Assembly (NCBI RefSeq): GCF_947241125.1
Contig: NZ_OX365700.1
Span: forward strand, 4,312,461 to 4,376,460
Length of the DNA: 64,000 nt
Reading direction: 5' to 3'
From: Nitrospira tepida
GTDB taxonomy: Bacteria; Nitrospirota; Nitrospiria; Nitrospirales; Nitrospiraceae
Under the pieces are notes generated by a model, which saw nothing but the letters and a program-made list of their open reading frames with translations, did not search any database and was not told the DNA's origin. The translations under genes were made by a program, and so were the position numbers. Below are positions 1 through 64,000 of the stretch, piece after piece; the stretch's first letter is position 1, and each line of letters starts with the position of its first letter.

Positions 1-2
1 CG

Positions 3-56
3 GGCGACCGGCTCATCCTGCTGAAATCGGTGCAGGACCCCGCGACGACCACCTGA
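3..56 (+). CDS. C-terminal tail of a gene cut by the window edge
   Basis: An open frame enters from the left edge and ends at TGA 54-56, encoding a short tail with GDRLILLKSV followed by QDPATTT. The tail resembles the last strand of a TrkA-C/RCK domain as found at the end of potassium channel or transport regulators. That is only a guess from about ten residues. It converges on the ATP-grasp gene; a weak TCCCG/CGGGA hairpin lies between them at 58-71. Confidence 0.4.
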   Translation, partial: GDRLILLKSVQDPATTT

Positions 57-98
57 TTCCCGGACGCGGGATTGGGGACGCGAAGGAGCCGGAAGTCG

Positions 99-1148
99 TC
101 AAAATGATCCGCTGGCGATTCGATCGGAGAGAATGGCCGCCGGCTTCCAGCGCAGGCCTAGATCCAGAATGCGTTTGATCAAGGCTGGGTAGGCCAGACC
201 CATGTGCGCCGCCGAGTCGGCCAAATCTTCGCCCTGAGCGATCTGCGGGGTGGGGTTGGCTTCCAGGAGCGATACCTGTCCCGAGGCATCGAGCCGGAAA
301 TCGATCCTGGCATAGCCGCTGAGTCCCAGCACGTGATAGACGGTTTTGGCGAGACGGCCCACCGTCTCCGTCGTCCCGTCCGGCAGGTCCTTCGCTTCTC
401 CGGACGTCACCCCGTATTTCTTTTGATATTTGCGGCTCCATTTCACCCGCTGCGTCGCGATCCGCTTCGCGTCCGCCGGGAGCCCGTCGAGATAGAGCTC
501 CCACACCGGCAGGGTATGGAGGCGCCGATTCCCGAGCACGCCGACATACAGCTCGCGTCCTTCGATATACCGCTCCACAAGGGCCCCCGTCCCCAGGCTT
601 TGATGAATGAACGCCACCCGTTCCTGCAACTTTCCGTCGTCTTCGACGATGGAGGCCTGCGAAATGCCCAAGGACGCCTCCTCCGAGATCGACTTCACGA
701 TGAGCGGAAAGGCCAGCTCCTTGGGCCGCTTGACCGTACGGCCCGGCGGGACGGTGAAGAACTCCGGGATGGGTACGGCATGGTAATGGAGAATTTTCTT
801 GGCCAAGGCCTTGTCGCGCGCGATCATCAACCCCCGCGGGTTGCATCCCGTGTAGGGAACCCGCAACAGTTCCAAATAGGACACCACGTTCTGGTCATAA
901 ATGGCGACCCCGTTGAACTCCTCCAGCAGGTTGAAGGCGATGTGCGGCTTCCACTCGTCCACGGCCCGCCGGATCACGGCCAGCTCGTCGCTCACGCCGA
1001 GCGGGCGCACCTCGTGCCCCAGCGTCCGCAATGTGCTGACGACATCGTATTCCGTCTTCCACTCCGCGTCGGACAGATCCACCCCCTCAACCGATTCCGG
1101 CGGGACCAGATCGGCATGCACCAGGACCAGCACGCGGAGTTTCTTCAT
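99..1148 (-). CDS. ATP-grasp ligase, D-alanine-D-alanine ligase-like
   Basis: A 349-residue protein of the ATP-grasp fold. The N-terminal part resembles a pre-ATP-grasp domain; a stretch with YTGCNPRGLMIARDK near residue 105 matches the turn into the ATP-grasp core of D-Ala-D-Ala ligase relatives, and the C-terminal LLEANPTPQIA supplies the metal-binding Glu/Asn. Such enzymes join a carboxylate to an amine using ATP; the substrate cannot be read here. The start ATG at 1148 overlaps the stop of the metallopeptidase gene by 4 bp (ATGA), so translation is probably coupled. A longer open frame upstream exists but lies inside the neighbour. It is the last gene of a three-gene unit with a zinc peptidase and an MscS channel. 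Confidence 0.85.
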   Translation of the reverse strand: MKKLRVLVLVHADLVPPESVEGVDLSDAEWKTEYDVVSTLRTLGHEVRPLGVSDELAVIRRAVDEWKPHIAFNLLEEFNGVAIYDQNVVSYLELLRVPYTGCNPRGLMIARDKALAKKILHYHAVPIPEFFTVPPGRTVKRPKELAFPLIVKSISEEASLGISQASIVEDDGKLQERVAFIHQSLGTGALVERYIEGRELYVGVLGNRRLHTLPVWELYLDGLPADAKRIATQRVKWSRKYQKKYGVTSGEAKDLPDGTTETVGRLAKTVYHVLGLSGYARIDFRLDASGQVSLLEANPTPQIAQGEDLADSAAHMGLAYPALIKRILDLGLRWKPAAILSDRIASGSF

Positions 1149-2236
1149 AGCGCGACCCGGTGGCGGCCGCTGTGCAGATAGTTCATGGTCTGGACCGTCA
1201 GCAGCACCGCAAAATCCATCTTCGCCTGTTCCTCCGGCGAGGCCAGCCGCAGATTCAGCTCCCGGCATCGCCGGATCATGTCCTCCAGGACCCGGTCGAT
1301 CGTGTAGCGATATTCGCCGGTCCAGCCGGCGACCTTGCGGCAGACTTCCTTGCGCACCTGCGCGAGGAACGTCGCCGCGCTCTTGTTGTTCGCGGCCTCC
1401 GGCGCGTCAGTGAACAGCCGGCGGAGGTCGCGGTCATAGAACGTCGGATGCTCCAGGCCGTACCGGAGGCGCTTGTCCCGATAATGGTCGCGCAGGGTCT
1501 TGCGCAATCGCGGGAGCGGATCGACCTGCAGGCGCGACCGCACGAGCGGCGGTTTGCCGGCCAGGTCCCCCATCACCCCGTCCACATACTCGAGCTTCTT
1601 CAAGGCCGGCCAATCGGCATAGCGCTCGCGCCACATGGAGTCCGGATTGAGCCAGACCGCGAAGGTCTCCGCGAAATCCTCGTCCGGATGGCTTTGGGCG
1701 TACCACATGTCCAAGTGCAACACGAAACTCTTGCTGTAGGGTTTGGGCGTGTAGAACTTCGGATAAGACGTCGAGGATTTGCCGAACAACTGCCGGCGAT
1801 CCCTGCGTCGCCGTAGCCGGTAGGCGTTTTCAATGGCATGGCCGGCCTCGTGCCGGAGAATGCGCATGCAGGATTCCGGCGTGCCGCCCTCGACCTCCAG
1901 CATTTGGTTCAGCTCCAGCTTGGCGAGGCGCGGGTGCGCCAGGTAAAAGGGAATGGCGATGCCCGGGACGCCGTCCGGGCTGAACCACTCGCTGGAGAGC
2001 CAGCAATGGGGCCGAAAGACCAGCCGGTGGGCGGCCAACTCGCCGTGGAGCCGATCGATCTGCTCGCGGACTTGGCTCCGCTTAAGATCCAAACGCAGGT
2101 CGCACAGGCGCAGATCCAGCAATTGCTCGTCCGACCAGCCGGCCCACGCAGGCTCGCCGTCGCCGCTCGTCGGGCTGGTGTCGCTCGGCGTCATGACGAA
2201 TTCGCCGCTTTCCCGACCGCGCGCCCGGTCGCTCAT
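1145..2236 (-). CDS. Putative zinc-binding metallopeptidase
   Basis: A 363-residue protein with a zincin motif HEAGH at about residues 129-133 (RHEAGHAIENA) and a downstream acidic stretch DEDFAETFAVW near residue 190 that could give the third zinc ligand. No signal peptide is seen, so it is likely cytoplasmic. I recognise it as a putative zinc-binding metallopeptidase, but the substrate is unknown. Start ATG 2236 overlaps the mscS stop by 4 bp (ATGA), and its own stop overlaps the ATP-grasp start in the same way. The tight coupling suggests that peptidase and ligase act on one pathway, perhaps peptide or cell-wall tailoring; this is inference. Confidence 0.8.
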   Translation of the reverse strand: MSDRARGRESGEFVMTPSDTSPTSGDGEPAWAGWSDEQLLDLRLCDLRLDLKRSQVREQIDRLHGELAAHRLVFRPHCWLSSEWFSPDGVPGIAIPFYLAHPRLAKLELNQMLEVEGGTPESCMRILRHEAGHAIENAYRLRRRRDRRQLFGKSSTSYPKFYTPKPYSKSFVLHLDMWYAQSHPDEDFAETFAVWLNPDSMWRERYADWPALKKLEYVDGVMGDLAGKPPLVRSRLQVDPLPRLRKTLRDHYRDKRLRYGLEHPTFYDRDLRRLFTDAPEAANNKSAATFLAQVRKEVCRKVAGWTGEYRYTIDRVLEDMIRRCRELNLRLASPEEQAKMDFAVLLTVQTMNYLHSGRHRVAL

Positions 2237-3147
2237 GCGGTCCCTTCGGATGCTCCCTGCATCCCCCGAACATACAAGGCCGGAGGCGCGCCGTTCTTGG
2301 GTTCTCCCCAATAGATCGTTCGGTGGGGAAACGGAATCTCAATCCCCTTCGCGTCGAAGGTCTTCTTGATCCGTCGATTCATCTCCCGGCCGATCCGCCA
2401 CTGTTGGATCGGTCGGGTCTTGATCCGGCACTTGATGATGACCGCCGAATCCGCGAATTGATCGACCCCCAGCATCTCCAACGGTTCGAGAATGTCCGCG
2501 GCATAGGTCGGGTCGGCTTGCAACTCCGCGGCGATCTCCTTCAAGACGGCCATCACCTCATCGACATCCTCCCGATAGGCCACGCCCACGTCAAACAAAT
2601 AGAACGAATAGCCTTTTGTCATGTTCTTGACCTTGTCCACGGCTCCGTTCGGCACGACATGAACGTTCCCCGAAAGGTCGCGCAGGGTGATGGTCCGCAG
2701 CTTGACCTCTTCGACCAGCCCGCCGACGCCGGCGATCTCGACGACGTCCCCCACCCGGACCGAGTCCTCCAAGAGAATGAAGAACCCGGAAATCACATCC
2801 TTGACCAAACTCTGGGCGCCGAACCCGATGGCCAAGCCGCCCAAGCCGGCCGCGGCCAAGAGGGGCTTGAGATCCACCCCCACCTCCGACAGGATCATCA
2901 TGCCGCCGACGGCCATGGCGACGATCCGCGCCACGTCGCGCACCACGCTCGCGAGCGTGTCCGCGCGTTTGATTTCCGACGGACCAGGCAGCCTTCCCTC
3001 ATACAAACGCCGGAACCTCGCCGTCAGGCGTTTGACCAGGCTCAGGGCCACCATGAGGACCACGCTGATGACGACGATCCGGAGTCCCGACGTCGCCAAC
3101 CAATCCAACGATCGTTCGAAGAAGCGCGCCCAGAACGACTCTCCCAT
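2233..3147 (-). CDS. MscS-family mechanosensitive channel
   Basis: A 304-residue small-conductance mechanosensitive channel. The N-terminus has hydrophobic segments at about residues 20-40 and 75-95. The pore helix region is Gly/Ala rich (LLAAAGLGGLAIGFGAQ), followed by the typical VKDVISGFFILLED and a beta domain with VGDVVEIAGVGG and VPNGAV. These features define MscS. Start ATG 3147 follows GGGAGGG at good spacing; a start 15 codons upstream is less likely. It heads the coupled unit with the metallopeptidase and ATP-grasp genes. The expected role is pressure release on osmotic downshock. Confidence 0.92.
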   Translation of the reverse strand: MGESFWARFFERSLDWLATSGLRIVVISVVLMVALSLVKRLTARFRRLYEGRLPGPSEIKRADTLASVVRDVARIVAMAVGGMMILSEVGVDLKPLLAAAGLGGLAIGFGAQSLVKDVISGFFILLEDSVRVGDVVEIAGVGGLVEEVKLRTITLRDLSGNVHVVPNGAVDKVKNMTKGYSFYLFDVGVAYREDVDEVMAVLKEIAAELQADPTYAADILEPLEMLGVDQFADSAVIIKCRIKTRPIQQWRIGREMNRRIKKTFDAKGIEIPFPHRTIYWGEPKNGAPPALYVRGMQGASEGTA

Positions 3148-3242
3148 GAATGCCCTCCCTTTCTCGGAACCGGCCGGTCGCGCCGGCGGCATGACCGGCC
3201 CCGGTTGCCGTCAGCCCGGTTGCCGTCAGACAGACTTTCCGC

Positions 3243-5129
3243 TCACGACGTGCCCTCGGACAGGAAGACGCCGACCCCATAGGCCGGCAGGCTGAGGGTT
3301 GCCCCCCCTGCCGTGATCCGGATCTCAGCCGGAAGCCGGTGCTCTCCTGATCCACCTGATTCAGCGCTCGTCGATTCCAGGAACAGCTTCCACAACCCGG
3401 CCGGCTCGTGGAGCGCGAGCGACACCGGCCTCGGACTGAACCCCAGCAGGATCAGCGCTGACCGTTCCCCCTCGCCATATCGATGGACCGCGAGCACCTG
3501 GGAGGACGCGAATAGCCGGACCTGATGCCGATGCCGGTCCGAAACCGCCGCTCCCAACGACGGGACGCGCTTTCTCAGGTCGATCAGCGTTTTGGTCCAG
3601 CGCAGCAGTTCCGCTTGACGCCCCTGCGCGCGCGTCTCCATCCGCAGGCGCGACCGGTCGAACGTGGCGACGTCCTGCGGATCGGGCAAGTCCTCCCGCC
3701 AGCCGAACGAGGCGAACTCTTCCCGCCTCCCGCGGCGCACCGCTTCGACCAATTGCGGATCGCCGTGCTCGATGAAGTATTGGAACGGCGCGGTCTCCCC
3801 ATATTCTTCGCCCATGAACAGCAACGGCACGCTGGGGCTCAACAGGACGGAGGCCGCGGCGACCTTGAGCGCGTCGAACGGCGCCAACGTGGAGAGACGA
3901 TCGCCCAACGCGCGGTTGCCGATCTGGTCGTGATTCTGCGCGAAGACGACGAACTGCACGGGAGGACGCCCGCGGGAGGCATTGCCGTGCCGCCGCCGCC
4001 GAAACCGCGAATATTGCCCGGCATAGACGAACCCGTCCTGCCACGCCGTCGCCAGATCCGGCAACCCGTGGAAATCCTCATAATAGCCGGCCCGCTCGCT
4101 CACCAGGCTCGTCCGGAGCGCATGGTGAAAGTCGTCGTTCCACTGGGCATCCAACCCGTAGCCCCCCTGATCCCGGGGTGAAATGATTCGGACATCGTTC
4201 AGCGAGCTTTCGGCAATCACCAGGATGCGGCGGCCCAGCCTGGCCGCCTGGTCATGCACGGCCGCGCCGATCTCGTCCAGGATATGTTGGGCGCCGAAAT
4301 CATAGATCCCGTGAATCGCGTCCAGCCGGAGCGCATCGATATGGAAGTCGGTCGTCCAGTAGAGCGCGTTGCTGACGACATAGTGGCGAACCCCATCGCT
4401 GTCCGGACCGTCGTAATTGATGGCCGAGCCCCAAGGCGTCCGGTAATGATCCGTGAAGTAGGGACCGAACTCGCCGAGATAGTTGCCCTCCGGCCCGAGA
4501 TGGTTGTACACGACATCAAGGATCACCGCGAGGCCCTTGGCATGACAGGCATCGACGAGCCGCTTGAGCCCCTGCGGCCCGCCATAGGACGATTGCGGCG
4601 CGTAGGGATAGACGCCGTCGTACCCCCAATTCCGGCGTCCCGGAAATTGCGCGACCGGCATCAGCTCGATCGCCGTGATCCCCACCTCCTGCTTGAGATA
4701 GTCCAACAGTGGAATCACGGCCTCGAAGGTGCCGGCCTGAGTAAAGGTGCCGACGTGCAGCTCGTAGATGATCAGCTCCTCCAGCGGCAACCCCCGCCAG
4801 CCTCGATCGGTCCAGTGAAACGAGGAGTGATCCACGACGGCCGACGCGGCGTGCACCCCCTCCGGTTGAAACTGCGAGGCCGGATCCGGCCGCTCGATCC
4901 GGTCGTCCAGCCGATACAGGTACCGGTCGCCAGGCCGGACCTGCGGCACGACCGCCTCGAAGTAGCCGAAGTCTTGCGGCTTCATCGGTACCAGCCTGGG
5001 AACCGCGCCGGGCAACCGGACCGCCACGTCCTTGGCCCGCGGCGCCCACACGCGGAACCGCGTGGAGTCGTCGCCGAGATAGCGCGCGCTAAGATCGAGC
5101 TGTTTGATCTGCGTAGGATCGTCGGCCAT
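3243..5129 (-). CDS. treZ: Malto-oligosyltrehalose trehalohydrolase (TreZ)
   Basis: A 628-residue GH13 enzyme that releases trehalose from maltooligosyl trehalose, downstream of TreY. The N-terminal CBM48-like domain (RFRVWAPRAKDVAVRL) precedes the TIM barrel. Catalytic regions are visible: DALRLDAIHGIYD with the nucleophile Asp, AESSLND with the acid Glu, and FAQNHDQIGNRALGDR with the transition-state Asp. No treY is in the window. ATG 5129 is chosen because GGAGGG lies five to six bases upstream; an in-frame ATG at 5141 overlaps that Shine-Dalgarno site. The ribosome-binding site is the edge of a dispersed repeat (5136-5183). glgX is divergent, so glycogen breakdown and trehalose synthesis share this region. 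Confidence 0.93.
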   Translation of the reverse strand: MADDPTQIKQLDLSARYLGDDSTRFRVWAPRAKDVAVRLPGAVPRLVPMKPQDFGYFEAVVPQVRPGDRYLYRLDDRIERPDPASQFQPEGVHAASAVVDHSSFHWTDRGWRGLPLEELIIYELHVGTFTQAGTFEAVIPLLDYLKQEVGITAIELMPVAQFPGRRNWGYDGVYPYAPQSSYGGPQGLKRLVDACHAKGLAVILDVVYNHLGPEGNYLGEFGPYFTDHYRTPWGSAINYDGPDSDGVRHYVVSNALYWTTDFHIDALRLDAIHGIYDFGAQHILDEIGAAVHDQAARLGRRILVIAESSLNDVRIISPRDQGGYGLDAQWNDDFHHALRTSLVSERAGYYEDFHGLPDLATAWQDGFVYAGQYSRFRRRRHGNASRGRPPVQFVVFAQNHDQIGNRALGDRLSTLAPFDALKVAAASVLLSPSVPLLFMGEEYGETAPFQYFIEHGDPQLVEAVRRGRREEFASFGWREDLPDPQDVATFDRSRLRMETRAQGRQAELLRWTKTLIDLRKRVPSLGAAVSDRHRHQVRLFASSQVLAVHRYGEGERSALILLGFSPRPVSLALHEPAGLWKLFLESTSAESGGSGEHRLPAEIRITAGGATLSLPAYGVGVFLSEGTS

Positions 5130-5135
5130 AAGACC

Positions 5136-5315
5136 CTCCATACCGAGCTTTGCTAGAGCCGGCGGCTCATCGGGCGTAGCCCCTCTTCATGGGCGCCGCC
5201 GGAGAGACACCTCACGTGGCTTTTCTTTCGCCTTTCTCCATACCGAGCTTTGCTAGAGCCGGCGGCTCATCGGGCGTAGCCCCCTCTATACCAAGCTACG
5301 CTTGAACCGCCGGCT
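5136..5315 (-). repeat. Dispersed repeat units forming the treZ leader
   Basis: A 48-bp exact direct repeat occurs at 5136-5183 and 5236-5283, 100 bp apart; a diverged third core lies at 5284-5315. Read on the minus strand toward treZ, each unit has CCGGCGGC, an inner GGGC-TAC-GCCC hairpin, GCCGCCGG, a small second hairpin, then GGTATGGAG (GGTATAGAG in the third). The second hairpin is AGC-AAA-GCT in the exact copies and CAAGC-GTA-GCTTG in the third. The proximal copy ends in GGTATGGAGGG, which serves as the treZ Shine-Dalgarno site. Related units occur at 9660-9930 and 59584-59755. Confidence 0.9.
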
Positions 5316-5520
5316 ATTCATTGTGCTTTTGTAACTGAGCCGGCGGAGAAGCACCTTGTGCGTGTTCCCATTCTCCGCTTTCATGGGCCGCCGGAGAAAC
5401 CCTGCCAGGGTTCTCCTCGCCCTTCTCCCGATTCAAACTCTGCTTTGCGCAGTCTGCCAGATGCCTCGCGCCTACACCAGCGGCGCCGGAGAATTCCCGG
5501 GCGAGGCCTTGCATAGCAGC
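5316..5520. repeat. Degenerate repeat cores between treZ and glgX
   Basis: This part of the 460-bp divergent gap holds further weak copies of the same family: GCCGGCGGAGAAGCACC near 5339, GCCGCCGGAGAAACCC near 5388 followed by an inverted AACCCTG/CAGGGTT, and GGCGCCGGAGAATTCCC near 5482. I see no gene here. The promoters of treZ and glgX should lie in this gap, but no clear -35/-10 pair could be assigned. Confidence 0.6.
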
Positions 5521-5591
5521 CCGCCGGCCCGTTAGAACTTGTAGGCATCGACAACGACCCTGACCGCAACCGCCGTCTTGGAGGCTGTTTC

Positions 5592-7763
5592 ATGAGAGTT
5601 TGGCCGGGAAAACCCTACCCTCTTGGGGCCACGTGGGATGGAGAGGGAGTGAATTTCGCGCTGTTCTCCGAGAACGCGTCGGGAGTGGAACTCTGCCTGT
5701 TCGACGATCCGCGCGCCAAGCAGGAATCGCATCGGATCAGGCTCGAGGAGCGGACCGATCAAATCTGGCACGTGTATATTCCCGGATTGTGGCCGGGGCA
5801 GCATTACGGCTACCGGGTGCAGGGCCCCTACGAGCCGGCGGAAGGCCATCGATTCAATCCCAACAAATTGCTGATCGACCCCTACGCCAAATCCATCGCC
5901 GGCCTCATCGAGTGGTCGGACGCGATGTTCGGGTATCCGATCGGGCACCCGGACGCGGACCTGGCCTTTGACGAACGAGACAATGCCGGCAATGTGCCCA
6001 AGTGCGTCGTGATCGACTCCGCCTTCACCTGGGGGGGCGACCGCCCGCTCAAGACGCCGTGGGAGAAGACGATTATCTATGAAGCCCATGTCAAGGGGAT
6101 GACGGCCCGTCATCCCGAGGTCCCGGACCATATGCGCGGCACCTACTCGGGCCTGACCACTCCCGCCATCATCGACCACCTCGTCAACCTGGGCGTCACG
6201 GCCATCGAATTGCTCCCGGTGCACCATTTCGTCCGTGACAAGCATCTGGCGGACCGCGGCCTGACCAATTACTGGGGCTACAACACGATCGGGTTCTTTG
6301 CGCCGGACATCCGCTATGCCGTGTCCCCCATCCGTGGCCGGCACGTGCGCGAGTTCAAGACCATGGTCAAGACGTTGCATAGCGCCGGGATCGAGGTCAT
6401 CCTGGACGTGGTCTACAACCATACGGCCGAAGGAAACCATTTGGGGCCGACGCTGTCGTTTCGCGGCATCGACAACGCCTCCTACTACCGGTTGGTCGCC
6501 GACGACAAACGGTATTACATGGACTATACCGGCTGCGGCAACACGCTGAACGTCACGCACCCGCGGACCCTGCAACTGATCATGGACAGCCTGCGCTACT
6601 GGGTGACCGAGATGCACGTGGACGGATTCCGATTCGATCTCGCCGCGGCCCTGGCGCGAGAGCTGCACGAAGTCGATCGGCTGAGCGCCTTCTTCGACAT
6701 TCTCCACCAGGATCCGATCCTCTCCCAGGTCAAGCTCATCGCCGAGCCCTGGGACCTCGGCGAGGGTGGCTATCAGGTGGGCAACTTCCCGGTCGGCTGG
6801 GCGGAATGGAACGGCAAATATCGGGACACGATCCGGCGATACGTCAAGGGCGACGGAGGCCAGGTGGCGGAGCTGGGATATCGCCTGACGGGCAGCAGCG
6901 ATCTCTATGCCGCGAGCGGCCGGCGCCCCTTCGCGAGCGTGAACTTCATCACGGCCCACGACGGGTTCACGCTCCACGATTTGGTGTCCTACAACCACAA
7001 GCACAATGAAGCCAACGGCGAGCAGAATCGCGACGGGACCGACGACAACCTAAGTTGGAACTGCGGGGTGGAGGGTCCGACCAACGGGCGGACCATCCTG
7101 GAATTGCGCGAACGCCAGAAGCGCAACTTTCTGGCGATCCTGTTCCTCTCGCAGGGCATCCCGATGCTGTGCGGCGGCGACGAAATCGGCCGGACCCAAC
7201 GCGGCAACAACAACGCCTATTGCCAGGACAACGACATCAGTTGGTTCGATTGGCAACTGGATCAACCCAGGCGGGACTTGTTGGAATTCACGCGCAACCT
7301 GATCGCATTGCGCAAACAGCATCCGGTCTTGCGCCGGCGCCGATTCTTTCAGGGGCGGCACATCCGGGGATCGGAGGTCAAGGACCTGGCCTGGTTTCGT
7401 CCCGACGGCAAGGAGATGACGGACGAGGATTGGGACCGGGGATTCGTCCGCTCGCTCGCGCTGCGTCTGGCGGGGGATGCGATCGAGGAGACCGATGAAC
7501 AAGGCCGGCGGCTTATCGACGATACCCTGTTGATTCTGCTGAACGCGCATCACGAGCCGTTGGACTTTACCCTGCCCGCGCATAAACGCGGCGTGCGCTG
7601 GCAATCGGTGCTCGACACGTCATGGGACCACGGGCATCGCCGGCAAGTCGTCGTCCTCAAAGGGGGCGAGCAGTATGCGCTCAGCGCGCGGACCATCGCC
7701 GTGCTGAAACTCCGAAGCCAACAGCGGGCGTCCGCTTCGGATGCCGGCGGTGGAACCGCGTAA
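5592..7763 (+). CDS. glgX: Glycogen debranching enzyme GlgX
   Basis: A 723-residue GH13 isoamylase-type debranching enzyme that hydrolyses alpha-1,6 branches of glycogen limit dextrin. The N-terminal CBM48 domain starts with the family motif [19 protein letters not shown]. In the barrel, [14 protein letters not shown] holds the nucleophile, IAEPWDLG the general acid, and [15 protein letters not shown] the third acidic residue. Its length matches GlgX. ATG 5592 has GGAGG eight bases upstream. It stands divergent to treZ and is followed after five bases by the sensor kinase gene, which may be co-transcribed. Confidence 0.95.
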
Positions 7764-7768
7764 TCGGC

Positions 7769-8902
7769 GTGCCTCGCAGGCGTCACAGAGGAAGGTCCGC
7801 CGGGCGGCGGCCTCGCCCGTCCTCCCCGGAGGCCGGTGCCGCCCGTCGATGCGGCCAAGCCGTCCCGCCCCAGGCCGACGCCCTCTACGATGCCGCGCTC
7901 CGCGGGCCCCTGCCGATCGTCGTGTATGCCGCGAGGCCGCTGGGCCGCTTTTCCAAGACCTGGATCAGCGAGACGGTCGCGCGGATGACCGGTTTCGCGA
8001 CGAACGACTTTCTTCGCAAACCCGGACTCTGGCTGTCCCGCGTCCACGCCAAGGACCGCATCAGGGTGCGACAGGTCTTCCAAGCGGCTCGCCGGGGGGA
8101 CGCCGGCATCGTGGAATACCGGTGGCGAACCGCCGATGGAACCTATCGTTGGTTTCTGGACGCTGTCAGCGGGCAGGGGGATGGAACGAACCGGCCCCGC
8201 CAACTGATCGGCCTCTGGATCGACATCACCAGGCGCAAGCTTGCCGAAGAGGCCAGGCAGATGATCGAAGCCCAACTCCGCCAATCCCTGGATGAGCGGG
8301 CCAGGCTCGCGCGGGACCTGCATGACGACATCATTCAATCTCTCTACGCCGTCGGGTTGAACCTGGGGGAATGCCGGCAGGTATTGGCCGCCGATCAAGG
8401 GCGCGCCCAGCAACTGCTGAACCATGCCGCCACCGGGCTGAACGCCGTCCTCCGGGACCTCCGCCTCTACATTGCCGGATTGGAGCCCGAGGCCTCGCGC
8501 GGGCACAGCCTGCGGGAGGCCATGCGATCCCTGGCCGCAGGCATGCAGGCCACCGGGCTCATCCAGTGGGAGGTCCAGGTGGACCCCCGGGTGTCCCGCC
8601 AGTTGTCGCCCATGGAACGGTTGTCCTTCATCCAGATCGCCAAGGAAGCCATGAGCAACAGCCTCCGCCATGCCCGCGCGCAACACGGGCTGATCGCGGT
8701 GCGTCGCTGCCACGGCGCGCCCACGTTGCTCATCGAAGACGACGGCGTGGGCTTCGACGTCCGGACCATCGGCGATCATGCCGGCCGCGGGTTGCGCAAC
8801 ATCCGGGCCCGGGCCGGCCAACTGGCCGCGCACCTGAGCGTGGAGAGCCGTTTCGGCGGAGGCACGCGCATCATGCTGCGTCTTCCGGTGAAGGCCCGAT
8901 GA
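7769..8902 (+). CDS. PAS-domain sensor histidine kinase, NarX/HisKA_3 type
   Basis: About 377 residues. A PAS_3-like sensor region lies at roughly residues 50-155 (EYRWRTADGTYRWFLDAVSG, then LIGLWIDITRRK). The HisKA_3 dimer/phosphoacceptor box RLARDLHDDIIQSLY is near residue 175, and a HATPase_c domain follows with IEDDGVGFDVRT and GRGLRNIRARA. No transmembrane segment is seen, so sensing is probably cytoplasmic. The start is uncertain: GTG 7769 is the first codon after the glgX stop and lacks a clear Shine-Dalgarno site; the open frame extends upstream within glgX. Its stop overlaps the start of the response regulator (ATGA), so the two form one system. The signal is unknown; linkage to glgX hints at carbon-storage control. 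Confidence 0.88.
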   Translation: MPRRRHRGRSAGRRPRPSSPEAGAARRCGQAVPPQADALYDAALRGPLPIVVYAARPLGRFSKTWISETVARMTGFATNDFLRKPGLWLSRVHAKDRIRVRQVFQAARRGDAGIVEYRWRTADGTYRWFLDAVSGQGDGTNRPRQLIGLWIDITRRKLAEEARQMIEAQLRQSLDERARLARDLHDDIIQSLYAVGLNLGECRQVLAADQGRAQQLLNHAATGLNAVLRDLRLYIAGLEPEASRGHSLREAMRSLAAGMQATGLIQWEVQVDPRVSRQLSPMERLSFIQIAKEAMSNSLRHARAQHGLIAVRRCHGAPTLLIEDDGVGFDVRTIGDHAGRGLRNIRARAGQLAAHLSVESRFGGGTRIMLRLPVKAR

Positions 8903-9570
8903 CCGCGCCGGCCAAGAACAAGATCAGCGTGTTGCTGGTGGACGATCACCAGGTCGTCCGCGTGGGGCTCCGCTCGCTCCTGACCAGCAGCCCGACGATC
9001 GAGGTCGTCGGGGAGGCCTGGTCCGTCGCCACGGCGGTGTCGGAAGCCCGGCGTCTGAAACCGGATGTCGCGCTGATGGACATCCGGCTGCCCGACGGCA
9101 GTGGGGTCGTCGCCAGCCGGGAACTCCGGCGCACGGTCCCCCGGACCCGCATCCTGTTCCTGACCTCGTACGAAGACGAAGAGGCGATGATGGAAACCAT
9201 GGCGGCCGAAGCTCACGGGTATTTGCTGAAGGAGGTGGACGAAACCCGATTGATCCGGGCCATCGAGGCGGTGGCCGCCGGTCAATCCATCCTCGACCCG
9301 CCGACGCTGCAACGCCTGCGGAAGAGGCGCGACGAGCCTCCGGCCTCGCCGGCGGCGCCGGCGCACGACCCGCTGTCGATGCAGGAGGAACGGGTGCTCG
9401 CGCTCGTCTCGCAGGGCAAAACCAACAAGGAAATCGGCCGCGCGCTTCGCCTCCACGAGAAGACCGTCCGCAATTATCTCACCACCATCTATACCAAGCT
9501 TCGCGTCAAGAGCCGCTCGCAGGCTCTCGCCTATTACTTCTCCCATCTCCGCCGGGACATTTGTCCCTGA
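8899..9570 (+). CDS. NarL/FixJ-family response regulator
   Basis: A 223-residue two-domain regulator. The receiver domain begins ISVLLVDDHQVVRVGL with the acidic pair, has the phosphoacceptor Asp in DVALMDIRLPDGSG, the Thr/Ser switch in LFLTSYED and the Lys in GYLLKEVDE. A Pro/Ala linker leads to a LuxR-type HTH (VLALVSQGKTNKEIGRAL, then EKTVRNYLTTIYTKL). The ATG start overlaps the kinase stop by 4 bp, so it is the cognate partner. Targets are not evident. Confidence 0.93.
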   Translation: MTAPAKNKISVLLVDDHQVVRVGLRSLLTSSPTIEVVGEAWSVATAVSEARRLKPDVALMDIRLPDGSGVVASRELRRTVPRTRILFLTSYEDEEAMMETMAAEAHGYLLKEVDETRLIRAIEAVAAGQSILDPPTLQRLRKRRDEPPASPAAPAHDPLSMQEERVLALVSQGKTNKEIGRALRLHEKTVRNYLTTIYTKLRVKSRSQALAYYFSHLRRDICP

Positions 9571-9659
9571 TCTTCCGGGACATCCCGCATCCGATCACAG
9601 GACATCCGTCACTTCCCCCGCCGAATCGGCGGCGGTAGGGTGAGGGAGCGGAGTAAAGC

Positions 9660-9930
9660 AACGTGAGGGGTTTCTCCGGCGGCGTCAACGAAGAAGGGCT
9701 GCGCCCGATGAGCCGCCGGATCTCGCAAAGCGCGGTATGAGACAAGGAAAATCCCTGGTGGGGTTTCTCCGGCGGCGTCAATGAAGAGGGGCTGCGCCCG
9801 ATGAGCCGCCGGATCTCGCAAAGCGCGGTATGAGACAAGGAAAATCCCTGGTGGGGTTTCTCCGGCGGCGTCAATGAAGAGGGGCTGCGCCCGATGAGCC
9901 GCCGGATCTCGCAAAGCGCGGTATGGAGGG
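9660..9930 (+). repeat. 93-bp tandem repeat, three copies, CBS-gene leader
   Basis: Three copies with an exact 93-bp period (the GATGAGCCGCCGG element starts at 9707, 9800 and 9893); the last two are almost identical. Each unit carries TCCGGCGGC, a loop with GGGC-TGC-GCCC, then GCCGCCGGA, a perfect 9-bp inverted pair, followed by CGC-AAA-GCG and GGTATG. The final copy ends GGTATGGAGGG, which is the Shine-Dalgarno site of the CBS gene. It is the same family as 5136-5315, in opposite chromosomal but identical gene-relative orientation. The stretch 9571-9660 before it shows no gene. Confidence 0.92.
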
Positions 9931-9932
9931 AA

Positions 9933-10361
9933 ATGATGACGCTTCAAGGCACCCCCGAGCAAGGTTTTCAAACCGTCAAGGAGATCGTGACCACGAATGC
10001 GCTCTGCTTCCGCGCGGACGCCGACGGTGTTTCCGCCGCCATGGCGCTGTTGACCGCGCATGCGACGGGCGCGCCGGTGGTCGATCACAACGGGGTCCTG
10101 GTCGGATTCGTCAGCGAGTTGGATCTGCTTCGCGCCATGGACCGCGGAGAGCGCCTGGGCGAGCGGCAGGTCGGCGAGATCATGCGCAAGGATCCCATCT
10201 CCATCAGCGAAGACACGCCGTTGGTGACGGCGTCGAGGCTGTTGGACGACTACCGCATTTTGGTCTTGCCCGTGATCAGAGACGGAACGGTCGTCAGTTC
10301 CATCACCCGACACGATCTGTTGCGGGCGCGGGTCGGCCTGGGGCCACAGATAGAAGAATAG
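9933..10361 (+). CDS. CBS-domain pair protein
   Basis: About 142 residues comprising two CBS motifs. The first ends with GAPVVDHNGVLVGFVSELDLLRAM and the second contains VGEIMRKDPISISEDTPLV and ends VLPVIRDGTVVSSITRHDLL. Stand-alone CBS pairs bind adenine nucleotides and sense energy state; no effector domain is attached. Two ATGs at 9933 and 9936 follow GGAGGG of the repeat edge at 9925-9930; the second has more usual spacing. Expression may depend on the repeated leader. Confidence 0.88.
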   Translation: MMTLQGTPEQGFQTVKEIVTTNALCFRADADGVSAAMALLTAHATGAPVVDHNGVLVGFVSELDLLRAMDRGERLGERQVGEIMRKDPISISEDTPLVTASRLLDDYRILVLPVIRDGTVVSSITRHDLLRARVGLGPQIEE

Positions 10362-10414
10362 CGTCGGCTGAACATGCCACGTCGTCGTAGGCCCGCAAGA
10401 AGAAGGAGCTTTCC

Positions 10415-10603
10415 ATGAATGTCCGAGTTGACAGGGCTGGGACCAGCCGGCGCCAGTTTGCCTGCGCCCATTGCAAAGGTCCCGTGAAGCAACAGGATCA
10501 GGTCGTGTGGGCCCAAGACCAGGGCCATACATCGCCGGACGGTGACCATGTCTGGCACAAACAGTGTTTTGACGCCTATTTGGAGCAGGGAGAGGAGACC
10601 TGA
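10415..10603 (+). CDS. Small Cys/His protein, possible zinc ribbon
   Basis: A 62-residue protein with CAHC (CxxC) near residue 17 and a later WHKQC, an arrangement that could bind one zinc ion, like half of a LIM or treble-clef finger. No named family was recognised. AAGGAG precedes ATG 10415 at normal spacing, and the gene sits four bases before the next gene with a GAGGAGA ribosome-binding site at its own 3' end, so it is probably in one unit with the FKBP gene. Confidence 0.65.
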   Translation: MNVRVDRAGTSRRQFACAHCKGPVKQQDQVVWAQDQGHTSPDGDHVWHKQCFDAYLEQGEET

Positions 10604-10607
10604 GCCG

Positions 10608-11129
10608 ATGCACCGCGCGGAGTTCGGAGACCGCGTGACGGTTCGGTACCGCCTCTCCCTGGAGGATGGGACGAGCATCGACAGCACCTCGTGCGATGAA
10701 GTCATCGACTTCGTCGTCGGAGACGGATCGGTTCTCCCGGGGCTGGAAGTTGCGGTGGTCGGCATGGCTCCGGGAGAATCCAAAATGGAGCACCTGACGT
10801 ACGAATGGGGCTTTGGCCCCTACCGGGACGACTTGACCGCGGAGGTGACTGAACAGGGCTTTCAGGCGCTCGGCATCACCCCCTATGTGGGGCTTGAACT
10901 GACGATTCGTCACGAGAGCGGCCAATTGGTGCCCGTCGTCATCACCGACATAGAGGACGGCCGCGTACGGCTCGATGCCAACCATAAGCTCGCCGGCAAG
11001 ACCATCCGGCTGTCGATCGAAGTGATCGGCATCGTCAAACCTGCCTCCTCCGGAGTTGACGGAGGGGTCAACGGTGTGAACGGCCACGGCAAGCTCCTCG
11101 GCGGCCTCAAACGCTTCGGCCTGGCATGA
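10608..11129 (+). CDS. FKBP-type peptidyl-prolyl isomerase, SlyD-like
   Basis: A 173-residue SlyD-type FKBP. It begins FGDRVTVRYRLSLEDGT, has the FKBP ligand-binding loop VLPGLEVAVVGMAPGE, an inserted flap domain (YEWGFGPYRDDL through VVITDIEDGRVRLD) and the terminal NHKLAGKTIRLSIEVIGI typical of SlyD. The C-terminal tail is Gly/Asn rich and not His rich, so nickel binding is not suggested. Role: cis-trans prolyl isomerase and holdase chaperone. Start ATG 10608 follows GAGGAGA. A second FKBP gene lies at 12217. Confidence 0.9.
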   Translation: MHRAEFGDRVTVRYRLSLEDGTSIDSTSCDEVIDFVVGDGSVLPGLEVAVVGMAPGESKMEHLTYEWGFGPYRDDLTAEVTEQGFQALGITPYVGLELTIRHESGQLVPVVITDIEDGRVRLDANHKLAGKTIRLSIEVIGIVKPASSGVDGGVNGVNGHGKLLGGLKRFGLA

Positions 11130-11147
11130 CGGGGGCCCCGGCGACCG

Positions 11148-11435
11148 ATGGGACCGTCGATCGATCTGAACGATGTCACCGCCGTGCTCCTGACCGACGG
11201 AGTCTGGCATGCCGTCGAGGGCGCCACCGCGGTCGTCGGTTCCTATGAATTCCGGCACAACGGACGGGCCGTGCTCGGGGGCGGCGGGACCACCGGGGTT
11301 TCGCAAATGGGGCTCGCGTGGAAGCTGCCTCGCAAGCGGAAAACCCAAGGGAGCGCGGAGGAATGGCTGGCCGTGCCGCTCTCATCCATCCTGGCCGTTC
11401 GGTACGGCACAGACAAGACCCGGGAAGTTCCCTGA
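11148..11435 (+). CDS. Hypothetical protein
   Basis: A 95-residue protein with no recognised domain: an N-terminal strand-rich part (DVTAVLLTDGVWHAVEGATAVV), a glycine stretch GGGGTTG and a basic KLPRKRKTQ segment, ending in SILAVRYG. It is 18 bp from the FKBP gene on the same strand, which supports co-transcription. No good Shine-Dalgarno site is seen before ATG 11148, so the start is uncertain. Confidence 0.55.
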   Translation: MGPSIDLNDVTAVLLTDGVWHAVEGATAVVGSYEFRHNGRAVLGGGGTTGVSQMGLAWKLPRKRKTQGSAEEWLAVPLSSILAVRYGTDKTREVP

Positions 11436-11479
11436 AGAAGCCGCGGCTGATCGGCCTGTCATAGATCGGAGGTGACAGC

Positions 11480-12109
11480 ATGGTTCGTCTGTTGAATGGA
11501 TCACGGAGCGCGTCCCCGTACAGCCTGTTACGTCTCACCGGAATGGCAGGGGCGTTGGCCGTGAGCGGCTGCGACTATTGGCCGCCGGCGCTCCAGGCGC
11601 AGATCGAAGAATTGGAAACGGACAATGCGCGGCTGCTCGAACGCCAGACGGAAATTCAGCAACGGCTGACGGATACCCGCCGGGACAACGAGAGTCTCAA
11701 GAGCGAGGCGGAGGATCTGGCCAGAAGGAATCAGCAGCTCGCGGCTCGATTGCAACAGGCGGAACAGGGACTGCGGGCGCGCGCGGCCGCGCCATCGCAG
11801 AAGCAGCCGGCGGTCATGACCGCCAAAGTTCGGCCAACCGGCCGTGCCGTGCGATCCCGGCGGCCAGCCGCCGGCGCGCCGACTCGGGGAAAAGAGGTTC
11901 GTCGTCAAATCCGCCTCACCTGGCCGAACATGACGGGACCGGACGTGAAGCGACTACAGCGTCTCCTGCGCCGCCGGGGGCTCCCTGTGATCGCAGACGC
12001 CATTTACGGGAGAGACACCAGGGCGGCCGTGATGTGGTATCAGCGGCAGCATGGGCTGGCTGAAGACGGTGTCGTAGGACCGAAAACCTGGACCTCTCTG
12101 ACCAAGTAA
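11480..12109 (+). CDS. Peptidoglycan-binding lipoprotein with coiled coil
   Basis: A 209-residue exported protein. A lipobox VSGC ends the signal peptide near residue 31, so the mature N-terminus should be lipidated. Residues about 38-100 form a predicted coiled coil (IEELETDNARLLERQTEIQQ and following heptads). A basic Ala/Pro linker leads to a PG_binding_1 domain at the C-terminus (GPDVKRLQRLLRRRG through DGVVGPKTWTSL). It probably tethers membrane and murein. GGAGGTGA lies just upstream of ATG 11480. Confidence 0.85.
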   Translation: MVRLLNGSRSASPYSLLRLTGMAGALAVSGCDYWPPALQAQIEELETDNARLLERQTEIQQRLTDTRRDNESLKSEAEDLARRNQQLAARLQQAEQGLRARAAAPSQKQPAVMTAKVRPTGRAVRSRRPAAGAPTRGKEVRRQIRLTWPNMTGPDVKRLQRLLRRRGLPVIADAIYGRDTRAAVMWYQRQHGLAEDGVVGPKTWTSLTK

Positions 12110-12216
12110 GCACGGCCGGGTTGACGCAACGGCCACCGAGGAAGAGGCCGTCGTCGATTCCACCACGACAGCATCGTTCGGAGTACGCCATTCGACCATG
12201 ACGGAAGGAGGACCAT

Positions 12217-12696
12217 ATGTCTGAGGTCAAAGTAGGCGATATCGTGCGCGTGAACTATATCGGACGGCTGGAGGACGGCACGGTCGTCGATTCCTCCCAG
12301 AGTTCAGGGCCGTTGGTCTTCGAAACGGGGCGGCGCATGGTGATCGCCGGCATGGAACGGCTCATCATCGGCATGAAACCGGGCGAGCGAAAAGCGGAGA
12401 CCGTGTCGCCGGAGCAGGCTTTCGGCCCCTATCGACAGGAATTGACCAGCCGAGTCTCCCGCTCCTGGTTTACGAATCAGCAGATCACGCCGGAGGTCGG
12501 GCTCGGGCTCAAGATCAAGAAATCGGAAGGCGACACGCTGCACGCCGTCGTCACCGACATCGCGGAAGACACGGTGACCTTGGATGCCAACCACCGGTTG
12601 GCGGGGAAAGCCCTGGTTCTGGACGTGGAGCTTCTGGAGAACCTTGGCCCGGCCGAACAGGGCGCCGGCGCGGCGTCATCTGGGGACCCTTCGTAA
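12217..12696 (+). CDS. FKBP-type peptidyl-prolyl isomerase, SlyD-like (second copy)
   Basis: A 159-residue SlyD-type isomerase: VGDIVRVNYIGRLEDGTVVDSS, the ligand loop VIAGMERLIIGMKPGE, a flap with FGPYRQEL and VVTDIAEDTVTLDANHRLAGK, and a terminal beta strand. It is clearly related to the protein at 10608 but divergent, so the pair is an old duplication. AAGGAGG sits upstream of ATG 12217. The tail is short and has no metal-binding His cluster. Confidence 0.92.
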   Translation: MSEVKVGDIVRVNYIGRLEDGTVVDSSQSSGPLVFETGRRMVIAGMERLIIGMKPGERKAETVSPEQAFGPYRQELTSRVSRSWFTNQQITPEVGLGLKIKKSEGDTLHAVVTDIAEDTVTLDANHRLAGKALVLDVELLENLGPAEQGAGAASSGDPS

Positions 12697-12716
12697 GGGT
12701 CCCCGGTCCGCTCGCA

Positions 12717-12866
12717 TCACCGGCTTCGCTGAGCTTCCTCCAGCGTGTGCGTCACCTCTTCCTTTCGCCTGTTTGTCTTCGCAGCCGACACCTTACGTGC
12801 GAACGCACCTGCGTCTGTGACTCCACGATCTGTTGTGTTCAAAGCGCGGTTATCCGCGAGTTCATT
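12717..12866 (-). pseudogene. Truncated remnant of a Lys/Ala-rich protein gene
   Basis: The minus strand encodes a C-terminal fragment with ARKVSAAKTNRRKEEVTHTL and EEAQRSR ending at TGA 12717-12719. It aligns closely with the end of the intact protein at 14316-14591 (ARKVSAAKRGRKKEQVTEAL, EESQRRR). Similarity extends upstream to about 12850; a stop codon then closes the frame and no start exists. It is a decayed partial duplicate about 1.6 kb from its parent. Confidence 0.75.
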
Positions 12867-13727
12867 GTGTCACTCCTACATGACAGCCTGTTCATCGGAT
12901 CCATCCGACTGGCAGGATGGCTGGGGAACTTTAGGTCGCGGGAAGCTTGGTCATTGTCGCCAATTGCCTCATGGAGACAACGAGGAGCAGGACGGGACCG
13001 ATGGCAGGTAAGTTCCGCGGCTGGCGCTTTTCCTTCAGCCGGAGGAGCCGACGGGCCTGATGGAGGAGCGAGGCGCTCGGTTACGCGTCGCCTCAAAACG
13101 ATGGTCAGACGCCAATTGGGGTCAGAGAGAAGATGCGACCGTACCGCGCCGCTGTCGTCGTATCTCCTTTTTTGGCTCTTCAGGATTTTGTGTGGGTGAC
13201 TCAAGTTGAGGGTCGGCATGGGGCTTGTGCTGCCGCGCCTCTCAGAGCGACCCTACCGGGGCTTGCCGAGCGGAAACCCTTCCGAAATTCCCGCGGCCAC
13301 GGTCTGCGACGTGGTGCCTTGGTCAGTTTCGGCTTTCCTGCTCGACAAACTCTCGGTGGGTCCCCGCTCCTTCAGCGAAGGCAGCGTCACCCCCATGCCG
13401 ACCCTGAAGCCACCCCAATGCCTGCAGAGCAACCCAAGGGCTTTTCCGGAAATTGTGCGGGCCATCGGACGAGGTGCCATCGTGCCAGCCCCGGCTGGAA
13501 GGGCGGACACAGAGGGTTCGCGTCATGGCGGGAACGGGGCGAATGCAGGTTGATCCTGGTGCCACCGCGACGGCTTGACGCTCCGGCGTCGCCTCACAGT
13601 CGCGGTGGCCGACAGGACGACCAGGAACGGCCTCCTGACGCCAACGCATCATGACGCAACCCGAGTGTCGGGGAACCCGTTGCCTTTCTGGATGCAACGG
13701 GTCCAACGTCAGCCGGAGTCATCAACT
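12867..13727. other. Gene-poor stretch with a large imperfect palindrome
   Basis: No convincing gene in 860 bp. Open frames here are short, lack ribosome-binding sites and show no recognisable domain. The segment 13209-13405 is an imperfect inverted repeat: AGGGTCGGCATGGGG at the left is matched by its complement at the right (CCCCATGCCGACCCT), and partial pairing continues inward for about 70 bp. Both strands therefore read similar peptides (RVGMGLVLPRLSER and RVGMGVTLPSLKER), so the sequence may be an old inverted duplication of a coding fragment. Confidence 0.5.
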
Positions 13728-13907
13728 TCACCCACACGATTTCCGGAAGAGCCCTTTTTTCAACGCCTCACGCACATCATCGAGCTTGTATGCGTCTTGG
13801 ACCGATAGGTAGGGAGACCACTCGTCATCGGTCACCAGAAGCTCGACATCAACTTCGGCAAGATATCGCCCTTCGTGAACCAGCTTCGTCCGCCGTTGCT
13901 TCCTCAT
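13728..13907 (-). CDS. Small antitoxin-like protein beside a toxin remnant
   Basis: A 59-residue protein; the region LVHEGRYLAEVDVELL and WSPYLSVQDAYKLDDVREAL resembles small proteins encoded just after DUF4258-type toxins. ATG 13907 has GAGGAG upstream and overlaps the toxin remnant stop (ATGA), a classical toxin-antitoxin arrangement. The C-terminus looks abnormal: after a run of six A and three G the frame ends as LFRKSCG, whereas the next frame continues open. A frameshift at that homopolymer may have shortened it. Function is inferred from context only. Confidence 0.6.
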   Translation of the reverse strand: MRKQRRTKLVHEGRYLAEVDVELLVTDDEWSPYLSVQDAYKLDDVREALKKGLFRKSCG

Positions 13908-14202
13908 TCGCGTCTCCTCATGAATCCATCCCGCCACTGCTCGGGGTCTGGCCGATAAGCAGTCACGACAACCGCTGGCTCCGAGTGTCCTTTGGGAATG
14001 CCCCGCACGACATGTATCGGATTGCCATCTCTGTCTCTCTGTAGCACCAAAACACAGGGCACTTTGGGATAGTCCGGACAATCGCGATGGTGACTTTGAC
14101 TCCTTCCTCCCGAACGACAAGTTCCTCCGGGCGAGGAAGGAAGTCAGGAACGACCTTGAGGTTTCCGAGTGGTTCGTCTGTGTACTTGATTTTCTCGCTC
14201 AT
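13904..14202 (-). pseudogene. Chimeric toxin-antitoxin remnant (CopG-type start fused to DUF4258-type end)
   Basis: From ATG 14202 the frame begins MSEKIKYTDEPLGNLKVV and continues to VKVTIA near 14085, the usual start of small CopG-like antitoxins. The expected ribbon-helix-helix part is missing. From about 14080 a different frame carries DCPDYPKVPCVLVLQRD, GNPIHVVRG and VVVTAYRPDPEQWRDGF, ending at TGA 13904-13906; this matches the C-terminal half of DUF4258-type toxins. The simplest reading is a deletion joining two unrelated modules out of frame. The first frame alone stops at 13963. Confidence 0.65.
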
Positions 14203-14315
14203 AAATTTGCCTGCCTTTCCGCCAGTAGCCGGCCCCGAAGATCCGAATGACGTCGCGAAACGGCAGACTTTCTCAGCATCCTGCCAAGAGTCCTTCAACG
14301 ATAGCGGCAGACTCC

Positions 14316-14591
14316 TCACCGGCGACGCTGCGATTCCTCCAGCGCTTCTGTGACCTGCTCCTTTTTTCTGCCTCTCTTCGCAGCAGAGACCTTTCGTGCC
14401 AGCGCAGTCGCGTCCGAGGTTCCCCGATGAGGCTTGCTCAACGCGGCCGTCACTCGACCCTTCTTCTTCATGGTCTTGGCTGCCGCCACGGCCCTGGCAA
14501 GCGGATTCGCCGTCACGCCGCCTTGCTTGGTTCGCCCATTCCCTCCGGAATGCGATGCAGCTTTCCTGGACGCGGCTTTCTTGGTTGCCAT
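14316..14591 (-). CDS. Small Lys/Ala-rich basic protein
   Basis: A 91-residue, strongly basic protein beginning MATKKAASRKAASHSGG, with further Lys/Ala segments resembling histone-H1-like or nucleoid-associated tails (LARAVAAAKTMKKKGRV, ARKVSAAKRGRKKEQV). No catalytic domain. GGAGGTGA precedes ATG 14591. A broken copy of its C-terminal half lies at 12717-12866. DNA binding is plausible but inferred only from composition. Confidence 0.7.
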   Translation of the reverse strand: MATKKAASRKAASHSGGNGRTKQGGVTANPLARAVAAAKTMKKKGRVTAALSKPHRGTSDATALARKVSAAKRGRKKEQVTEALEESQRRR

Positions 14592-14686
14592 CTCGTCACC
14601 TCCCATCCGAACAATGTTCCGGTCGGATGGCGCAGGTCGATCGCCCCGGCGATCAAGCCCGCAACCGGCCGACATCCGCCACAGGC

Positions 14687-14887
14687 CTATTCCAGCACGA
14701 ACGTGATCTTCAGATCGACGCGATAGGCCGTCACCTTGTTTCCCTCCACGACGACCTGCTGTTCCTTGACCCAAGCCCCCTTGATGTTCCGGACGGTCTT
14801 CGAGGCCTTGTCGATGCCCTGCTTGATGGCGTCTTCAAAGCTGTGGGTCGATTCGCAACTGAGCTCGATGACTTTGGCGACAGACAT
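14687..14887 (-). CDS. Dodecin (flavin-binding family)
   Basis: A 66-residue dodecin: short strand, one helix and two strands (VAKVIELSCESTHSFEDAI, then VRNIKGAWVKEQQVVVEG, then AYRVDLKITFVLE). The conserved Trp in GAWVKE is the residue that stacks on flavin in known dodecins. Dodecins form hollow dodecamers that store or buffer flavins or CoA. AGGAGG lies upstream of the ATG. Confidence 0.93.
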   Translation of the reverse strand: MSVAKVIELSCESTHSFEDAIKQGIDKASKTVRNIKGAWVKEQQVVVEGNKVTAYRVDLKITFVLE

Positions 14888-14936
14888 GGCGAACCTCCTG
14901 TTGATAGGTGAGCACCCGCGAGTTTCCCCTCAACCT

Positions 14937-17717
14937 TTACCCGGTTGGCTTCATATCGGCTTTGCAACTCCTGAAAAACTTCCAGAGCTCCATGATGACA
15001 AAAGGCAGCAGACTGAGCAACGCGATCAATCCCCAGTCGGCCAGCGGAAGCGGCCCGGCCTTAAAGAGGGAGGCGGCAGCCGGCACCAAAAGAATCCCCA
15101 ATTGCGCGCCGAGCGAGAGCCCGAACGCCAACAGAAGTTGGGGATTCGTCGTCACGCCCAACCTGAACAGCGAATGGTCGGCGCTCCGGCAATTGAACGC
15201 ATGCACCAACTGAACCAGCACCATGACTGTGAAGGCGACGGTCCGGGCCTGCTCAAGATTCTGTCCCAAACCATAGAGGCAATAGGCAAAGGCCCCCAAG
15301 GCAATAACCGCCATCATCAGACCCTGCCCGCCGATGGCGAGCAATCTGCCTCTATCCAACAGGCGATCGTCCGGCCGCCGAGGCGGCTGTCGCATCAAGC
15401 CGGGAGCCTTGGGGTCCACGGCCAGGGCCAGGGCTGGGAAGCCGTCGGTCACGAGATTCATCCACAGAATCTGAATGGGCAATAGGGGGAGCGGCAACCC
15501 GATCAGGGTCGCAAACAGCATCACCAGCACTTCGCTGACGTTGCAGGAGAGCAGAAAATGGATGGTCTTGCGGATGTTGTCGAAGATGCCCCGCCCCTCC
15601 TCGACGGCCGCGGCAATCGAGGCAAAGTTGTCGTCCATCACGACCATATCGGAAGCTTCCTTGGTGACGTCCGTGCCGGTGATCCCCATGGCGACGCCGA
15701 TGTCCGCCTCCTTGATGGCCGGCGCATCGTTGACGCCGTCGCCCGTCATGGCCACGACGGCGCCGCGCGATCGCCAGGCCTTCACGATGCGAAGCTTGTG
15801 CTCCGCAGACACCCTGGCGTAGACGCCGACCCGCTCGATGCGGGCGCCCAACTGCTCGTCGCTCAATCGGTCCAGCTCGACTCCGGACAGGGCCGCACGA
15901 TCACCGTCCAGAATGCCCAGATCTCGGGCAATGGCGACCGCGGTGTCCTTGTGATCGCCCGTGATCATCACGGTTCGGATGCCCGCCTCGCGGCAGACCT
16001 GCACGGCCACCTTGGCCTCCGGCCTCAACGGGTCCTTCATCGCGGCCAGGCCGAGGAACAGGAGGTCCCGTTCGAGGGCATCGGACGTCAATGCTGGTGG
16101 CATCTCCAGCCCCGGCCGCTCCGCCATCGCGAGCACGCGCAAGGCGTCCCGCGCGAAGGCATCGTTCGCGCGCAGAATCCGTTGCCGCACCTCGTCGGTC
16201 AGGGGCTCGCGCTTTCCGTCCAGGGTCATCAGATCGGTGCAGCGTGACAGCAGCACATCCGGCGCGCCCTTCACGTAGGCCGTCACCTCACTGCCGGCTT
16301 GCCGGACTACCGTCATCATCTTCCGTTGAGGATCGAAGGGCACTTCCCCGATGAACCGGCAACGGGATTCCAGCTCATCCTTCCACAGGTTCAGCTTGGC
16401 CGCCGCCACGAGCAACGCCCCCTCGGTCGGATCGCCCAGCACGCGCCAGGTTCCGTCCTCCTGTTGCAACGTGGCCCCATTACAGAGCGCCGAGGCCGTC
16501 AGCAATTCCCGTATGCCGGGCGGCGGTTCCGTGCTGCCCGAGCCGTGGCGCTCTCCCGCCCAAGCCGCAGCCGCTTCGACTGGTTTGAGGTCACCATCCG
16601 GCTGATAGCCTTCCCCCGTCACCTCGAAGACCTGCCCGTCCATGAAGAGCCTGGTCACGGTCATCTCATTCTTGGTCAAGGTGCCGGTCTTGTCCGAGCA
16701 GATGACCGTCGCCGAGCCGAGCGTTTCGACCGCCGGCAGTTTGCGGATCAGCGCCTGGCGCTTCACCATGCGCGTGACCCCGAGCGCCAGCGTGATCGTC
16801 ACGATGGCCGGCAAGCCTTCCGGCACCGCCGCGACGGCCAAACTGACCGCGGTCAAAAACATCGCCACCGGCGGCTCGCCTCGCAGCTCGCCGAGCAGAA
16901 ACACGACCGCCACGACCCCGAGGGCAAGCCACAACAGCGTATAGCCGAACTGCTCCAAGCGCCGTTGCAGCGGGGTCGCGGTCCGCTCCGCTTCTGCCGC
17001 GGTTTGGATCATCGCCGCAATGCGCCCGAGTTCGGTCCGCATCCCGGTCTCAACGACCAGACCCCGCGCCTTCCCGGACACGGCCACCGTCCCCATGAAC
17101 ACCATATTGGCCCGCTCGGCCAGCGGCACGTCTTTCCCGGCCAAGCCTTCGCTGGATTTCTGCACCGGCGTGGACTCTCCGGTGAGCGAGGCCTCCTGCG
17201 TCTGAAAGCCCGCGACGTAGGTCAGCCGGATATCAGCCGGAACTTGATCGCCGGCCTCGACCAGCACCAGATCGCCCGGAACCAGCTCGCGCGCGGGAAT
17301 CGACCGGACCGTTCCGTTGCGCAGCACCTTCGCCGTCGCCATCGAGAGGCGTTTCAAGGCCGCCAGGGACTGCTCCGCCCGATACTCCTGGATAAACCCC
17401 AACAGCCCGTTGAGGAGCACGATGGCGAGGATGGCCGCCGCGTCGATCCAATCTTCCAGCCAGCCGGAGATGACCGCCGCGCCGATCAAGACCCAGATGA
17501 TGACGCTGGTGAACTGCGACAGCAGGAGCGTGAGGATCGATGTCGGAGGAGCCTCGGGGAGCTCATTCGGCCCGTATTGCCGAAGCCGCCGGGCCGCGTC
17601 CTCCTGTCTCAGGCCGGCCTGCGCATCGGCATCGAGCTGCGCACAAAGTTCCTCGACCGCCGTGGCGTGCCATGATCGCGTCTGCTGAGCGGGGGTCTGA
17701 TTCGTCATGATCGACAT
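14937..17717 (-). CDS. Cation-transporting P-type ATPase, calcium (IIA) type
   Basis: A 926-residue P2-type ATPase. Motifs in order: actuator loop LTGESTPV, membrane helix 4 with [13 protein letters not shown] (the Glu of calcium pumps), phosphorylation site [13 protein letters not shown], nucleotide domain [11 protein letters not shown], hinge [10 protein letters not shown] and [17 protein letters not shown], and C-terminal membrane segment [15 protein letters not shown]. These indicate calcium or related cation export. ATG 17717 is the first start; an ATG at 17708 is nearly as good and neither has a strong Shine-Dalgarno site. A CaCA exchanger gene lies 15-20 bases upstream on the same strand, consistent with a calcium-handling unit. 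Confidence 0.93.
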
Positions 17718-17731
17718 GATCTAGACATGAT

Positions 17732-18742
17732 CTAATGGAAGAGCAGCCAGAGCCCAAACAGATACCCCAGAATGATGACAAAACTGTCGGGCTCGATCAG
17801 CGCGACCCGCTTCTCGACCCGATAGATGATGCCCATGAGCGCGGTGCTCATCAGGACGATGCTCCACAGCGCGGTGAGCGCATGGGCGCCGTCCAGATCC
17901 CCGAACAGCGGCCCTTGCCGATAGGCCAGATCGACGAACACGAAGGCCGCCATGTTGAAGGCGTTGCTTCCGAACAGATTGCCCACCGCGAGATCGAAGG
18001 CGCCGAGCCGCACCGCGGCCAACGAGGTGATCAGCTCCGGCAGAGAAGTCGTGATCGCCACCAACGAAGTGCCGATGAACGACTCGCTCACCCCGGTTTG
18101 CTTGGCGACCTGATCGGCGGAGGAGGCGAGCAACGGCGCGGCGAGCAACAGGGCCAGCGCGGCAACGGCGAATTTCATCCCGGCCCGTTTCAGCGCCGCC
18201 CGCCGGCTGAGCCGTTGCGGCTCCTCCTCCGCCCTGGCCTCGACCACCAACTCCTGCTCCCGTTCCCGGCGTTTGACGAGTTCCTGCCGATAGACCACCC
18301 GCATGCCGAGAACGTACAAGGTCGGCAGCAGCAGGCTGACCCATCCGATGCCGCCATGTTCCACTTCCGGTCCGTACAGGATGAAGAAGGCCACGAGCGA
18401 TGTCAGAATCATCGCGAGCCCCGCGACCAACGCATGTTCGAACGCCGCCTGTTGCCAGACCCGCTTCCCGCGGTGCAGTTGATCGATCAACCCCATCGTC
18501 AGCATGTTGGCCATGCCGGCCCCGAGCAGATCGCCTGCCGCAAGATCCGGCGCGTCGATCCAGGCCGCGCTGACCGTCGTGAACAGCTCCGGCAAGGACG
18601 TTGCCGCCGCCATCAGCACCACGCCGATCCAGAGCCGGCCGAGACCGGTGAGGTCCGCGATGTCATCGCCGTAGCGCGAAAGTTTCGTGCCGGCGTAGAC
18701 GATCACCACAGCGCTGCCGGCGAGGATGAGCCAGGCGGTCAC
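17732..18742 (-). CDS. Sodium/calcium exchanger family protein (CaCA)
   Basis: A 336-residue membrane protein of the YrbG/CaCA type. The two inverted alpha repeats are visible: ADLTGLGRLWIGVVLMAAATSLPE in the first half and GVSESFIGTSLVAITTSLPE in the second, each with the ion-binding TSLPE. They are joined by a charged cytoplasmic loop rich in Arg/Glu. GTG 18742 has GGAGGG four bases upstream and is preferred to the TTG at 18790 of the longer frame. It probably moves calcium with sodium or protons, together with the downstream P-type ATPase. Confidence 0.88.
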   Translation of the reverse strand: MTAWLILAGSAVVIVYAGTKLSRYGDDIADLTGLGRLWIGVVLMAAATSLPELFTTVSAAWIDAPDLAAGDLLGAGMANMLTMGLIDQLHRGKRVWQQAAFEHALVAGLAMILTSLVAFFILYGPEVEHGGIGWVSLLLPTLYVLGMRVVYRQELVKRREREQELVVEARAEEEPQRLSRRAALKRAGMKFAVAALALLLAAPLLASSADQVAKQTGVSESFIGTSLVAITTSLPELITSLAAVRLGAFDLAVGNLFGSNAFNMAAFVFVDLAYRQGPLFGDLDGAHALTALWSIVLMSTALMGIIYRVEKRVALIEPDSFVIILGYLFGLWLLFH

Positions 18743-18794
18743 CGGTCCCTCCGTCGAGCCCTCGGTCCATGCCGGCGACAGCCTTGACAACGAT

Positions 18795-18887
18795 TCATCG
18801 CCGCGGCTTTCGTCCCTTGATCAACACCACCACCCCGATGAGACCGACGACGATCGCCAACAAGGCCAGCCACGCCAACTGATCCAT
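18795..18887 (-). CDS. Small single-helix membrane protein (30 aa)
   Basis: A 30-residue peptide beginning MDQLAWLALLAIVVGLIGVV and ending in a basic KGRKPRR, i.e. one transmembrane helix with a positive C-terminal tail. AAAGGAG sits eight bases before the ATG, a strong ribosome-binding site, and the gene lies about 50 bases before the exchanger GTG start on the same strand. It could be a small regulator of the exchanger or ATPase; no family was recognised. Confidence 0.6.
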   Translation of the reverse strand: MDQLAWLALLAIVVGLIGVVVLIKGRKPRR

Positions 18888-19115
18888 ATCGCACTCCTTT
18901 CGGATACCGCTGCATGACGCAACAGGGACAGCCGCAGGGAAGAGGAGCCCGACCTTCCGGAGTCGTGCACGGGAAGTGCCAGTCGGCAAACACGCGACGG
19001 CATCCCGACGGATGCGGAAACGGATCGAGCCGATACGAATGTGGAAGGGGTCGCTGAGGCAGAACTGGGCATCCGCTCAGGCCGGCCTGTCGCCAAATGC
19101 CTCAACGAAGGCGGT

Positions 19116-19823
19116 TCACAGATGACGCAGGTCGTCGCCGCCGTCTTCAGGGCGGCGGTGCGAGAACCGCTGTTCGAGATATTCCTTGGCCAGATCCTTG
19201 GCGCCCAAGCCGAAGGCGATCGAGGCCGCGAGGACCAGGCCGCCCAAGGTGATCCCGAACCCGACCACGACGATGTTGCGCGCGATCCCGAGCTGCTCCA
19301 GCGCCATCGCCACGGCGACCAACTGCACGCCCCATCGCGAAGCGGCCGCGATAATGCGGGCAGGCCGGAGGTTGGCGTTGACGGCGGCGATCAGGACCGC
19401 CTGGGAGATGAAATTCGACAGCAGAAACCCCGCCAGCAGAATCAGCGCCGCCACGAACAGGTGCGGCATGTAGGCGAGGAACGACTGGGCGAATTGATTG
19501 ATCGGCTGAAGGTTGAGCGCCCCCAGGGCGGCAATCGTGGCGGACAAGAGCACCACCCAATAGACGCCGCGCCCGGCCAGGTGAGAGGGATCATACTTGA
19601 CCCCCCCGCGGATCAAGGCCGTCGTGAGCCCCAACCGGTTGCAGAGGTGATCGAGACCGATCGCGCGGAGAAACCGCTCGACCCCGTTGCCCAGCACCCA
19701 CGCAATCGCCAGCCCGGCCGAAAAAATGATGACGGTCGCGAGGACGTTCGGAAGCAGCTCGAGCATCTGCCTCGCCAGAGCTTCCAAGGGAGCGAGCAGC
19801 GCCGTTGTCCAGAAATCTGTCAT
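19116..19823 (-). CDS. Mechanosensitive-channel-like membrane protein (TM-helix repeat)
   Basis: A 235-residue integral membrane protein with four to five hydrophobic segments (for example LLPNVLATVIIFSAGLAIAW and LFVAALILLAGFLLSNFI) and a terminal ITLGGLVLAASIAFGLGAKD, the signature of the conserved TM-helix family related to MscS. It lacks the MscS beta domain, so gating properties are unclear. ATG 19823 follows GAGGGC; a start ten codons upstream is less likely. Confidence 0.8.
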   Translation of the reverse strand: MTDFWTTALLAPLEALARQMLELLPNVLATVIIFSAGLAIAWVLGNGVERFLRAIGLDHLCNRLGLTTALIRGGVKYDPSHLAGRGVYWVVLLSATIAALGALNLQPINQFAQSFLAYMPHLFVAALILLAGFLLSNFISQAVLIAAVNANLRPARIIAAASRWGVQLVAVAMALEQLGIARNIVVVGFGITLGGLVLAASIAFGLGAKDLAKEYLEQRFSHRRPEDGGDDLRHL

Positions 19824-19930
19824 GTTGCCCTCTTCGCGGACGTGAACCGTCAAACGTCAAGCGACAGCCGTTCAACGTCACGCATCAATCCGTTTTCCGT
19901 CTCCCGTCTCACGATTTACGTGGCCCGTCT

Positions 19931-21217
19931 TCACGCCGTCTGATCGCCCCATCGTGCGATCAGATACGGCTTCTGCTGCTCAAACGCCTGGCAGAGCTGC
20001 TCGATCCGGCCTTCCGCCTCCTGTGTCGTCAACCCCTGCGTTTCCAGGACGAAACTGGCGGTGCGGCCCAGATACAGCGGCGTGAACGCCTTCAATAGGT
20101 GCTCGCGCGGCATGACGCGCTTGTGGTAAGCCGCCGCCGCGTCGTACACCAGCCGCGCCCACACCTCGTTCGCGATGTGGAATTGCTGGTGCGACACCCG
20201 GCGCAGGGCCAGGAGGTCCTTCATCGTGTCCGGCCCGAGGATCTGATTCCAGACCGGCTCCAGGTCCGTGAGGCCCTGATAAAACGTGTTGATCATCCGC
20301 TCGACGTTCACATTGACCGGTTCGACCCCGACCGCATATTGAAACCCGAACAGCTTCACCGCGTTGGTCCCCTGGAGTTTGGTCCAGAGCCCCTGATGTT
20401 CCTCCATCAAGGCGAACATCGCCCCCAAGACCTGCACCAGCATGGCCGACAGATCCGCCGCCGGGTCCTTGGGGTTGTGGATCTTAGCCCCGAGGAAACT
20501 CTGACAGACCCGTCCGCCGGTCGCGATCGCCTCGGTCGTCATCCAGATGTCGATGCCGAACTTGGCGACCTCGGATTCCCACACGTGCTTGTTCAAGTAA
20601 TGTTCCGCCAAGCGGCCGGAGAAGCCGAAGTCTCCGCCGATCGGCTGGCGGATCCGCTCGCCGTACAGGGCTCGAGTCAGCGGGTAGACGATGCTGTTGG
20701 TGATCGTGCCGTCGTACTTGTGCCGGAGATAATAGGGGGCGACGTAGTCGAAGCCTTCGTCCAGAATCGGGCTGATGAGCAGGTCCATCCACTCGGGCGT
20801 GATGCTGCGCAGGTCCGAATCCACCACCGCGCAGGCCTTGGCCTTGAGCCGGCGGGCGATCTCGAAGATCGTGCGGAACGCGCTGCCCTTGCCGGGGATG
20901 CCGTGGTACGGCGTCACGATTTTTTGGAGCGGGCTCTGCTGGTCGCTGATCAGCATGGCGGAGAAATCCACGAGGGTCTGCGCCACGACGTCGGGCGTCC
21001 CGTCCGTCGAGCCTCCGTCGGAATTCACGAGCACGGCGCGCTGCTCGGGAAAGTATTTGGCCAACCCGGCGCTCACCGCCCGCACCACGTGGCCGATCGT
21101 GTCGGCGTTGTTGAAGCTGGGAATGCCGACCAGGATGTCGGCCGTGCCGATCCGCTGGACGACGGCCTCCGTCTCCTCGGTCAGCGCGACGAACGAATCC
21201 GGTATCTGGCCGCTCAT
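19931..21217 (-). CDS. GT-A glycosyltransferase (family 2-like)
   Basis: A 428-residue GT-A-fold glycosyltransferase: nucleotide-binding start ILVGIPSFNNADTIGHVV, LVNSDGGSTDGTPDVV, the metal-binding DSDLRS motif near residue 135, and an acceptor region with IGGDFGFSGRLAEHYL. Its ATG overlaps the stop of the upstream glucosyl-3-phosphoglycerate synthase gene (ATGA), so the two are coupled. It may extend or make a related glucosylglycerate; the acceptor is not readable. The gene's 3' end lies about 110 bp from the MscS-like gene, transcribed the same way. Confidence 0.85.
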   Translation of the reverse strand: MSGQIPDSFVALTEETEAVVQRIGTADILVGIPSFNNADTIGHVVRAVSAGLAKYFPEQRAVLVNSDGGSTDGTPDVVAQTLVDFSAMLISDQQSPLQKIVTPYHGIPGKGSAFRTIFEIARRLKAKACAVVDSDLRSITPEWMDLLISPILDEGFDYVAPYYLRHKYDGTITNSIVYPLTRALYGERIRQPIGGDFGFSGRLAEHYLNKHVWESEVAKFGIDIWMTTEAIATGGRVCQSFLGAKIHNPKDPAADLSAMLVQVLGAMFALMEEHQGLWTKLQGTNAVKLFGFQYAVGVEPVNVNVERMINTFYQGLTDLEPVWNQILGPDTMKDLLALRRVSHQQFHIANEVWARLVYDAAAAYHKRVMPREHLLKAFTPLYLGRTASFVLETQGLTTQEAEGRIEQLCQAFEQQKPYLIARWGDQTA

Positions 21218-22446
21218 CCCTTGCCCCCGGTGGGGTCCCACTCATGGTCTTGCTCGACCGCGTCGCGGAGTCGGTGGAAGATGTCCGGCACGGCATGCGC
21301 GACGCGGCTCCAGTTCGAGATCATCGGCACGCCCAGCGGGTCCGTGAGAAACACCTCCGTCGCGAGCTTCAACCCCTTCAAAAAGGTCTCGACTGCGGTC
21401 CGCTCCTGATGGCGGTCGAACTGCAAGCCGTTGATCGCCGCATCGTCCTCATAGCGCCGGATCGCTTCCTGCGCCGTTTGGAGATAGGTGGCTCGCAGGG
21501 TCTTGAGCAGGCTTTCCGGCAGCACGATCCCCTCGCTCGCCAGGTTGCGGAACAGGGACTTGGTGATGTCCACGCACATCTTGAGCAGGCCGCCCTCCGG
21601 ATTGTCGGCGGAGAGGCCCTGGTGCTTGTGCTCGTAGGCGTCGGCGATGTCGGCTTGGCAGATCCGCCGGAGCGCGCAGTTGCGGTAGACCTCGGCCAGC
21701 ACGCCCACCTCCAGGCCCCAGTCCCCGGGAATGCGATTGATCCAGGCCAAATCCCGGACCATGGCGAACTCGCCGGCCAGCGGATACCGGAAACTGTCCA
21801 GAAAGGTCAGCAAGGGCTGCGGCCCGACGAGCCGTTCGAGACTCCTGACCATCGGCGTGATGAACAGCCTGGTGACCCGGCCGTGCAACCGATCGGTGAC
21901 CCGGCTGTAGTAACCCTTGCAGAACTCATAGCCGAGGTTCGGGTTGGTGACCGGATAACAGAGGCGGGCGAGGTAGTCCCGCTGATAGCTCACGATGTCG
22001 CAATCGTGGAGCGCGATCACGTTGCTTTGCCCGCGCGAGAGCACATAGCCGAAAGCCAGCCAGCAGGACTGTCCCTTGCCGGGCAACCCCACGTCGATGG
22101 CCTGCCCCGTCAGGGTCTTGAGGATCTCTTGAATGTTCGGGCCATCCACCCAGACAAGCCGGACCCGCTGCGGCAAGACCTTGAAGAATTCCTTGGCGCG
22201 CCGGAACTCCAGCGCCGAGGCATGGCCCAGGGCCACCACGATCTCGTTGAGATAGCGCACCTGCGCCAGCTCCTTCATGATCCTCTGCAAGGCCGGACGT
22301 TCCAGCTCGGAATAGAGCGATGGAAGGACCAACGCGATCGGATTGATCTCGCCATAACGGATCAGCTCGTTCTCCAACCGTTCGACGTTCGGCGGGCCGA
22401 GCCGGTGAAGCACGGTGACGACCCCGTTTTGGAAGAAATCGGCCAT
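21214..22446 (-). CDS. gpgS: Glucosyl-3-phosphoglycerate synthase-type glycosyltransferase (GT81)
   Basis: A 410-residue enzyme matching the GpgS/GT81 family: GLPGKGQSCWLAFGYVLSRG, the metal motif ALHDCDIVSY (DxD-type), NPNLGYEFCKGYYSRVTD, FLDSFRYPLAGEFAM, RIPGDWGLEVGVLAEVYRN and AYEHKHQGLSAD. These enzymes join NDP-glucose to 3-phosphoglycerate, the first step to the compatible solute glucosylglycerate. No GpgP phosphatase gene is adjacent. It is translationally coupled to the following glycosyltransferase. No strong Shine-Dalgarno site is visible before ATG 22446. Confidence 0.88.
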   Translation of the reverse strand: MADFFQNGVVTVLHRLGPPNVERLENELIRYGEINPIALVLPSLYSELERPALQRIMKELAQVRYLNEIVVALGHASALEFRRAKEFFKVLPQRVRLVWVDGPNIQEILKTLTGQAIDVGLPGKGQSCWLAFGYVLSRGQSNVIALHDCDIVSYQRDYLARLCYPVTNPNLGYEFCKGYYSRVTDRLHGRVTRLFITPMVRSLERLVGPQPLLTFLDSFRYPLAGEFAMVRDLAWINRIPGDWGLEVGVLAEVYRNCALRRICQADIADAYEHKHQGLSADNPEGGLLKMCVDITKSLFRNLASEGIVLPESLLKTLRATYLQTAQEAIRRYEDDAAINGLQFDRHQERTAVETFLKGLKLATEVFLTDPLGVPMISNWSRVAHAVPDIFHRLRDAVEQDHEWDPTGGKG

Positions 22447-22714
22447 GTCGGGTGATTCCTATTATTGTGAGTGGCGCGGCGCGTTTGGCTCCGAATGCCG
22501 CGGCCGAGCCTTGATGCCTCACTTGTACGATATTCGCCCGGCTTAGACAAGGATGCGAAGGGAGGTGGCGCCGATCGGTACGATCAGGGGTGTCCATGGC
22601 AAGCGGCGGGGAAGACCGGCCACGGGACCGTCGAACGGGCGATGATTGACAGAGTGGCCGCAAGCGCGGATAGTGAGACCGACAGTCACGACCGCACCGC
22701 GAAGGAGCGACCAC

Positions 22715-23197
22715 TTGTCAAAGCCCGAAGAGCATCTGGCATTGGCCATTCAACTGGCGCTGGACAACGTGCGGACCAGGAAAGGCCGCCCGTTCGGCGC
22801 CGTGCTGGTCAAGGACGGCCAGATTGTCGCGACCGGCGTCAACACCGTGCTATCGAGCCACGATCCGACGGCGCATGCCGAGCTGGAAGCCATTCGCGCG
22901 GTCGCGCGCAAGCAGCAGAACCAGCGGCTTGACGGCCATGTCATGTACGCCAGCGGCCACCCCTGTCCCATGTGTCTCGCGGCCATGTACCTGGCCGGCA
23001 TCCGCCAAGTCTACTACGCCTATTCCAACGAAGATGCCGAGCCCTACGGGCTTTCGACGGGCAGCCTCTACGCCGAGCTGGCGAAGCCCCTCTCCGAGCA
23101 ATCCATGCAGTTGGCCTATATGCCGCTGCGCCCCGCCGAGCAGGACCTGTACGAGGCCTGGCGGCAGATCGATCGTGGTCCATCTAAGACTTCATAA
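22715..23197 (+). CDS. Nucleoside/guanine deaminase (cytidine deaminase-like fold)
   Basis: A 160-residue zinc deaminase: HAELEAIR supplies the zinc His and catalytic Glu, and PCPMCLAAMYLAGI the two zinc cysteines. The rest (GRPFGAVLVKDGQIVATGVN, and the YYAYSNEDAEPYGLST tail) resembles guanine deaminase/GuaD-like proteins more than TadA. TTG 22715 is chosen because AAGGAG lies seven bases upstream; an ATG at 22646 would add 23 residues without homology. Its 3' end overlaps the convergent gene by 14 bp. Confidence 0.85.
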   Translation: MSKPEEHLALAIQLALDNVRTRKGRPFGAVLVKDGQIVATGVNTVLSSHDPTAHAELEAIRAVARKQQNQRLDGHVMYASGHPCPMCLAAMYLAGIRQVYYAYSNEDAEPYGLSTGSLYAELAKPLSEQSMQLAYMPLRPAEQDLYEAWRQIDRGPSKTS

Positions 23198-24101
23198 TGC
23201 TTGGATTGAACGGGGAATAGTCCACAAATCTCCAGCGCAGGCTGCTGGCCTGCGCAGTCTCAACGACCCGCTCCACATGGAATTCGACCACGCGCTCCGC
23301 GCCGGGGAATCCAGCCCTGCGTGCTCCATCCCATAGGATGTCGGCCCGTCCGGTCAGTTGAAGGGTGCCGCCTCCGTTGAAATCCAGGAACAGCAGGCCG
23401 GCCTTGGGGTTCACGGCAAGATTGCCCAGCGTTTGAAACATCATGTTGCCGGCGTAATCGGGCCACATCAGCACGCGCTCGTTCAATACCTGAACGAATC
23501 CGGGATGGCCGCCTCGATGCGAGACATCCACCCCGCCTCTCTCATGATTGCTGGCGATAAAGAACGTATCCGCCTCCCTTATCCAACGTTGCTGCACCGG
23601 ATTCAGTTCGGCATCATCCGACACCCGCCGAGCGGAAGGGGCTGAGCGATCGCTCAGCCCCCACGCGCGAGCCTGAATGTACTTGGGACAGTTGGCGTAG
23701 ACCTGTTGCGCCTGGATCACGATCGTTCCGTCCGGTCCGACTTCGGCCCTGCCGTTCACTCTCATGCGCCGCCTGGTCGCGGGATCGATCGCGATCAAGC
23801 CCACCTGGCCGTTGCTCCCGATGTTCTCGACCATGGGATCACCGGCAGGCGGCTGGGCCGCGATGCTCACCCTTCGTTCGTCCGAGGCTTGCATGAAACC
23901 AGGCTTGCCGGTCGCCAGCGTGGCCCAGGGGAATCCATCTCGATCAACCGTTCCGACAATGACCATCGGCTGGCGGCCCAAGAAATCCTGGGCCGCCGGT
24001 GGAATGGTTGAGCCGATCGATCGGCCGACCCGGCTCGCCATCTCCTGCACTCCCGCCCGAGCTTGAACGGCCAGCTCTCCCTCATGGTACGGCGATGTCA
24101 T
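23184..24101 (-). CDS. Pyridoxamine 5'-phosphate oxidase-family flavin-fold protein
   Basis: A 305-residue protein with the split-barrel flavin-binding fold: FLGRQPMVIVGTVDRDGFPW, then GQVGLIAIDPATRRRMRVNGR, and a second related half with FFIASNHERGGVDVSHRGG, GNMMFQTLGNLAVNPKAGLL and GTLQLTGRADILWD. Such proteins reduce diverse substrates with FMN, FAD or F420; which one applies is unknown. ATG 24101 follows GAGAGGAG. It is in tandem with the VOC gene upstream on the same strand. Confidence 0.85.
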   Translation of the reverse strand: MTSPYHEGELAVQARAGVQEMASRVGRSIGSTIPPAAQDFLGRQPMVIVGTVDRDGFPWATLATGKPGFMQASDERRVSIAAQPPAGDPMVENIGSNGQVGLIAIDPATRRRMRVNGRAEVGPDGTIVIQAQQVYANCPKYIQARAWGLSDRSAPSARRVSDDAELNPVQQRWIREADTFFIASNHERGGVDVSHRGGHPGFVQVLNERVLMWPDYAGNMMFQTLGNLAVNPKAGLLFLDFNGGGTLQLTGRADILWDGARRAGFPGAERVVEFHVERVVETAQASSLRWRFVDYSPFNPSIMKS

Positions 24102-24147
24102 GGTGGTGGCTCCTCTCTCTTGTCTCGTTGGCTCCGCCTTGAGCCAC

Positions 24148-24615
24148 TCAGAAAAAGCCGCAGGAGGGCGCGCCCTGTGTCGGCGCCGAATAAGTGCCTG
24201 CGCCCTCCGGCGCATAGATCTCCAAGCGGATGCCGTCCGGGTCCTCAAAGAAAATGCCGCCGGATTGCATGCCCTCCCCATGCGGCACGATCCCGTCATA
24301 GAGCAACGGCACGTTCAACTCGCGCAGTTTCCGCTCGACTTCTTTCACCTGTTCGATCGCTCCGACTTGAAATGACAGGTGGTGCAGCCCGGGGCGCTGC
24401 TTTTCGAATCGGCCCGATGCCTGCTGCCAGAGAGTCAGCACCAGGTTCCGCCCTTTGCCGAGGAACAGGAACCGGCGACCGTCTTGCTGAGATTCGCCCA
24501 TGACCTCGAAGCCGAACACCTCTCGGTAGAACTGCTTTGACCGTTTCAGGTCGCTGACGTTCAACCCGACATGGCCTGTCTGGAAGCTCTGAGCCCGCGC
24601 GTCCTGCTGATCCAT
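24148..24615 (-). CDS. VOC-family (glyoxalase/dioxygenase-fold) protein
   Basis: A 155-residue vicinal-oxygen-chelate protein with two beta-alpha-beta-beta-beta modules: TGHVGLNVSDLKRSKQFYRE in the first and LHHLSFQVGAIEQVKEVER in the second, with the metal ligands likely His of TGHVGL, His of LHHLSF and Glu of DGIRLEIYAP. It may be a glyoxalase, dioxygenase or thiol transferase; the substrate is not clear. GGGAGG precedes ATG 24615. It is divergent from a CGNR regulator gene across a likely operator region. Confidence 0.88.
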   Translation of the reverse strand: MDQQDARAQSFQTGHVGLNVSDLKRSKQFYREVFGFEVMGESQQDGRRFLFLGKGRNLVLTLWQQASGRFEKQRPGLHHLSFQVGAIEQVKEVERKLRELNVPLLYDGIVPHGEGMQSGGIFFEDPDGIRLEIYAPEGAGTYSAPTQGAPSCGFF

Positions 24616-24661
24616 GATTTGACCTCCCTGTGAAATGTGACCGACCTGGAACCGCTGTGGC

Positions 24662-24712
24662 TAACCTTCTATACTATGTTTTGAAGGTTACCATATCGTC
24701 GTGCTAACCTGT
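24662..24712. promoter_or_regulatory. Candidate operator with three phased half-sites
   Basis: Between the divergent VOC and CGNR genes, TAACCTTC at 24662-24669 is inverted as GAAGGTTA at 24683-24690 and followed by TAACCTGT at 24705-24712. The starts are 21-22 bp apart, i.e. two DNA turns. Such phased sites in a divergent AT-richer gap suit binding by the adjacent regulator. Promoter boxes were not assignable. Confidence 0.5.
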
Positions 24713-24773
24713 CAAGACTTACTTTGCCGGTTAATTTTTCCCGGGAGATCTTGGCCGAGTCAGGGACAGGACG

Positions 24774-25409
24774 ATGACGGAGGAACGAACGGCCGGAAAA
24801 TTCTATTTCATCGGCAATGACCTGTGGTTGGACTTCATCAACACGCAGGTTGTGGCGGAAGGCCGCCCGGTCGATCGGCTCACGAGCTTCGCCGATCTCA
24901 TCGCCTGGCTTGAAGAGGCGAAGGTGCTCGACGGCCGGCAGGCACAGGACCTTGTTGCGGCCTGGGGGGACAGGCCTCGGGCTGGCCAGGCGTTGGGACG
25001 GGCGTTGGAGTTCAGAGGGATTCTGCGGCAGATGGCGGAGCGCCTGGCCAAGGGCAAGCCGGTGCCGCCGGCCACCCTCGCCTCAATCAATGACCTGCTG
25101 AACAATCAGGTCAGTTATGCCGAGGTTCGTCGAACGAGAGGCGGGTTCGAGAAGCGGCTCCACGCGAACTTTTCGGAGCCGGCCCATCTGCTCTTGCCGA
25201 TCGCCGAGTCCGCCGGCAACCTGCTCTGCTACGGCGACTTGTCGCGCATCAAGAAGTGCGAGAATGCCGCCTGTGTGTTGTTTTTCTACGACACGACCAA
25301 GAATCACAGCCGCCGTTGGTGTAGCATGAGCGCCTGCGGAAATCGGATGAAGGTCGCGGCGCATTACCGCCGGCTGCGGGGTACCTCCAGCCGAAACGAC
25401 AGAGGATGA
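24774..25409 (+). CDS. CGNR zinc-finger (ABATE-type) regulator
   Basis: A 211-residue protein beginning with an ABATE-type domain (GNDLWLDFINTQVVAEGRPV) and ending in a CGNR zinc finger: KKCENAACVLFFYDTTKNHS, then RRWCSMSACGNRMKVAAHYR. Proteins of this kind are transcription regulators, some responding to stress. It is divergent from the VOC gene and shares its stop with the start of a methyltransferase gene (ATGA at 25406-25409), so the two were one operon before the insertion sequence entered. Confidence 0.87.
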   Translation: MTEERTAGKFYFIGNDLWLDFINTQVVAEGRPVDRLTSFADLIAWLEEAKVLDGRQAQDLVAAWGDRPRAGQALGRALEFRGILRQMAERLAKGKPVPPATLASINDLLNNQVSYAEVRRTRGGFEKRLHANFSEPAHLLLPIAESAGNLLCYGDLSRIKKCENAACVLFFYDTTKNHSRRWCSMSACGNRMKVAAHYRRLRGTSSRNDRG

Positions 25410-25427
25410 CGGACCGCGCCCCCTACG
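25406..25427 (+). pseudogene. 5' end of an interrupted methyltransferase gene
   Basis: ATG 25406 opens MTDRAPY, overlapping the regulator stop. The frame is cut at 25427 by the IS21-family element. Removing the element and one CTACG target copy restores the frame into the sequence at 27681. Confidence 0.75.
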
Positions 25428-25483
25428 TGTCAAGGGTCACCCAAATTTCCCCAGTTATGGTCATCGAAAACTCCCCACCCTGG

Positions 25484-26266
25484 TTACGTGGTCGTGGCGG
25501 CTTCTTCGACGCGCACCAAACCGGCTTTAAGTTTCTCCTTGAGCCGGTACGAATGACCACGGATATTGATGGTGATGGCGTGGTGCAGGACCCGATCCAG
25601 GATCGCGGTCGCCAGCACCCGGTCCCCGAAGACCTCCCCCCAGGCCCCGAAACTCTGGTTACTGGTGAGAATCATCGGCCCCTTCTCGTAGCGACGCGAG
25701 ATGAGTTGGAAAAACAAGTTGGCCCCGGTGCGGTCAATGGGCAGATAGCCGATCTCATCGATGATCAGTAACCGCGGGATCGTGTAGAGCTTCAGCTTGT
25801 CCTCCAGCCGATTCTCCGTCAGGGCTCGAGTCAGTGTGGCGATCATGGCGGCGGCCGTCGTGAACAACACCCGATAGCCTCGCTCGATCGCTTTGAGCCC
25901 CAGCCCGATGGCCAGGTGGCTTTTGCCGACCCCGGGCGGCCCCAAGATCACGAGATTCTCGCCGTGCTCGATGAAGTGGCAGGTGGCCACTTGCTGGATC
26001 TGCTTCTTATCCAGCGACGGCTGGTAGGCGAAGTCGAAGACCTCCAGACTCTTCACAAACGGAAACCGCGCGAGACTGGTGCGCATCGTAATGTTCTTCT
26101 CCGCTTTGGCGGTCACTTCTTCACTGAGGACCTGATCGAGGAAGTCCGCATACGACAGGTCCTTGGCCGCCGCCTCCTGTAAGAGGGCGTCGAGCCGCTC
26201 GCGGCTCTTCAGGAGCCGCAGCCGCGTCAGCTGTTCACGGAGCCGTTCCAGTTGCGCCGGGTTCAT
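25484..26266 (-). CDS. istB: IS21 transposition helper ATPase IstB
   Basis: A 260-residue DnaC/AAA+-like ATPase. Walker A is visible as LGPPGVGKSHLAIGLG and Walker B as LLIIDEIGYLP, followed by sensor region ILTSNQSFGAWGEVFGD. IstB promotes target selection by the IstA transposase. ATG 26266 overlaps the istA stop (ATGA); a longer upstream frame lies within istA. Confidence 0.95.
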   Translation of the reverse strand: MNPAQLERLREQLTRLRLLKSRERLDALLQEAAAKDLSYADFLDQVLSEEVTAKAEKNITMRTSLARFPFVKSLEVFDFAYQPSLDKKQIQQVATCHFIEHGENLVILGPPGVGKSHLAIGLGLKAIERGYRVLFTTAAAMIATLTRALTENRLEDKLKLYTIPRLLIIDEIGYLPIDRTGANLFFQLISRRYEKGPMILTSNQSFGAWGEVFGDRVLATAILDRVLHHAITINIRGHSYRLKEKLKAGLVRVEEAATTT

Positions 26267-27531
26267 GGCTGCACCTCGTGCGCCGCCGCGCTCCCGCACA
26301 CCGCCTCGTAGCACGCCAGATCCCGCACTTCGACCTCCGGGACCGCACCGGGGTGAGTGGCCAGTTCGCTCAGGGTTGACCGGCGCTGGCGCGCAATGCG
26401 GGCACTGGCGCCGGGGCCGTGCTCCGGCAGAATGCGGAATTGGTGGCGGCCGGGTAACACGGGATGGGTGGCCACCTCGCGGTCGCGATGGAAGATATGG
26501 ATGGTGTCGCCCCGCCGTTGCGCCTCAACCCGTTGCCCAATCAGGCGGAAGGGCACGGAATACCGATTCGTGTCGAAGCTGACCAGATAGTCTTCAGCCA
26601 CGATCCGCGAGACCCGCGCCTCCTGCTGGAAGCCGCGCTGGCCCGCCAGTGGCACGAGGTGCTCGCGTTCTCGCTCAAACCGCGCGATCGGTCGCTCATG
26701 AGTCGTGCCGTGCAGGCGCTGGTCGGCGATCGTCACGTTCCATTCGTCGAGCTGGGCCTGGAAGTCCACCACGTCGACAAACGTCCGCCCGGGCAGAAAG
26801 TTCCGCTTCACATACTTCACGCCCGATTCCACTTTGCCTTTGGTCTGCGCCCGGTAGGGCCGACACACGCGGGGCTCAAAGCCCCAATAGTCGGCAAAGG
26901 CTTTGAACGTGGGATTCCAGAGGCGTCGGCCGGTCTCATCCGCATAGCACACGGTGCGCGGACGATCATAGAGATGCTCGCGGGTGTGCCCGCCGAAATG
27001 GGCAAAGGCCCGTTCATGGGCCTCCAGAAATTGCGCCAGGCGCTCATCGGCACACGCGTGATAGAAGCCGCGGCGACTGAACCCTAAGGTGAGCACGAAC
27101 ACGTGCACCACGACGGGACCGGTGCGGAAGGGCACGGTGGCCTGGCCCCAATCAATCTGACTTTGCTGCCCCGGCGGGGTCTCAAAGCGGAGGAGGGCCC
27201 GCTCCGCTTGCAGCTGGACCTCGCGCAGCGGCGCCACACACCGCTTCACCGTCTCATAACTGCCGGTGTAGCTCCGGCTCGCCCGCAGTTCCTGGTAGAG
27301 AATCCGCGCCGAGTACCCCACCTGCGGGGCGCGGGTCCGCACAAAGTCGGCATGGGCGGTGAGCAGCGTCTCCGCCACCGCTGCCCGGCGATAGGGGTGC
27401 CACGTCGTCTGCCGCAGACTGCGCCGGACCGTCTTGCGATCCAGATCCAACCGCCGCCCAATCGCTGAAATGGACACCCGCTCCTCGTGAAACAACCGTC
27501 GAATCTCCGCCCATCGCTCCTGATCCACCAT
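26263..27531 (-). CDS. istA: IS21 transposase IstA
   Basis: A 422-residue transposase. The N-terminal HTH (WAEIRRLFHEERVSISAIGR) is followed by a DDE integrase core with the first Asp in SQIDWGQA and the Glu in KGKVESGVKYVKRNF, then a C-terminal barrel (SFDTNRYSVPFRLIG). ATG 27531 gives the usual N-terminus of the family and has GGGAGG upstream; an upstream start at 27600 would add 23 residues. Confidence 0.95.
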   Translation of the reverse strand: MVDQERWAEIRRLFHEERVSISAIGRRLDLDRKTVRRSLRQTTWHPYRRAAVAETLLTAHADFVRTRAPQVGYSARILYQELRASRSYTGSYETVKRCVAPLREVQLQAERALLRFETPPGQQSQIDWGQATVPFRTGPVVVHVFVLTLGFSRRGFYHACADERLAQFLEAHERAFAHFGGHTREHLYDRPRTVCYADETGRRLWNPTFKAFADYWGFEPRVCRPYRAQTKGKVESGVKYVKRNFLPGRTFVDVVDFQAQLDEWNVTIADQRLHGTTHERPIARFEREREHLVPLAGQRGFQQEARVSRIVAEDYLVSFDTNRYSVPFRLIGQRVEAQRRGDTIHIFHRDREVATHPVLPGRHQFRILPEHGPGASARIARQRRSTLSELATHPGAVPEVEVRDLACYEAVCGSAAAHEVQP

Positions 27532-27675
27532 GCATGCCTCCCCAGATTGGTCCCCCTGGGCACGCATGATCGCCGACGCTCCCGTCTCGTCAAGTCCCAT
27601 CTCCCTCCTCCTTCAGTTAGGAGGGTGGGGAAAATTCAATGACCACACCTGGGGATTATTGGATGACCGCTGACA

Positions 27676-28256
27676 CTACGACCTGATCGCGGACCAATGG
27701 TCGCAAGAACGCCATGCGTCCGGATTCCGCGAGCAACCATCTGTCGATCGGTTTCTCGATCTTACCGCACCCGGGGCCCACATCCTCGACCTCGGGTGCG
27801 GATCGGGAAAGCCGATCGGACGATACCTGCTCGACCGCGGGTTCCGGCTCACAGGGGTCGATGCCTCGTTGGCCATGTTGGACCTGGCCCGGACCAATTG
27901 CCCCGAGGCCGAACTGATCGTGGGTGACATGGTCTCGATTGCACTATCCGATCGGTATGACGGCATCATCGCCTGGGATTCGATCTCACATCCCGAAGGC
28001 AGAGCATCCCGCGCTGTTTGACAACCTGCACAGGTGGGTGAGGCCGGGAGGGCCGGTCTTGCTCTCGTTGGGCGGAAGCGACGGCGAGTTCACTGATCGG
28101 ATGTTCAATGTAGAGTTCTCTTACAGCGGTCATGCTCCGGACGTCGCGGCCGTCCTGTTGCGCGAGGCCGGCTTCGACATCCTCCTGTGGGAGATCGACG
28201 ACCCTTCGTCGCGAGGCCACCTCTCCGTGCTGTGCCGGAAGACAGCTCGGCCGTAG
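27676..28256 (+). pseudogene. SAM-dependent methyltransferase, split by IS21 element and frameshifted
   Basis: This is the body of the gene begun at 25406. After the duplicated CTACG the frame reads DLIADQWSQER, with SAM motif I as ILDLGCGSGKPIG and the acidic end of strand 2 as GVDASLAM. Near 27990 the text ATC-T-CAC-ATC breaks the frame: one frame ends at 28021 while the rest (HIPKAEHPALFDNLHRWVRP to the stop at 28256) is in another. A loss of two bases fits a lost IFHIP. The gene is thus doubly inactivated. A hairpin at 28267-28293 follows it. Confidence 0.85.
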
Positions 28257-28266
28257 CAAGAGCGCC

Positions 28267-28293
28267 TCATGATCATCCGGCGGATGATCGTGA
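28267..28293. terminator. Hairpin after the methyltransferase remnant
   Basis: GATCATCC-GGC-GGATGATC forms a perfect 8-bp stem, extended by TCAT/GTGA with one mismatch. No T run follows, so it may be a weak or Rho-assisted terminator. Confidence 0.4.
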
Positions 28294-28431
28294 GACGGAT
28301 CAGGTCGCGCAGGCCTCGTCCCATTCAGCGGAGACAGCAGTCATGACAGAGCGGTCAGACGAAATGGAAATGTGCAAACCACGCCGCAATGCGGCGCCGA
28401 CACGCGAAGTCCAGCCAGCCGATCCTAACCA
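28294..28431. other. Non-coding spacer
   Basis: No gene recognised. It contains a small perfect hairpin CGCCGC-AAT-GCGGCG at 28382-28396 just before the inverted-repeat element at 28432. Together with that element it fills the roughly 370 bp between the methyltransferase remnant and the next gene. Confidence 0.4.
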
Positions 28432-28633
28432 ACATTATTCATGAACGTTCTGCTGCAATCGCGGATTCGCCGCTGCGACAAGCCTCCATGCGGCTTCTGG
28501 GCATGGGGGCAGGCAGGCTCGCCGCTTGGTCGGTCAACATACTGTTTCAAGTATGCCTTCCTCCCTCACGGCTCCGCGTGCCTGTCTCGCTTGGCGACTT
28601 CGCGATTTCGCGACGAACCGTCATGAATAATGT
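28432..28633. mobile_element. MITE-like element with 19-bp terminal inverted repeats
   Basis: A 202-bp segment bounded by ACATTATTCATGAACGTTC at the left and the complement of ACATTATTCATGACGGTTC at the right (17 of 19 identical). Partial pairing continues inward (ATCGCGGATTCGCC against ATCGCGAAGTCGCC). It holds no gene, and no flanking target duplication is evident. The right end contributes the ATG of the gene at 28630. It may be a non-autonomous transposable element or a long REP-type hairpin. Confidence 0.65.
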
Positions 28634-29052
28634 GGGTCGTGGCACGCCGACTCGCGCTGGTGTTTCTGGCCATCGGAGCGGTCGTCGGCACGTTGCTGAT
28701 CCTGACGGTTGAACAGCACCAGGGCACGATCCGCGAGCAGCTTCTTGCCGAACCGACGAGGGCGCCAGACCGGATCAGATCGGCTTTCCTGATCTCGGCA
28801 GTCCTGCTATCGGCGCCGCTCGTGATCTTCGCCGCTTATTTCTGGAACCTCGGCGCCAAGGTCCGTCGCGCCCAACGGTTCCCCCCTCCCAATGTTCGCC
28901 TCATCCGCGACACGCCCGTCGTTTACGGAGAGGAAGCGGCCTTTCGCGCCCGGGGGCTGCAAGCCCTCGCGATGGGCTTGCTGGTATTCACTCTGCTCCT
29001 CCTGCTGCTGTTTTGGTATGTCCTCAGCACACTGAGTGAACGAGCGACCTGA
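28630..29052 (+). CDS. Two-helix membrane protein of unknown function
   Basis: A 140-residue protein with hydrophobic segments near residues 8-26 (LALVFLAIGAVVGTLLIL), 52-72 and 112-132 (ALAMGLLVFTLLLLLLFWY), and a central polar part with FPPPNVRLIRDTPVVYGEEA. No family recognised. Its ATG is the last part of the inverted-repeat element at 28432-28633, so the original N-terminus may have been altered. A diverged second copy of the gene lies at 30868-31231, and the two bracket a group of toxin-antitoxin genes. Confidence 0.6.
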   Translation: MWVVARRLALVFLAIGAVVGTLLILTVEQHQGTIREQLLAEPTRAPDRIRSAFLISAVLLSAPLVIFAAYFWNLGAKVRRAQRFPPPNVRLIRDTPVVYGEEAAFRARGLQALAMGLLVFTLLLLLLFWYVLSTLSERAT

Positions 29053-29265
29053 TCTCATACCGGGCAAATAAGCTGGGCAACAATGGGTATTGGCAATGCC
29101 AGTGTTTGATAGAGAATCTGCAAGCCTGATGTGCCATGGGCTCGTCCTTGGATAAGAACACTGCACGGAGAAGGGGCTCTTGTCGCATAGCCTCTCTCGT
29201 ACACTTACCTATCATTAGGCAGAGACGGCTGGATTTCTGTATACTCTCAGCAGTGAGGTGACACG

Positions 29266-29487
29266 ATGATCCGAACGGTCGAAGCCGTGATCGATGAGCA
29301 CGGTCATGTGCGACTGCTGGAGCAGGTCCATCTTCCTGCAGCCCGGCGAGCGCTGGTCATGATCCTGGAGGAACGTCCAGCAACAGGAGTCGCCGAGAGC
29401 GCACTTCTCAGTGAAGCAGCACTCGCAGAGGACTGGAACCTACCGGAGGAGGACGAGGCATGGTCGCACCTGCAGCAGGTGCCATAG
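29266..29487 (+). CDS. Antitoxin-like protein upstream of a MazF-type toxin remnant
   Basis: A 73-residue protein starting with an AbrB/DUF2281-like strand pattern (TVEAVIDEHGHVRLLEQVHL) and ending in an acidic stretch (EDWNLPEEDEAW) typical of antitoxin tails that plug a toxin. GAGGTGA precedes ATG 29266. The toxin frame starts 28 bases before its stop. Because the toxin gene is internally deleted, this antitoxin may now be orphaned. Confidence 0.7.
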   Translation: MIRTVEAVIDEHGHVRLLEQVHLPAARRALVMILEERPATGVAESALLSEAALAEDWNLPEEDEAWSHLQQVP

Positions 29488-29642
29488 TCCTGGTCCGCTT
29501 TCCCTTCTCCGACTTGTCGCAGACCAAACTCTCCACCGCCAACCTGGGCCTCATCATCTCGGAGGTTGGCATCCTTAAGTTGCAATCGTTGAAGCGGGTC
29601 GTTGACGCAGTAGTGGGTCTCCTCCGCGCAAACAGCTCGTAA
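29460..29642 (+). pseudogene. MazF/PemK-type toxin with internal in-frame deletion
   Basis: The 60-residue frame begins with the family start (GAIVLVRFPFSDLSQTKL) and then jumps directly to the usual C-terminal part (STANLGLIISEVGILKLQSL, then VVDAVVGLLR). About 60-70 central residues, including most of the RNA-binding and catalytic core, appear to be missing although the frame stays open. The protein is unlikely to cut RNA. The start overlaps the antitoxin gene, as is normal for this module. Confidence 0.75.
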
Positions 29643-29710
29643 TGAAACGAGTTCAGGCCTACCTGACAAGGCAACAGAGGCAGTTCCTCGCCCTATCAGC
29701 TCATTGAATC

Positions 29711-29929
29711 ATGAAGCTCAGCTATCATCCGCATACTGATTCACTCTATATCGATCTTTCTGAAAGACCGACCGTGGAAAGTCCCGGGGTCTCCGAGGGT
29801 GTCGTGCTCGGTTACGATGCCAGTGGACGGTTGGTGGGTATTGATATCGACAATGCCGCCAATAAGGTCGAACTACAAAAACTGATCCTCAGCAAGATTC
29901 CCGGTAAGATCGAAATCAGCGCTTCCTGA
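29711..29929 (+). CDS. DUF2283 family small protein
   Basis: A 72-residue protein with the DUF2283 pattern: KLSYHPHTDSLYIDLSERP at the start, GVVLGYDASGRLVGIDIDNA in the middle and a short tail. Family members are often found near toxin-antitoxin or defence genes, but their biochemical role is not established. No partner gene overlaps it here. Confidence 0.8.
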   Translation: MKLSYHPHTDSLYIDLSERPTVESPGVSEGVVLGYDASGRLVGIDIDNAANKVELQKLILSKIPGKIEISAS

Positions 29930-30120
29930 CAGATACCTTCAGCCGACCCCAGAATGCAGCAGCCGAACTCGGACAGTAGCCCTCACATTTGAATCATGAT
30001 GACAACAGGCAGAAGGCTAAGCCCTTATCGTCATGCAGAATGCAGGCTAACACACTCCTGCCATCCTACCGCCCAGGACAATTTCTTGACATACCATATA
30101 AGACATGGCTACCATGCGAC

Positions 30121-30402
30121 GTGTGGCAGATCGAAGAGCACCGTCGGGTGGAAAAACAACTCGATGGTACACCTCTTGATATCTTGAAGCGTTACGAGAA
30201 GTGGAAGGATATTGCAGCCATCTCCGGTCCGACTGGGTTGAGACTGATCAAAGGATTTCATGACGAAGCCTTGCATGGGGAATTACATGGATATCGATCA
30301 TCTCGCTTGGGAGCGAAGTATCGGGTGATTTATCGAGTGATTCCCGGGCAGTCCTTATTTCAGGTGGTTCACATCACGCCCCATGAATATCGGAGAGGCT
30401 AA
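30121..30402 (+). CDS. RelE/ParE-family toxin
   Basis: A 93-residue protein from GTG 30121: VWQIEEHRRVEKQLDGTPLD, then WKDIAAISGPTGLRLIKGFH, RSSRLGAKYRVIYRVIPGQ and the terminal VVHITPHEYRRG, matching RelE/StbE-type ribosome-dependent mRNA interferases. The open frame continues upstream to 29989 but that part is not family-like. An XRE antitoxin gene follows after 17 bases, giving toxin-first order as in HigBA. Confidence 0.8.
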   Translation: MWQIEEHRRVEKQLDGTPLDILKRYEKWKDIAAISGPTGLRLIKGFHDEALHGELHGYRSSRLGAKYRVIYRVIPGQSLFQVVHITPHEYRRG

Positions 30403-30419
30403 GAATCGGAGAGTCTAAG

Positions 30420-30680
30420 ATGAAACCCTTTCGTCCAGCCAAAAAGCGCATCACCGTATCCTCCGGGGAGTCGGTTCGTATCATTCGCGAATTACAAGGA
30501 TATAGCCAGAATGAGTTGGCCAGGCTAACAGGCATTCCTCAGGCAACTCTCTCCGCAATTGAAAATGATCGTATCCGACTTGGCGTTGAGCGCGCCAGGA
30601 CCCTCGCGCGAGCCCTGAAGTGTCACCCGGCGGTCTTGGTCTTTCCGGGATGGGAAGTTGACCGGGATTCTGCAGCTTGA
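30420..30680 (+). CDS. XRE-family antitoxin (HigA-like)
   Basis: An 86-residue single-domain HTH protein: SVRIIRELQGYSQNELARLTG, IPQATLSAIENDRIRLG and ERARTLARALKCHPAVLVF form the five-helix Cro/C1 fold. It lies 17 bases after the RelE-type toxin gene and likely neutralises it and represses their promoter. Both members look intact, so this may be the only complete module in the 28-31 kb island. Confidence 0.87.
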   Translation: MKPFRPAKKRITVSSGESVRIIRELQGYSQNELARLTGIPQATLSAIENDRIRLGVERARTLARALKCHPAVLVFPGWEVDRDSAA

Positions 30681-30867
30681 TTCTGACATTGGAATAGGCC
30701 AGTTCCCGCTCGGCCATCCGTTCGGCTCGTTGGCGAGACGAAGTAGCTCCCTATTCATGCTGGCGACCAACCAGACAGATAATTCCAGCATGGTTTACAA
30801 ACGGTGCGTAGCTCCATATCCGATACGACGCGTGATCAAGAATGAATTGAAGGCCCCCGTTGAAGTC

Positions 30868-31231
30868 ATTCTGCTGATCCTGGCCGTTGGACAACATCTA
30901 GGGGGCAATTCGCGAGCAGATTCCGTCCGAAGCGACGGACGCAGGCGACCGGATCAGATCGGCCTACTTTTTCTCGTCGGCCCTGTTATCGAAGCTCATC
31001 TTGATCTTCGCCGCGTATTTCTGGAACCTCGGCGCCAAGGTCCGTTGCGCCCAACGGTTCCCCCCTCCCAATGTTCGCCTCATCCGCGACATGCCCGTGG
31101 TTTACGGAGCGGAAGCGGCCTTTCGCGCCCGGGTGCTGCAAGCCCTCGCATTAGGACTGCTCGTCCTCACCGGGCTCCTGCTTGCGGCATTCTGGTACCT
31201 CGCCGCAACGTTGGGCGGGCGCGCGGTCTGA
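30868..31231 (+). pseudogene. Decayed second copy of the two-helix membrane protein gene
   Basis: The 3' part from about 31001 is nearly identical to 28820-29052 at DNA and protein level (FAAYFWNLGAKVRCAQRFPP, NVRLIRDMPVVYGAEAAFRA). Upstream, recognisable DNA such as CTGCTGATCCTG and GCGAGCAG continues to about 30868, but small insertions and deletions break the frame and no start remains. The two copies are direct repeats roughly 2.2 kb apart. The 190 bp before it (30681-30867) holds nothing I can name. Confidence 0.75.
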
Positions 31232-31543
31232 CGGATGAAGCGCAGGGCTAAGGGCAGCGGTACATCCGAACTTTCCCATTCAACGCCGGCCTCCCCTTGC
31301 ACCTGTGAAATTGACCGGTTCGAGTACCGACCGTCGCCTCAACAAGACGGCAGGTCCATATGGACCTATTCCACGGGCATGGCTGAAACTACCTAGATCT
31401 GACGCTTGACAGAGATTCCGTAAGTGAGGATAGTGTCCCAGAGTTCCCTTTCGCGGCCTAAGATGGTCCAGCGCGAAAGACTATCGCCCAAGAAAGGTCT
31501 TTATCACTGTTCACGGATTATTTCGGTAACCAGGAAGTAGCGG
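31232..31543. other. Intergenic stretch with one promoter-like site
   Basis: No gene seen in 310 bp. GC content falls toward the right. It contains the promoter-like pair listed at 31406-31434, which would drive the hypothetical gene at 31544. Confidence 0.4.
31406..31434 (+). promoter_or_regulatory. Sigma-70-like promoter
   Basis: TTGACA at 31406-31411 and GATAGT at 31429-31434 are separated by 17 bp. The -35 is a perfect match and the -10 fits four of six. It lies about 110 bp upstream of the gene at 31544. Confidence 0.5.
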
Positions 31544-32026
31544 ATGTTCGACGTACTATTAACTTCTGCACTCACGATTATTGGCGGCGTTGTTGTATTT
31601 AGCCTCAGCCAGATTGTGCAGCGGTTCTTGGTTGAGCCGGTACATGAGCAAGCGAAAGTGATAGGCGAAATATTTTTTGGGCTCGTCTATTACGCTGATC
31701 GCTATGCGAATCCTGGTACCGGTAAGATGGAAGCTATGACTGAGGTGGCGGATACGATGCGGCGTTATGCAAGTCGGCTAGCAGGCACAACCCACGCAGT
31801 TCGTTGTTACCGTCTATTCGAGTGTTTTGGGCTAGCGCCAAATCGCGAAGCCGTCGATCAAGCTGTGCACAAATTGATTCGAATCTCAAATTCTGTCCAT
31901 ACAGGAAACGGTAGAGAAAACTCGGCTGATGCCGACAATGTTAGGAAGCTGTTATCTGAATCAACTCGAAAGAGCTGCAGAACTTGGCGACCTCCTCGGC
32001 TGAACAAGAGCGATGAGTTAGTGTAG
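31544..32026 (+). CDS. Hypothetical membrane-anchored protein
   Basis: A 160-residue protein with one N-terminal hydrophobic segment (VLLTSALTIIGGVVVFSLSQ) and a helical soluble part (VADTMRRYASRLAG). Base composition is less GC-rich than neighbours, suggesting transfer. The C-terminus is suspect: after RKLL the chosen frame gives SESTRKSCRTWRPP, while the adjacent frame reads NQLERAAELGDLLG and stops at once, a more natural ending. A small frameshift near 31957 is possible. No family recognised. Confidence 0.55.
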   Translation: MFDVLLTSALTIIGGVVVFSLSQIVQRFLVEPVHEQAKVIGEIFFGLVYYADRYANPGTGKMEAMTEVADTMRRYASRLAGTTHAVRCYRLFECFGLAPNREAVDQAVHKLIRISNSVHTGNGRENSADADNVRKLLSESTRKSCRTWRPPRLNKSDELV

Positions 32027-32047
32027 TTCACCTCCTAGACTGCATAT

Positions 32048-32488
32048 ATGGTGACCATGAGAATAATCCTAGCTGCATTGATTGTGGCCATCCTGGAATT
32101 AGCTGCAGGCTGTACGGCTGTGCGACAAACAACTGTGCGACAACAAGATCTTGATGCCTGGGTTGGAATGCCTGTCGAAGCTTTGGATACGCATTCGCTA
32201 TTCATCACTTTGCCCATGTATCGCACTCTGACGGACAGCGGTATTGAGATCCGAAACTATGTCAACGGGAGGGATGTTGGGAACTGTTTCGGGACCGGTG
32301 GGGCCACCGCAACAGGCAATTTTGTTAATGCCAATACGTTTACTACCTGCTCACGTGGACAAATCGTTTGCAATAACATCTTCTACATCAAGAACGCTAA
32401 AGTCGTTGAGTATGTACCAACTGGACGATGCTACACGGACGAAACTGTCCAACCTCAGACACGCTATCTGCGGTTAAACGGACAGTGA
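32048..32488 (+). CDS. Hypothetical lipoprotein
   Basis: A 146-residue exported protein. A lipobox LAAGC ends a short signal peptide (MRIILAALIVAILE begins at the fourth residue, ATG 32057, an alternative start). The mature part includes several Cys (NCFGTGG, TTCSRGQIVCNNIF, GRCYTDE) that may form disulfides. The DNA is lower in GC than the core genes. No family recognised; it lies 22 bases after the preceding gene and may be co-transcribed. Confidence 0.65.
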   Translation: MVTMRIILAALIVAILELAAGCTAVRQTTVRQQDLDAWVGMPVEALDTHSLFITLPMYRTLTDSGIEIRNYVNGRDVGNCFGTGGATATGNFVNANTFTTCSRGQIVCNNIFYIKNAKVVEYVPTGRCYTDETVQPQTRYLRLNGQ

Positions 32489-33052
32489 ATGCACATGGAT
32501 GAGAAAGGGGGACATTCTGAATTTCAGTCGAACACGTATTCGTGAGGGTCGATATCTATCACCACTCAACGCTTTCGACGAACTCACCGTCAGCAACAGG
32601 ATAACTTTTTGTGATTTAAGGGGTTAGACCCCTTATTACGACACGGCTTCGTGCCCAGACCCATTAGGCCGGCGAACAACTGGAAGGGAGACAACTTCCT
32701 CGGCAAGGACCCGGCGAGCACGACGGTCAAACACCGGCCGGTCGATGTCGCAGCTCATGCGTTGTTCCCGGCCGCCATCAGAACCATCCCGCCTGAGAGG
32801 CGCTAACGTATTCGAAGCGAATGATCGCAGGGGCGATCGGCGCCCTCTCGCTCCTGTTCGTCTCCTTCCGCCCAGACAGCCGGCAGGCATCGAAATAGCC
32901 AGTCCTTCCAATCAATCCAAAGAACCTGCCCAAGAACCTGGTCGCCTTCGCTTGTGCTGCCGTGCCGGGCCGTGCCCGACGAGGGATTTTCCCTGGTCAC
33001 ATCCCGTTGGCCCCATGATAGAGGTGAATTAGGAGGATCGTTGGAGACAGTC
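32489..33052. other. Intergenic stretch without recognised genes
   Basis: About 560 bp with no supported gene. A small hairpin TAAGGGG-TTAGA-CCCCTTA at 32617-32635 could terminate the upstream lipoprotein gene, although no T run follows it. GGAGG and GGAG motifs just before 33053 belong to the DUF3175 gene. Confidence 0.5.
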
Positions 33053-33388
33053 ATGGCCGCGCGGACACGGACATCGACAAAGGGGAAACCGAAGACAGGA
33101 CGACGCTGGTCGGCCGACGTGATGAAGCGCAGCGATGCGCTCGATCTGGAACCGGGCGTGTTCACCAAAGAGACTCCCCGTCAGATCGCCACCTCGCTCA
33201 AACGGTCGGCTCTGCGCAGCCGCCGTCGCAAAGGGACGCCCTATCAGTCGGCCATGTCGATGCTCAATTTTCACATCAATCGGGGCGGCAAGAGATTAGG
33301 CTCGGCACAGAAGAAAAGGTTGGAGCAGGCGAAAGTCGAACTCCGCCAATTATTCGGGAAATCACGAGACAAATCCGCCGCGGATTAG
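33053..33388 (+). CDS. DUF3175 family protein
   Basis: A 111-residue basic protein: RRWSADVMKRSDALDLEPGV, ATSLKRSALRSRRRKGTPYQ and SAMSMLNFHINRGGK match DUF3175, a family common in soil and environmental bacteria with no known activity. TTGGAGAC precedes ATG 33053. It starts a series of small stress-type genes with similar spacing. Confidence 0.85.
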   Translation: MAARTRTSTKGKPKTGRRWSADVMKRSDALDLEPGVFTKETPRQIATSLKRSALRSRRRKGTPYQSAMSMLNFHINRGGKRLGSAQKKRLEQAKVELRQLFGKSRDKSAAD

Positions 33389-33415
33389 TTTCCTGCCGCC
33401 CAAAGGGAGAACATC

Positions 33416-33799
33416 ATGCCGGAAGAAGCCACGGTTCGACGCGCACGGGCCAAACAACGAGCCGGCAAGGCTCCTTCAACGCAGGCGGGAGAATTCGTGA
33501 GAGAGGAGATTCGTCATGTCCGGGAAGGAAAGCACGGCGCCCGCTCGACGAAACAGGCGATTGCCATCGGGCTATCGAAAGCCCGGAAGGCCGGTGTCCC
33601 GCTCAAGCCGCCGCCCAAAGGGCAAACATCCGAACGCACGAGGAAGAGCGCGGAGCGGGCCTACGAGCGAGGGCAGCGCCACCGCCCACGGAAACGGTCC
33701 TCCCGGCGCTCCCAAGCCGCCTTGCGGGCGTTGAAACGGGAGGGACGCCGTGCGGCTTCTTCAACGGCCTTGTCCCGGCAGGCCAGACGGAAGAAATGA
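33416..33799 (+). CDS. DUF6496 family small basic protein
   Basis: A 127-residue very basic protein. The central block (GEFVREEIRHVREGKHGARS, TKQAIAIGLSKARKAGV) matches the DUF6496 pattern; the tail is Arg/Lys/Ser rich and possibly binds nucleic acid. It lies 27 bases after the DUF3175 gene and is probably co-transcribed. Function unknown. Confidence 0.8.
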   Translation: MPEEATVRRARAKQRAGKAPSTQAGEFVREEIRHVREGKHGARSTKQAIAIGLSKARKAGVPLKPPPKGQTSERTRKSAERAYERGQRHRPRKRSSRRSQAALRALKREGRRAASSTALSRQARRKK

Positions 33800-33857
33800 T
33801 CTGCTCGGCGATCATGAACACTTTTCTGATCCGCTTTCACCGGGAAAGGAGGATTCT

Positions 33858-34244
33858 ATGCAACAGACCCAGCAAACCCCGCGACGAATGAGTCGACAGC
33901 AGCAGGACTGCATCGCAGCCTGTTGGTCCTGCGCTCAGATTTGCAACACCTGCAGCGATGACATGATCGGCATGCATGGCGGAGGGCATGATCAAGCACT
34001 GATGGCCCGCTGCACGAGGCTCTGCCGAGACTGCGCCGACATCTGTGCTCTGGCGGCAGCCTGGATGAGCCGGGGGTCGCAATTCATGGAAGCGCTATGC
34101 CGATTCTGCGCCGACACATGCGACGCCTGTGCGGAGGTCTGCGAGCAGCATGCGCCGCATCATGCCCTGTGCGGTCCTTGTGCGGAGGAATGCCGGCGAT
34201 GCGCCAACCTCTGCCGAGAGATGGCGGGAGCGAAGGCCGCCTAG
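33858..34244 (+). CDS. Four-helix-bundle copper-binding protein (Csp-like)
   Basis: A 128-residue protein with 19 cysteines arranged in helical CxxC or CxxxC pairs (CWSCAQICNTC, CTRLCRDCADIC, CRFCADTCDACAEVC, CGPCAEECRRCANLC) plus several His. This matches the copper-storage/DUF326 family, which holds many Cu(I) ions inside a four-helix bundle. No signal peptide is seen, so it is cytosolic. AAAGGAGG precedes ATG 33858. Confidence 0.9.
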   Translation: MQQTQQTPRRMSRQQQDCIAACWSCAQICNTCSDDMIGMHGGGHDQALMARCTRLCRDCADICALAAAWMSRGSQFMEALCRFCADTCDACAEVCEQHAPHHALCGPCAEECRRCANLCREMAGAKAA

Positions 34245-34297
34245 CCGGCACTTCGCAATGCCTGACCTGAAAGAGAGCACCATGAGAAAGGAGATTG

Positions 34298-34735
34298 ATG
34301 ATGCCTCGGCTCAAAGAAATCATGACCCCGCAGGTTGACGTGATCTCCGCCGATGCGACAGCCGAGGACGCCTCGACCAAGATGAAGAACCTGAACATCG
34401 GCGCCATCCCGGTCTGCGACGGAGACCGTTTGATCGGCATGGTGACCGATCGGGACTTGGTGGTCCGGGTCATGGCCGATCGCCGCGATCCAAGGACTGT
34501 CAGGGTCCAAGAGGCCATGACCCCGGAGGTGTCCTACTGTTTTGAGGATGACGACGTGGAACAGGCCGCCCGGTTGATGGCGGAACGACAGATCAGGCGC
34601 CTGCCGATTCTGTCCAGGGCCAAGGAATTGGTCGGGATTGTATCGTTAGGGGATCTGGCGGTGCATGGGACGGATGCCACCATCAGCGGATCGGTACTGG
34701 AGAACGTATCCCGTCCGGCTCAACCCCGGCGCTGA
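34298..34735 (+). CDS. CBS-domain pair protein
   Basis: A 145-residue tandem-CBS protein: LKEIMTPQVDVISADATAED, GAIPVCDGDRLIGMVTDRDL, VQEAMTPEVSYCFEDDDVEQ and RRLPILSRAKELVGIVSLGD. The layout is that of stand-alone CBS proteins sensing adenylates or regulating partners. AAGGAGA precedes consecutive ATGs at 34298 and 34301; either may be used. Confidence 0.92.
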   Translation: MMPRLKEIMTPQVDVISADATAEDASTKMKNLNIGAIPVCDGDRLIGMVTDRDLVVRVMADRRDPRTVRVQEAMTPEVSYCFEDDDVEQAARLMAERQIRRLPILSRAKELVGIVSLGDLAVHGTDATISGSVLENVSRPAQPRR

Positions 34736-34839
34736 GCCGGACGAGCCCATGGACCGCTGTGATGGCACTCGGGGAAGAACGCGCGGCTCCTGAGGAGGTG
34801 ACGTCTCCGTCTGACATTTTACATTTCTCATTTCATGTT

Positions 34840-36276
34840 TCAGATCGCCAGCGTGTAGGCTTCGAGGTTGGTCAGCGTGTGGATGACCTTGTTGACGAAG
34901 CGCGCGGCGTCGGCCCCGTCGTTGATCCGGTGGTCGAACCCGAAAGAAATCGGCAGCAGCAGCCGCGGCACGATCTCTGGCTGCTCCACCGTCCCGCGGA
35001 CCACCGGCTGGAGCCGCGCGCGCCCCAATCCCAGAATCGCCACCTCGGGGTAATTGATGATCGGCGTGAAGGTGGTCCCGCCCATCGGGCCGGGATTGGT
35101 GATGGTGAAGGTCCCCCCGCTCACGTCCTCCCGCTTCACGTCACCCTTGCGGACCCGTTCGGCCAGTTGAAACAACTCCACGGCCAGGTCGGTGAGGCTC
35201 TTGCGATCCACGTCGTGGATGACCGGCACCAGCAGCCCCCGCTCACTGTCCAGCGCGATCCCCAGGTGGTAATAGCGTTTGAGGATCAATTCTTCCTTCT
35301 CCGGGTCCAGGCTGGCGTTGAACCGAGGGAACTCGTGCAACGCCGCCACGACCGCCTTCATCACCAGCACGGTGAGCGTGAGCTTGCCGCCCTTGGCCTC
35401 GATGACCTTTACGTGCCGTTGCCGGAACGCTTCCAGTTCCGTGATGTCCGCCACGTCGTTGTGCGTGACGTGGGGAATCTGCGACCAGGAGAGGGCCATG
35501 CGCTTGGCCGTCTCCCGGCGAACCGACCGGAGCGGCACCCGCTCGATCTCGCCCCACTGGCCGAAATCCGGCAGCACCGGACGTTCGATCGGCGCGACTT
35601 GCCGGTCTCCCGCCGCCTTCCCGGCCCTCTCGCCCCGCGCAGCAGCAGGGGTCTTTCGATCCTTCGGTTGTCCTTCGGCAAACGCTCGGACATCGTCCGT
35701 AAGCACGCGCCCGCCTTCGCCGCTGGGCGGCACCAATCGCAAGTCCACCTTCAACTCCCGCGCAACGCGTCTGGTTGCGGGAGAGGCCAGGACCGGTCCC
35801 TGTTGAGCGGCCCCTGCGCTTGTCGCTTCCTTGCGTGAACCCGATGCCGGTTCCTCCTCCTGCGCATGCTCGTCCGGTTGCATGTCGGTCGGCTCGGCTT
35901 CAGATTGCGCCCCTGTTTTCTCCGCTTCCGGTTCCTGTTTGGTCTTCGTTGCCGGTTTGGCCGATTCGGCCGGTTTCGTCTGCCTCGCCTCTTTCGCCGG
36001 CTTTGTCGGCGCACCGGGCGCCCCCGCTGTCGCGATACCCTCTTCGGCGATGCGCATCAACGGATCGCCCACGTTGATCCGGTCGCCTTCCTTGACCGCG
36101 ATCTCCTCCACGACGCCGGTATAGGGACAGGAGAGGTCGAAGCTCGCCTTGTCCGTCTCGACCGTCAGGACCTCCTGCCCTTCTCTCACACGATCGCCCC
36201 GCGCGACCAGCAGCTTCAGCACCTCGGCTTCGTGGATGCCTTCTCCGGGATCTTGAAATGTCCACAGCTTGGCCAT
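34840..36276 (-). CDS. 2-oxoacid dehydrogenase E2, dihydrolipoamide acyltransferase
   Basis: A 478-residue E2. The N-terminal lipoyl domain has the lipoylation Lys in VETDKASFD. A long charged Ala/Glu/Pro linker (about residues 85-160) leads to the peripheral subunit-binding domain (VLASPATRRVARELKVDLR, GGRVLTDDV) and the catalytic domain ending with the active-site region SFGFDHRINDG. It transfers acyl groups to CoA, most likely from pyruvate. The gene is last in the E3-E1 alpha-E1 beta-E2 series, 33 bases after E1 beta. Confidence 0.94.
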   Translation of the reverse strand: MAKLWTFQDPGEGIHEAEVLKLLVARGDRVREGQEVLTVETDKASFDLSCPYTGVVEEIAVKEGDRINVGDPLMRIAEEGIATAGAPGAPTKPAKEARQTKPAESAKPATKTKQEPEAEKTGAQSEAEPTDMQPDEHAQEEEPASGSRKEATSAGAAQQGPVLASPATRRVARELKVDLRLVPPSGEGGRVLTDDVRAFAEGQPKDRKTPAAARGERAGKAAGDRQVAPIERPVLPDFGQWGEIERVPLRSVRRETAKRMALSWSQIPHVTHNDVADITELEAFRQRHVKVIEAKGGKLTLTVLVMKAVVAALHEFPRFNASLDPEKEELILKRYYHLGIALDSERGLLVPVIHDVDRKSLTDLAVELFQLAERVRKGDVKREDVSGGTFTITNPGPMGGTTFTPIINYPEVAILGLGRARLQPVVRGTVEQPEIVPRLLLPISFGFDHRINDGADAARFVNKVIHTLTNLEAYTLAI

Positions 36277-36309
36277 CGACGGAATCCTTTCACTCGCACC
36301 GGCGCCCCA

Positions 36310-37290
36310 TCAGAACCGCAGCACCTCTCTCGCGCCGCGGACGATCCGTTCGGCGTCCGGGATATAGGCCTGCTCCCTGGCGAAATAGGGCACAATGATG
36401 TCGTACCCGTTCACCCGCTTGATCGGCGCCTCAAGATGCAGAAACGCCTGCTCGACCAATCGAGCGACGATCTCGCCGCCCGGCCCGAAGGTTTGCGGCG
36501 CCTCATGGACGATCACGACCCGGCCGGTCTTGCGCGCCGACTCGATAAACTTCCTGTCGTCCAGCGGCGAGATGGTCAAGAGATCGATTACCTCCGCCTC
36601 GATGCCGTCTTCTGCGTGCAATCGCTCCGCCGCCTCAAGAGTCCGCCGCACCATCGTCCCATAGGTGATCATCGTGAGATCGTTTCCCTCGCGCACGATC
36701 TTCGATTCCCCGATGGGAATCGTCTCCTCTTCCTCCGGTACCTCCTCGCGAAAGGCCCGGTAATTCGCCGTCGGTTCGAGGAAGATCACCGGATCGGGAT
36801 CGCGGATCGCGCTCAGCAGCAGCGCCCTGGCATTGCGCGGGGTCGAGGGCATGACCATTTTCAGCCCGGGCGTATGGCCATAGTACGCTTCCCTGCTTTC
36901 GGAGTGATGCTCCAGCGCCCGCACGCCTGCCCCCTGGGGCATCCGGACCACCATCGGCAGGTGGTAGCGGCCCTGAGACCGCCAGCGCATCCGCGCGGCG
37001 TGCCCCTCCAGTTGATGAAAAGCGAAGTAGCTGAAGCCGGAGAATTGCAACTCGGGCACGGGCTTGAGCCCGGAGATCGCCATGCCGATCGAGAACCCGA
37101 TGATGCCGGATTCCGCCAGCGGACTGTCCATCACCCGCTCCGGCCCGTACTCCTTCAGGAGGCCGTCGGTCACGCGGAAGATTCCCCCATCAACCCCGAT
37201 GTCCTCGCCGATCAGGACCACGGTGGGATCGCGCTTCATTTCTTGCCGCAGCGCGAGATTGATCGCCTGGACCATCGTCAGCTCAGCCAT
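36310..37290 (-). CDS. 2-oxoacid dehydrogenase E1 component, beta subunit
   Basis: A 326-residue transketolase-like beta subunit: VLIGEDIGVDGGIFRVTDGL with the Glu that activates thiamine diphosphate, DSPLAESGIIGFSIGMAISG, and a C-terminal domain with VIDLLTISPLDD and VIVHEAPQTFGPG. ATG 37290 overlaps the end of the alpha gene by 8 bp (ATGGCTGA), coupling equimolar synthesis. The fusion of both subunits seen in E. coli AceE is absent. Confidence 0.95.
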   Translation of the reverse strand: MAELTMVQAINLALRQEMKRDPTVVLIGEDIGVDGGIFRVTDGLLKEYGPERVMDSPLAESGIIGFSIGMAISGLKPVPELQFSGFSYFAFHQLEGHAARMRWRSQGRYHLPMVVRMPQGAGVRALEHHSESREAYYGHTPGLKMVMPSTPRNARALLLSAIRDPDPVIFLEPTANYRAFREEVPEEEETIPIGESKIVREGNDLTMITYGTMVRRTLEAAERLHAEDGIEAEVIDLLTISPLDDRKFIESARKTGRVVIVHEAPQTFGPGGEIVARLVEQAFLHLEAPIKRVNGYDIIVPYFAREQAYIPDAERIVRGAREVLRF

Positions 37291-38389
37291 TGGCAGCCTC
37301 ATCGGTTCGTTCCACCCACTCTTTCCGGAAGGCCTCTCGCTGCGCGTGCAACGACGGGGGCATCTCCGCATAGAGGTGCTCGAACATCACGGAGGGATCG
37401 GTCAGCCTGGCCATCTGGCCCTGCCAGGCCTCGACGGCCTTTGCAATGTCCTGCTCGATTTGCTCTTCGGTTTTTTTGATATCGGCGTCCGACAGGAGCT
37501 TCTTGCTTTTGAGATAGCGCTGAAACCGCGGGATCGGGTCGCGCTTCTCCCACTGCTTCACCTCTTGCTGCGACCGGTACTTGCTCGGATCATCCACCGT
37601 CGTGTGCACGGAGAGCCGATAGGTGACACATTCGATCAAGGTCGGGATGTGACGGGTGCGCGCGCGCTCGACCGCTTCTTTGGCGGCCGCATAGACGGCC
37701 AGGACGTCGTTCCCGTCCACCTGCATGCAGGGCATGTCGTAGGCAAAGGCCTTTTGCGCGAGGGTGCGGGAGGTCGTTTGCTTGGCCCGCGGCACCGAGA
37801 TCGCATAGTGGTTGTTCTGGCAGATGAAGACCATCGGACAGGCATAGACCATGGCGAAGTTCATGGCTTCGTGGAAGTCGCCTTCGGAGGTCGCTCCGTC
37901 GCCGAAGAACGTCATCGCGATCTCGCGCTTCTTCTGGAGTTTCAATCCGTAGGCCAGTCCGGCCGCATGCAGCATCTGCGAGCCGACCGGAATCGCGATC
38001 GGCAGAACGTGCGCGCCATCCGGCACCCGGCCGCCCTCGTTGTAGCCGGCGTTGTAGAGCAGCAGACCCTCCAGCGGGAGATCCCGCCAGACATAGGCCG
38101 CAAGCTCACGAAAGGCCGGCACGATCCAGTCCGACTCGTTCAGCGCCGCCGCCGCCCCGATCTGCGCCGCCTCCTGGCCCTTCACCGGCGCGAAGGTGCC
38201 GAGCCGGCCCTGCCGTTGCAAGCTGAACATGCGCTCGTCGAAGCGCCGGGCCAGCAGCATCTTGTCATGCATCGTCCGCAGCAGCTCCTTGGACAACTTG
38301 GGCTCCAGTTTGCGATCCAGCTTGCCGTGCTCGTCCAAGATGGACAGGTAGTCGAGCTTGGCCGGGATCTTGATCGTTTTTTTAGGCAT
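37283..38389 (-). CDS. 2-oxoacid dehydrogenase E1 component, alpha subunit
   Basis: A 368-residue ThDP-binding alpha subunit: GQEAAQIGAAAAL, the ThDP motif GDGATSEGDFHEAMNFA ending CQNNHYAI, and the phosphoryl-loop-like YRLSVHTTVDDPSKYR. With the beta subunit it decarboxylates the 2-oxo acid (pyruvate is likeliest; branched-chain acids cannot be excluded). ATG 38389 follows GGAGCAGG; the open frame upstream is not family-like. Confidence 0.94.
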   Translation of the reverse strand: MPKKTIKIPAKLDYLSILDEHGKLDRKLEPKLSKELLRTMHDKMLLARRFDERMFSLQRQGRLGTFAPVKGQEAAQIGAAAALNESDWIVPAFRELAAYVWRDLPLEGLLLYNAGYNEGGRVPDGAHVLPIAIPVGSQMLHAAGLAYGLKLQKKREIAMTFFGDGATSEGDFHEAMNFAMVYACPMVFICQNNHYAISVPRAKQTTSRTLAQKAFAYDMPCMQVDGNDVLAVYAAAKEAVERARTRHIPTLIECVTYRLSVHTTVDDPSKYRSQQEVKQWEKRDPIPRFQRYLKSKKLLSDADIKKTEEQIEQDIAKAVEAWQGQMARLTDPSVMFEHLYAEMPPSLHAQREAFRKEWVERTDEAANG

Positions 38390-38420
38390 CCGCCTGCTCC
38401 TTTTTCGCGGCGACGACAGA

Positions 38421-39830
38421 CTACATATGAAAGGCGCGGCCGTGGACCGCCAGCGCCGCCTCCCGCACCGCTTCGCTGAGGGTCGGATGGGCATGGGCCA
38501 TGCGCCCGAGTTCCTCCGCGGTTGCGCCGAACTTCATGGCCGCCACGATCTCATGGATCATCGTGCCGGCGTCCGGCCCGATGATGTGAGCGCCCAGCAC
38601 CAGATCGCTCTCGGCATCGGCCAGGATCTTCACGAACCCGTCCAACTCGCCGGTGCAGCGCGCCCGGCTGTTCGCCCGGAACGGGAAGCGCCCCGCTCGA
38701 TAGGCCTGGCCCTGTTGCTTCAACTCTTCTTCGGTCCGCCCGACGCCGGCCACCTCCGGCCAGGTATAGATAATCGCCGGAATACTGTCGTAATGCACGT
38801 AGCCCCTGCGACCCGCGATGATCTCGACACAGGCCGTGGCTTCATCATACGCCTTGTGGGCCAACATGGGCTGGCGAACGACATCGCCGATGGCAAAGAT
38901 CCCCTCGGCGCTGGTGCGAAATTCTCGGTCGATCGTGATAAAGCCTCTGCCGTCGAGCGCCACGCCGGCCTTGTCCAACCCAAGCCCCTCGGTATAGGGC
39001 CGGCGGCCCACTGCCACCAGGACATGGCTACAGGTGAGCGACTCGCCCTTGCCGCCTCCCGCCTGCTCCAGCGTCAGTGCGACCCCTTTCTTGGTCGCAC
39101 GCGCCGCCTTCACGCCGGTGCGCAACCGGAACGAGAAGCCCTGCTGTTCCAGGACCTTTTGAAGGAGCTGCGCCACTTCTCCATCCGTGCCCGGCGCCAA
39201 CCGCTCGAGCATTTCGACACAAGTGACCTGCGCGCCGAGCCGGCCCCAGACCGATCCCAATTCCAGGCCGATATAGCCGCCGCCCACGACCACCAGGTGC
39301 TCGGGAACTTGCTTCAAGCTCAGCGCCCCAGTGGAGGTCACGATCCGTTCTTCATCGATCTCCAACCCGGGCAGGGATGCAGGCGCCGACCCGGTCGCCA
39401 GGATGATGGCTGGTGCTTGTAAGACCAATGGCGACCCTTCCGGTGGACGGACCTCAACCTGCCGCCGGCCAAGGAGCCGGCCGCGTCCTCTCGCATGGTC
39501 GATCTTGTGCTTCCGGAACAGATGGGCCACGCCGCTCGTGAGCGTCCGCACCGCCTTGGCCTTCTGCTCCATCATGGCGGCCAGGTCCAGCGCCACCCCT
39601 TCGCACAACACACCATAGCCCTTCAGCGATTGCTGCGCCTCCCGGAACTTCTCCGACGAGTTCAAGAGGGCCTTGGAAGGGATGCAGCCGACGTTGAGGC
39701 AGGTGCCGCCGAGCTGTTCGCGCTCCTCGACACAGGCCACCTTCATGCCGAGCTGGGCCGCACGGATTGCGGCCAGGTACCCGCCCGGCCCTCCGCCGAC
39801 GACGATGAGGTCATAGTCCTGCTTGGCCAT
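38421..39830 (-). CDS. lpdA: Dihydrolipoyl dehydrogenase (E3)
   Basis: A 469-residue flavoprotein disulfide reductase. FAD-binding start DLIVVGGGPGGYLAAIRAAQ, redox disulfide GGTCLNVGCIPSK, NAD-binding VVGGGYIGLELGSVWG, second FAD site IFAIGDV, and the C-terminal HAHPTLSE with the catalytic His. It reoxidises the lipoyl arm of E2 with NAD. It lies 32 bases before the E1 alpha gene and starts the complex operon. Confidence 0.96.
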   Translation of the reverse strand: MAKQDYDLIVVGGGPGGYLAAIRAAQLGMKVACVEEREQLGGTCLNVGCIPSKALLNSSEKFREAQQSLKGYGVLCEGVALDLAAMMEQKAKAVRTLTSGVAHLFRKHKIDHARGRGRLLGRRQVEVRPPEGSPLVLQAPAIILATGSAPASLPGLEIDEERIVTSTGALSLKQVPEHLVVVGGGYIGLELGSVWGRLGAQVTCVEMLERLAPGTDGEVAQLLQKVLEQQGFSFRLRTGVKAARATKKGVALTLEQAGGGKGESLTCSHVLVAVGRRPYTEGLGLDKAGVALDGRGFITIDREFRTSAEGIFAIGDVVRQPMLAHKAYDEATACVEIIAGRRGYVHYDSIPAIIYTWPEVAGVGRTEEELKQQGQAYRAGRFPFRANSRARCTGELDGFVKILADAESDLVLGAHIIGPDAGTMIHEIVAAMKFGATAEELGRMAHAHPTLSEAVREAALAVHGRAFHM

Positions 39831-40116
39831 CGCACCCGTCCCCTGCCTTCACCATATGCCTTCTTGGAGCTTATGATTTTCTCGGGGGGGACGTCTATAG
39901 GCGAGCATCGATTCGGATGGGCAAGAGGAGCGGTGGATGAGCGGATAGCCGGCTGCGGAACACATGGATGGGCCACGTGACTCTGAAGAAGCAGAACGAT
40001 GGGCGGGGCAGCGGCGGGGCAGCCAGAATCGGTGGCATCACCATCGGATGACGGCTCCCCTGTCGCGCGCCGGTCGGCGCGCGACAGGGCTCCCTTGGCA
40101 GGAGGAGCCGGCAGGG

Positions 40117-40947
40117 CTATTTCTTGCTCTTGATCGCAAACGTCGCCTGCGCCGTGCCTCCTTCCGGCACATCGACTTCCGCTTCGATCTCTCCGGCAAA
40201 GGGATGCCAGGCCACGAGCTTGTGCTTGCCGGCCGGCACGTCCTTGATTTCAAAGGTGCCGTCCTCCTTCGCCACTGCATAGTGCCCGTTCTTCACCGGC
40301 AGGAAGAACGATTGCATGAACTCGTGCTGGTCGCACTGAAGGCGAAGGTAAGACCCCTGCTTCTCCTTGCGAAGGATAATCTTCTTATCCAGGCTCGATC
40401 CCTTTTCAGCCAGACCAATATTGAAAATGGTGCTGGAGCTGGGACCCTTCACCTCAAAGGAGTGCGGGTTGTGCAACACGCCTTTGACGGATTTGGGATC
40501 GTCAGGGTCCGCGTCATGGTTCTCGACGCGGAAGCTGGTCTTGTTCACCACCACGCCGGTATAGGGAAGGAACTCGCAAAACTCGGCCACGACCTCGGTG
40601 CCCTTGTACCCGTCCATGAACGCCTTGTCCTCGACGTCCGTCACGGCCACGACCGCCGCAGCCAACCCGCCATCTTTCGCCACCGTGATCGTCGGCAAGA
40701 TCCGTTTCTCGCCGTCCACCAACTCCTGCTTGGGATTCTTCTGACAGAATGCGGCATTGGGGAATTTGGAGAAGACGAACTCCTTCTGCTCGGCCTTGCC
40801 TGAATAGGTCACCTTGCCCGTCACGGTCCCGCCGGCCTGCGCCGTAGGCGCGCCGCCGATCCATAAAAACAACGAAAGCATGGAGCACCAGCCCAACAGC
40901 ACTGTCGATGATTTGATCGGCTTCCGACTCTTCTGATCACACCTCAT
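40117..40947 (-). CDS. Exported protein with cupredoxin-like site and PEGA/regulatory-like domain
   Basis: A 276-residue protein with a signal peptide (LLGWCSMLSLFLWIGGA, cleavage near AQA at residue 38). The middle part resembles a cupredoxin with LHNPHSF and a later CDQHEFM (C-x2-H-x2-M), and the end is a carboxypeptidase-regulatory-like domain (EDGTFEIKDVPAGKHKLVAW, HPFAGEIEAEVDV). The C-x2-H-x2-M spacing also occurs in the small cupredoxin at 61274. Copper binding is a prediction. The 286 bp between it and the E3 gene hold no gene. Confidence 0.65.
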   Translation of the reverse strand: MRCDQKSRKPIKSSTVLLGWCSMLSLFLWIGGAPTAQAGGTVTGKVTYSGKAEQKEFVFSKFPNAAFCQKNPKQELVDGEKRILPTITVAKDGGLAAAVVAVTDVEDKAFMDGYKGTEVVAEFCEFLPYTGVVVNKTSFRVENHDADPDDPKSVKGVLHNPHSFEVKGPSSSTIFNIGLAEKGSSLDKKIILRKEKQGSYLRLQCDQHEFMQSFFLPVKNGHYAVAKEDGTFEIKDVPAGKHKLVAWHPFAGEIEAEVDVPEGGTAQATFAIKSKK

Positions 40948-41424
40948 CGCTCACCTCTCCTTCCTCGCTCGTTCGGCGCCGGCTCGGGATGGCCCCGGCA
41001 AGCCGCCGCATCGCCTGCTGCGAAAATGAATCATCCCGTGGTGCCGGCGCATGCGCCTAGGCGCATGCGCGTCCATCGGGCCCTACTTTCCCTTACTTCT
41101 AGCAATCCTCGCCGGCTTCGGAATCTAGGGGTCTTACTAGATCGCGCAACCATTCTTACCAGTCCAGCGCGAACGTACAGTCCCGACCGGGCTCGACCCC
41201 TGGCGGGGATGGTCTCCGGGTCTCCTGCTTGGAGGCGGAAGAGCATGATCCGCTGCGCCAGGATCATTTCCGTCCGGCTCTCAAAACATTCCCAGTGTTT
41301 CCCTTCGCGATTGTTTTGGAGAATGGAAGGAGAGGACGCGACGCGCAGCCGATCATCGCAAGGGATGCATCAGGAGCGTCGCAGGACGTAAGTAATCAGT
41401 CACTCACGCAAAGGAGGCATGGCT
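40948..41424. other. Intergenic stretch with a perfect 24-bp palindrome
   Basis: No gene was supported in 470 bp between divergent exported-protein genes. The palindrome at 41047-41070 (two GCGCATGCGC arms joined by CTAG) is perfect and symmetric. Promoters for both genes should lie here but were not pinned down. Confidence 0.55.
41047..41070. repeat. Perfect 24-bp palindrome
   Basis: GCGCATGCGC, CTAG and GCGCATGCGC form a 24-bp sequence identical on both strands. The arms are themselves palindromic. No T run follows, so a terminator is unlikely; it could be a protein-binding or recombination site. Confidence 0.8.
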
Positions 41425-41982
41425 ATGCGCACACGATACCCCGAAACAACCATCGGCCGGCACCATGGTTTTACCGGTCTGAGCGGCATCGTGGCCGCCG
41501 GCTTGACGGCCGTCGGGCTGCTGGCTGCTGCAGCGCCAAGTCAGGCGGCGGACTGGCTGGCCCCCTCCTCGGAACAGACCGTGACCGCGGATTGGGTGGA
41601 GGACATCGCCCATCAACTTCGCCAGGAGCCGTACAACCGGGTGTTCATCAACGCGCTGGGCAACACGCCTCAGGCCCATGTGATCCGGCAACTCAATGGC
41701 GCCGCGGCGGCCCTGAAGAACGGCAATAAAACCTTGGCGGAGGACTACGTTCGTCGCACGCTCGCCATTTTCGACGACGGCGTGCGGAGAGGGTGGTACA
41801 GCGCCGCCGATGTCGAGCCGATCAAGGCCATGATTCAAAAACGGGCGGAGGCTGCAGTGAAAGGAGAACCCGTCACGACCTCCGCCACATCCGATCGATG
41901 GGCCGGCTACACGCAGCAGAAGCCGCTGGGCCTCACGGACGACGCGGCGAGGATCACCAGGGAATTTCCGGAACAGAAGTGA
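41425..41982 (+). CDS. Secreted protein of unknown function
   Basis: About 185 residues with a signal peptide (GIVAAGLTAVGLLAAAAPSQAAD, shown in part; cleavage near SQA-AD). The mature part is helical, with VEDIAHQLRQEPYNRVFINA and YVRRTLAIFDDGVRRGW. No family recognised. ATG 41425 is chosen because GGAGG lies seven bases upstream; the ATG at 41419 is too close to it. Two strong hairpins follow the gene. Confidence 0.65.
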   Translation: MRTRYPETTIGRHHGFTGLSGIVAAGLTAVGLLAAAAPSQAADWLAPSSEQTVTADWVEDIAHQLRQEPYNRVFINALGNTPQAHVIRQLNGAAAALKNGNKTLAEDYVRRTLAIFDDGVRRGWYSAADVEPIKAMIQKRAEAAVKGEPVTTSATSDRWAGYTQQKPLGLTDDAARITREFPEQK

Positions 41983-42000
41983 GGTGGACCATCGAGGCCC

Positions 42001-42032
42001 GCAGCCGCGACCCTCACGAGGGCCGCGGCTGC
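42001..42032. terminator. Hairpin after the secreted protein gene
   Basis: GCAGCCGCG-a-CCCT-CACG-AGGG-c-CGCGGCTGC gives a near-perfect 14-bp stem with one mismatch, starting 19 bases after the stop codon. No T run follows. Confidence 0.55.
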
Positions 42033-42084
42033 GACGATCGGACCATCCGTCGCAAGCCCTCCAGGGCGAATGGCTCCGATCCTT

Positions 42085-42126
42085 CGCGCGAGGCAGGCCG
42101 ATTGACTGCCCGGCCTGCCTCGCGCG
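42085..42126. terminator. Second strong hairpin, likely terminator
   Basis: A perfect 16-bp stem (CGCGCGAGGCAGGCCG pairing with its complement) encloses a 10-base loop ATTGACTGCC, followed on the + strand by GCCTCTTTCT. It is the better terminator candidate of the tandem pair. The remaining bases of 41983-42370 hold no gene, unless the kinase starts at 42299. Confidence 0.7.
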
Positions 42127-42370
42127 GCCTCTTTCTGGTCTCTCCACTCCGCTGGTCCTCACACAGGTTCGATCCCGAAGTCCGACAGGTCTTCGAGCGC
42201 TCCCCTTGTGTAAGCCGCCGGCTGGCGATAGAGTGACCATAAGTACAGCACCGGGGTTGACCGAGCCGCCATACTCCGGTGAGCCACCGGGAGTTCGTAT
42301 GGCGGGAGGCATTCGATTGCCATCGCGGTCTCTGTTGCCCGTTTTATCTGGTCGTACCGGAGTCATTCCC

Positions 42371-43852
42371 ATGCCAGCGCATCAGTCCGGCGTTCTCGCC
42401 GATTGGTCCGGCTCCTTCGCCATGGACCAGGGTCTCGTCCATCAGACCGAGATGCTGGAGCTGGCCCACGAAGCCGTGATCGTTCGCGATCTCCAGGACC
42501 GGATTCTCTATTGGAATCGAGCGGCCGAACGGCTGTATGGGTGGCCGTTGAGAGACGTCATCGGCCGCGAGGCGGCCTCGCTCCTGAACACGCGCTTCCC
42601 GCTGCCGTTCGACGAGGTGACCCGGCTCCTGTCGCAGGAAGGGCGTTGGGAAGGCGAACTCACGCACGTCCGTCGCGACGGCGCGCCGCTGATCGTGTTC
42701 AGCCGCTGGGCGCTTCAGCGCGACCTCGCCGGCCGGCACGATCTGATCCTGGAACTCAGCATCGACATCACCCGCCACAAACGGTCGGAAGAGATGCTCC
42801 GCCGATTGGAGCACGAATTCGGCGTGTTGGCCGGCAATGTCCCCGAGCTGTTCTCGTACATCGATGCGGAGCTTCGTTACCGCTTCGTGAACCAGCGCTA
42901 TCAGGAGCTGTTCGGCATTCCGACCGCGCAGATCCTGGGCCGGTCGGTTCGCGACCTGGTCGGACCGACCACCTACGCCGTCATGGAATCCCGATTGAAG
43001 GATGCGCTCGCCGGCCGGCCCGTATTCTACGAATATCCCATCGAGGTCCCGGATGAGGGGCTCCATTGGCTGCTCGCGCGATATCTCCCGGACCGGGACG
43101 ACAAGGGACGGGTCCGCGGCCTGTTTGCGCTGGTCTCCGATATCACCTCCCAAAAACATGCGGAAGAGGCCCTGCATCGGAATCAGGAGCAGATGCAGGC
43201 GCTGGCGTCCCGCCTGATCACCGTGCAGGAGGAGGAACGGCGCCGCATCGCGCGGGACCTCCACGACGACATCGGCCAGCGTTTGGCCGCGATCCTGCTC
43301 GATCTGGCCGCGCTGGAGCGACGCCCGCCCGAATCGCCGGTCGCGCTCTCCACCCGGCTCGCCCCCCTGCGGGTAGAACTGGGCCGCCTCTCCGATGATC
43401 TCCACCGCCTGGCTTATGGGCTGCACCCCTCGCTGCTGGAGCATGCGGGATTGGCGCCGGCGGTCCGCGACCACGCGCAGGATTTTGCCAAGCGCACGGG
43501 CCTCACTGTGCGGGTGACCGAACAGCACCTTCCAGGCACGCTTCCGCTCGCGGTCGCGACCTGCCTGTTTCGCGTCGTGCAGGAGAGTCTTCAGAACGTC
43601 GCAAAACACGCAAGAGCCACTGAAGCCGCCATCCGCCTCCGCGGGTCCGAGAAGGGGATCGGCCTCTCCGTGACGGACAACGGCACGGGGTTTTCTGCGG
43701 AACCCGGCGCGCCGCCGCGCCAGGGTTTGGGGTTGGTCAGCATGGAAGAACGGCTGCGTCACCAGCGCGGTGTGCTTCGCATTCGCAGCCTGCCAGGCCG
43801 CGGCACCAAGGTCTGCGCCTGGATTCCCCGGCCGTTTCAGGAGAGCCCATGA
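42371..43852 (+). CDS. Sensor histidine kinase with two PAS domains
   Basis: About 493 residues without transmembrane segments. PAS 1 lies near residues 30-140 (AHEAVIVRDLQDRILYWNRA, ILELSIDITRHKRSE) and PAS 2 near 155-275 (SYIDAELRYRFVNQRYQELF, LFALVSDITSQKHAEEAL). The HisKA_3 box RRIARDLHDDIGQRLAA and HATPase_c with VTDNGTGFSAEPG and LGLVSMEERL follow. GGAG is found before ATG 42371, and GGGAG before an alternative ATG at 42299. The regulator gene starts within its stop (ATGA). It is a second system of the type at 7769-9570. Confidence 0.9.
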   Translation: MPAHQSGVLADWSGSFAMDQGLVHQTEMLELAHEAVIVRDLQDRILYWNRAAERLYGWPLRDVIGREAASLLNTRFPLPFDEVTRLLSQEGRWEGELTHVRRDGAPLIVFSRWALQRDLAGRHDLILELSIDITRHKRSEEMLRRLEHEFGVLAGNVPELFSYIDAELRYRFVNQRYQELFGIPTAQILGRSVRDLVGPTTYAVMESRLKDALAGRPVFYEYPIEVPDEGLHWLLARYLPDRDDKGRVRGLFALVSDITSQKHAEEALHRNQEQMQALASRLITVQEEERRRIARDLHDDIGQRLAAILLDLAALERRPPESPVALSTRLAPLRVELGRLSDDLHRLAYGLHPSLLEHAGLAPAVRDHAQDFAKRTGLTVRVTEQHLPGTLPLAVATCLFRVVQESLQNVAKHARATEAAIRLRGSEKGIGLSVTDNGTGFSAEPGAPPRQGLGLVSMEERLRHQRGVLRIRSLPGRGTKVCAWIPRPFQESP

Positions 43853-44493
43853 AGCCGCGCGTGCTCTTGGCGGACGACCATTCGATCCTGCTCGCCGGCC
43901 TGCGCCGGCTCGTGGAGGAGGACTGCGAGGTAGTCGGCACCGTCGAGGACGGCCGCGCGCTGGTGGAGGCCGCTCAACGGTTGAAACCGGACGTCATCCT
44001 GCTCGACATCTCGATGCCGCTGCTCAACGGCCTCGACGCAGCGCGGCAGATCAAGAAGCTCGTCCCGGAAAGCAAGCTGATCGTCCTGACGATGCATGCC
44101 AGTCCGACCTATGCGACCGAGGCGTTTCACGCCGGCGCCTCCGGCTATCTCCTCAAACGGTCGGCCGATTCGGAATTGGGCGAAGCCATCCGGGCCTCGC
44201 TGCGGGGACAGTTCTACCTCACTCCGCTCATCGCCAAGGATGTGCTGTCTTCGTTTCTCGCCTCCTCGTCGTCCCAGGACCATGCCCGTCCAAGCGCGAC
44301 CCTCACCCCGCGCCAGCGCGAGGTGCTGCAACTGGTCGCCGAGGGCCGAGGCACCAAAGACATCGCCCAGCTCCTGCATGTCTCGGTGAAGACCGTCGAG
44401 TTCCACAAGTTCCGCATCATGCAGCAGTTGAACCTGCACACGACGGCCGACCTCGTGAAATACGCCGTCACCCACGGGTTGACGAGTTTGTAG
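43849..44493 (+). CDS. NarL/FixJ-family response regulator
   Basis: A 214-residue regulator: VLLADDHSILLAGLRRLVEE, phosphoacceptor in DVILLDISMPLLNGLD, VLTMHASPTYATEAF, GYLLKRSADSELG, and a LuxR HTH with LTPRQREVLQLVAEGRGTKD and VSVKTVEFHKFRIMQQL. It is translationally coupled to the preceding kinase gene. Target genes are unknown. Confidence 0.94.
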   Translation: MKPRVLLADDHSILLAGLRRLVEEDCEVVGTVEDGRALVEAAQRLKPDVILLDISMPLLNGLDAARQIKKLVPESKLIVLTMHASPTYATEAFHAGASGYLLKRSADSELGEAIRASLRGQFYLTPLIAKDVLSSFLASSSSQDHARPSATLTPRQREVLQLVAEGRGTKDIAQLLHVSVKTVEFHKFRIMQQLNLHTTADLVKYAVTHGLTSL

Positions 44494-44496
44494 CTT

Positions 44497-44975
44497 TCAG
44501 ATGAAGCGAATCTGACGTGGAGAACGGTAACGATTGACATCGGGCACTTGAAAATCCAAGTCGATCACCCCCTCTTTCTTAAGCTTCGCGAGAACTGGTC
44601 TAGCATGTTGCCTCTTCACGCCGTGCTCGAAACACACTCGCATAACGTCTGCCTCATTAAATAGCTGTCCACCTCTGAGCAAAGTCTCTAACTCTTTTTC
44701 GAAGGCAGTGATCTTGGTTGGCCTAACCTCTTCCATGGGAAGCAGCATCTGTTCCGCTCTGATATTCTCACGATTGATCGAAAAATTGGCCTCTCCACTG
44801 ACTTCATCGCTGCGCCAAGCGACGTCTAGGAATTTGTCTATTCCCAGCGGATGCGCAGAGCCAAAAATGAGACCATAGATGTTCGCTCCCTTCTTTATAG
44901 AGAATGGGGCCAGGTAATACTCCGATTGAGGGGGAAGCAGGCTGCGGTAATATTCCAAGGGAGGGTGTGCCAGGA
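44497..44975 (-). pseudogene. tcmP: C-terminal part of tcmP (three-Cys-motif partner protein), cut by IS256 element
   Basis: Reads LEYYRSLLPPQSEYYLAPFS, IKKGANIYGLIFGSAHPLG and a terminal winged-helix-like part (LLRGGQLFNEADVMRVCFEH) to the stop at 44497. IKKGxNIYGLIFGS is the typical C-terminal core of TcmP. The frame starts only after the IS256-family element end at 44976, so no native start remains. The N-terminal half is at 46501-47133. Confidence 0.85.
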
Positions 44976-46500
44976 TTAGTTGAAAATTGACGAAGCGGCT
45001 GCCTTTGTGGTGCTGTGCGGTGACCGTGGATCAGACAACCACCACCCCACACCAACGAAAGGAGCCGCTTCATGAGAAACGTAATCCGAATCACCACAGA
45101 AGGCAAGGTGCGACCGATCCGCCGGCGGGCGGTGGACGCCATCCCGGCGGTGGACGAGCGGGCGAGCCTCGTGGCCCTTATCCAAGCCCTGATCCCGCTG
45201 GGCTTGCAAGCCGTCGGGGACGCCCTGGAGGCGGAAGTGACTGACCTGGCGGGCGAACGGTATAGCCGGACCGGCGGCCAGCCGGGCTATGTGCGCTGGT
45301 GTCAGCAGCGGGGCTCGGTGTATTTGCTGGATCAGAAACTGCCGATCACCTACAGGCGAGTCCGGAACCGCTTCCGGAACGTGGAGGTGGCGTTACCGAC
45401 CTACCAGGCCCTGGGCGACCCACGGGCAGCCGATGCGGGGCTGTTCCGCAAAGTCCTGCACGGCCTGAGTTGCCGCCGATATGAAGCCTGTGCGGAAGCG
45501 GTCCCGGAGGCGTTCGGGCTGAGTGCCTCCAGCGTCTCACGACGCTTCATGCGGGCCAGCGCCCGGCAGTTGCGGAAGCTGAGCGAACGCCGCTTGGAGC
45601 AGGACGAGGTGGTCGTGCTCGTCCTCGACGGCAAGACCTTTGCGGACGACAGCATGGTGCTCGCGCTGGGGGTGACGCGGCAGGGCGAGAAGAAGATCCT
45701 GGGATTCGTGCAGACCGCCACCGAAAACGAGCCGGTCTGCGCGGCATTCTTGCGAGACCTGGTGACCCGAGGCTTGCGCACGGACCAGGGGCTGCTCTGC
45801 GTGATCGATGGCGCCAAGGGGCTGCGCAAAGCGATCCAGACCGTCTTCGGCCGCCAGGCCGTCGTGCAACGGTGTCAGTGGCATAAACGGGAGAATGTGG
45901 TGCGGTATCTGCCCAAGGGACAGCAGGCCCCATGGCGGCGGCGGGTGCAGCAGGCCTATGAGCGGCCGACCTACACGGACGCCCGAGCCGCCTTGCTCCG
46001 TCTCCGGCAGGAGCTGCGGACCATCAATCTCTCCGCGGTGGCCAGCCTGGACGAAGGGCTGGAGGAAACCCTGACGCTGCATCGGCTGGGGCTGTTCGGC
46101 ACGCTGGGCCGCAGCCTCAAGACCACCAACTGTCTGGAGTCGCTGAACGCCCAACTCGGCCAACTGACGGACAAGGTCGACCGCTGGCGCACGTCGGATC
46201 AGAAACACCGCTGGGTGGCCAGTGCCGTGCTGGCGATCGAACCCCGCTTGCGACGCATCAAAGGCTATCGGCATCTCACCCAACTCCACGAGGCACTTCA
46301 GCGGGACATCCAGCGCGAAGCCGTGACCGAGACCCGCATCGCCTGACCGGAGGAGCCTAAAGAATGCTATGGACCGCGTGACGATCGTTGATCCTGGAGC
46401 CAATGCGGAGGCCGGCTGTCAGGCCGAAGGTCAAAAGAAGCCTCTGTTGACGGACACGACGTGCACCCCACAGGGGAGGCCGCTTCGCAATTTCAACTAA
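44976..46500 (+). mobile_element. IS256-family insertion sequence
   Basis: About 1.5 kb with imperfect ends: left TTAGTTGAAAATTGACGAAG and the complement of the right TTAGTTGAAATTGCGAAG, continuing as GCGGC and TGTGG/GTGC blocks over about 50 bp. A mutator-type transposase gene fills it. The flanks GTGCCAGGA and GAATGGGAT show no target duplication, suggesting that a later deletion or recombination changed one side. Confidence 0.8.
45072..46346 (+). CDS. IS256-family (mutator-type) transposase
   Basis: A 424-residue DDE transposase. The first Asp is in VVLVLDGKTFADDS, the second in LCVIDGAKGLRKAI, followed by the conserved VVQRCQWHKRENVVRYLP, and the Glu lies in NCLESLNAQLGQLT. The N-terminus has the LIPLGLQAVGDALEAEVTDL region of the family. 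AAAGGAG precedes ATG 45072. The gene looks complete. Confidence 0.95.
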   Translation: MRNVIRITTEGKVRPIRRRAVDAIPAVDERASLVALIQALIPLGLQAVGDALEAEVTDLAGERYSRTGGQPGYVRWCQQRGSVYLLDQKLPITYRRVRNRFRNVEVALPTYQALGDPRAADAGLFRKVLHGLSCRRYEACAEAVPEAFGLSASSVSRRFMRASARQLRKLSERRLEQDEVVVLVLDGKTFADDSMVLALGVTRQGEKKILGFVQTATENEPVCAAFLRDLVTRGLRTDQGLLCVIDGAKGLRKAIQTVFGRQAVVQRCQWHKRENVVRYLPKGQQAPWRRRVQQAYERPTYTDARAALLRLRQELRTINLSAVASLDEGLEETLTLHRLGLFGTLGRSLKTTNCLESLNAQLGQLTDKVDRWRTSDQKHRWVASAVLAIEPRLRRIKGYRHLTQLHEALQRDIQREAVTETRIA

Positions 46501-47133
46501 GAATGGGATTGACTCTTCCAAGGCCTTGCGGTGGACATGGTAGTAGTCATCTGGTCGAACTATCTTTTGCTTTATGGCTGGATGATCATGAAATCTGTGT
46601 AGAGTTGACGACGAAAGGAAGAACAGAAAGTCGCAAGTTGGTGAGCTAATCAGCCTATGGAACACATCTGGTGTCACCTGAGCGACACCAGTCTGGTCGA
46701 TGAATACCAGCTTGGCCGCATCCTGAAGGGCCAATGTCCGAGCGGATACCGTAAAGGCATCATCAAATCGCAGAGGCTGGATGTCGAAGGTAACATCCTG
46801 AAAACGAAGGTCATGCGCGACGATGTTGTCCTTTAATTGAGTAATCTTATCCTCATCTTCATCGTAGAAGTGCACATAGATGCGAACTTTTCCCCACCCC
46901 TCAGTTGTTTGGTAGCTCCGAAGCTGCTGTAGCAACCGTAATGGACTACCGAGCACATTCACACAATCAGTTCCTGGACCAGCAAAGAAATCGAAAACGT
47001 GGATTGCATTACACCAGGGTCTCTTGACCGACAAGAACACCGGAAACCACTCGCGGGCATAGAGCTCGAAGATTTGGAGTTTGGTGAGCGTTCCCTCGTT
47101 GAAAGGCTTATCGTGGAAATCCTCAGCCGCCAT
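46501..47133 (-). pseudogene. tcmP: N-terminal part of tcmP, cut by IS256 element
   Basis: From ATG 47133 the frame reads MAAEDFHDKPFNEGTLTKLQ, IHVFDFFAGPGTDC, and LVFIDQTGVAQVTPDVFHRL, then DDYYHVHRKALEES before entering the transposon at 46500 (stop at 46357 inside it). These are typical TcmP N-terminal features, with FDFFAGPG resembling a nucleotide/SAM-type loop. The start lies just past the stop of the Gp37/Gp68-type gene upstream. The end of this part and the start of the C-terminal part seem to overlap in homology (HRKALEES against HPPLEYYRS). Confidence 0.85.
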
Positions 47134-47138
47134 AGGGA

Positions 47139-47927
47139 TCAAGCAAACTCTATCTCTTCCCTAATGGCCGACAATTCAGCTTCGGATGGGATAGTCCTAA
47201 GAGGACGAGCCGGAAACTCATCATAAGTCTTCCCATCTAGCTCTCGACCCGTCTCTGCTTTTCTGACTCCGCCCCATTGCTTGAAAAAGAACGGGACTTG
47301 AGCCTGATTGCATAGATCGCGAATCGCAAGTACCCAGGCTTTGGCCATCGGCCTGGCTCCGGGACCGCTTTCGCCGCCCACAATAACCCAATTGATACCT
47401 TCGAGACTGAACGGGCCGAGGTCTTCAAGCAAAGGCTCGATCGACAGGAAGCGGACTCGCCCCGGAGCTTCACGCAGATATGTCACGCGAGGAAGACCGT
47501 GCTTCCTGTTTTCGACACTCACGCCCCACCAAATGTTTGATTGAGCAGATGCGAATCGAAGTTTCCCCCTGAGCAGGTCCCGCATTCGCTCCGCACGTTT
47601 GGTCAACACTTGATAGGTGTGCCAGTTCGCCACTCGCATCACGCGCGCGACATTCACAATGTAGTCATCAGGGACCTGCTCATGGAACAAGTCACTCATC
47701 GAATTGACAAAAATCATTCGGGGGGTCCGCCACCGCAAGGGCTCTGCGAGCTTCTCCGGAACCAATCGTAAATCAAACCCCTGTTCAAAGGGGTGTCCTG
47801 GGACACCACGGAAACGTTCAGCAATCGTTTCCGCATAACAGTTGGCGCACCCCGGACTGACCTTCGAGCACCCGCGGACCGGGTTCCATGTCGCGTCGGT
47901 CCATTCAATCTTGGAGTGGTCACTCAT
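47139..47927 (-). CDS. Phage Gp37/Gp68-type (DUF5131) three-Cys protein
   Basis: A 262-residue protein starting KIEWTDATWNPVRGCSKVSP then GCANCYAETIAERF, the three-Cys motif (CxxxSxGCxxCYA) that resembles a radical SAM cluster site. Further family motifs are MIFVNSMSDLFHEQVPD, WHTYQVLTKRAERM, WWGVSVENRKH, FLSIEPLLEDLG and VIVGGESGPGARPM, PFFFKQWGG. Members occur in phages and with TcmP; the chemistry is not established. It stands just upstream of the split tcmP gene and itself looks intact. Confidence 0.88.
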   Translation of the reverse strand: MSDHSKIEWTDATWNPVRGCSKVSPGCANCYAETIAERFRGVPGHPFEQGFDLRLVPEKLAEPLRWRTPRMIFVNSMSDLFHEQVPDDYIVNVARVMRVANWHTYQVLTKRAERMRDLLRGKLRFASAQSNIWWGVSVENRKHGLPRVTYLREAPGRVRFLSIEPLLEDLGPFSLEGINWVIVGGESGPGARPMAKAWVLAIRDLCNQAQVPFFFKQWGGVRKAETGRELDGKTYDEFPARPLRTIPSEAELSAIREEIEFA

Positions 47928-48103
47928 AGGCTAAAATCGGATGGCTTTGCTTTGGGTGGCTTTGCTGATGAGGTCATTGTAGTACTTCTGCCTGGGCGCT
48001 GAACAGAATTCCTTCGCCATGACCATGTATAGACAAGTCGGGCCGATAGAGACCTGTCGTCTCAGATCCCCATCTTACGCTTCACGTTTCACGCTTAACG
48101 CAC

Positions 48104-48955
48104 CTACCGCACGACCAGGACCGAACAGGGGCTGTGCTGGACAAGCCTCGTGGAGACGCTGCCCAGCAGGAACCGCGCGATGGCCCCTCGCCCCCTGGCG
48201 CCGCTGATCACCAGGTCGCTCTGTCGTCGCTCGGCGAACTTGATGATCTCATCCGCCGGGTGGCCGATCTTGAACACCGGCTCGACGAGGTAGCCGGCCT
48301 GAACCAGTTTCGCGGCGGCCGATTCGACCAGGCGATGGCCCGGCTCTCTCAGCTCCGGGTACTTCAGCAGGGGCATGGCGTAGAGGACCGCCACTTCGAT
48401 GGCGGGCCCCTTATCCTTCTTCGGGACAAACTGCCGCTCCAGAAAATGCAGCGCCTTCAAAGAAGCCTTGGAACCGTCGGTCGCATAGACGATCCGGCGG
48501 ATCGGGCGAGCCGGCTCCCGCACGACCAGCACCGAGCCCTTGGCATGATGGACGACCTTGGTGGAGACGCTCCCGAGCATGAACCGATCCAGCGCGTCGA
48601 GCCCGCGGCTCCCGATGACGGTCAGCGTCCCGGCGCCCTTCGCCTGTTGGAGTATGGCCTCGGCGACCGAGCCGTGCTCGCGGAGCACCGTTGCTTTGAT
48701 CTTGAGCGACGCAAACCGCGCGCGCGTCTCCTTCACCACCGCGTCCGCCCGTTCCTCCAGCCGCTGCGCCTCCTTCTGCACGTAGGGCGCATCCCAGGCC
48801 GGCACCGGATGCGGCACCAGCGGCATCTTCAACGCCGAGAGGTCCACCACATGCAGCGCCGTCACCTTCTTCGCGTCGACCAGCGGAAGCCGCGCAACCC
48901 AGTCCGTCGCCCAGCGCCCGTATTTCGACCCATCGATCGCCAGCAGGATTTTCAT
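48104..48955 (-). CDS. Universal stress protein, two UspA domains
   Basis: A 283-residue tandem UspA protein. Domain 1: KILLAIDGSKYGRWATDW with the nucleotide loop VIGSRGLDALDRFMLGSVS; domain 2: RRIVYATDGSKASLKAL with VISGARGRGAIARFLLGSVS. Both G-x2-G-x9-G(S/T) ATP-binding patterns are kept. ATG 48955 has AAGGAG eight bases upstream; a GTG directly before it is also possible. The 176 bp up to the Gp37/Gp68-type gene show no gene. Confidence 0.92.
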   Translation of the reverse strand: MKILLAIDGSKYGRWATDWVARLPLVDAKKVTALHVVDLSALKMPLVPHPVPAWDAPYVQKEAQRLEERADAVVKETRARFASLKIKATVLREHGSVAEAILQQAKGAGTLTVIGSRGLDALDRFMLGSVSTKVVHHAKGSVLVVREPARPIRRIVYATDGSKASLKALHFLERQFVPKKDKGPAIEVAVLYAMPLLKYPELREPGHRLVESAAAKLVQAGYLVEPVFKIGHPADEIIKFAERRQSDLVISGARGRGAIARFLLGSVSTRLVQHSPCSVLVVR

Positions 48956-48988
48956 CACGCTCTCTCCTTCTCAGAGTGGGCCATCGAC

Positions 48989-50284
48989 TCAGGGATAGGC
49001 ACCGCGCGGCCGCGTGGCCAGTCCCCCATGCTCAGAGGTGACCAGGTATTCGAATCTGGCCCGAAACGTCTCGGGCGTCATCTTGATGAGCGCCGCATGC
49101 CGCGCCATCTCTTCCGGTCGCTCGAAATCGTCGGCGGAGAGTCGGATCATGTACCCGCGCGCGATCTGATAGGACTCGGACGTGACATCAACCATCCGCA
49201 CGCGCGTCCGGCCCGTCAGCGGGTCCAGAATCGATTCGAACGGAATCGGCACGAACCGCCCATTCTGGATAGACACCATCGCGGCGCTGCCGCCGTCGAG
49301 CAAAAACTGTGCGGCGCAGTAGCCCATGTCCCGGGTGTACTCCATGTCGAACGGGATGGGGTCTGCGCAGCGGAGCTCGTAGCCGATCTCCTTGGTCACC
49401 ACCGTGGTCGTAATCCCGAATTCCTTGAGCGCTTGTTCGACGGCCCGCTTGATCACGTCTCCCAAAGCCACTTCCGACAGACGCACGTGTCCGTGATCGT
49501 CCCTCTCCACGTGTTCGAGTCCGCCGAAGTCCTCCGGGCTCAGGTATTCGGCCAACCCTTCGGCCAGGACGGCGACCCCATCGTTTCGGCCCATACTGCG
49601 TCGTTTGATGATCGCGCCCACCAGCGTATCCACGAGCGTGGCAAGACGGATCGGACGTTTCGAGAACTCCTCAGGAATCACTGTCAGCGTTGCGCCCGCT
49701 GCTTTCCCGATGCCGAGCGCGAGGTGCCCGGCCTTGCGGCCCATGGCCACGACAAAATACCACCGCGACGTGGTCATCGCGTCGACCATCAGGTTCTTGA
49801 CGAGCTCGACGCCGACGTGGCGAGCGGTCTGAAACCCGAACGTGGGGATGCCGTACGGCAGGTCCAGGTCGTTGTCGATGGTCTTCGGCACGTGGACGAC
49901 CAGCAAGCGGCCCGCCGCTTGCTGGTCGAGCTTTAGGGCGGAAAAGGCCGTGTCGTCTCCTCCGATGGTGATGAGCCGGGAGACGCCGAGCTGTTGTAAC
50001 GTGGCGAAAACGATGTCCAGGTCAGAGGGCTTCTTGGTCGGATTGGCCCGCGACGTACCCAGATAGGACCCGCCCCGGAAGTGTATCCGGCTGACCTCCG
50101 CGATGGAGAGCGGCTTGGTCTTGCTCGCGTCGCCGATCATCAGCCACTTGAAGCCATCCTGGATCCCCAGCACCTTGCAGCCGCCCATGATGCTGCGGAT
50201 CGTCGCCGCGCTGATCACGCTGTTGATTCCCGGCGCTGGGCCGCCCCCGACCAGGATGCCGATCGTTGTTCGAGGTTCACTCAT
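48989..50284 (-). CDS. Phosphofructokinase, pyrophosphate-dependent type
   Basis: A 431-residue PfkA-superfamily enzyme. ILVGGGPAPGINSVI is the substrate/nucleotide loop, LITIGGDDTAFSAL has Asp where ATP-dependent enzymes have Gly (GGDG), and HVPKTIDNDLDLP has Lys in place of the Gly of PGTIDND. Both features are those of PPi-dependent phosphofructokinases, which run reversibly between fructose 6-phosphate and fructose 1,6-bisphosphate. A fructose-bisphosphatase gene lies 67 bases upstream on the same strand. GGAAGAAC precedes ATG 50284. Confidence 0.88.
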   Translation of the reverse strand: MSEPRTTIGILVGGGPAPGINSVISAATIRSIMGGCKVLGIQDGFKWLMIGDASKTKPLSIAEVSRIHFRGGSYLGTSRANPTKKPSDLDIVFATLQQLGVSRLITIGGDDTAFSALKLDQQAAGRLLVVHVPKTIDNDLDLPYGIPTFGFQTARHVGVELVKNLMVDAMTTSRWYFVVAMGRKAGHLALGIGKAAGATLTVIPEEFSKRPIRLATLVDTLVGAIIKRRSMGRNDGVAVLAEGLAEYLSPEDFGGLEHVERDDHGHVRLSEVALGDVIKRAVEQALKEFGITTTVVTKEIGYELRCADPIPFDMEYTRDMGYCAAQFLLDGGSAAMVSIQNGRFVPIPFESILDPLTGRTRVRMVDVTSESYQIARGYMIRLSADDFERPEEMARHAALIKMTPETFRARFEYLVTSEHGGLATRPRGAYP

Positions 50285-50351
50285 CGGTTCTTCCGTTCTG
50301 ACTCAGTTCGGAGTTGACTCATCACTCGACACTCAGAACTCAGAGCTCTTC

Positions 50352-51458
50352 TCACAGCTTCTCCCACCGTCCTTCCAGCTTCTTCATCACCTGCGGCAAG
50401 GTCGTGTATTCCATTTCCTCCAGCGGCAGGCGGTGCGGCTCGAAGGGCCCATGCCGCCGCAGGACGTCGGCGACTTGGTTGGCTTCGCGCCGCGCTTCCT
50501 CGAACGCCGGATCGTCGAACATGTCACGGGGGCCGATCAACCGTCCGTCTGCGATCTGAAAGCCCAGGCAGGCCACGCGTGGAGGACCGTCGAATCGGCT
50601 CGGGGTGGCCTGTTTGATCGGAACCGCCATGAGAGGCCCATAGTGCGACCCGCGCATCCAGCCCTCGATGATCCAGGGATAGCGGAAGGGTTCGAGCACC
50701 TCGCCGACCGCCGGAAAATTCTGCTGCGCCCGCACGACCATCACCGGGTCGTCCTTGCCGACGTATTTCCCCGCGAGCAAGGACAGTCGCTCGGTCGACG
50801 AGACGGCGGCAATCGTGCCGTCCGCGCGCGAGAACACGTGCTTGATCGTGAACCGCCCCGGCGTGCCGATAAACATCAGCATGTCGTAGAGGTCTTCCGG
50901 GCAGTCGAACAGGATCTTCTTGTGCTCGCGGATGTCGTGCACTTCGAACCGGAACCCCTGATGCATCCCTGGCGCGATCACGAGCCCCGCCGTCGTGAAC
51001 GGATCGGCAAACATTTTAAACAGCGGGAGATTCCAGGCGCCGGCCGAGGTCTTATCGGCCATGAAGACCAGGACCGGTTCGGAAGTCCGCTCCACGATCT
51101 CCATTTCGGCCACCCCGGGCCCCTGCCCGCGCACGTTCCCGCTGAACGCATCGCTCAGCAGATCCTGCCCGGCCCCGTACAGATGCAACTCCTTCGCAAC
51201 CGCGGTGCCCTTTACAAACGTGTCCCAGGCCAGTTTGTGGATCTGCTCGTTATCCACCCCCTGCCGGTGCGTGAGGATCAACTGCAGATCGTCGCCGCAA
51301 GCGGTGACGTGAAAGTCGATGAGGAGACCGCGCTTGCGCGCGGCGGACAGTTCCTCGGTCGCCACCTCCACGAGCCGAGGATGAATAGCCGAATGGCCGA
51401 CCCATCCGCCGATGTCCGCCTTGATGACGCTGATCGTCAGCTTGTTTGATTTCGCCAT
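50352..51458 (-). CDS. Fructose 1,6-bisphosphate aldolase/phosphatase (class V)
   Basis: A 368-residue bifunctional enzyme of the archaeal-type FBP aldolase/phosphatase family: LTISVIKADIGGWVGHSAIH with the first metal-binding Asp, VTACGDDLQLILTH with further metal ligands, VFMADKTSAGAWNLPLFKMF, and GWMRGSHYGPLMAVP. It condenses triose phosphates and dephosphorylates the product, driving gluconeogenesis. ATG 51458 is chosen because AAGGAG lies seven bases upstream; upstream frames are not family-like. Confidence 0.93.
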   Translation of the reverse strand: MAKSNKLTISVIKADIGGWVGHSAIHPRLVEVATEELSAARKRGLLIDFHVTACGDDLQLILTHRQGVDNEQIHKLAWDTFVKGTAVAKELHLYGAGQDLLSDAFSGNVRGQGPGVAEMEIVERTSEPVLVFMADKTSAGAWNLPLFKMFADPFTTAGLVIAPGMHQGFRFEVHDIREHKKILFDCPEDLYDMLMFIGTPGRFTIKHVFSRADGTIAAVSSTERLSLLAGKYVGKDDPVMVVRAQQNFPAVGEVLEPFRYPWIIEGWMRGSHYGPLMAVPIKQATPSRFDGPPRVACLGFQIADGRLIGPRDMFDDPAFEEARREANQVADVLRRHGPFEPHRLPLEEMEYTTLPQVMKKLEGRWEKL

Positions 51459-51498
51459 TGCTGTCTCCTTTTCCATAGAGCCTCCTCCTTCGCTTTCT

Positions 51499-52206
51499 CT
51501 AGCTGATTGACCTGACCGCCGCAGGCCAATCCCGCCGCGCGATCCGTTGCTCCACCTCTTGTTGAACCAGCGCCGCCCGTGCCTGCGCGCGTCGCGTGAC
51601 TTCATCGGCAGTCCGTAGCGCAGCAAAGCTGTGCAGTGCCCGCATCAGGGCGATCCCCGATTGGTAGGCCTGTTCCAGGTGAAGCGGTTTGTTGCCCTGC
51701 AATTTCCGAAACCCTTCACGGCCACCCTCCGGGAAATCCCAATCGTGCATGCCGCTCCAGCAACCTGCGCGGACCAGCAGCAGCCCGATCGGGGTCGCTT
51801 CCGCCGGGACATGCGCCGCCAGCGCGGCTCGCGTCTCGCGCTCTAACCAGCTCTCCGCGCCAAAGCTTTCGTAGGCAAGCCACAGGCGGCCGCCGGCCGG
51901 AATGAGCGCGCCCAGACATCGCGCCACCTCCCCGAATAGGCCCTCCCCCTCTCCCAACCCCTCCCCCTCATCCTGAGGGTGAGGAAAGGGCGGGGGTGCA
52001 AATTCCCCATCAATCCAGGCGGGCACGAAGCTCGAGGGCCGCCCCGCATTCCAGCGGCCTTGGAACAGCGGCTCATGTGATCGGGAGCCGTCCGGATCAA
52101 TGAGATACAGGGCAAAGTCCCGCTGATCCACGTACCGAGGTCGTCCAACGACCTCAACACGCAACCGATACCGCCCAACTGCCTGTCCGTTCAATGATTC
52201 AACCAT
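51499..52206 (-). CDS. DUF1122 family protein
   Basis: A 235-residue protein of DUF1122: YRLRVEVVGRPRYVDQRDFA, GGRLWLAYESFGAESW, TPIGLLLVRAGCWSGMHDWD and FPEGGREGFRKLQGNKP. The family is of unknown function. An acidic low-complexity segment (HPQDEGEGLGEGEG, about residue 80) is encoded by a CCTCCCCCT-rich repeat-like DNA tract and may be a later insertion. ATG 52206 lies 115 bp past the hydrogenase protease gene on the same strand. Confidence 0.8.
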   Translation of the reverse strand: MVESLNGQAVGRYRLRVEVVGRPRYVDQRDFALYLIDPDGSRSHEPLFQGRWNAGRPSSFVPAWIDGEFAPPPFPHPQDEGEGLGEGEGLFGEVARCLGALIPAGGRLWLAYESFGAESWLERETRAALAAHVPAEATPIGLLLVRAGCWSGMHDWDFPEGGREGFRKLQGNKPLHLEQAYQSGIALMRALHSFAALRTADEVTRRAQARAALVQQEVEQRIARRDWPAAVRSIS

Positions 52207-52320
52207 GACAGCGGACACCCTCTCCCTTCATCCAGCTTCCCCTATCGCATCGCCCCATCCTTCGTTCAAGAAGCTCTCTGCTATCGTGAGAATGACCGTG
52301 CGTGGAGGCGCAGACCTCGG

Positions 52321-52815
52321 TCACTCGCCCACCTCGCGCAGGATGCGTACGGCCACTTCCTCCACCGCGGCGGAGACAGCCGGCGATAGACCGTTCCCGA
52401 TGGACGCCGTTCCGATCTCAATCCCGTACACCAGAGTGACGGCCGGCAGCCTGCCGAGCGCGCGGCCGATCTCGATCGCTTCCGCAAGCCCGATCGCATG
52501 GGTCGAGGTCGGGAAGACTTCGCGGCCGATCGGTCCGGCCGTCGCATCGAACCGATGAATCCGTCCCTCCGGCCCGGGGCCGCCGGCCGCATCGACGAGC
52601 ACCACCTTCTTGACCCCTCCGATCAGCTCCAGTAGATCGAGGCAAGGCCCCTCGGCCTCCACGACTTGCACAGGAGGGCTAACCAAATCTCGCAGGCGCC
52701 GCGCCACAACCAATCCGACCGCATCGTCGCCGCGCAAGCCGTTTCCGATCCCGATGATGCGGGTGGCAGCCAGCGCAGGGCCGGCCTGACCATGATCAAT
52801 CCCGGCAGGGCTCAT
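52321..52815 (-). CDS. NiFe hydrogenase maturation protease
   Basis: A 164-residue HyaD/HycI-family endopeptidase: IIGIGNGLRGDDAVGLVVAR has the conserved nickel-binding Asp, and VVLVDAAGGPGPEGRIHRFD and STHAIGLAEAIEIG supply the second Asp and His. It removes the C-terminal peptide of the large subunit after nickel insertion. The start lies three bases after the stop of hydA, fitting its role. Other hyp genes are not in the window. Confidence 0.92.
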   Translation of the reverse strand: MSPAGIDHGQAGPALAATRIIGIGNGLRGDDAVGLVVARRLRDLVSPPVQVVEAEGPCLDLLELIGGVKKVVLVDAAGGPGPEGRIHRFDATAGPIGREVFPTSTHAIGLAEAIEIGRALGRLPAVTLVYGIEIGTASIGNGLSPAVSAAVEEVAVRILREVGE

Positions 52816-52817
52816 CT

Positions 52818-54134
52818 TCACCGCCGCTCGACCTCCAAGCGCAGGAAATGCGTGGCGCAGGAAATACAGGGGTCGTAGCAACGGATGACCTTTTCGCACT
52901 CCAGCGCCGCCTCCTGATCGGAGCGATCCAGGATACGGGGAAGAAACTCCCGCAGGTCTTCTTCGATGCGACGTTGGTTCTGGGAGGTCGGCGGCACGAT
53001 CTTGGCTTCTTGGATCGTGCCGCCGGCATCAACCTGATAGCGATGGTAGAGAATACCCCGCGGCGCTTCGGTGCAGGCCATGCCGGTTCCGGCGCGAACG
53101 GTGACCGGCACCGACGGAGCCGGCGGCGGCTCGTATTGATCGATGATCCGCAGGGCTTCTTCCAACGCATAGAGCACTTCCACGGCACGCGCCACGATCC
53201 CGTGGAAGGGATTCCGCAAAGGGAGCGTCAGCCCTGTCTCCGCCAGCGCTTGCTTGGCGAGCGGCGAGAGCCGGTCAACATTGAGGTTCACCCGAGCCAG
53301 CGACCCGGCCAGATAGGGCAGGCCATCGAGCGTGCAGTGGAGCGCGTTTGAATAGGGCACCTGCTGCTCGCGGAACCGTTCCTCGAACGAGGAGGCGGGG
53401 ATCGCCAGGCCGCCGTTCGACGCGATCGGTCCTTCGTTGAAAGGGTATTCGTCTGCGGGCCGGAGCGCCACTGTCTGGTAGTCCTGCGTGAAGTCGGGGA
53501 ACTCGAACCGGCTCACCCAGCGGACCGTGTCCTGCGCCGCGTCGCGAGCCCGGCGTAGTTCGTCGGCCAGACTATTCAGCTCGTCGCGGCTCGGCACCCG
53601 GGAAAAGCCGCCCACCTGCACGGAGACCGGATGGACCGACCGCCCGCCCAACAGGCTCATGATGTGGTTGCCGGCCTTCTTGATCTGCAAGCCGCGCGAC
53701 ACGAGTTCCGGATGGTCCTTGGCCATGGCGATCCCGCTCTCGTAGCCGAAGAAATCCGGGGCTTGGAGGAGATAAATATGGAGGGCATGGCTCTCGATCC
53801 ACTCCCCGCAATAGATGAGCCGCCGCAGCTCACGCAAGCTCCCCTCGACCCGAACGTCGAAGATCTGTTCGATCGCGTGCACGGCGCTCATCTGATAGGC
53901 GATCGGGCAGATGCCGCAGATGCGCGCGACAATATCCGGGACCTCGCGGTAGTCCCGGCCGCGGAGGAAGGCTTCGAAGTAGCGCGGGGGCTCGAAGATC
54001 CTGAGTTCGACCTCCCTCACCTGCCCGCCTTCGACCGTCACGCGCAGGGCTCCCTCCCCCTCCACGCGGGCGATCAGGTTGACGGCGATGGTCCGTTCCT
54101 TGTCAGGTTGATTCGCGTCGGTTGTCCCAGGCAT
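52818..54134 (-). CDS. hydA: NiFe hydrogenase large subunit, group 3b (HydA-type)
   Basis: A 438-residue catalytic subunit. The N-terminal RVEGEG motif and RICGIC provide two nickel cysteines; the C-terminal DPCISCATH provides the other two, followed by a short tail (FLRLEVERR) for removal by the protease. Together with HydD and the HydB/HydG diaphorase-like pair it forms a cytoplasmic NAD(P)-linked hydrogenase. It overlaps hydD by 32 bp and is followed by the maturation protease. Confidence 0.94.
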   Translation of the reverse strand: MPGTTDANQPDKERTIAVNLIARVEGEGALRVTVEGGQVREVELRIFEPPRYFEAFLRGRDYREVPDIVARICGICPIAYQMSAVHAIEQIFDVRVEGSLRELRRLIYCGEWIESHALHIYLLQAPDFFGYESGIAMAKDHPELVSRGLQIKKAGNHIMSLLGGRSVHPVSVQVGGFSRVPSRDELNSLADELRRARDAAQDTVRWVSRFEFPDFTQDYQTVALRPADEYPFNEGPIASNGGLAIPASSFEERFREQQVPYSNALHCTLDGLPYLAGSLARVNLNVDRLSPLAKQALAETGLTLPLRNPFHGIVARAVEVLYALEEALRIIDQYEPPPAPSVPVTVRAGTGMACTEAPRGILYHRYQVDAGGTIQEAKIVPPTSQNQRRIEEDLREFLPRILDRSDQEAALECEKVIRCYDPCISCATHFLRLEVERR

Positions 54135-54945
54135 GGCTCTCGTTCCGAAATGGACCGACCGATCCGTTGATACCGCGAAACCGGCGGACCAAATCCACCG
54201 GAATCAAATTCAAGCTTCCATGGAACCGCTGCGCGAGCGAGGCTGTATTCGGCGGGGCGCCGGGGCCGCCCGGGGTTCCCTCCGCCGGCCCGAAGCAGCC
54301 ATAACAGTCTCGTCCCATGCTGGGACAGAGCGAACCGCAGCCGGTGCGCGTGACGGGCCCGAGGCAGGGCAGCCCCTTGGCCACCATCACGCAGACATGG
54401 CCGGCTCGTTTGCAGTCGATGCAGACCGAATGGGTTGGGAGCTTGGGCTTCACCCCGGCCAAGAGATCCGTGATGAGCCGCAGCAGTTGGCCCTTGTCGA
54501 TCGGGCAACCCCACAGTTCATAATCCACCCGCACATGCTCGGAGATGGGCGTGGAGGTGCTTAGGCTCTGGATATAGGCGGGGCTGGGGTAGACGACCCG
54601 CTTGTAGTCCTCCACGTCGGTCCAGTTGCGAAGCGCTTGAATGCCGCCGGCCGTGGCGCAGGCCCCGATCGTGATCAGCAGGCGGGCCTGCTCGCGGACC
54701 GCCAGGATGCGCGAAGTGTCCTCCGGCGTGGAGATCGACCCCTCGACGAGGACCAGGTCGAACGGGCCGTCCTCCATGCGGCTGGAGGCTTCCGGGAAAT
54801 AGGCGATGTCCAGCGCCTCGCCGAGCGCCAACAGGTCGTCCTCCAGATTCAAGAGACTCAACTGGCAGCCGTCGCAGGAGGCAAACTTGTAAACCGCCAG
54901 TCGGAGACGATGCCGCCGCTCTTCGTTACTCCCCTGCTGTGCCAC
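54103..54945 (-). CDS. hydD: NiFe hydrogenase small subunit, group 3b (HydD-type)
   Basis: A 280-residue small subunit: YKFASCDGCQLSLLNLED gives the proximal cluster cysteines, ITIGACATAGGIQALRNW the third, and the C-terminal VCIDCKRAGHVCVMVAKG, CLGPVTRTGCGSLCPSMGRD and CYGCFGP hold further FeS ligands. The start is GTG 54945 with GGGGGGAC about eight bases upstream. It opens the hydDA half of the operon, downstream of a toxin-antitoxin pair on the other strand that separates it from hydG. Confidence 0.93.
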   Translation of the reverse strand: MAQQGSNEERRHRLRLAVYKFASCDGCQLSLLNLEDDLLALGEALDIAYFPEASSRMEDGPFDLVLVEGSISTPEDTSRILAVREQARLLITIGACATAGGIQALRNWTDVEDYKRVVYPSPAYIQSLSTSTPISEHVRVDYELWGCPIDKGQLLRLITDLLAGVKPKLPTHSVCIDCKRAGHVCVMVAKGLPCLGPVTRTGCGSLCPSMGRDCYGCFGPAEGTPGGPGAPPNTASLAQRFHGSLNLIPVDLVRRFRGINGSVGPFRNESHAWDNRREST

Positions 54946-55147
54946 AACATGTCCCCCCTTCAGAAATGTTCGTGAAGCGGGCGGCTAGCCTGCGCGATTC
55001 GTCGGTGGCAAGTCTACTGTAATAGTATGTGGGTATCCACCACGGCCTCCGACAGCAGCTATGGCTTGCTGCGCAGGAGAGAGAGGCGGTTCTCAAGACT
55101 TGGTGAACCATGCTAAGCTTGGCTCGATACATGACCAGAGTGTCTGC
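54946..55147. other. Gap between hydD and the DUF433 antitoxin gene
   Basis: About 200 bp that must carry the promoter of hydDA if the toxin-antitoxin pair ended read-through from hydBG, and the promoter of the DUF433 gene on the + strand. AATAGTATG and ACTGTAATAG lie near 55020, but no -35/-10 pair was convincing. No gene is seen. Confidence 0.4.
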
Positions 55148-55405
55148 ATGACCGTGACGGATCGCATCGAAATCAATCCCAAGATCATGATGGGCAAGCC
55201 CGTGATCCGAGGCACCAGGATTCCGGTCGAATTGATTCTTCGGAAACTCGGCGAGGGCGCCACCATAGACGACCTGCTCGATTCTTACCCGCGCCTCAAA
55301 CGGGCCGACATTCAGGCTGCGATCGGCTACGCCGCCGATATGGTCGCTCACGAGGACACAGTCTTGCTGGGTTCGACTCCTCCCCGAAAACGAGCGAAAC
55401 ATTGA
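55148..55405 (+). CDS. DUF433 antitoxin
   Basis: An 85-residue protein: DRIEINPKIMMGKPVIRGTR, IPVELILRKLGEGATIDDLL and YPRLKRADIQAAIGYAAD match DUF433, the HTH-like antitoxin family paired with DUF5615 toxins. ATG 55148 gives the family start. The toxin gene begins three bases after its stop. The pair lies on the strand opposite to the hydrogenase genes on both sides. Confidence 0.88.
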   Translation: MTVTDRIEINPKIMMGKPVIRGTRIPVELILRKLGEGATIDDLLDSYPRLKRADIQAAIGYAADMVAHEDTVLLGSTPPRKRAKH

Positions 55406-55408
55406 GCG

Positions 55409-55867
55409 GTGCGCTTCCTGGCGGATGAGAGCTGCGACTTTTCCATCGTTCGCACCCTCCGCTCTACCGGTCATGATGTCCTTGCCGTCGCTGAACTCGC
55501 TCCTCGCTCAGACGATGCTCAGGTCATCGACATCGCCGTACGGAAAGGACGAATACTGCTCACCGAAGACAAGGACTTCGGCCAATTGGTCTATGCACAC
55601 TTGCGGTCGTCCAGCGGAGTGATTTTCGTCCGATACCCGGCGAGCCTTCGCAAAACACTGCCAAAAGCCGTGGTCGATCTGATCGATGAGGCCGGCGATC
55701 GCCTTGCCGGCAACTTCGTCGTCGTAGTCCACTCCCGGTCGGGTCCGATTCGGTGGACCCGTCGGCTAGTGCACAGCGCATCTCTTATCCGCTCAGTCAC
55801 TTGCGAGCGACAGCTCCCGTCCTCCTACATCCCTTCCCGTCCCATAAACGGCTCGATCCGGTCATAG
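55409..55867 (+). CDS. DUF5615 PIN-like toxin, probably frameshifted at its end
   Basis: From GTG 55409: RFLADESCDFSIVRTLRSTG, LAPRSDDAQVIDIAVRKGR and ILLTEDKDFGQLVYAHL form the PIN-like core with its acidic residues. Close to residue 110 the text after FVVVV turns into HSRSGPIRWTRRLVHS, whereas the adjacent frame gives PGRVRFGGPVG and stops, which is the usual ending. A one-base frameshift there would explain the extra 40 residues that run antisense into hydG (ends 55825). The core fold may still be intact. Confidence 0.7.
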   Translation: MRFLADESCDFSIVRTLRSTGHDVLAVAELAPRSDDAQVIDIAVRKGRILLTEDKDFGQLVYAHLRSSSGVIFVRYPASLRKTLPKAVVDLIDEAGDRLAGNFVVVVHSRSGPIRWTRRLVHSASLIRSVTCERQLPSSYIPSRPINGSIRS

Positions 55868-56730
55868 CGCATCACCGGCCCGTCCTTGCACAGGAAATAG
55901 GGCCCCATCTGGCAATGGCCGCAGAGACCGATGCCACATTCCATGTGCCGCTCCAGCGAGACATAGATCGCCGTCGCGGGAATGCCGCGGGCGCGCAGAA
56001 TCGGCACCCCCAGCCGCATCATGATTTCCGGCCCGCACATCAGCACCAACGTGCGATGCGGGTCAAGCTGCACCGCTTCGAACAGTTCCGTCACGACCCC
56101 GATGTGATACCGCCAAGTCTTGTCCGGCCGGTCGCTGGTCAGCAGCACTTCCGTATTGGGGGAGCGTCGCCAAAGGTCGAACCGTTCTCGATAGAGGAGA
56201 TCGTGCGGTGTCTTCACGCCGTGGAGGATCTTGACCGCTCCGTATTGCTCGCGGCGGCGAAAGATATATTGAATGGCCCCGACCACCGGCGCGCAGCCCA
56301 ACCCGCCGGTGACGATCACGACGTCCTTGCCGCGCGCCTCGTCCAGCGGCCAGCCCTGTCCGAACGGCCCGCGAATGCCGACCCTGTCTCCCTTTTGCAG
56401 TTGCCCGATGGCCTTGGTCACGCGCCCGACCAGTCGGATGGTGTGATCGAGCAGGTTCGGCTCGTCCGGATCGGAGACGATCGAGATCGCCACCTCGCCC
56501 ACCCCGAAGAGATAGATCATGTTGAACTGGCCGGCCCGGAATCGAAAGGGCGACTGGCCGGCTGTGTCGGTCAAGGCCAAGCGAAAGGTGAGGATGTCTT
56601 CCGCCTCCCGCACCCGATCGACGATCACCGCGGGCCGGATCAGATAGGGGTTGGGCTGCGCGGCAATGTCTGGCCTGTCGGCCATCGGCACGGCGCCCAT
56701 TGGCTTGTCTCCGATCGGATGCTCACTCAT
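55825..56730 (-). CDS. hydG: Group 3b hydrogenase FAD/NAD(P)-binding subunit (HydG-type)
   Basis: A 301-residue ferredoxin-NADP reductase-like subunit: [20 protein letters not shown] with the flavin-binding pattern, [20 protein letters not shown] and [17 protein letters not shown] for NAD(P), CGPEIMM, and a C-terminal cluster site [18 protein letters not shown] and FLCKDGP. It passes electrons between NAD(P)H and the FeS chain. ATG 56730 overlaps the hydB stop; the genes are coupled. The operon is interrupted downstream by an opposing toxin-antitoxin pair. Confidence 0.93.
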
Positions 56731-57883
56731 TCCCTTCATCCCCTTGTCCTGGCGACCGTGGCTCCATCAGGGCCGGCAATTCTTCCGTGAGGTCGATGCC
56801 CACCGGGCACCAGGTGATGCAGCGCCCGCACCCGACGCAGCCGGAGGTGCCGAATTGATCGATCCAGGAACCCAGCTTGTGGGTGAGCCACATCCGGTAC
56901 CGGTCCTTGATCGTCGGGCGGATATTCTTCCCGTGGATGTAGCCATGCTCCTGGGTGAAGCAGGAATCCCAGAGCCGCACATGTTCGCTGCGTTGCCACC
57001 GGAGATCCGGCGTTTCCTCCACCCCATGGCAGAAACAGGTCGGGCAGACCATCGTGCAGTTGCCGCAGGAGAGACAACGGGCCGCGACCTGATCCCAACG
57101 AGGATGGTCGTGGGCCTCATAGAGAACCTGAGGCAAGCCGGTTTGAGGCAACGATCTGGTTTGGCTCTCGGCGCAACGATCGATGCGGGCTGTTGCTTCC
57201 GCTCGGATGGCTTCCGATGATTCGGGCAAATTCAACTTCGCCACGATCTCCGCTCCTGCCTCGCTCCCGACTTCGACCAGCAACTCCTCGCCCAACTCGG
57301 TCAAGGCGAGATCGTAGAGGCTGGTCGCGCGCGGCCCCCTCTGCATCGACGCGCAGAAGCAGGTCTCGACCGATCTCGTGCAATTCACGGCAATGAGAAA
57401 CAGGCCATTCCGCCTTGCCTCATAGTAGGGATCGGCATAGGCATCGCGCAGAAAAATCCGATCCTGCACGGCGAGCCCGGCCAGATCGCAGGCACGCAGC
57501 CCCAGCAGCGCGATTCGCTCGATAACCGGCCGTACCGGGGTCGCCGACAAGCCGGACCCCTTTCGCTCGATCGTGATGAGCGGCTCGCGCGGCGCGAACG
57601 TGAAGGGCTTGGCCGATTGCGCGCCGTGCACGATGCCGAACAGGGTGGAGCCGCCCGTCTGTTTCACCCGATGGGCTCCGGGCGCCTGCTCGTCGGTCCA
57701 GCCGACGGGAAGATCGCCGACGGTGCGGATGCGGCTCCATCCCACCGATCCGTCCTGCACGTGCGGACCGACCACGCGATAGCCGGCCGAGTCCAATGTA
57801 TCGAGCAGCCGTTGAAAGTCCGAACGGGGCAGCAGATAGGAAGAACGTCCCGACAGCGGAGTTGATGGAGTCGGATAAGTCAT
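56723..57883 (-). CDS. hydB: Group 3b hydrogenase 4Fe-4S subunit (HydB-type)
   Basis: A 386-residue iron-sulfur subunit with two ferredoxin-type 4Fe-4S sites ([16 protein letters not shown] and [16 protein letters not shown]) and the family's N-terminal domain including [20 protein letters not shown] and [13 protein letters not shown]. It links the FAD subunit to the small subunit. It starts the hyd operon; no clear Shine-Dalgarno site is seen before ATG 57883, and the 134 bp upstream hold no gene. Confidence 0.93.
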
Positions 57884-58017
57884 GAGGGCCGTGATCTCAC
57901 CTTGAGCGGTTGCCGGGCAGATCTTGCCATATTTCGAGGAGCGGATACGACCGGGCAGGGAGCAGATGAATTACGAAATGAGAAGGATCGACGCAGAGGC
58001 ACAGAGGAGCGGTTCCC

Positions 58018-59385
58018 TCATGAAAGATCGAAATGCTCCCGCAGCTTCGCATAGTCATAGGCCGGGGTTCCGGTGCGGCGCTTCCCCAGATCGTCCCGTT
58101 CCAACTGCGCGATCAGTTCGGCCACCTGCCGCCGCTTGACGGGATCGGCGGCGGCATGGCGCGGGGTCTGGACTCCAAGCGCGGGTGAGGCCGTGTCGGG
58201 CCAGGTCAAGTACACGGACTCCAAAAATGACCGCAACAGGTCCCGCTCCTCTTCCGGGGTGACCGTCAGTTGATAGGATTCGGTTTTGGCGAGGTCTTCC
58301 TCGGTCACCCGCCGAGGCGGCGGCGCGGTCGTTTCGCCGCGAAAGTGCAAGGCATAGCCGAAGGCGGAGGCCAGTTGGTGCTTGAGAGTTTCGAGCCGAT
58401 CAGGCGCATCGCATTCCACGATCAACTGCACGGGCGTCACGGTGATCCGGGCGACCAGCGACGGGGTGCGAAATTCCCAGATCCTCGCGGGCGGTTTCCC
58501 GTCCTGTCCCTTCTCGCCCTGCTCGCCGGTCCGGTCCTGAACCGGATCGAAGCCCTTCAACTCTGCCATGCCGTCGCACAGGAATCGAAACTCATGGTGC
58601 TCGTAAAGCGCCACCGCATAGAGAAAGGGCCGGCCTTCCGGGGTGACGTACCGGATCTGGACCACCGCCTCGACCAGGGCGTCATATCTGGCCTGGGCGT
58701 AGCCCCAGAGCAGGACTTGCCCGTACCGTTTCGCGAACTCGGCCCATTCGCCGAGCGCGAAGGAGCCCGATTGCATTTCAAGCGTGCGTCTGGTCTCTTG
58801 AACCGACTCGATCAGGCTCTGGCCATCGGCAGCCGACAGCCGGAGCGCGCAGCCGGCGATGACGAATCGTTCGTTCTCCGGCGAAGGATTACGGACCAGA
58901 CGCGTCAGCAGCGCCTCGCCCACGGGAATGGTTTTCAGTATGGCGCTCCCCACGACAGTCCACTGCCGCCCGTCTCCCAACGAGCGGAGCGTGAGTCGCA
59001 CGGCGGCATCGCTCTCTTCCGCCCGCACGATTTCGAGCAAATCGAGGAAGGAGTGCTTCAGCGGGTCCATCCAGACCCGTTCCTCCTCCGGAATATGCTC
59101 GGTGACCACATCGCGCAACTGCTCGATCAGCGTCAACTGGCCGTCTTGCGGATAGTAGTCGGCATAGAGGAAGAGGTTCGCGAGCTGCACCTCCTGCGGC
59201 AAGGGAGCCAGCACCGAGCCTTCGCGGCGCTGCACGTAGGGCCGCAGCGCCTCGTTCAGGGCCAGTTCCCGCTGGAGCGCAAATCCGGACGCCCGGGCCA
59301 GATCATCGAGCCGCGCCAACAAGGCATCCAACGACTCGGGAACCTCGACCCAGACGCCGGCCGTCAGCTCACTCGCGAGCTTCAT
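58018..59385 (-). CDS. Hypothetical protein
   Basis: A 455-residue protein without a recognised domain. It contains many short helices and several charged segments, among them PQDGQLTLIEQLRDVVTEHI and RYGQVLLWGYAQARYDALVE, and a Pro-rich stretch TTAPPPRRV. No signal peptide or membrane segment is seen, so it is likely cytoplasmic. ATG 59385 overlaps the end of the DUF2934 gene by 17 bp and has GGAAGAG upstream. The pair seems to be one operon. Confidence 0.75.
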   Translation of the reverse strand: MKLASELTAGVWVEVPESLDALLARLDDLARASGFALQRELALNEALRPYVQRREGSVLAPLPQEVQLANLFLYADYYPQDGQLTLIEQLRDVVTEHIPEEERVWMDPLKHSFLDLLEIVRAEESDAAVRLTLRSLGDGRQWTVVGSAILKTIPVGEALLTRLVRNPSPENERFVIAGCALRLSAADGQSLIESVQETRRTLEMQSGSFALGEWAEFAKRYGQVLLWGYAQARYDALVEAVVQIRYVTPEGRPFLYAVALYEHHEFRFLCDGMAELKGFDPVQDRTGEQGEKGQDGKPPARIWEFRTPSLVARITVTPVQLIVECDAPDRLETLKHQLASAFGYALHFRGETTAPPPRRVTEEDLAKTESYQLTVTPEEERDLLRSFLESVYLTWPDTASPALGVQTPRHAAADPVKRRQVAELIAQLERDDLGKRRTGTPAYDYAKLREHFDLS

Positions 59386-59587
59386 GGATCTCTTCCATGA
59401 CGCTCGTCTCGGCCTCCAGCCAATCCTCCAGCGCATAGCCTTCGCGCCGGCCCCGCTGTTCCCAGAGTTCGTGGGCCTTGCTCTGGATCCGCTCCCACAT
59501 CCCTTCCGGCAGCTCGATAGGCTGGCTCTTGGAGCCGGACTGTGCCCGCCGTGGAGCCTTCCCTGCTTTCTTTGCCGCTACACTCAT
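59369..59587 (-). CDS. DUF2934 family small protein
   Basis: A 72-residue protein: a basic Ala/Lys start (MSVAAKKAGKAPRRAQ) and a DUF2934 core (RIQSKAHELWEQRGRREGYA, LEDWLEAETSVMEE). The family's function is unknown. ATG 59587 is selected because GGAGGG lies four bases upstream; this Shine-Dalgarno site is the edge of a dispersed repeat unit, as in treZ and the CBS gene. An in-frame ATG at 59599 falls inside the repeat edge. Confidence 0.82.
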   Translation of the reverse strand: MSVAAKKAGKAPRRAQSGSKSQPIELPEGMWERIQSKAHELWEQRGRREGYALEDWLEAETSVMEEIHEARE

Positions 59588-59755
59588 TGTTCCCTCCATA
59601 CCAACCCTCGGTTGAACCGGCGGCTCTATACCAACCTTGGTTGAACCGCCCGCTCTTTATCGCTGTATCGAATATGATGCGGGCGGAGATTCCCCTTAAG
59701 ACGGCTTTATTACGGCGCCGGAGAGACTCCTCACGTGCTTCTTCTCTTTCGGCTC
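59584..59755 (-). repeat. Third locus of the dispersed repeat family, DUF2934 leader
   Basis: Read on the minus strand toward the DUF2934 gene: AGCACGTGAGGAGTCTCTCC then GGCGCCG, an inverted pair CCGCCCGC/GCGGGCGG, GGTTCAACC-AA-GGTTGGTATAG, GAGCCGCCGG, and TTCAACC-GAG-GGTTGGTATGG then AGGG. The stems CAACC/GGTTG differ in sequence from the AGC/GCT, CGC/GCG and CAAGC/GCTTG stems of the other loci but occupy the same position before GGTATGGAG. This copy is more diverged than the others. Confidence 0.8.
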
Positions 59756-60251
59756 AGTCCACCCGGATCGTCCGCTCCTTGCGCTTGGCTTCCTCTGTCT
59801 TCGGCAGGCGAATCTCCAGCACGCCGTCTTTGAACGACGCCTTCACCTTGTCCGCTTGGACCTCGGACGGCAACTCAATCACCCGGCGGAACAGGCCGTG
59901 AGACCGTTCCATCCGGTAATAGTCCTTTTCTTTCACCTCTGCTTCTTTCTTCTTCTCGCCCCGCAGGGTCAGTGTCGTGTCGGACAGATTGACCTCGATG
60001 TCTTCCTTGCTCATGCCCGGCAGGTCCGCCTTCACCACGATGTCGCCTTTGTCCTCGAAGAGGTCCACGCGGGGCGTCGGAACCGGCCAATCCTTCGGCA
60101 GGCCCCATCGCTCCGGGTTCAACAGGCTCCCGAACGGCCGCTTCAAAAGTTCATCGACCAGCGAGCCAAAGTCTCGGTCGAACACGCTCGGCAGGCCGCT
60201 TTCCTTGACTGGCGTGAGCTCTGTGCGGCCTTTGGATTTTGCTTTTGCCAT
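59754..60251 (-). CDS. Hsp20/alpha-crystallin small heat shock protein
   Basis: A 165-residue small heat shock protein. The alpha-crystallin domain runs from PRVDLFEDKGDIVVKADLPG to the conserved VKASFKDGVLEIRLPKTEE (A-x-x-x-n-G-v-L). A C-terminal IRV forms the short IxV tail motif. It prevents aggregation as an ATP-independent holdase. ATG 60251 has GGAGG nine bases upstream. Confidence 0.95.
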   Translation of the reverse strand: MAKAKSKGRTELTPVKESGLPSVFDRDFGSLVDELLKRPFGSLLNPERWGLPKDWPVPTPRVDLFEDKGDIVVKADLPGMSKEDIEVNLSDTTLTLRGEKKKEAEVKEKDYYRMERSHGLFRRVIELPSEVQADKVKASFKDGVLEIRLPKTEEAKRKERTIRVD

Positions 60252-60303
60252 CGATCGTTCCTCCTTTCTGCGGGGCATGCCGCGCACCACGACATACAGA
60301 CCA

Positions 60304-61251
60304 TCACGTCGCAGGTTTGAACTTCGGGCTGCGGACGGTAAAGACGGGGCAATCGGCATAGCGGATGACCGCTTCTGCCACGCTGCCGAATCGAAGTTGA
60401 GACCATCCGCGCCGGCCGTGCGTGCCCATGACGATCGCGTCGCTGCCCCGCTCCTGCGCGACCAGCCGGATCACATCGCCCGGGATGCCGGATCGCACCT
60501 CGTGGCGCGCGCTCAACCCTCGTCCCGAGAACAACCCGGCCAACTGGGCCATCGACTCCTCGCATTGTTTGCGGAAGGCCTGCCCGGTCAGGGCATGGCC
60601 CAGGGTGAAGTCCAGCCCATAGGCGACCGGCTCCGCGACATGCAGCAGCGTGACCTCGCTCCCGAACCGGTCGGCCAATTGCACGGCATATTCGACCGCC
60701 GACCGCCCGCAATCGCTGAAATCCACCGCGACCAGCAGTGCGCGTAATCCATTGCCGGTTTCCGTCGTCCTGGCGGCGCTCGGCTCGCGACCAGCCGCCC
60801 TCGACCCCCGCACGGTCGCGACGGGACAGGGAGCCCCTCGCACGACCCGTTCGGCCGTGCTGCCGATCAGCACATGTTCGAATCCGGTTCGCCCGTGCGT
60901 CCCGACCACGACCAGATCGTGGCGAGACCGTTCGGCCAACGCGATGATTTCCCGGCTGGGAATCCCGACGGATTCGTGCCGCTCGATCTTGACGCCGGCT
61001 GCTTCGGCCCGTTGGATCAATGCCGCGCCCTGTTCCCTGATCTCGCGCCGCCGGTCTTCGAGATACCGGCGGTTGACGTCGTACTCCAGATCCCGCCCCG
61101 GTTCGAATTCCAGCACCGACAGGGCGTCCAATCTCGCGTCATAGGCCGCCGCCATCATCAGCGCGAACGATTCCGCCTCCTTCGCCGAGGCGGACCCATC
61201 CGTGGCCAGAAGAATCTTCGAAACAGCCGATCCCGTCGCACCGACGCTCAT
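60304..61251 (-). CDS. Universal stress protein, two UspA domains
   Basis: A 315-residue tandem UspA protein: KILLATDGSASAKEAESFAL with the loop VVGTHGRTGFEHVLIGSTAE, and second domain ALLVAVDFSDCGRSAVEYAV with VMGTHGRRGWSQLRFGSVAE. Both nucleotide loops have the G-x2-G-x9-G(S/T) pattern. AAAGGAG precedes ATG 61251. Three Usp genes in 3.3 kb here, plus an Hsp20 gene, point to a stress-response cluster. Confidence 0.93.
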   Translation of the reverse strand: MSVGATGSAVSKILLATDGSASAKEAESFALMMAAAYDARLDALSVLEFEPGRDLEYDVNRRYLEDRRREIREQGAALIQRAEAAGVKIERHESVGIPSREIIALAERSRHDLVVVGTHGRTGFEHVLIGSTAERVVRGAPCPVATVRGSRAAGREPSAARTTETGNGLRALLVAVDFSDCGRSAVEYAVQLADRFGSEVTLLHVAEPVAYGLDFTLGHALTGQAFRKQCEESMAQLAGLFSGRGLSARHEVRSGIPGDVIRLVAQERGSDAIVMGTHGRRGWSQLRFGSVAEAVIRYADCPVFTVRSPKFKPAT

Positions 61252-61273
61252 CGGACCTCTCCTTTTCGTCTCG

Positions 61274-61702
61274 CTACACGGCGCCGACCGACATGAGCAG
61301 GATCTCCCCCTTCATGTCGGGATGGATGGAACACTTAAACTCGTACTGGCCGGGCCGTTGAAGGGTGAAGTGAATGGTCGCGCTGCGGCCGCCGTCGAGG
61401 AACACTCCGCCCACAGTGGAGCCGTATGCGATCACGCCGTTATGCTCGATCTGAGTCTGGGTATTCTGAAAGATCGCCGAACCGAAGTCGTGACGGATCG
61501 AATCCTCGTTCCTGACGACGATCCTCACGGGGCTGTTAAGAGCCAGGGGGGCCTGCTTCGCGATGAACGTGCTGTTCCGGATCACGACTTCCATGATTTG
61601 TTCGGACTGCGCATCGGATCGGCCGCCCTCTTCCCCTGCCCCGATGAACAGGACCAACCCGACCATCCCCGCGACAACCGGACCCCACCATGTGCTCTTC
61701 AT
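61274..61702 (-). CDS. Exported cupredoxin-like copper protein
   Basis: A 142-residue protein with an N-terminal hydrophobic export segment (WWGPVVAGMVGLVLFIGAG) and a cupredoxin fold. Likely type 1 copper ligands are the His of DSIRHDFG and the Cys, His and Met of FKCSIHPDMKG. The domain probably carries electrons or copper in the periplasm; no partner redox enzyme is adjacent. AAGGGAGC precedes ATG 61702. It lies between two Usp genes on the same strand. Confidence 0.87.
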   Translation of the reverse strand: MKSTWWGPVVAGMVGLVLFIGAGEEGGRSDAQSEQIMEVVIRNSTFIAKQAPLALNSPVRIVVRNEDSIRHDFGSAIFQNTQTQIEHNGVIAYGSTVGGVFLDGGRSATIHFTLQRPGQYEFKCSIHPDMKGEILLMSVGAV

Positions 61703-61723
61703 AGCTGCTCCCTTGAAGGATGT

Positions 61724-62227
61724 TTATGCGCCGCCTTTGGATGAGCGGCTCACCGGCCGGCCAGGCAACGGGACCGTCAACACCGGACAGCCGGCCGTGC
61801 GGACGACCTTTTCCGCCGTGCTGCCGAAGAAGATCTTCTCCACGCTGCCCACCGAGCCTCCATAGCTCCCCATCACCACCAAGCCAGCCTGCTCGCTGCG
61901 CGCCACCTTGGCGATCTCGACGAACGGCACCCCTTCCGCCAAGAGCCGGCGGATCGCCACGCCTTTGGCCTCTTCCATCGACAGGAGCCGTCGCGCATCC
62001 AGCCGCGCATGGTGGCGGAGGCGCTTGATCTGTCCCTTTTCCTCGGACGGTTGGGCCAAGCCCAGCCGATTGAGCATGCGAAGAGACTTGGTGTCGATGA
62101 CGTGCAGCAGCAGCACCTCGGCCTGATAGAGGCGCGCCAGCGACAGGCCGAGCCGGAACGCCTCCTCCGAACAGGGGGAAAAATCGACGGGGATGAGAAT
62201 CCGTTCAAATCGCCGTTCCGCCATCAT
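61724..62227 (-). CDS. Universal stress protein, single UspA domain
   Basis: A 167-residue UspA protein: RILIPVDFSPCSEEAFRLGL and LLLHVIDTKSLR, with the nucleotide loop VMGSYGGSVGSVEKIFFGSTAE (G-x2-G-x9-G pattern; shown in part). Two adjacent ATGs (62227, 62224) follow AAAGGTGG. It appears to be the first gene of the minus-strand group with the cupredoxin and the two-domain Usp gene. Confidence 0.92.
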   Translation of the reverse strand: MMAERRFERILIPVDFSPCSEEAFRLGLSLARLYQAEVLLLHVIDTKSLRMLNRLGLAQPSEEKGQIKRLRHHARLDARRLLSMEEAKGVAIRRLLAEGVPFVEIAKVARSEQAGLVVMGSYGGSVGSVEKIFFGSTAEKVVRTAGCPVLTVPLPGRPVSRSSKGGA

Positions 62228-62586
62228 CGCCACCTTTCGTTCATCGCGCTCGCCTTCTCGGAAAGAGCTGAGCAATCACAATGCCATCCACAAGACTCGG
62301 GAGCTGATGAGCGTATTACAGAAAATCGATGCGATTCGGCTACTGGGCCCTTCTCTCCATAGGGAGTCAGGTGGTGTCCTGCTACAGGAGCGGACCAGGC
62401 TCTGTAGCGGAAGGCTACAATGGGGTTCGGCTGAATAGGCCATGGGACTACCCGATCGCGCGCACAGCGCTGTTGCCTGACCGAGGCCGACTACGGGAGA
62501 AGGCACCGGTCTTGCTCTCTCAACCCATGGTGGGCATAAGCGCCCTGTGTGGTTTCCGCAGGGACGCTCGGCAGGGGGATCACAGG
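62228..62586. other. Intergenic stretch between divergent Usp genes
   Basis: About 360 bp, somewhat lower in GC than the surroundings. It should hold the promoters of the two divergent stress gene groups. I see no gene, repeat or convincing promoter pair. Confidence 0.4.
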
Positions 62587-62682
62587 ATGAGTCGAGCGCA
62601 ATGGTTTCTGTTCGGAGCGGTCGTGATCGGTCTTGCGGTCTTTGTCTATTTGACCTTCTTCTGCCCCACTGACTGTCACTAA
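62587..62682 (+). CDS. Small single-helix membrane peptide (31 aa)
   Basis: A 31-residue peptide: MSRAQWFLFGAVVIGLAVFV followed by YLTFFCPTDCH, i.e. one membrane helix and a Cys-x3-Cys-His end. GGGGGATC lies upstream of ATG 62587. It ends 27 bp before the Usp gene on the same strand and may be co-transcribed. The CPTDCH tail could bind a metal. No family recognised, so it may also be a chance frame. Confidence 0.45.
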   Translation: MSRAQWFLFGAVVIGLAVFVYLTFFCPTDCH

Positions 62683-62709
62683 CCGCGTGTTCAGCGACAG
62701 GGAGGCTCC

Positions 62710-63573
62710 ATGCGGATCATCTTGGCTGTAGACGGGTCGGATCAATCACATGCAGCGACCCAAGCGCTGGCCCATCTGGCGCGGGCCGAACAGGTCACGG
62801 TCGTTCACGTGTTGGATGTCCCGGTTCCGGCCTTTCCCATGGTCGTGCCGGAAGCCTCTCAAGCGCTCTTCCAAAACATTCAGAAGACGATGCAGGAGGA
62901 GGGTGAGCGCATGCTCGCGACCGCGAACGCCAGCCTCCCGATGAACGTGGGTCCCAGTCAGACGAGGCTGGAAACGGGCAAGCCCGCCGATGTGATCCTG
63001 GCCCTGGCTGCCGAGACCCATGCCGACCTGATCGTGCTGGGCAGCCGTGGCCTCAACCCCGTGAAGGAACTCCTGCTCGGCAGCGTGTCCCATCGTATCG
63101 TGGCCCACGCGCCCTGTTCCGTCTTCGTGGTCAATCGCCCCGTTCGGACCTGTGACCAGGTCCTGTTGGCGATTGAAGGGAAGTGGGACGGGGAAGCCGC
63201 GATCCGATGGCTCAAGGCCAAGCCCTTCCGTGCCATGCCGGAGATCTCGGTGCTCACCGTGCTGCCGTTTTCTCCGCCACCCTGGCCGGCCGGCGCCGCC
63301 GTGAGCAAAGCCATGGAACAGGAGGTGGTCGAGCGAGCCTCCTGGTTCCTGGAGGACCTGGTGAAGCAGCTCGTAGCCATGGGGTATCGAGCCAAGCCGC
63401 TCGTCCTGGTTGGCTCTCCCGCGGTCGCGATCACGGAACAGATCCAGAAGGCCAAACCGGACCTGTTGTTGATCGGCTGTCGGCAACGAGAGGGTCTGAC
63501 CCGTTTCGTGCTCGGAAGCGTCTCCCATACATTGCTCCACCGTGCTCCCTGCCCGGTGCTGTTGTTCCATTGA
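62710..63573 (+). CDS. Universal stress protein, two UspA domains (second site degenerate)
   Basis: A 287-residue tandem UspA protein. Domain 1 starts IILAVDGSDQSHAATQALAH and has VLGSRGLNPVKELLLGSVS as nucleotide loop. Domain 2 has LLIGCRQREGLTRFVLGSVS, where the second Gly of G-x2-G is replaced, so ATP binding may be lost in that half. AGGGAGG lies before ATG 62710. Confidence 0.93.
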   Translation: MRIILAVDGSDQSHAATQALAHLARAEQVTVVHVLDVPVPAFPMVVPEASQALFQNIQKTMQEEGERMLATANASLPMNVGPSQTRLETGKPADVILALAAETHADLIVLGSRGLNPVKELLLGSVSHRIVAHAPCSVFVVNRPVRTCDQVLLAIEGKWDGEAAIRWLKAKPFRAMPEISVLTVLPFSPPPWPAGAAVSKAMEQEVVERASWFLEDLVKQLVAMGYRAKPLVLVGSPAVAITEQIQKAKPDLLLIGCRQREGLTRFVLGSVSHTLLHRAPCPVLLFH

Positions 63574-63631
63574 CGAGAAGCAGTGCTGAGTGCTCAGTGC
63601 TGAGGTCATGCCCCAAGTTCGGCGCAGCCAG

Positions 63632-64000
63632 TCATTCCAGACAGTAGCGGTTGACCATGGCCGGGTCGAACCGTTCGGCCGCGAGCACGTTCTGCACGAA
63701 CCGGAAGATCGTGCGGCGCATGGAGATCGTGAGATTGGGATACCAGAGCGGGCTCGCGATCACGAGCCCGCGAAAGGCAAAGAAGGGCGCCGTCGTTTCA
63801 AGGATATGATGATCCCCGCTGGCCTCCAGGTACCTGTCCCAAAAGTGGCGGAACAGCACCTCGAACGGACCGGCCAATCTCCCCGACCGCTGGAGCGAGA
63901 AGAAGAGGTAGTTGATCGACAGGGAGGTGACATCGTCCGCCGGCTCCCCCCATTCACCCCGCGAGCGATCCAGCACACTAAAATCAGTGCCGGCGCGGAA
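63632..64000 (-). CDS. C-terminal part of a phosphotransferase-like protein (cut by window edge)
   Basis: The frame enters from the right edge and ends at 63632, giving 122 residues. LDRSRGEWGEPADDVTSLSI resembles the metal/Asp-containing region after the catalytic loop of aminoglycoside phosphotransferase-family kinases (D-x-E-x3-G-x-P-x-x-D), followed by helices. The start and catalytic loop lie outside the window. The identity is moderate-confidence. Confidence 0.6.
   Translation of the reverse strand, partial: FRAGTDFSVLDRSRGEWGEPADDVTSLSINYLFFSLQRSGRLAGPFEVLFRHFWDRYLEASGDHHILETTAPFFAFRGLVIASPLWYPNLTISMRRTIFRFVQNVLAAERFDPAMVNRYCLE

Follow-up and report, generated by a model that had tools for sequence, protein, structure and literature searches.

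We asked what the short palindromic units are that end directly beside start codons at three loci in a 64-kb stretch of Nitrospira tepida DNA (GCF_947241125.1, NZ_OX365700.1, positions 4,312,461-4,376,460; hereafter the window), part of a complete genome of 4.73 Mb. A sequence-only reading had proposed that they are a new structured leader RNA or, alternatively, a REP-type element. A full unit is ~70-100 nt long and is built of an outer palindrome, an optional inner hairpin, a small second hairpin (hairpin 2) and the end GGTAT, with the layout TTTCTCC-GGCGGC-(loop, often GGGGCTTCGCCC)-GCCGCCGG-TTC-AAGC-GAA-GCTT-GGTAT, followed by GGAG. The inner GGGC/GCCC hairpin that had been described as usual holds as one of two loop types and not as a general rule, and a third hairpin upstream of TTTCTCC gave a weak signal and was not accepted. 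At all three loci the units end in GGTATGGAG adjoining the start codon, a sequence that is not diagnostic by itself (15 matches with at most one mismatch vs. 8.9 expected). No family reached its cut-off when the window was scanned against Rfam at gathering thresholds.

We built a covariance model, R1, from 39 copies of the unit. At locus 1 (5136-5352, minus strand) the gene-proximal unit is complete (5136-5208; R1 79.0 bits and sequence), and its GGAG is the Shine-Dalgarno sequence of the gene starting at 5129. Farther from the gene lie a 3' half-unit with a GGTATGGAG end (5236-5280, minus strand; R1 half-unit match of 25 bits and sequence) and a unit with a long unstructured loop and a GGTATAGAG end (5284-5352, minus strand; 69.7 bits). 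The gene 3' of these units is an open reading frame of 628 aa (3243-5129, minus strand), which from its sequence we take to be alpha-amylase-like, of the TreZ type. Locus 2 (9670-9928, plus strand) carries three units in tandem with a 93-nt period, at 9670-9742 (tail GGTATGAGA; 75.3 bits), 9763-9835 (76.2 bits) and 9856-9928 (82.6 bits), the scores thus increasing in the direction of the gene. The GGAG of the gene-proximal unit (9925-9928) is the Shine-Dalgarno sequence of an open reading frame of 142 aa (9933-10361, plus strand), presumably CBS-domain-like as judged from its sequence. Locus 3 (59594-59692, minus strand) consists of a unit with the stem CCGCCCGC/GCGGGCGG and the tail GGTATAGAG (59624-59692, minus strand; 63.0 bits) and of a 3' half-unit recognised from its sequence, CCGCCGG-TTC-hairpin-GGTATGGAG (59594-59623, minus strand), whose GGAG is the Shine-Dalgarno sequence of a 72-aa gene starting at 59587 (59369-59587, minus strand). 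An Hsp20-like gene lies upstream (59754-60359, minus strand). The three loci match their earlier description, each ending next to a start codon; complete units are present, and some of the units then listed are 3' half-units (5236-5280 and 59594-59623). Elsewhere in the window, a 300-nt direct repeat with 81% identity (28721-29020 and 30900-31199) has its two copies 2179 nt apart.

The units are widely dispersed and withstood the check for further copies in related genomes that the earlier reading had set. Searching the whole genome with R1 gave 140 matches at 69 places (best E = 3.5e-24), none of which had mixed strands. Seventeen of these matches are a 56-nt short form inside a larger conserved repeat, while the remaining 123 copies make up 57 clusters, each with one orientation throughout. 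A pattern search for the 3' half found 74 places at up to three mismatches, compared with 2 for the reversed pattern. Matches were present in 31 of 37 Nitrospiraceae genomes including N. tepida itself, with 0-76 copies per genome in the relatives. Outside the Nitrospiraceae, matches were rare, single and marginal and fell within one neighbouring family; all named records with matches were Nitrospira, Nitrospiraceae or Nitrospirae, and a search of viral contigs with the unit gave no match.

Two other repeats were seen alongside the unit. The larger repeat, at 17 places (e.g., L057, L062, L066 and L068), starts with TA(A/G)CCCGCATTATTCATGAACGCTTCTGCTGC and extends over several hundred bases with a short-loop unit inside; the 56-nt matches are also common in genomes G004, G018, G019 and G030. 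A second dispersed palindromic repeat, CTC(A/G)ACGTAC...GTACGCCTCNGG...TGCGGCC, is distinct from the unit and is found upstream of leuA in relatives (L163, L164, L177 and L179) and after the 56-nt form in the N. tepida genome.

The conserved pairing with compensatory changes, on which the idea of a structured RNA had been based, is real. Of the cells in the 39-copy alignment, 91.5% are paired; the covariation score is 0.208 vs. 0.064 in shuffles (0/500), with slid-partner controls scoring no more than 0.04. A set of 147 distinct copies spanning several genera scored 0.356 vs. 0.091 (0/500), with changes on both sides at 7 of the 8 outer-stem pairs, in an alignment that was itself fitted to the model. 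The covariation is genuine, yet it would look no different if the hairpins served the mobility of DNA and not an RNA. We considered the share of GU pairs as a way of separating selection on RNA from selection on DNA, and dropped it because wobble pairs are as rare in the tRNA acceptor stems at those loci (0.9%) as in the outer stem (0.8%).

Where the units end was read from the last copy of every cluster in the N. tepida genome (57 clusters). In approximately 37 of these the last unit runs exactly up to a Shine-Dalgarno GGAG, which a spacer of mostly 4-10 nt separates from the start codon. A script recognised GGAG, or a close variant of it, ahead of an open reading frame in 35 clusters, of which the one at 2260051 is doubtful, and the clusters at 4372084, 4457806 and 3789312 were added since they reach the start codon via an extra half-unit. 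A tRNA or tmRNA gene adjoins 14 clusters, and in 13 cases the units are antisense and stop exactly at the 3' CCA. ARAGORN calls a tRNA gene at nine of the 14; eight of these clusters are antisense at the CCA end, and the ninth, with GGAG, is at the 5' end of tRNA-Ser. One cluster adjoins tmRNA, and four adjoin the 3' half of a tRNA; at three of these half-tRNA sites (Glu-CTC, Arg-CCT and Gly-CCC) a relative has an intact gene with a unit in the same place. Identical junction types were found in several other genera. Hairpin 2 is followed by GGTAT and then by GGNG of the target; the reverse strand reads CTCCATACC. The motif on the target side is a fixed GG(N)G. On the left, GGAG precedes 13 of the 57 first copies, compared with 5-10 in control windows, and is clear at a few sites only, so that a general target duplication found no support beyond those sites. 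With regard to a preference for the lagging-strand template, a trait of IS200/IS605-type elements, 36 of the 57 clusters lie on one strand as defined by replication (P = 0.06), a count that is confounded by gene orientation. For a bacterial repeat, it is unusual to meet Shine-Dalgarno sequences and the 3' ends of tRNAs this precisely.

The tRNA sites had two further peculiarities. The four tRNA 3' halves beside units (Arg, Arg-CCT, Gly-CCC and Glu-CTC; L064, L081 and L095 at ~2000 and L111 at ~2427) are broken at approximately the anticodon loop and resemble what is left of attachment sites where genomic islands have integrated into tRNA genes. In genome G022 (L144, ~1380-1760), a short 3' piece of tRNA-Arg stands behind every tandem unit, so the tRNA ends were duplicated jointly with the unit.

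Comparison of orthologous sites across genera showed that the unit stands beside the start codons of leuA, yajQ and treZ in the N. tepida genome only. In N. tepida, leuA is preceded by a conserved T-box leader (RF00230; L161 1134-1365, 86.1 bits, E = 2.1e-19, just below the Rfam cut-off of 93), GGAGG, the unit (L161 1421-1493), a second GGAGG and the start codon. Its relatives have no unit next to the start at any of 29 leuA loci, and the T-box terminator leads to the Shine-Dalgarno sequence and ATG with no unit between them; one relative has a 56-nt-type copy farther upstream. Similarly, yajQ is preceded by GGAGG-unit-GGAGG in N. tepida and by a plain Shine-Dalgarno sequence in relatives, and the unit was absent at all 15 loci of homologues of treZ, the gene at locus 1. 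The 72-aa gene of locus 3 has a unit in N. tepida and in one other genus only, with different upstream neighbours. A thermosensor role, suggested by the adjacent Hsp20-like gene, was dropped since in relatives the 72-aa gene is not beside Hsp20 and all but one lack the unit. The units were therefore added in particular lineages, ahead of genes that already existed. These genes share no functional theme, and we take them, from sequence and general knowledge, to include a LeuA-type synthase, YajQ, FlgM-/FlgJ-like proteins, glutathione peroxidase, OmpA-/TolC-like proteins and CBS proteins.

Within arrays, copies differ with position. Among the 34 clusters with several copies, 27 have a higher R1 score for the gene-proximal copy than for the one farthest from the gene (P = 0.0008; Wilcoxon P = 0.0003), and the mean R1 score declines from 71.9 bits beside the target to 46.6 bits at the fifth position. 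This polarity agrees with insertion recurring at one and the same GGAG, which is retained, and also with selective upkeep of the last copy.

Do the units then act as cis-regulatory elements of 5' UTRs, with translation of the gene behind them governed by the hairpin next to the Shine-Dalgarno sequence? Like leader RNAs such as the leuA T-box, they are structured, covary strongly and lie in sense exactly ahead of the Shine-Dalgarno sequence in ~37 of the 57 clusters, and the leuA unit must be part of a transcribed leader, as it is located downstream of the T-box. Yet the copies at tRNA ends are mostly antisense, and a quarter of the clusters adjoin tRNA or tmRNA genes; the genes behind the units have no function in common, orthologues of leuA, yajQ and treZ do without the unit, no Rfam match was found in the window, and tandem arrays contain decaying copies. 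Computed accessibility of the Shine-Dalgarno sequence is also alike with and without units (0.44 vs. 0.41). We thus consider a leader RNA quite unlikely, and these comparisons give no support to a new one as the main explanation. Another reading has a mobile repeat being taken over by its host and kept at tRNA/tmRNA ends and before some genes, where it would aid 3' processing, termination or translation. Loci of tmRNA, tRNA-Met, tRNA-Pro (two), Glu(CTC), Gly(CCC), Arg(CCT) and Ser(TGA) are occupied in more than one genus, some of these multi-genus sites having syntenic flanks, and a glutathione-peroxidase-like gene and the 72-aa gene each carry a unit in one other genus. However, sites in relatives were sampled by score and not randomly, and the stems differ at shared sites, so that independent insertion is possible. 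Such a take-over seems unlikely, but may have occurred at the tRNA loci shared between genera; that several genera have units at the same tRNA sites, and at a few of the same genes, could reflect long retention or function.

The units are probably a Nitrospiraceae family of small non-autonomous mobile DNA hairpin repeats that are moved in trans. Their dispersal, exact 3' junctions, unit-free orthologous sites, single orientation per cluster and array age polarity were observed directly. The GGTAT end is joined directly to a target starting with GG, usually the Shine-Dalgarno GGAG of a gene (in sense) or the complement of the 3' CCA of a tRNA or tmRNA (in antisense). In the process that we envisage, copies would move as single-stranded or extruded DNA hairpins that a trans-acting enzyme recognises. 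Because the GGAG next to the start codon is kept, the same site could be used again; arrays would thereby grow head to tail, the newest copy being nearest the gene, and translation would remain intact. Arrays may also have grown via tandem duplication.

Which known system, if any, such a mobile repeat belongs to was assessed from its structure and from the distribution of candidate enzymes, and no mobilising gene was found when the distributions of genes for the REP-associated tyrosine transposase (RAYT, or TnpA-REP) and for reverse transcriptases were tested across genomes. In appearance the units resemble REP, BIME and REPIN sequences, which are likewise short imperfect palindromes, intergenic, high in copy number, family-specific, present as singletons and tandem groups, and maintained in their stems by Watson-Crick covariation. 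Clustered, intergenic, palindromic units in many copies are what one would expect of a classical REP/REPIN family that depends on a RAYT of its own genome, and N. tepida does have RAYT-like genes (NF047646, best 87.6 bits). REP hairpins have a tetranucleotide at their foot (PMC6006769), and here too a short target motif flanks the hairpin. However, the unit ends in GGTAT and not in a GTAG/GTGG foot, has a second hairpin, meets Shine-Dalgarno sequences and tRNA 3' ends at its junctions, and forms head-to-tail arrays only, with no alternating orientation. In the N. tepida genome no R1 match lies within 1.5 kb of any Y1 gene, genomes with 76, 55, 39, 27 and 24 copies (some of them drafts) have no NF047646 match, and RAYT genes do not correlate with copy number (Spearman rho 0.12, P = 0.47). 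The earlier alternative of a REP-type element is therefore apt in so far as the repeat is dispersed, intergenic, palindromic and patchy; it behaves like a REP or miniature element, but lacks the GTAG motif and RAYT genes that track its copies, and a classical RAYT-mobilised family is improbable. Two neighbouring, identically scoring Y1 transposase genes of 311 aa with a DnaA-like C-terminal stretch (L010 and L011, G000:C1:3240635-3242857) were also noted.

Miniature elements derived from IS200/IS605, which transpose as single strands, share subterminal hairpins, the lack of terminal inverted repeats and one end at a short target motif. For the unit, in contrast, this motif is short and loose (GG and then often NG), no parental insertion sequence was seen, and the RAYT-type Y1 genes, the type surveyed, do not track copies. 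Bacterial MITEs such as Correia, RUP and ERIC are also small non-autonomous repeats near genes, but the unit has no terminal inverted repeats of the whole unit and no TA duplication; a 2024 review of prokaryotic MITEs does not mention targeting of Shine-Dalgarno sequences or tRNA ends (PMC10969869). Lastly, the repeat could spread like a retroelement, with a reverse transcriptase turning its RNA into DNA at the target sites. Priming at the target would agree with the exact 3' junctions, the less clear 5' ends and the complementarity of the 3' tail to CTCC or NCCA. This, however, is already contradicted by the distribution of reverse transcriptases, unless the enzyme was lost: an RVT_1 match is absent from 8 of the 9 genomes with at least 20 copies, and reverse transcriptases do not correlate with copy number. 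We regard it as extremely improbable. Both RAYT and reverse transcriptase were rejected as mobilisers since their distributions do not fit copy number, although drafts may miss genes and an enzyme may be lost after expansion.

We tentatively raise the possibility that this is a new kind of mobile repeat, steered on insertion to sites of translation initiation and to the 3' ends of tRNAs. Its enzyme would then lie outside REP, IS200/IS605 and retroelement systems as now known, and might recognise the anti-Shine-Dalgarno-like CCTCC and NCCA motifs either in single-stranded DNA or as RNA 3' ends. Our literature search found no description of such repeats in Nitrospira or of repeats targeted to Shine-Dalgarno sequences, with most subscription papers outside its reach. 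As a family of mobile repeats, the units would be an example from nature of structured RNA being added to many 5' leaders by insertions that leave the ribosome-binding site untouched. Their hosts are a group central to nitrification, in which the enzyme that would mobilise the units is a concrete and searchable question.

Follow-up and report, generated by a model that had tools for sequence, protein, structure and literature searches.

Nitrospiraceae include nitrite oxidisers and comammox bacteria. Gene conversion between paralogues is a general phenomenon, in which diverged copies share a sharply bounded near-identical tract. In toxin-antitoxin modules of the RelE/StbE and XRE type (TIGR02385 and HTH_3), the toxin gene precedes the XRE antitoxin gene. 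MazEF modules have been described in Nitrospira, with MazF-nd1 as the example (in the excerpt of PMC7291052 that was consulted). ERIC, Correia/NEMIS and RUP, as presented in the part of PMC2229807 that was consulted, are small, non-coding, strongly base-paired multi-copy elements with terminal inverted repeats and TA target duplication.

All of these find counterparts in the window, the 64,000-nucleotide stretch of the Nitrospira tepida genome analysed here. Its paired genes are likewise diverged with a sharply bounded near-identical tract, and differ from the general case in that one partner is a pseudogene. Its RelE/XRE pair has the same gene order and the same family matches, whereas the toxin itself scores under the TIGR02385 cut-off. 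Its MazF is of the same toxin-antitoxin type and comes from the same genus or family as MazF-nd1 in the excerpt of PMC7291052, and is likened to it by module type; aligned to an intact relative, it lacks 53 middle codons. Its palindromic repeat resembles ERIC, Correia and RUP in its features, and is GC-rich where they are A+T-rich in the account given in that part of PMC2229807. We propose that the locus is probably an eroding accessory region, shaped by an old duplication, the arrival of modules between the copies, gene conversion, decay and a separate repeat insertion.

A mosaic pair of membrane-protein genes

A gene for a putative small membrane protein is present twice:

28630-29052, + strand: copy 1, intact ORF of 140 aa, putative small membrane protein (ORF call, distant homologues)
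28823-28970: near-identical tract of copy 1, 6 of 148 sites differing, read as a gene-conversion tract
30872-31231, + strand: copy 2, pseudogene of the membrane-protein gene (frameshift and TAG)
31002-31149: near-identical tract of copy 2, partner of 28823-28970

The copy 1 product has hydrophobic stretches, on the reading of which the membrane assignment is based, and it matched no Pfam family above the cut-off and nothing in NCBIfam or PADLOC. A search of the 4.73-Mb N. tepida genome recovered the second copy with E = 4.9e-66, and the repeat matched these two places only. Copy 2 has one extra base near 30898 and a TAG at 30899-30901; the inter-copy spacing jumps from 2178 to 2179, a one-base shift, and the open 3' portion comprises 31001-31231.

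Similarity between the copies reaches upstream as far as 28694 and 30872, respectively, with an overall match of 78% across 334 bp. Within the core tract 6 of 148 sites differ and the longest perfect run is 45 bp, compared with 67 differences in the remaining 186 sites, a somewhat inflated figure because the ungapped comparison spans a small indel pair near 29001-29010. This contrast between core and flanks was attained in none of 300 site shuffles. A preliminary description of this DNA had treated 28820-29052 and 31001-31231 as nearly identical direct repeats. They are indeed direct repeats; near-identity holds for 28823-28970 only, and 42 of the 233 sites of 28820-29052 differ from the partner in ungapped register. 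The same description had overlooked the pseudogene state of copy 2 and the repeat element at 28428-28637.

We read the two genes as products of an old duplication, after which copy 2 decayed and gene conversion, the presumed cause of the mosaic, took place. A single recent duplication of a 2.2-kb unit is ruled out by the divergence outside the core, which is far too high. Most columns that are invariant across the protein family fall within the core: 6 of 8 in one alignment, and 21 of 24 in a second one, where the copy 2 row does not begin until about residue 60. Protein-level selection may therefore contribute to the core similarity. It is nevertheless quite unlikely that the core was kept alike with no conversion at all, by strong selection on a motif of the protein or on a nucleic-acid signal overlapping it: of the third codon positions, just 2 of 49 differ within the core as against 27 of 63 outside it, copy 2 is frameshifted, and four of the six core differences alter amino acids. 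The scarcity of third-position differences and the fact that copy 2 is a pseudogene speak against selection being the whole cause. Copy 1 agrees with its closest homologue, in genome G049, at R (VRRA), T (RDT) and E (GE), where copy 2 deviates; with the homologue's residue retained in copy 1 at three of the four amino-acid changes, copy 2 appears to be the changed copy.

The comparison set consisted of 118 genomes including that of N. tepida, which alone represented its genus. The membrane gene gave a single match in each of 11 of the other 117 genomes (12 of 118 with N. tepida), a patchy occurrence that would suit separate acquisitions of two related genes (xenologues) with no duplication in place. 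Such an origin is very unlikely, given that the relatives found have 23-39% identity to copy 1 whereas the two copies agree at 78% of their 334 DNA sites. A plasmid origin of the gene is unsupported, a search confined to plasmid records having yielded one weak match (Acaryochloris).

Toxin-antitoxin genes between the copies

The gene content previously noted between the copies, an antitoxin, a deleted MazF, DUF2283 and a RelE/XRE pair, was confirmed:

29266-29487, + strand: antitoxin in the MazE position, 73 aa, intact (no Pfam or NCBIfam name)
29460-29642, + strand: MazF/PemK toxin gene from which 159 nt (53 codons) have been deleted internally and in frame (aligned to L041:1187-1522)
29711-29929, + strand: DUF2283 protein, 72 aa, orphan (PF10049, E = 2.7e-13)
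30121-30402, + strand: RelE/StbE-like toxin, 93 aa from GTG, intact (TIGR02385 and ParE_toxin, below cut-off)
30420-30680, + strand: XRE/Cro-type antitoxin, 86 aa, intact (HTH_3, E = 3.8e-15)

The first antitoxin, having no match in Pfam or NCBIfam, is named by its position. It shows 85-90% amino-acid identity to genes of G039, G026, G030 and G019, and its homologue in G030 adjoins an intact PemK/MazF. The adjacent toxin gene encodes 60 aa, compared with 111 in an intact relative, its core being removed, and short AAACT-type direct repeats lie at both ends of the deletion. When PF02452 was considered, the 60-aa product gave no Pfam match and the intact relative (L041) matched the family. As judged from the alignment, the gene is a deleted derivative of MazF/PemK, and with 53 codons gone from its middle the product should be inactive.

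The DUF2283 gene scores 50.3 bits, against a PF10049 cut-off of 23. An upstream partner gene, absent in the window, adjoins DUF2283 in 14 of the 19 other loci that were scored, a partly circular count because the same loci supplied the members on which both models were built; the 19 remain of 30 loci supplied after exclusion of 11 that the DUF2283 model did not recognise, and the 14 include weak or partial partners in L157, L158, L166 and L169. In L156 the partner gene is broken into two pieces. The five partnerless loci are L141-L144 and L163, of which L142 belongs to N. tepida itself. DUF2283 may act as the antitoxin of such a pair; no mention of it was found in the literature searched.

The RelE-like toxin matches TIGR02385 with E = 3.7e-5 and 24.1 bits, under the curated cut-off of 27.9 bits, and ParE_toxin with E = 0.014, again under the cut-off. 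It is 90% identical in amino acids to a gene of G012 that scores 29 bits, above the TIGR02385 cut-off, and DNA homology to G012 covers the RelE/XRE pair. This is the sole pair in the cluster that still looks complete, and it may make loss of the segment costly. A defence system was considered and rejected, PADLOC having returned for eight proteins 12 generic helix-turn-helix matches to the XRE protein (best E 1.5e-8); nor is the deleted MazF read as a defence gene from its one PADLOC match (E = 0.053).

Borders of the region

It had been suggested that the repeats could let the enclosed island be lost by recombination, or mark how it was duplicated or acquired. Exchange between the copies is plausible, as the near-identical core suggests; nothing was found to indicate that the repeats mark acquisition or loss. 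The full blastn table, the membrane-gene search and tblastn place the modules also in G039, G030, G060 and G012, whole genomes that gave no match to the membrane gene, and DNA homology to these four stops near the module borders. A low-GC tract extends from about 29 to 33 kb, the dip being broken by an interval of 0.576 over copy 2; it runs on beyond that copy, so that the right repeat does not coincide with its end. The occurrence of modules in genomes lacking the membrane gene and the reach of the low-GC tract suggest that the repeats are not island borders. The direct orientation of the repeats, their shared tract with its 45-bp perfect run and the toxin-antitoxin genes they enclose are what would be expected of the ends of a unit acquired or lost by homologous recombination, an excisable, addiction-stabilised island. 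We consider such an island unlikely in view of the modules in genomes without the membrane gene, the overshoot of the low-GC tract past the right copy, the age of the copies outside the core and the finding of the island at one place only in the N. tepida genome. Loss of the island by recombination is possible. No tRNA was found in the window, and two pieces tested from 27650-28256, a segment that had been read as a methyltransferase, had no Pfam match.

A mobile palindromic repeat at the start of copy 1

The start of copy 1 overlaps a further element:

28428-28637, no strand assigned: palindromic repeat element of 210 nt, TA-target MITE kind

The ATG of copy 1 (28630) lies inside the right arm of the repeat, which supplies the start codon. 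A TA flanks the element on the left (28426-28427), and the expected right duplicate (28638-28639) is CG. Joined to the right-hand sequence, the TA on the left would give an in-frame ATG; no empty site matching this insertion was found among the relatives.

The N. tepida genome contains at least 40 such elements (47 matching pieces), and copy numbers are lower bounds because scoring covered 40 of 104 candidates there and up to six in each relative. Terminal inverted repeats with at most one mismatch occur in that genome at 67 forward and 64 reverse arm sites (control, 0 and 0), and the single-strand DNA fold has z = -5.4. The family matches 64 of the 118 genomes, N. tepida included: 60 of the 71 of its own family, three of family f2 and, weakly, one of family f3. 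TA stands at the expected place on the left in 25 of 30 copies, on the right in 24 and on both sides in 22; the repeat family inserts with TA target duplication. A search for filled and empty sites gave a match in 56 of 59 genomes, and 25 loci were compared, ten of them without a recognisable right flank (L175, L180-L185, L188, L189 and L193). Of the 15 that remain, two carry the element and so count as filled (L171 and L173), 12 carry none within the 280 bases preceding the flank, and one (L178) has a partial arm match. These constitute one filled/empty comparison, with the site filled in G049 and G034 and empty in G040 and G135.

In an alignment of 22 of the 30 copies (200-206 nt between the arms; the eight of other lengths were omitted), four measures of covarying base pairs beat the shuffles (0 of 500 reached them), although these controls lean towards the fold, the copies being related and the alignment itself having served to predict the structure; the measure of further pair types showed no excess (488 of 500 shuffles reached it). 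The compensatory changes in the internal hairpins and the ends would imply a selected folded form, be it of a transcript or of a single-stranded intermediate in transposition. No IS630-type parent transposon was found in the N. tepida genome, the ends not pointing inward: two of three IS630-type matches are pieces of one gene, and the arm matches nearby are two-mismatch ones only. Among the arm sites listed, the only pair 0.5-5 kb apart encloses an IS110-type gene. The repeat matched no Rfam family at E up to 1.

The kind of element is already known from ERIC, Correia and RUP. We tentatively suggest that the repeat itself represents an undescribed, Nitrospiraceae-wide mobile palindromic family whose fold is kept by compensatory changes and which here re-supplies a start codon. 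No description of a palindromic repeat family in Nitrospira was found in the literature searched; a paper retrieved with Nitrospira and MITE terms deals, in the portion consulted, with MITEs on dioxane-gene contigs and not with Nitrospira. The family may already be in print, given the prokaryote-wide MITE survey that is cited in the consulted part of PMC11602168.

Proposed history and significance

It is proposed that the small membrane-protein gene underwent an old duplication and that toxin-antitoxin modules, which elsewhere in the family occur in other settings, came between the copies. The reading frame of copy 2 would then have been lost, and gene conversion would have re-homogenised the 148-bp stretch through recombination without loss of the spacer, the six differences, with their four amino-acid changes, having presumably arisen since. 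Two presumed antitoxins would now be without toxins, MazF having been lost through a slippage-type deletion of 159 nt and the DUF2283 partner having gone entirely. Separately, the TA-duplicating palindromic repeat would have inserted at or beside the copy 1 start. These events carry no dates, and the order given is the one we infer.

The cluster clearly exemplifies toxin-antitoxin decay: in two modules the toxins seem to have been lost before the antitoxins. It also provides a case of old paralogues with apparent sequence exchange over a spacer of 2 kb. DUF2283 and its unnamed upstream partner are a candidate toxin-antitoxin pair that lends itself to testing. The repeat family is of broader use: abundant in Nitrospiraceae, inserting at TA and keeping a fold with covarying pairs, it could help to type strains and to ask what selects the fold.

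The two copies of the membrane protein gene

The features of the locus are as follows, with coordinates in the window.

25484-27600, minus strand, IS21 element upstream of the two copies (istA 26263-27600, istB 25484-26314)
28428-28637, palindromic repeat, one copy of its family
28630-29052, copy 1 of the small membrane protein gene, 140 open codons
29234-29530, with a second piece ending at 29629-29652, MazE/MazF region homologous to DNA of genomes G039, G030 and G060
29710-29896, DUF2283 region homologous to DNA of G039
30056-30715, RelE/XRE region homologous to DNA of G012

Copy 2 (30872-31231) is a pseudogene; its spacing from copy 1 goes from 2178 to 2179, a one-base shift of register, after which comes a TAG at 30899-30901. 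The preliminary description regarded the copies as near-identical direct repeats flanking an island. The repeats exist, but near identity is confined to a core (28823-28970 in copy 1), in which 6 of 148 sites differ between the copies as against 67 of 186 beyond it, a contrast as sharp as this occurring in none of 300 site shuffles; the longest perfect run shared by the copies is 45 bp. Judged from these sequences, the divergence outside the core is old, and the mosaic is read as probable gene conversion between the copies. Selection on the protein might also keep the core similar, and six of the eight columns invariant across seven homologues do fall inside it; however, differences at third codon positions drop from 27/63 outside the core to 2/49 inside, and protein selection hardly yields so low a third-position divergence, the less so where one copy is frameshifted, which argues for conversion. 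Of the six differences in the core, four alter an amino acid; at three of those four sites the residue of the closest homologue (from genome G049, which belongs to the window's family) is found in copy 1 and not in copy 2.

The gene is rare elsewhere, with a single match in each of 11 of the 117 other genomes. A scan of genome contigs for it gave four loci; one (L018) is the G049 contig again, the first 6,387 bases of the latter being identical to it, and the remaining three are labelled Nitrospira sp.

The toxin-antitoxin cluster

Relatives of each module between the copies exist in other genomes of the window's family, and DNA homology to them stops near the module borders. The membrane protein had no match in the whole genomes G039, G030, G060 and G012, nor by tblastn in the 6.7-15 kb fetched around their modules. 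The window comes from a genome of a single 4.73-Mb contig. Between 29 and 33 kb of the window, the GC content of most 1-kb segments is 0.48-0.54 (0.62 for the whole window); it is 0.576 over copy 2, and the low-GC stretch picks up again past it. The proposed role of the repeats in an island is thus borne out only in that the copies appear to have exchanged a tract; modules in genomes lacking the membrane gene, and low GC past copy 2, speak against the rest. Beside the IS21 element lies a gene with a broken frame (27650-28256) that by eye looks like a class I methyltransferase; the two pieces of it that were tested had no match in Pfam.

A deleted MazF-type toxin had been described between the repeats, and this holds: the window gene is considered deleted because an intact relative (111 aa, matching PF02452) has the missing segment, an internal 159 nt (53 codons) lost in frame between short AAACT-type repeats. 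The window gene ends two codons later than the relative, giving a net difference of 153 nt. The RelE/XRE pair, likewise described earlier, is by its sequence still complete, with a toxin 90% identical to that of G012. The G012 relative (L022/L053) has DUF4160, DUF2442 and PIN-domain genes around it, and a partial palindromic repeat (120 bp, 79%) lies 1.6 kb away.

In G039 an 83-aa gene with no Pfam match over the cut-off and no NCBIfam family has its end overlapped by the DUF2283 gene. Of 19 other loci that could be scored, 14 have a relative of this 83-aa gene immediately before DUF2283 (four by weak or partial matches); the window has none. Often, then, DUF2283 comes after an unnamed protein some 80 aa long (L039 2160-2626 and relatives), whose end it overlaps in several cases. 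The two are a candidate uncharacterised toxin-antitoxin pair.

The palindromic repeat

An in-frame ATG (28630) falls within the right arm of the repeat, which therefore likely now supplies the start of copy 1, as far as the sequence indicates; a GTG is located at the repeat/gene junction (28639). The repeat may have inserted on the old start codon of copy 1.

Searching the own genome with the repeat gave at least 47 pieces, joined by us to at least 40 elements, both counts being lower bounds since 40 of 104 candidates were scored. Allowing at most one mismatch, the arm pattern matches 67 forward and 64 reverse sites; its reversed control matches nowhere. Matches occur in 64 of 118 genomes, own included: 60 of 71 in the window's family, three in a second family (f2) and one, weak, in a third (f3). 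TA is present at both expected flanks in 22 of 30 copies examined, and at the left flank only in the window copy. Within one genus the element is present in G049 and G034, while G040 and G135 have a lone TA between matching flanks; this comparison of filled and empty sites shows that the repeat inserts with TA duplication. No IS630-type transposase with the repeat's ends was found in the own genome. By these features the repeat is of the same kind as ERIC, Correia and RUP (PMC2229807, PMC10969869). At one own-genome locus (L106, G000:C1:2769065-2770412), two repeat arms about 1.35 kb apart flank an IS110-type transposase gene (Pfam DEDD_Tnp_IS110), and this element may have inserted into a repeat copy.

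Folding of the window copy as single-stranded DNA gives z = -5.4, a fold matched by none of 200 shuffles. Across 22 aligned copies the predicted fold has 96.0% of cells paired (shuffles, 87.3%); changes on both sides affect 28 of 75 pairs (shuffles, 20.6) and 163 cells (shuffles, 56.8), where the fold was predicted from the alignment on which it was tested and kinship of the copies inflates the covariation counts. Sliding the pair partners drops the paired share to 29.9-40.3%, and the measure of further pair types was not above shuffles in these 22 copies. Covariation in the inverted ends of transposons can have causes other than RNA, but here the internal hairpins (columns 59-88 and 119-136) likewise covary.

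Proposed history of the locus

Most likely no island function is at work. A short tract would have been swapped between two old paralogues, while toxin-antitoxin cassettes would pile up and lose their toxins first. Loss of the segment may be costly through its sole complete pair, RelE/XRE, which would help to explain the persistence of the pseudogene and the 2-kb spacer. We regard the locus as a case of ordinary genome erosion in which a probable conversion tract is well preserved; the more useful lead of the analysis is the repeat family.
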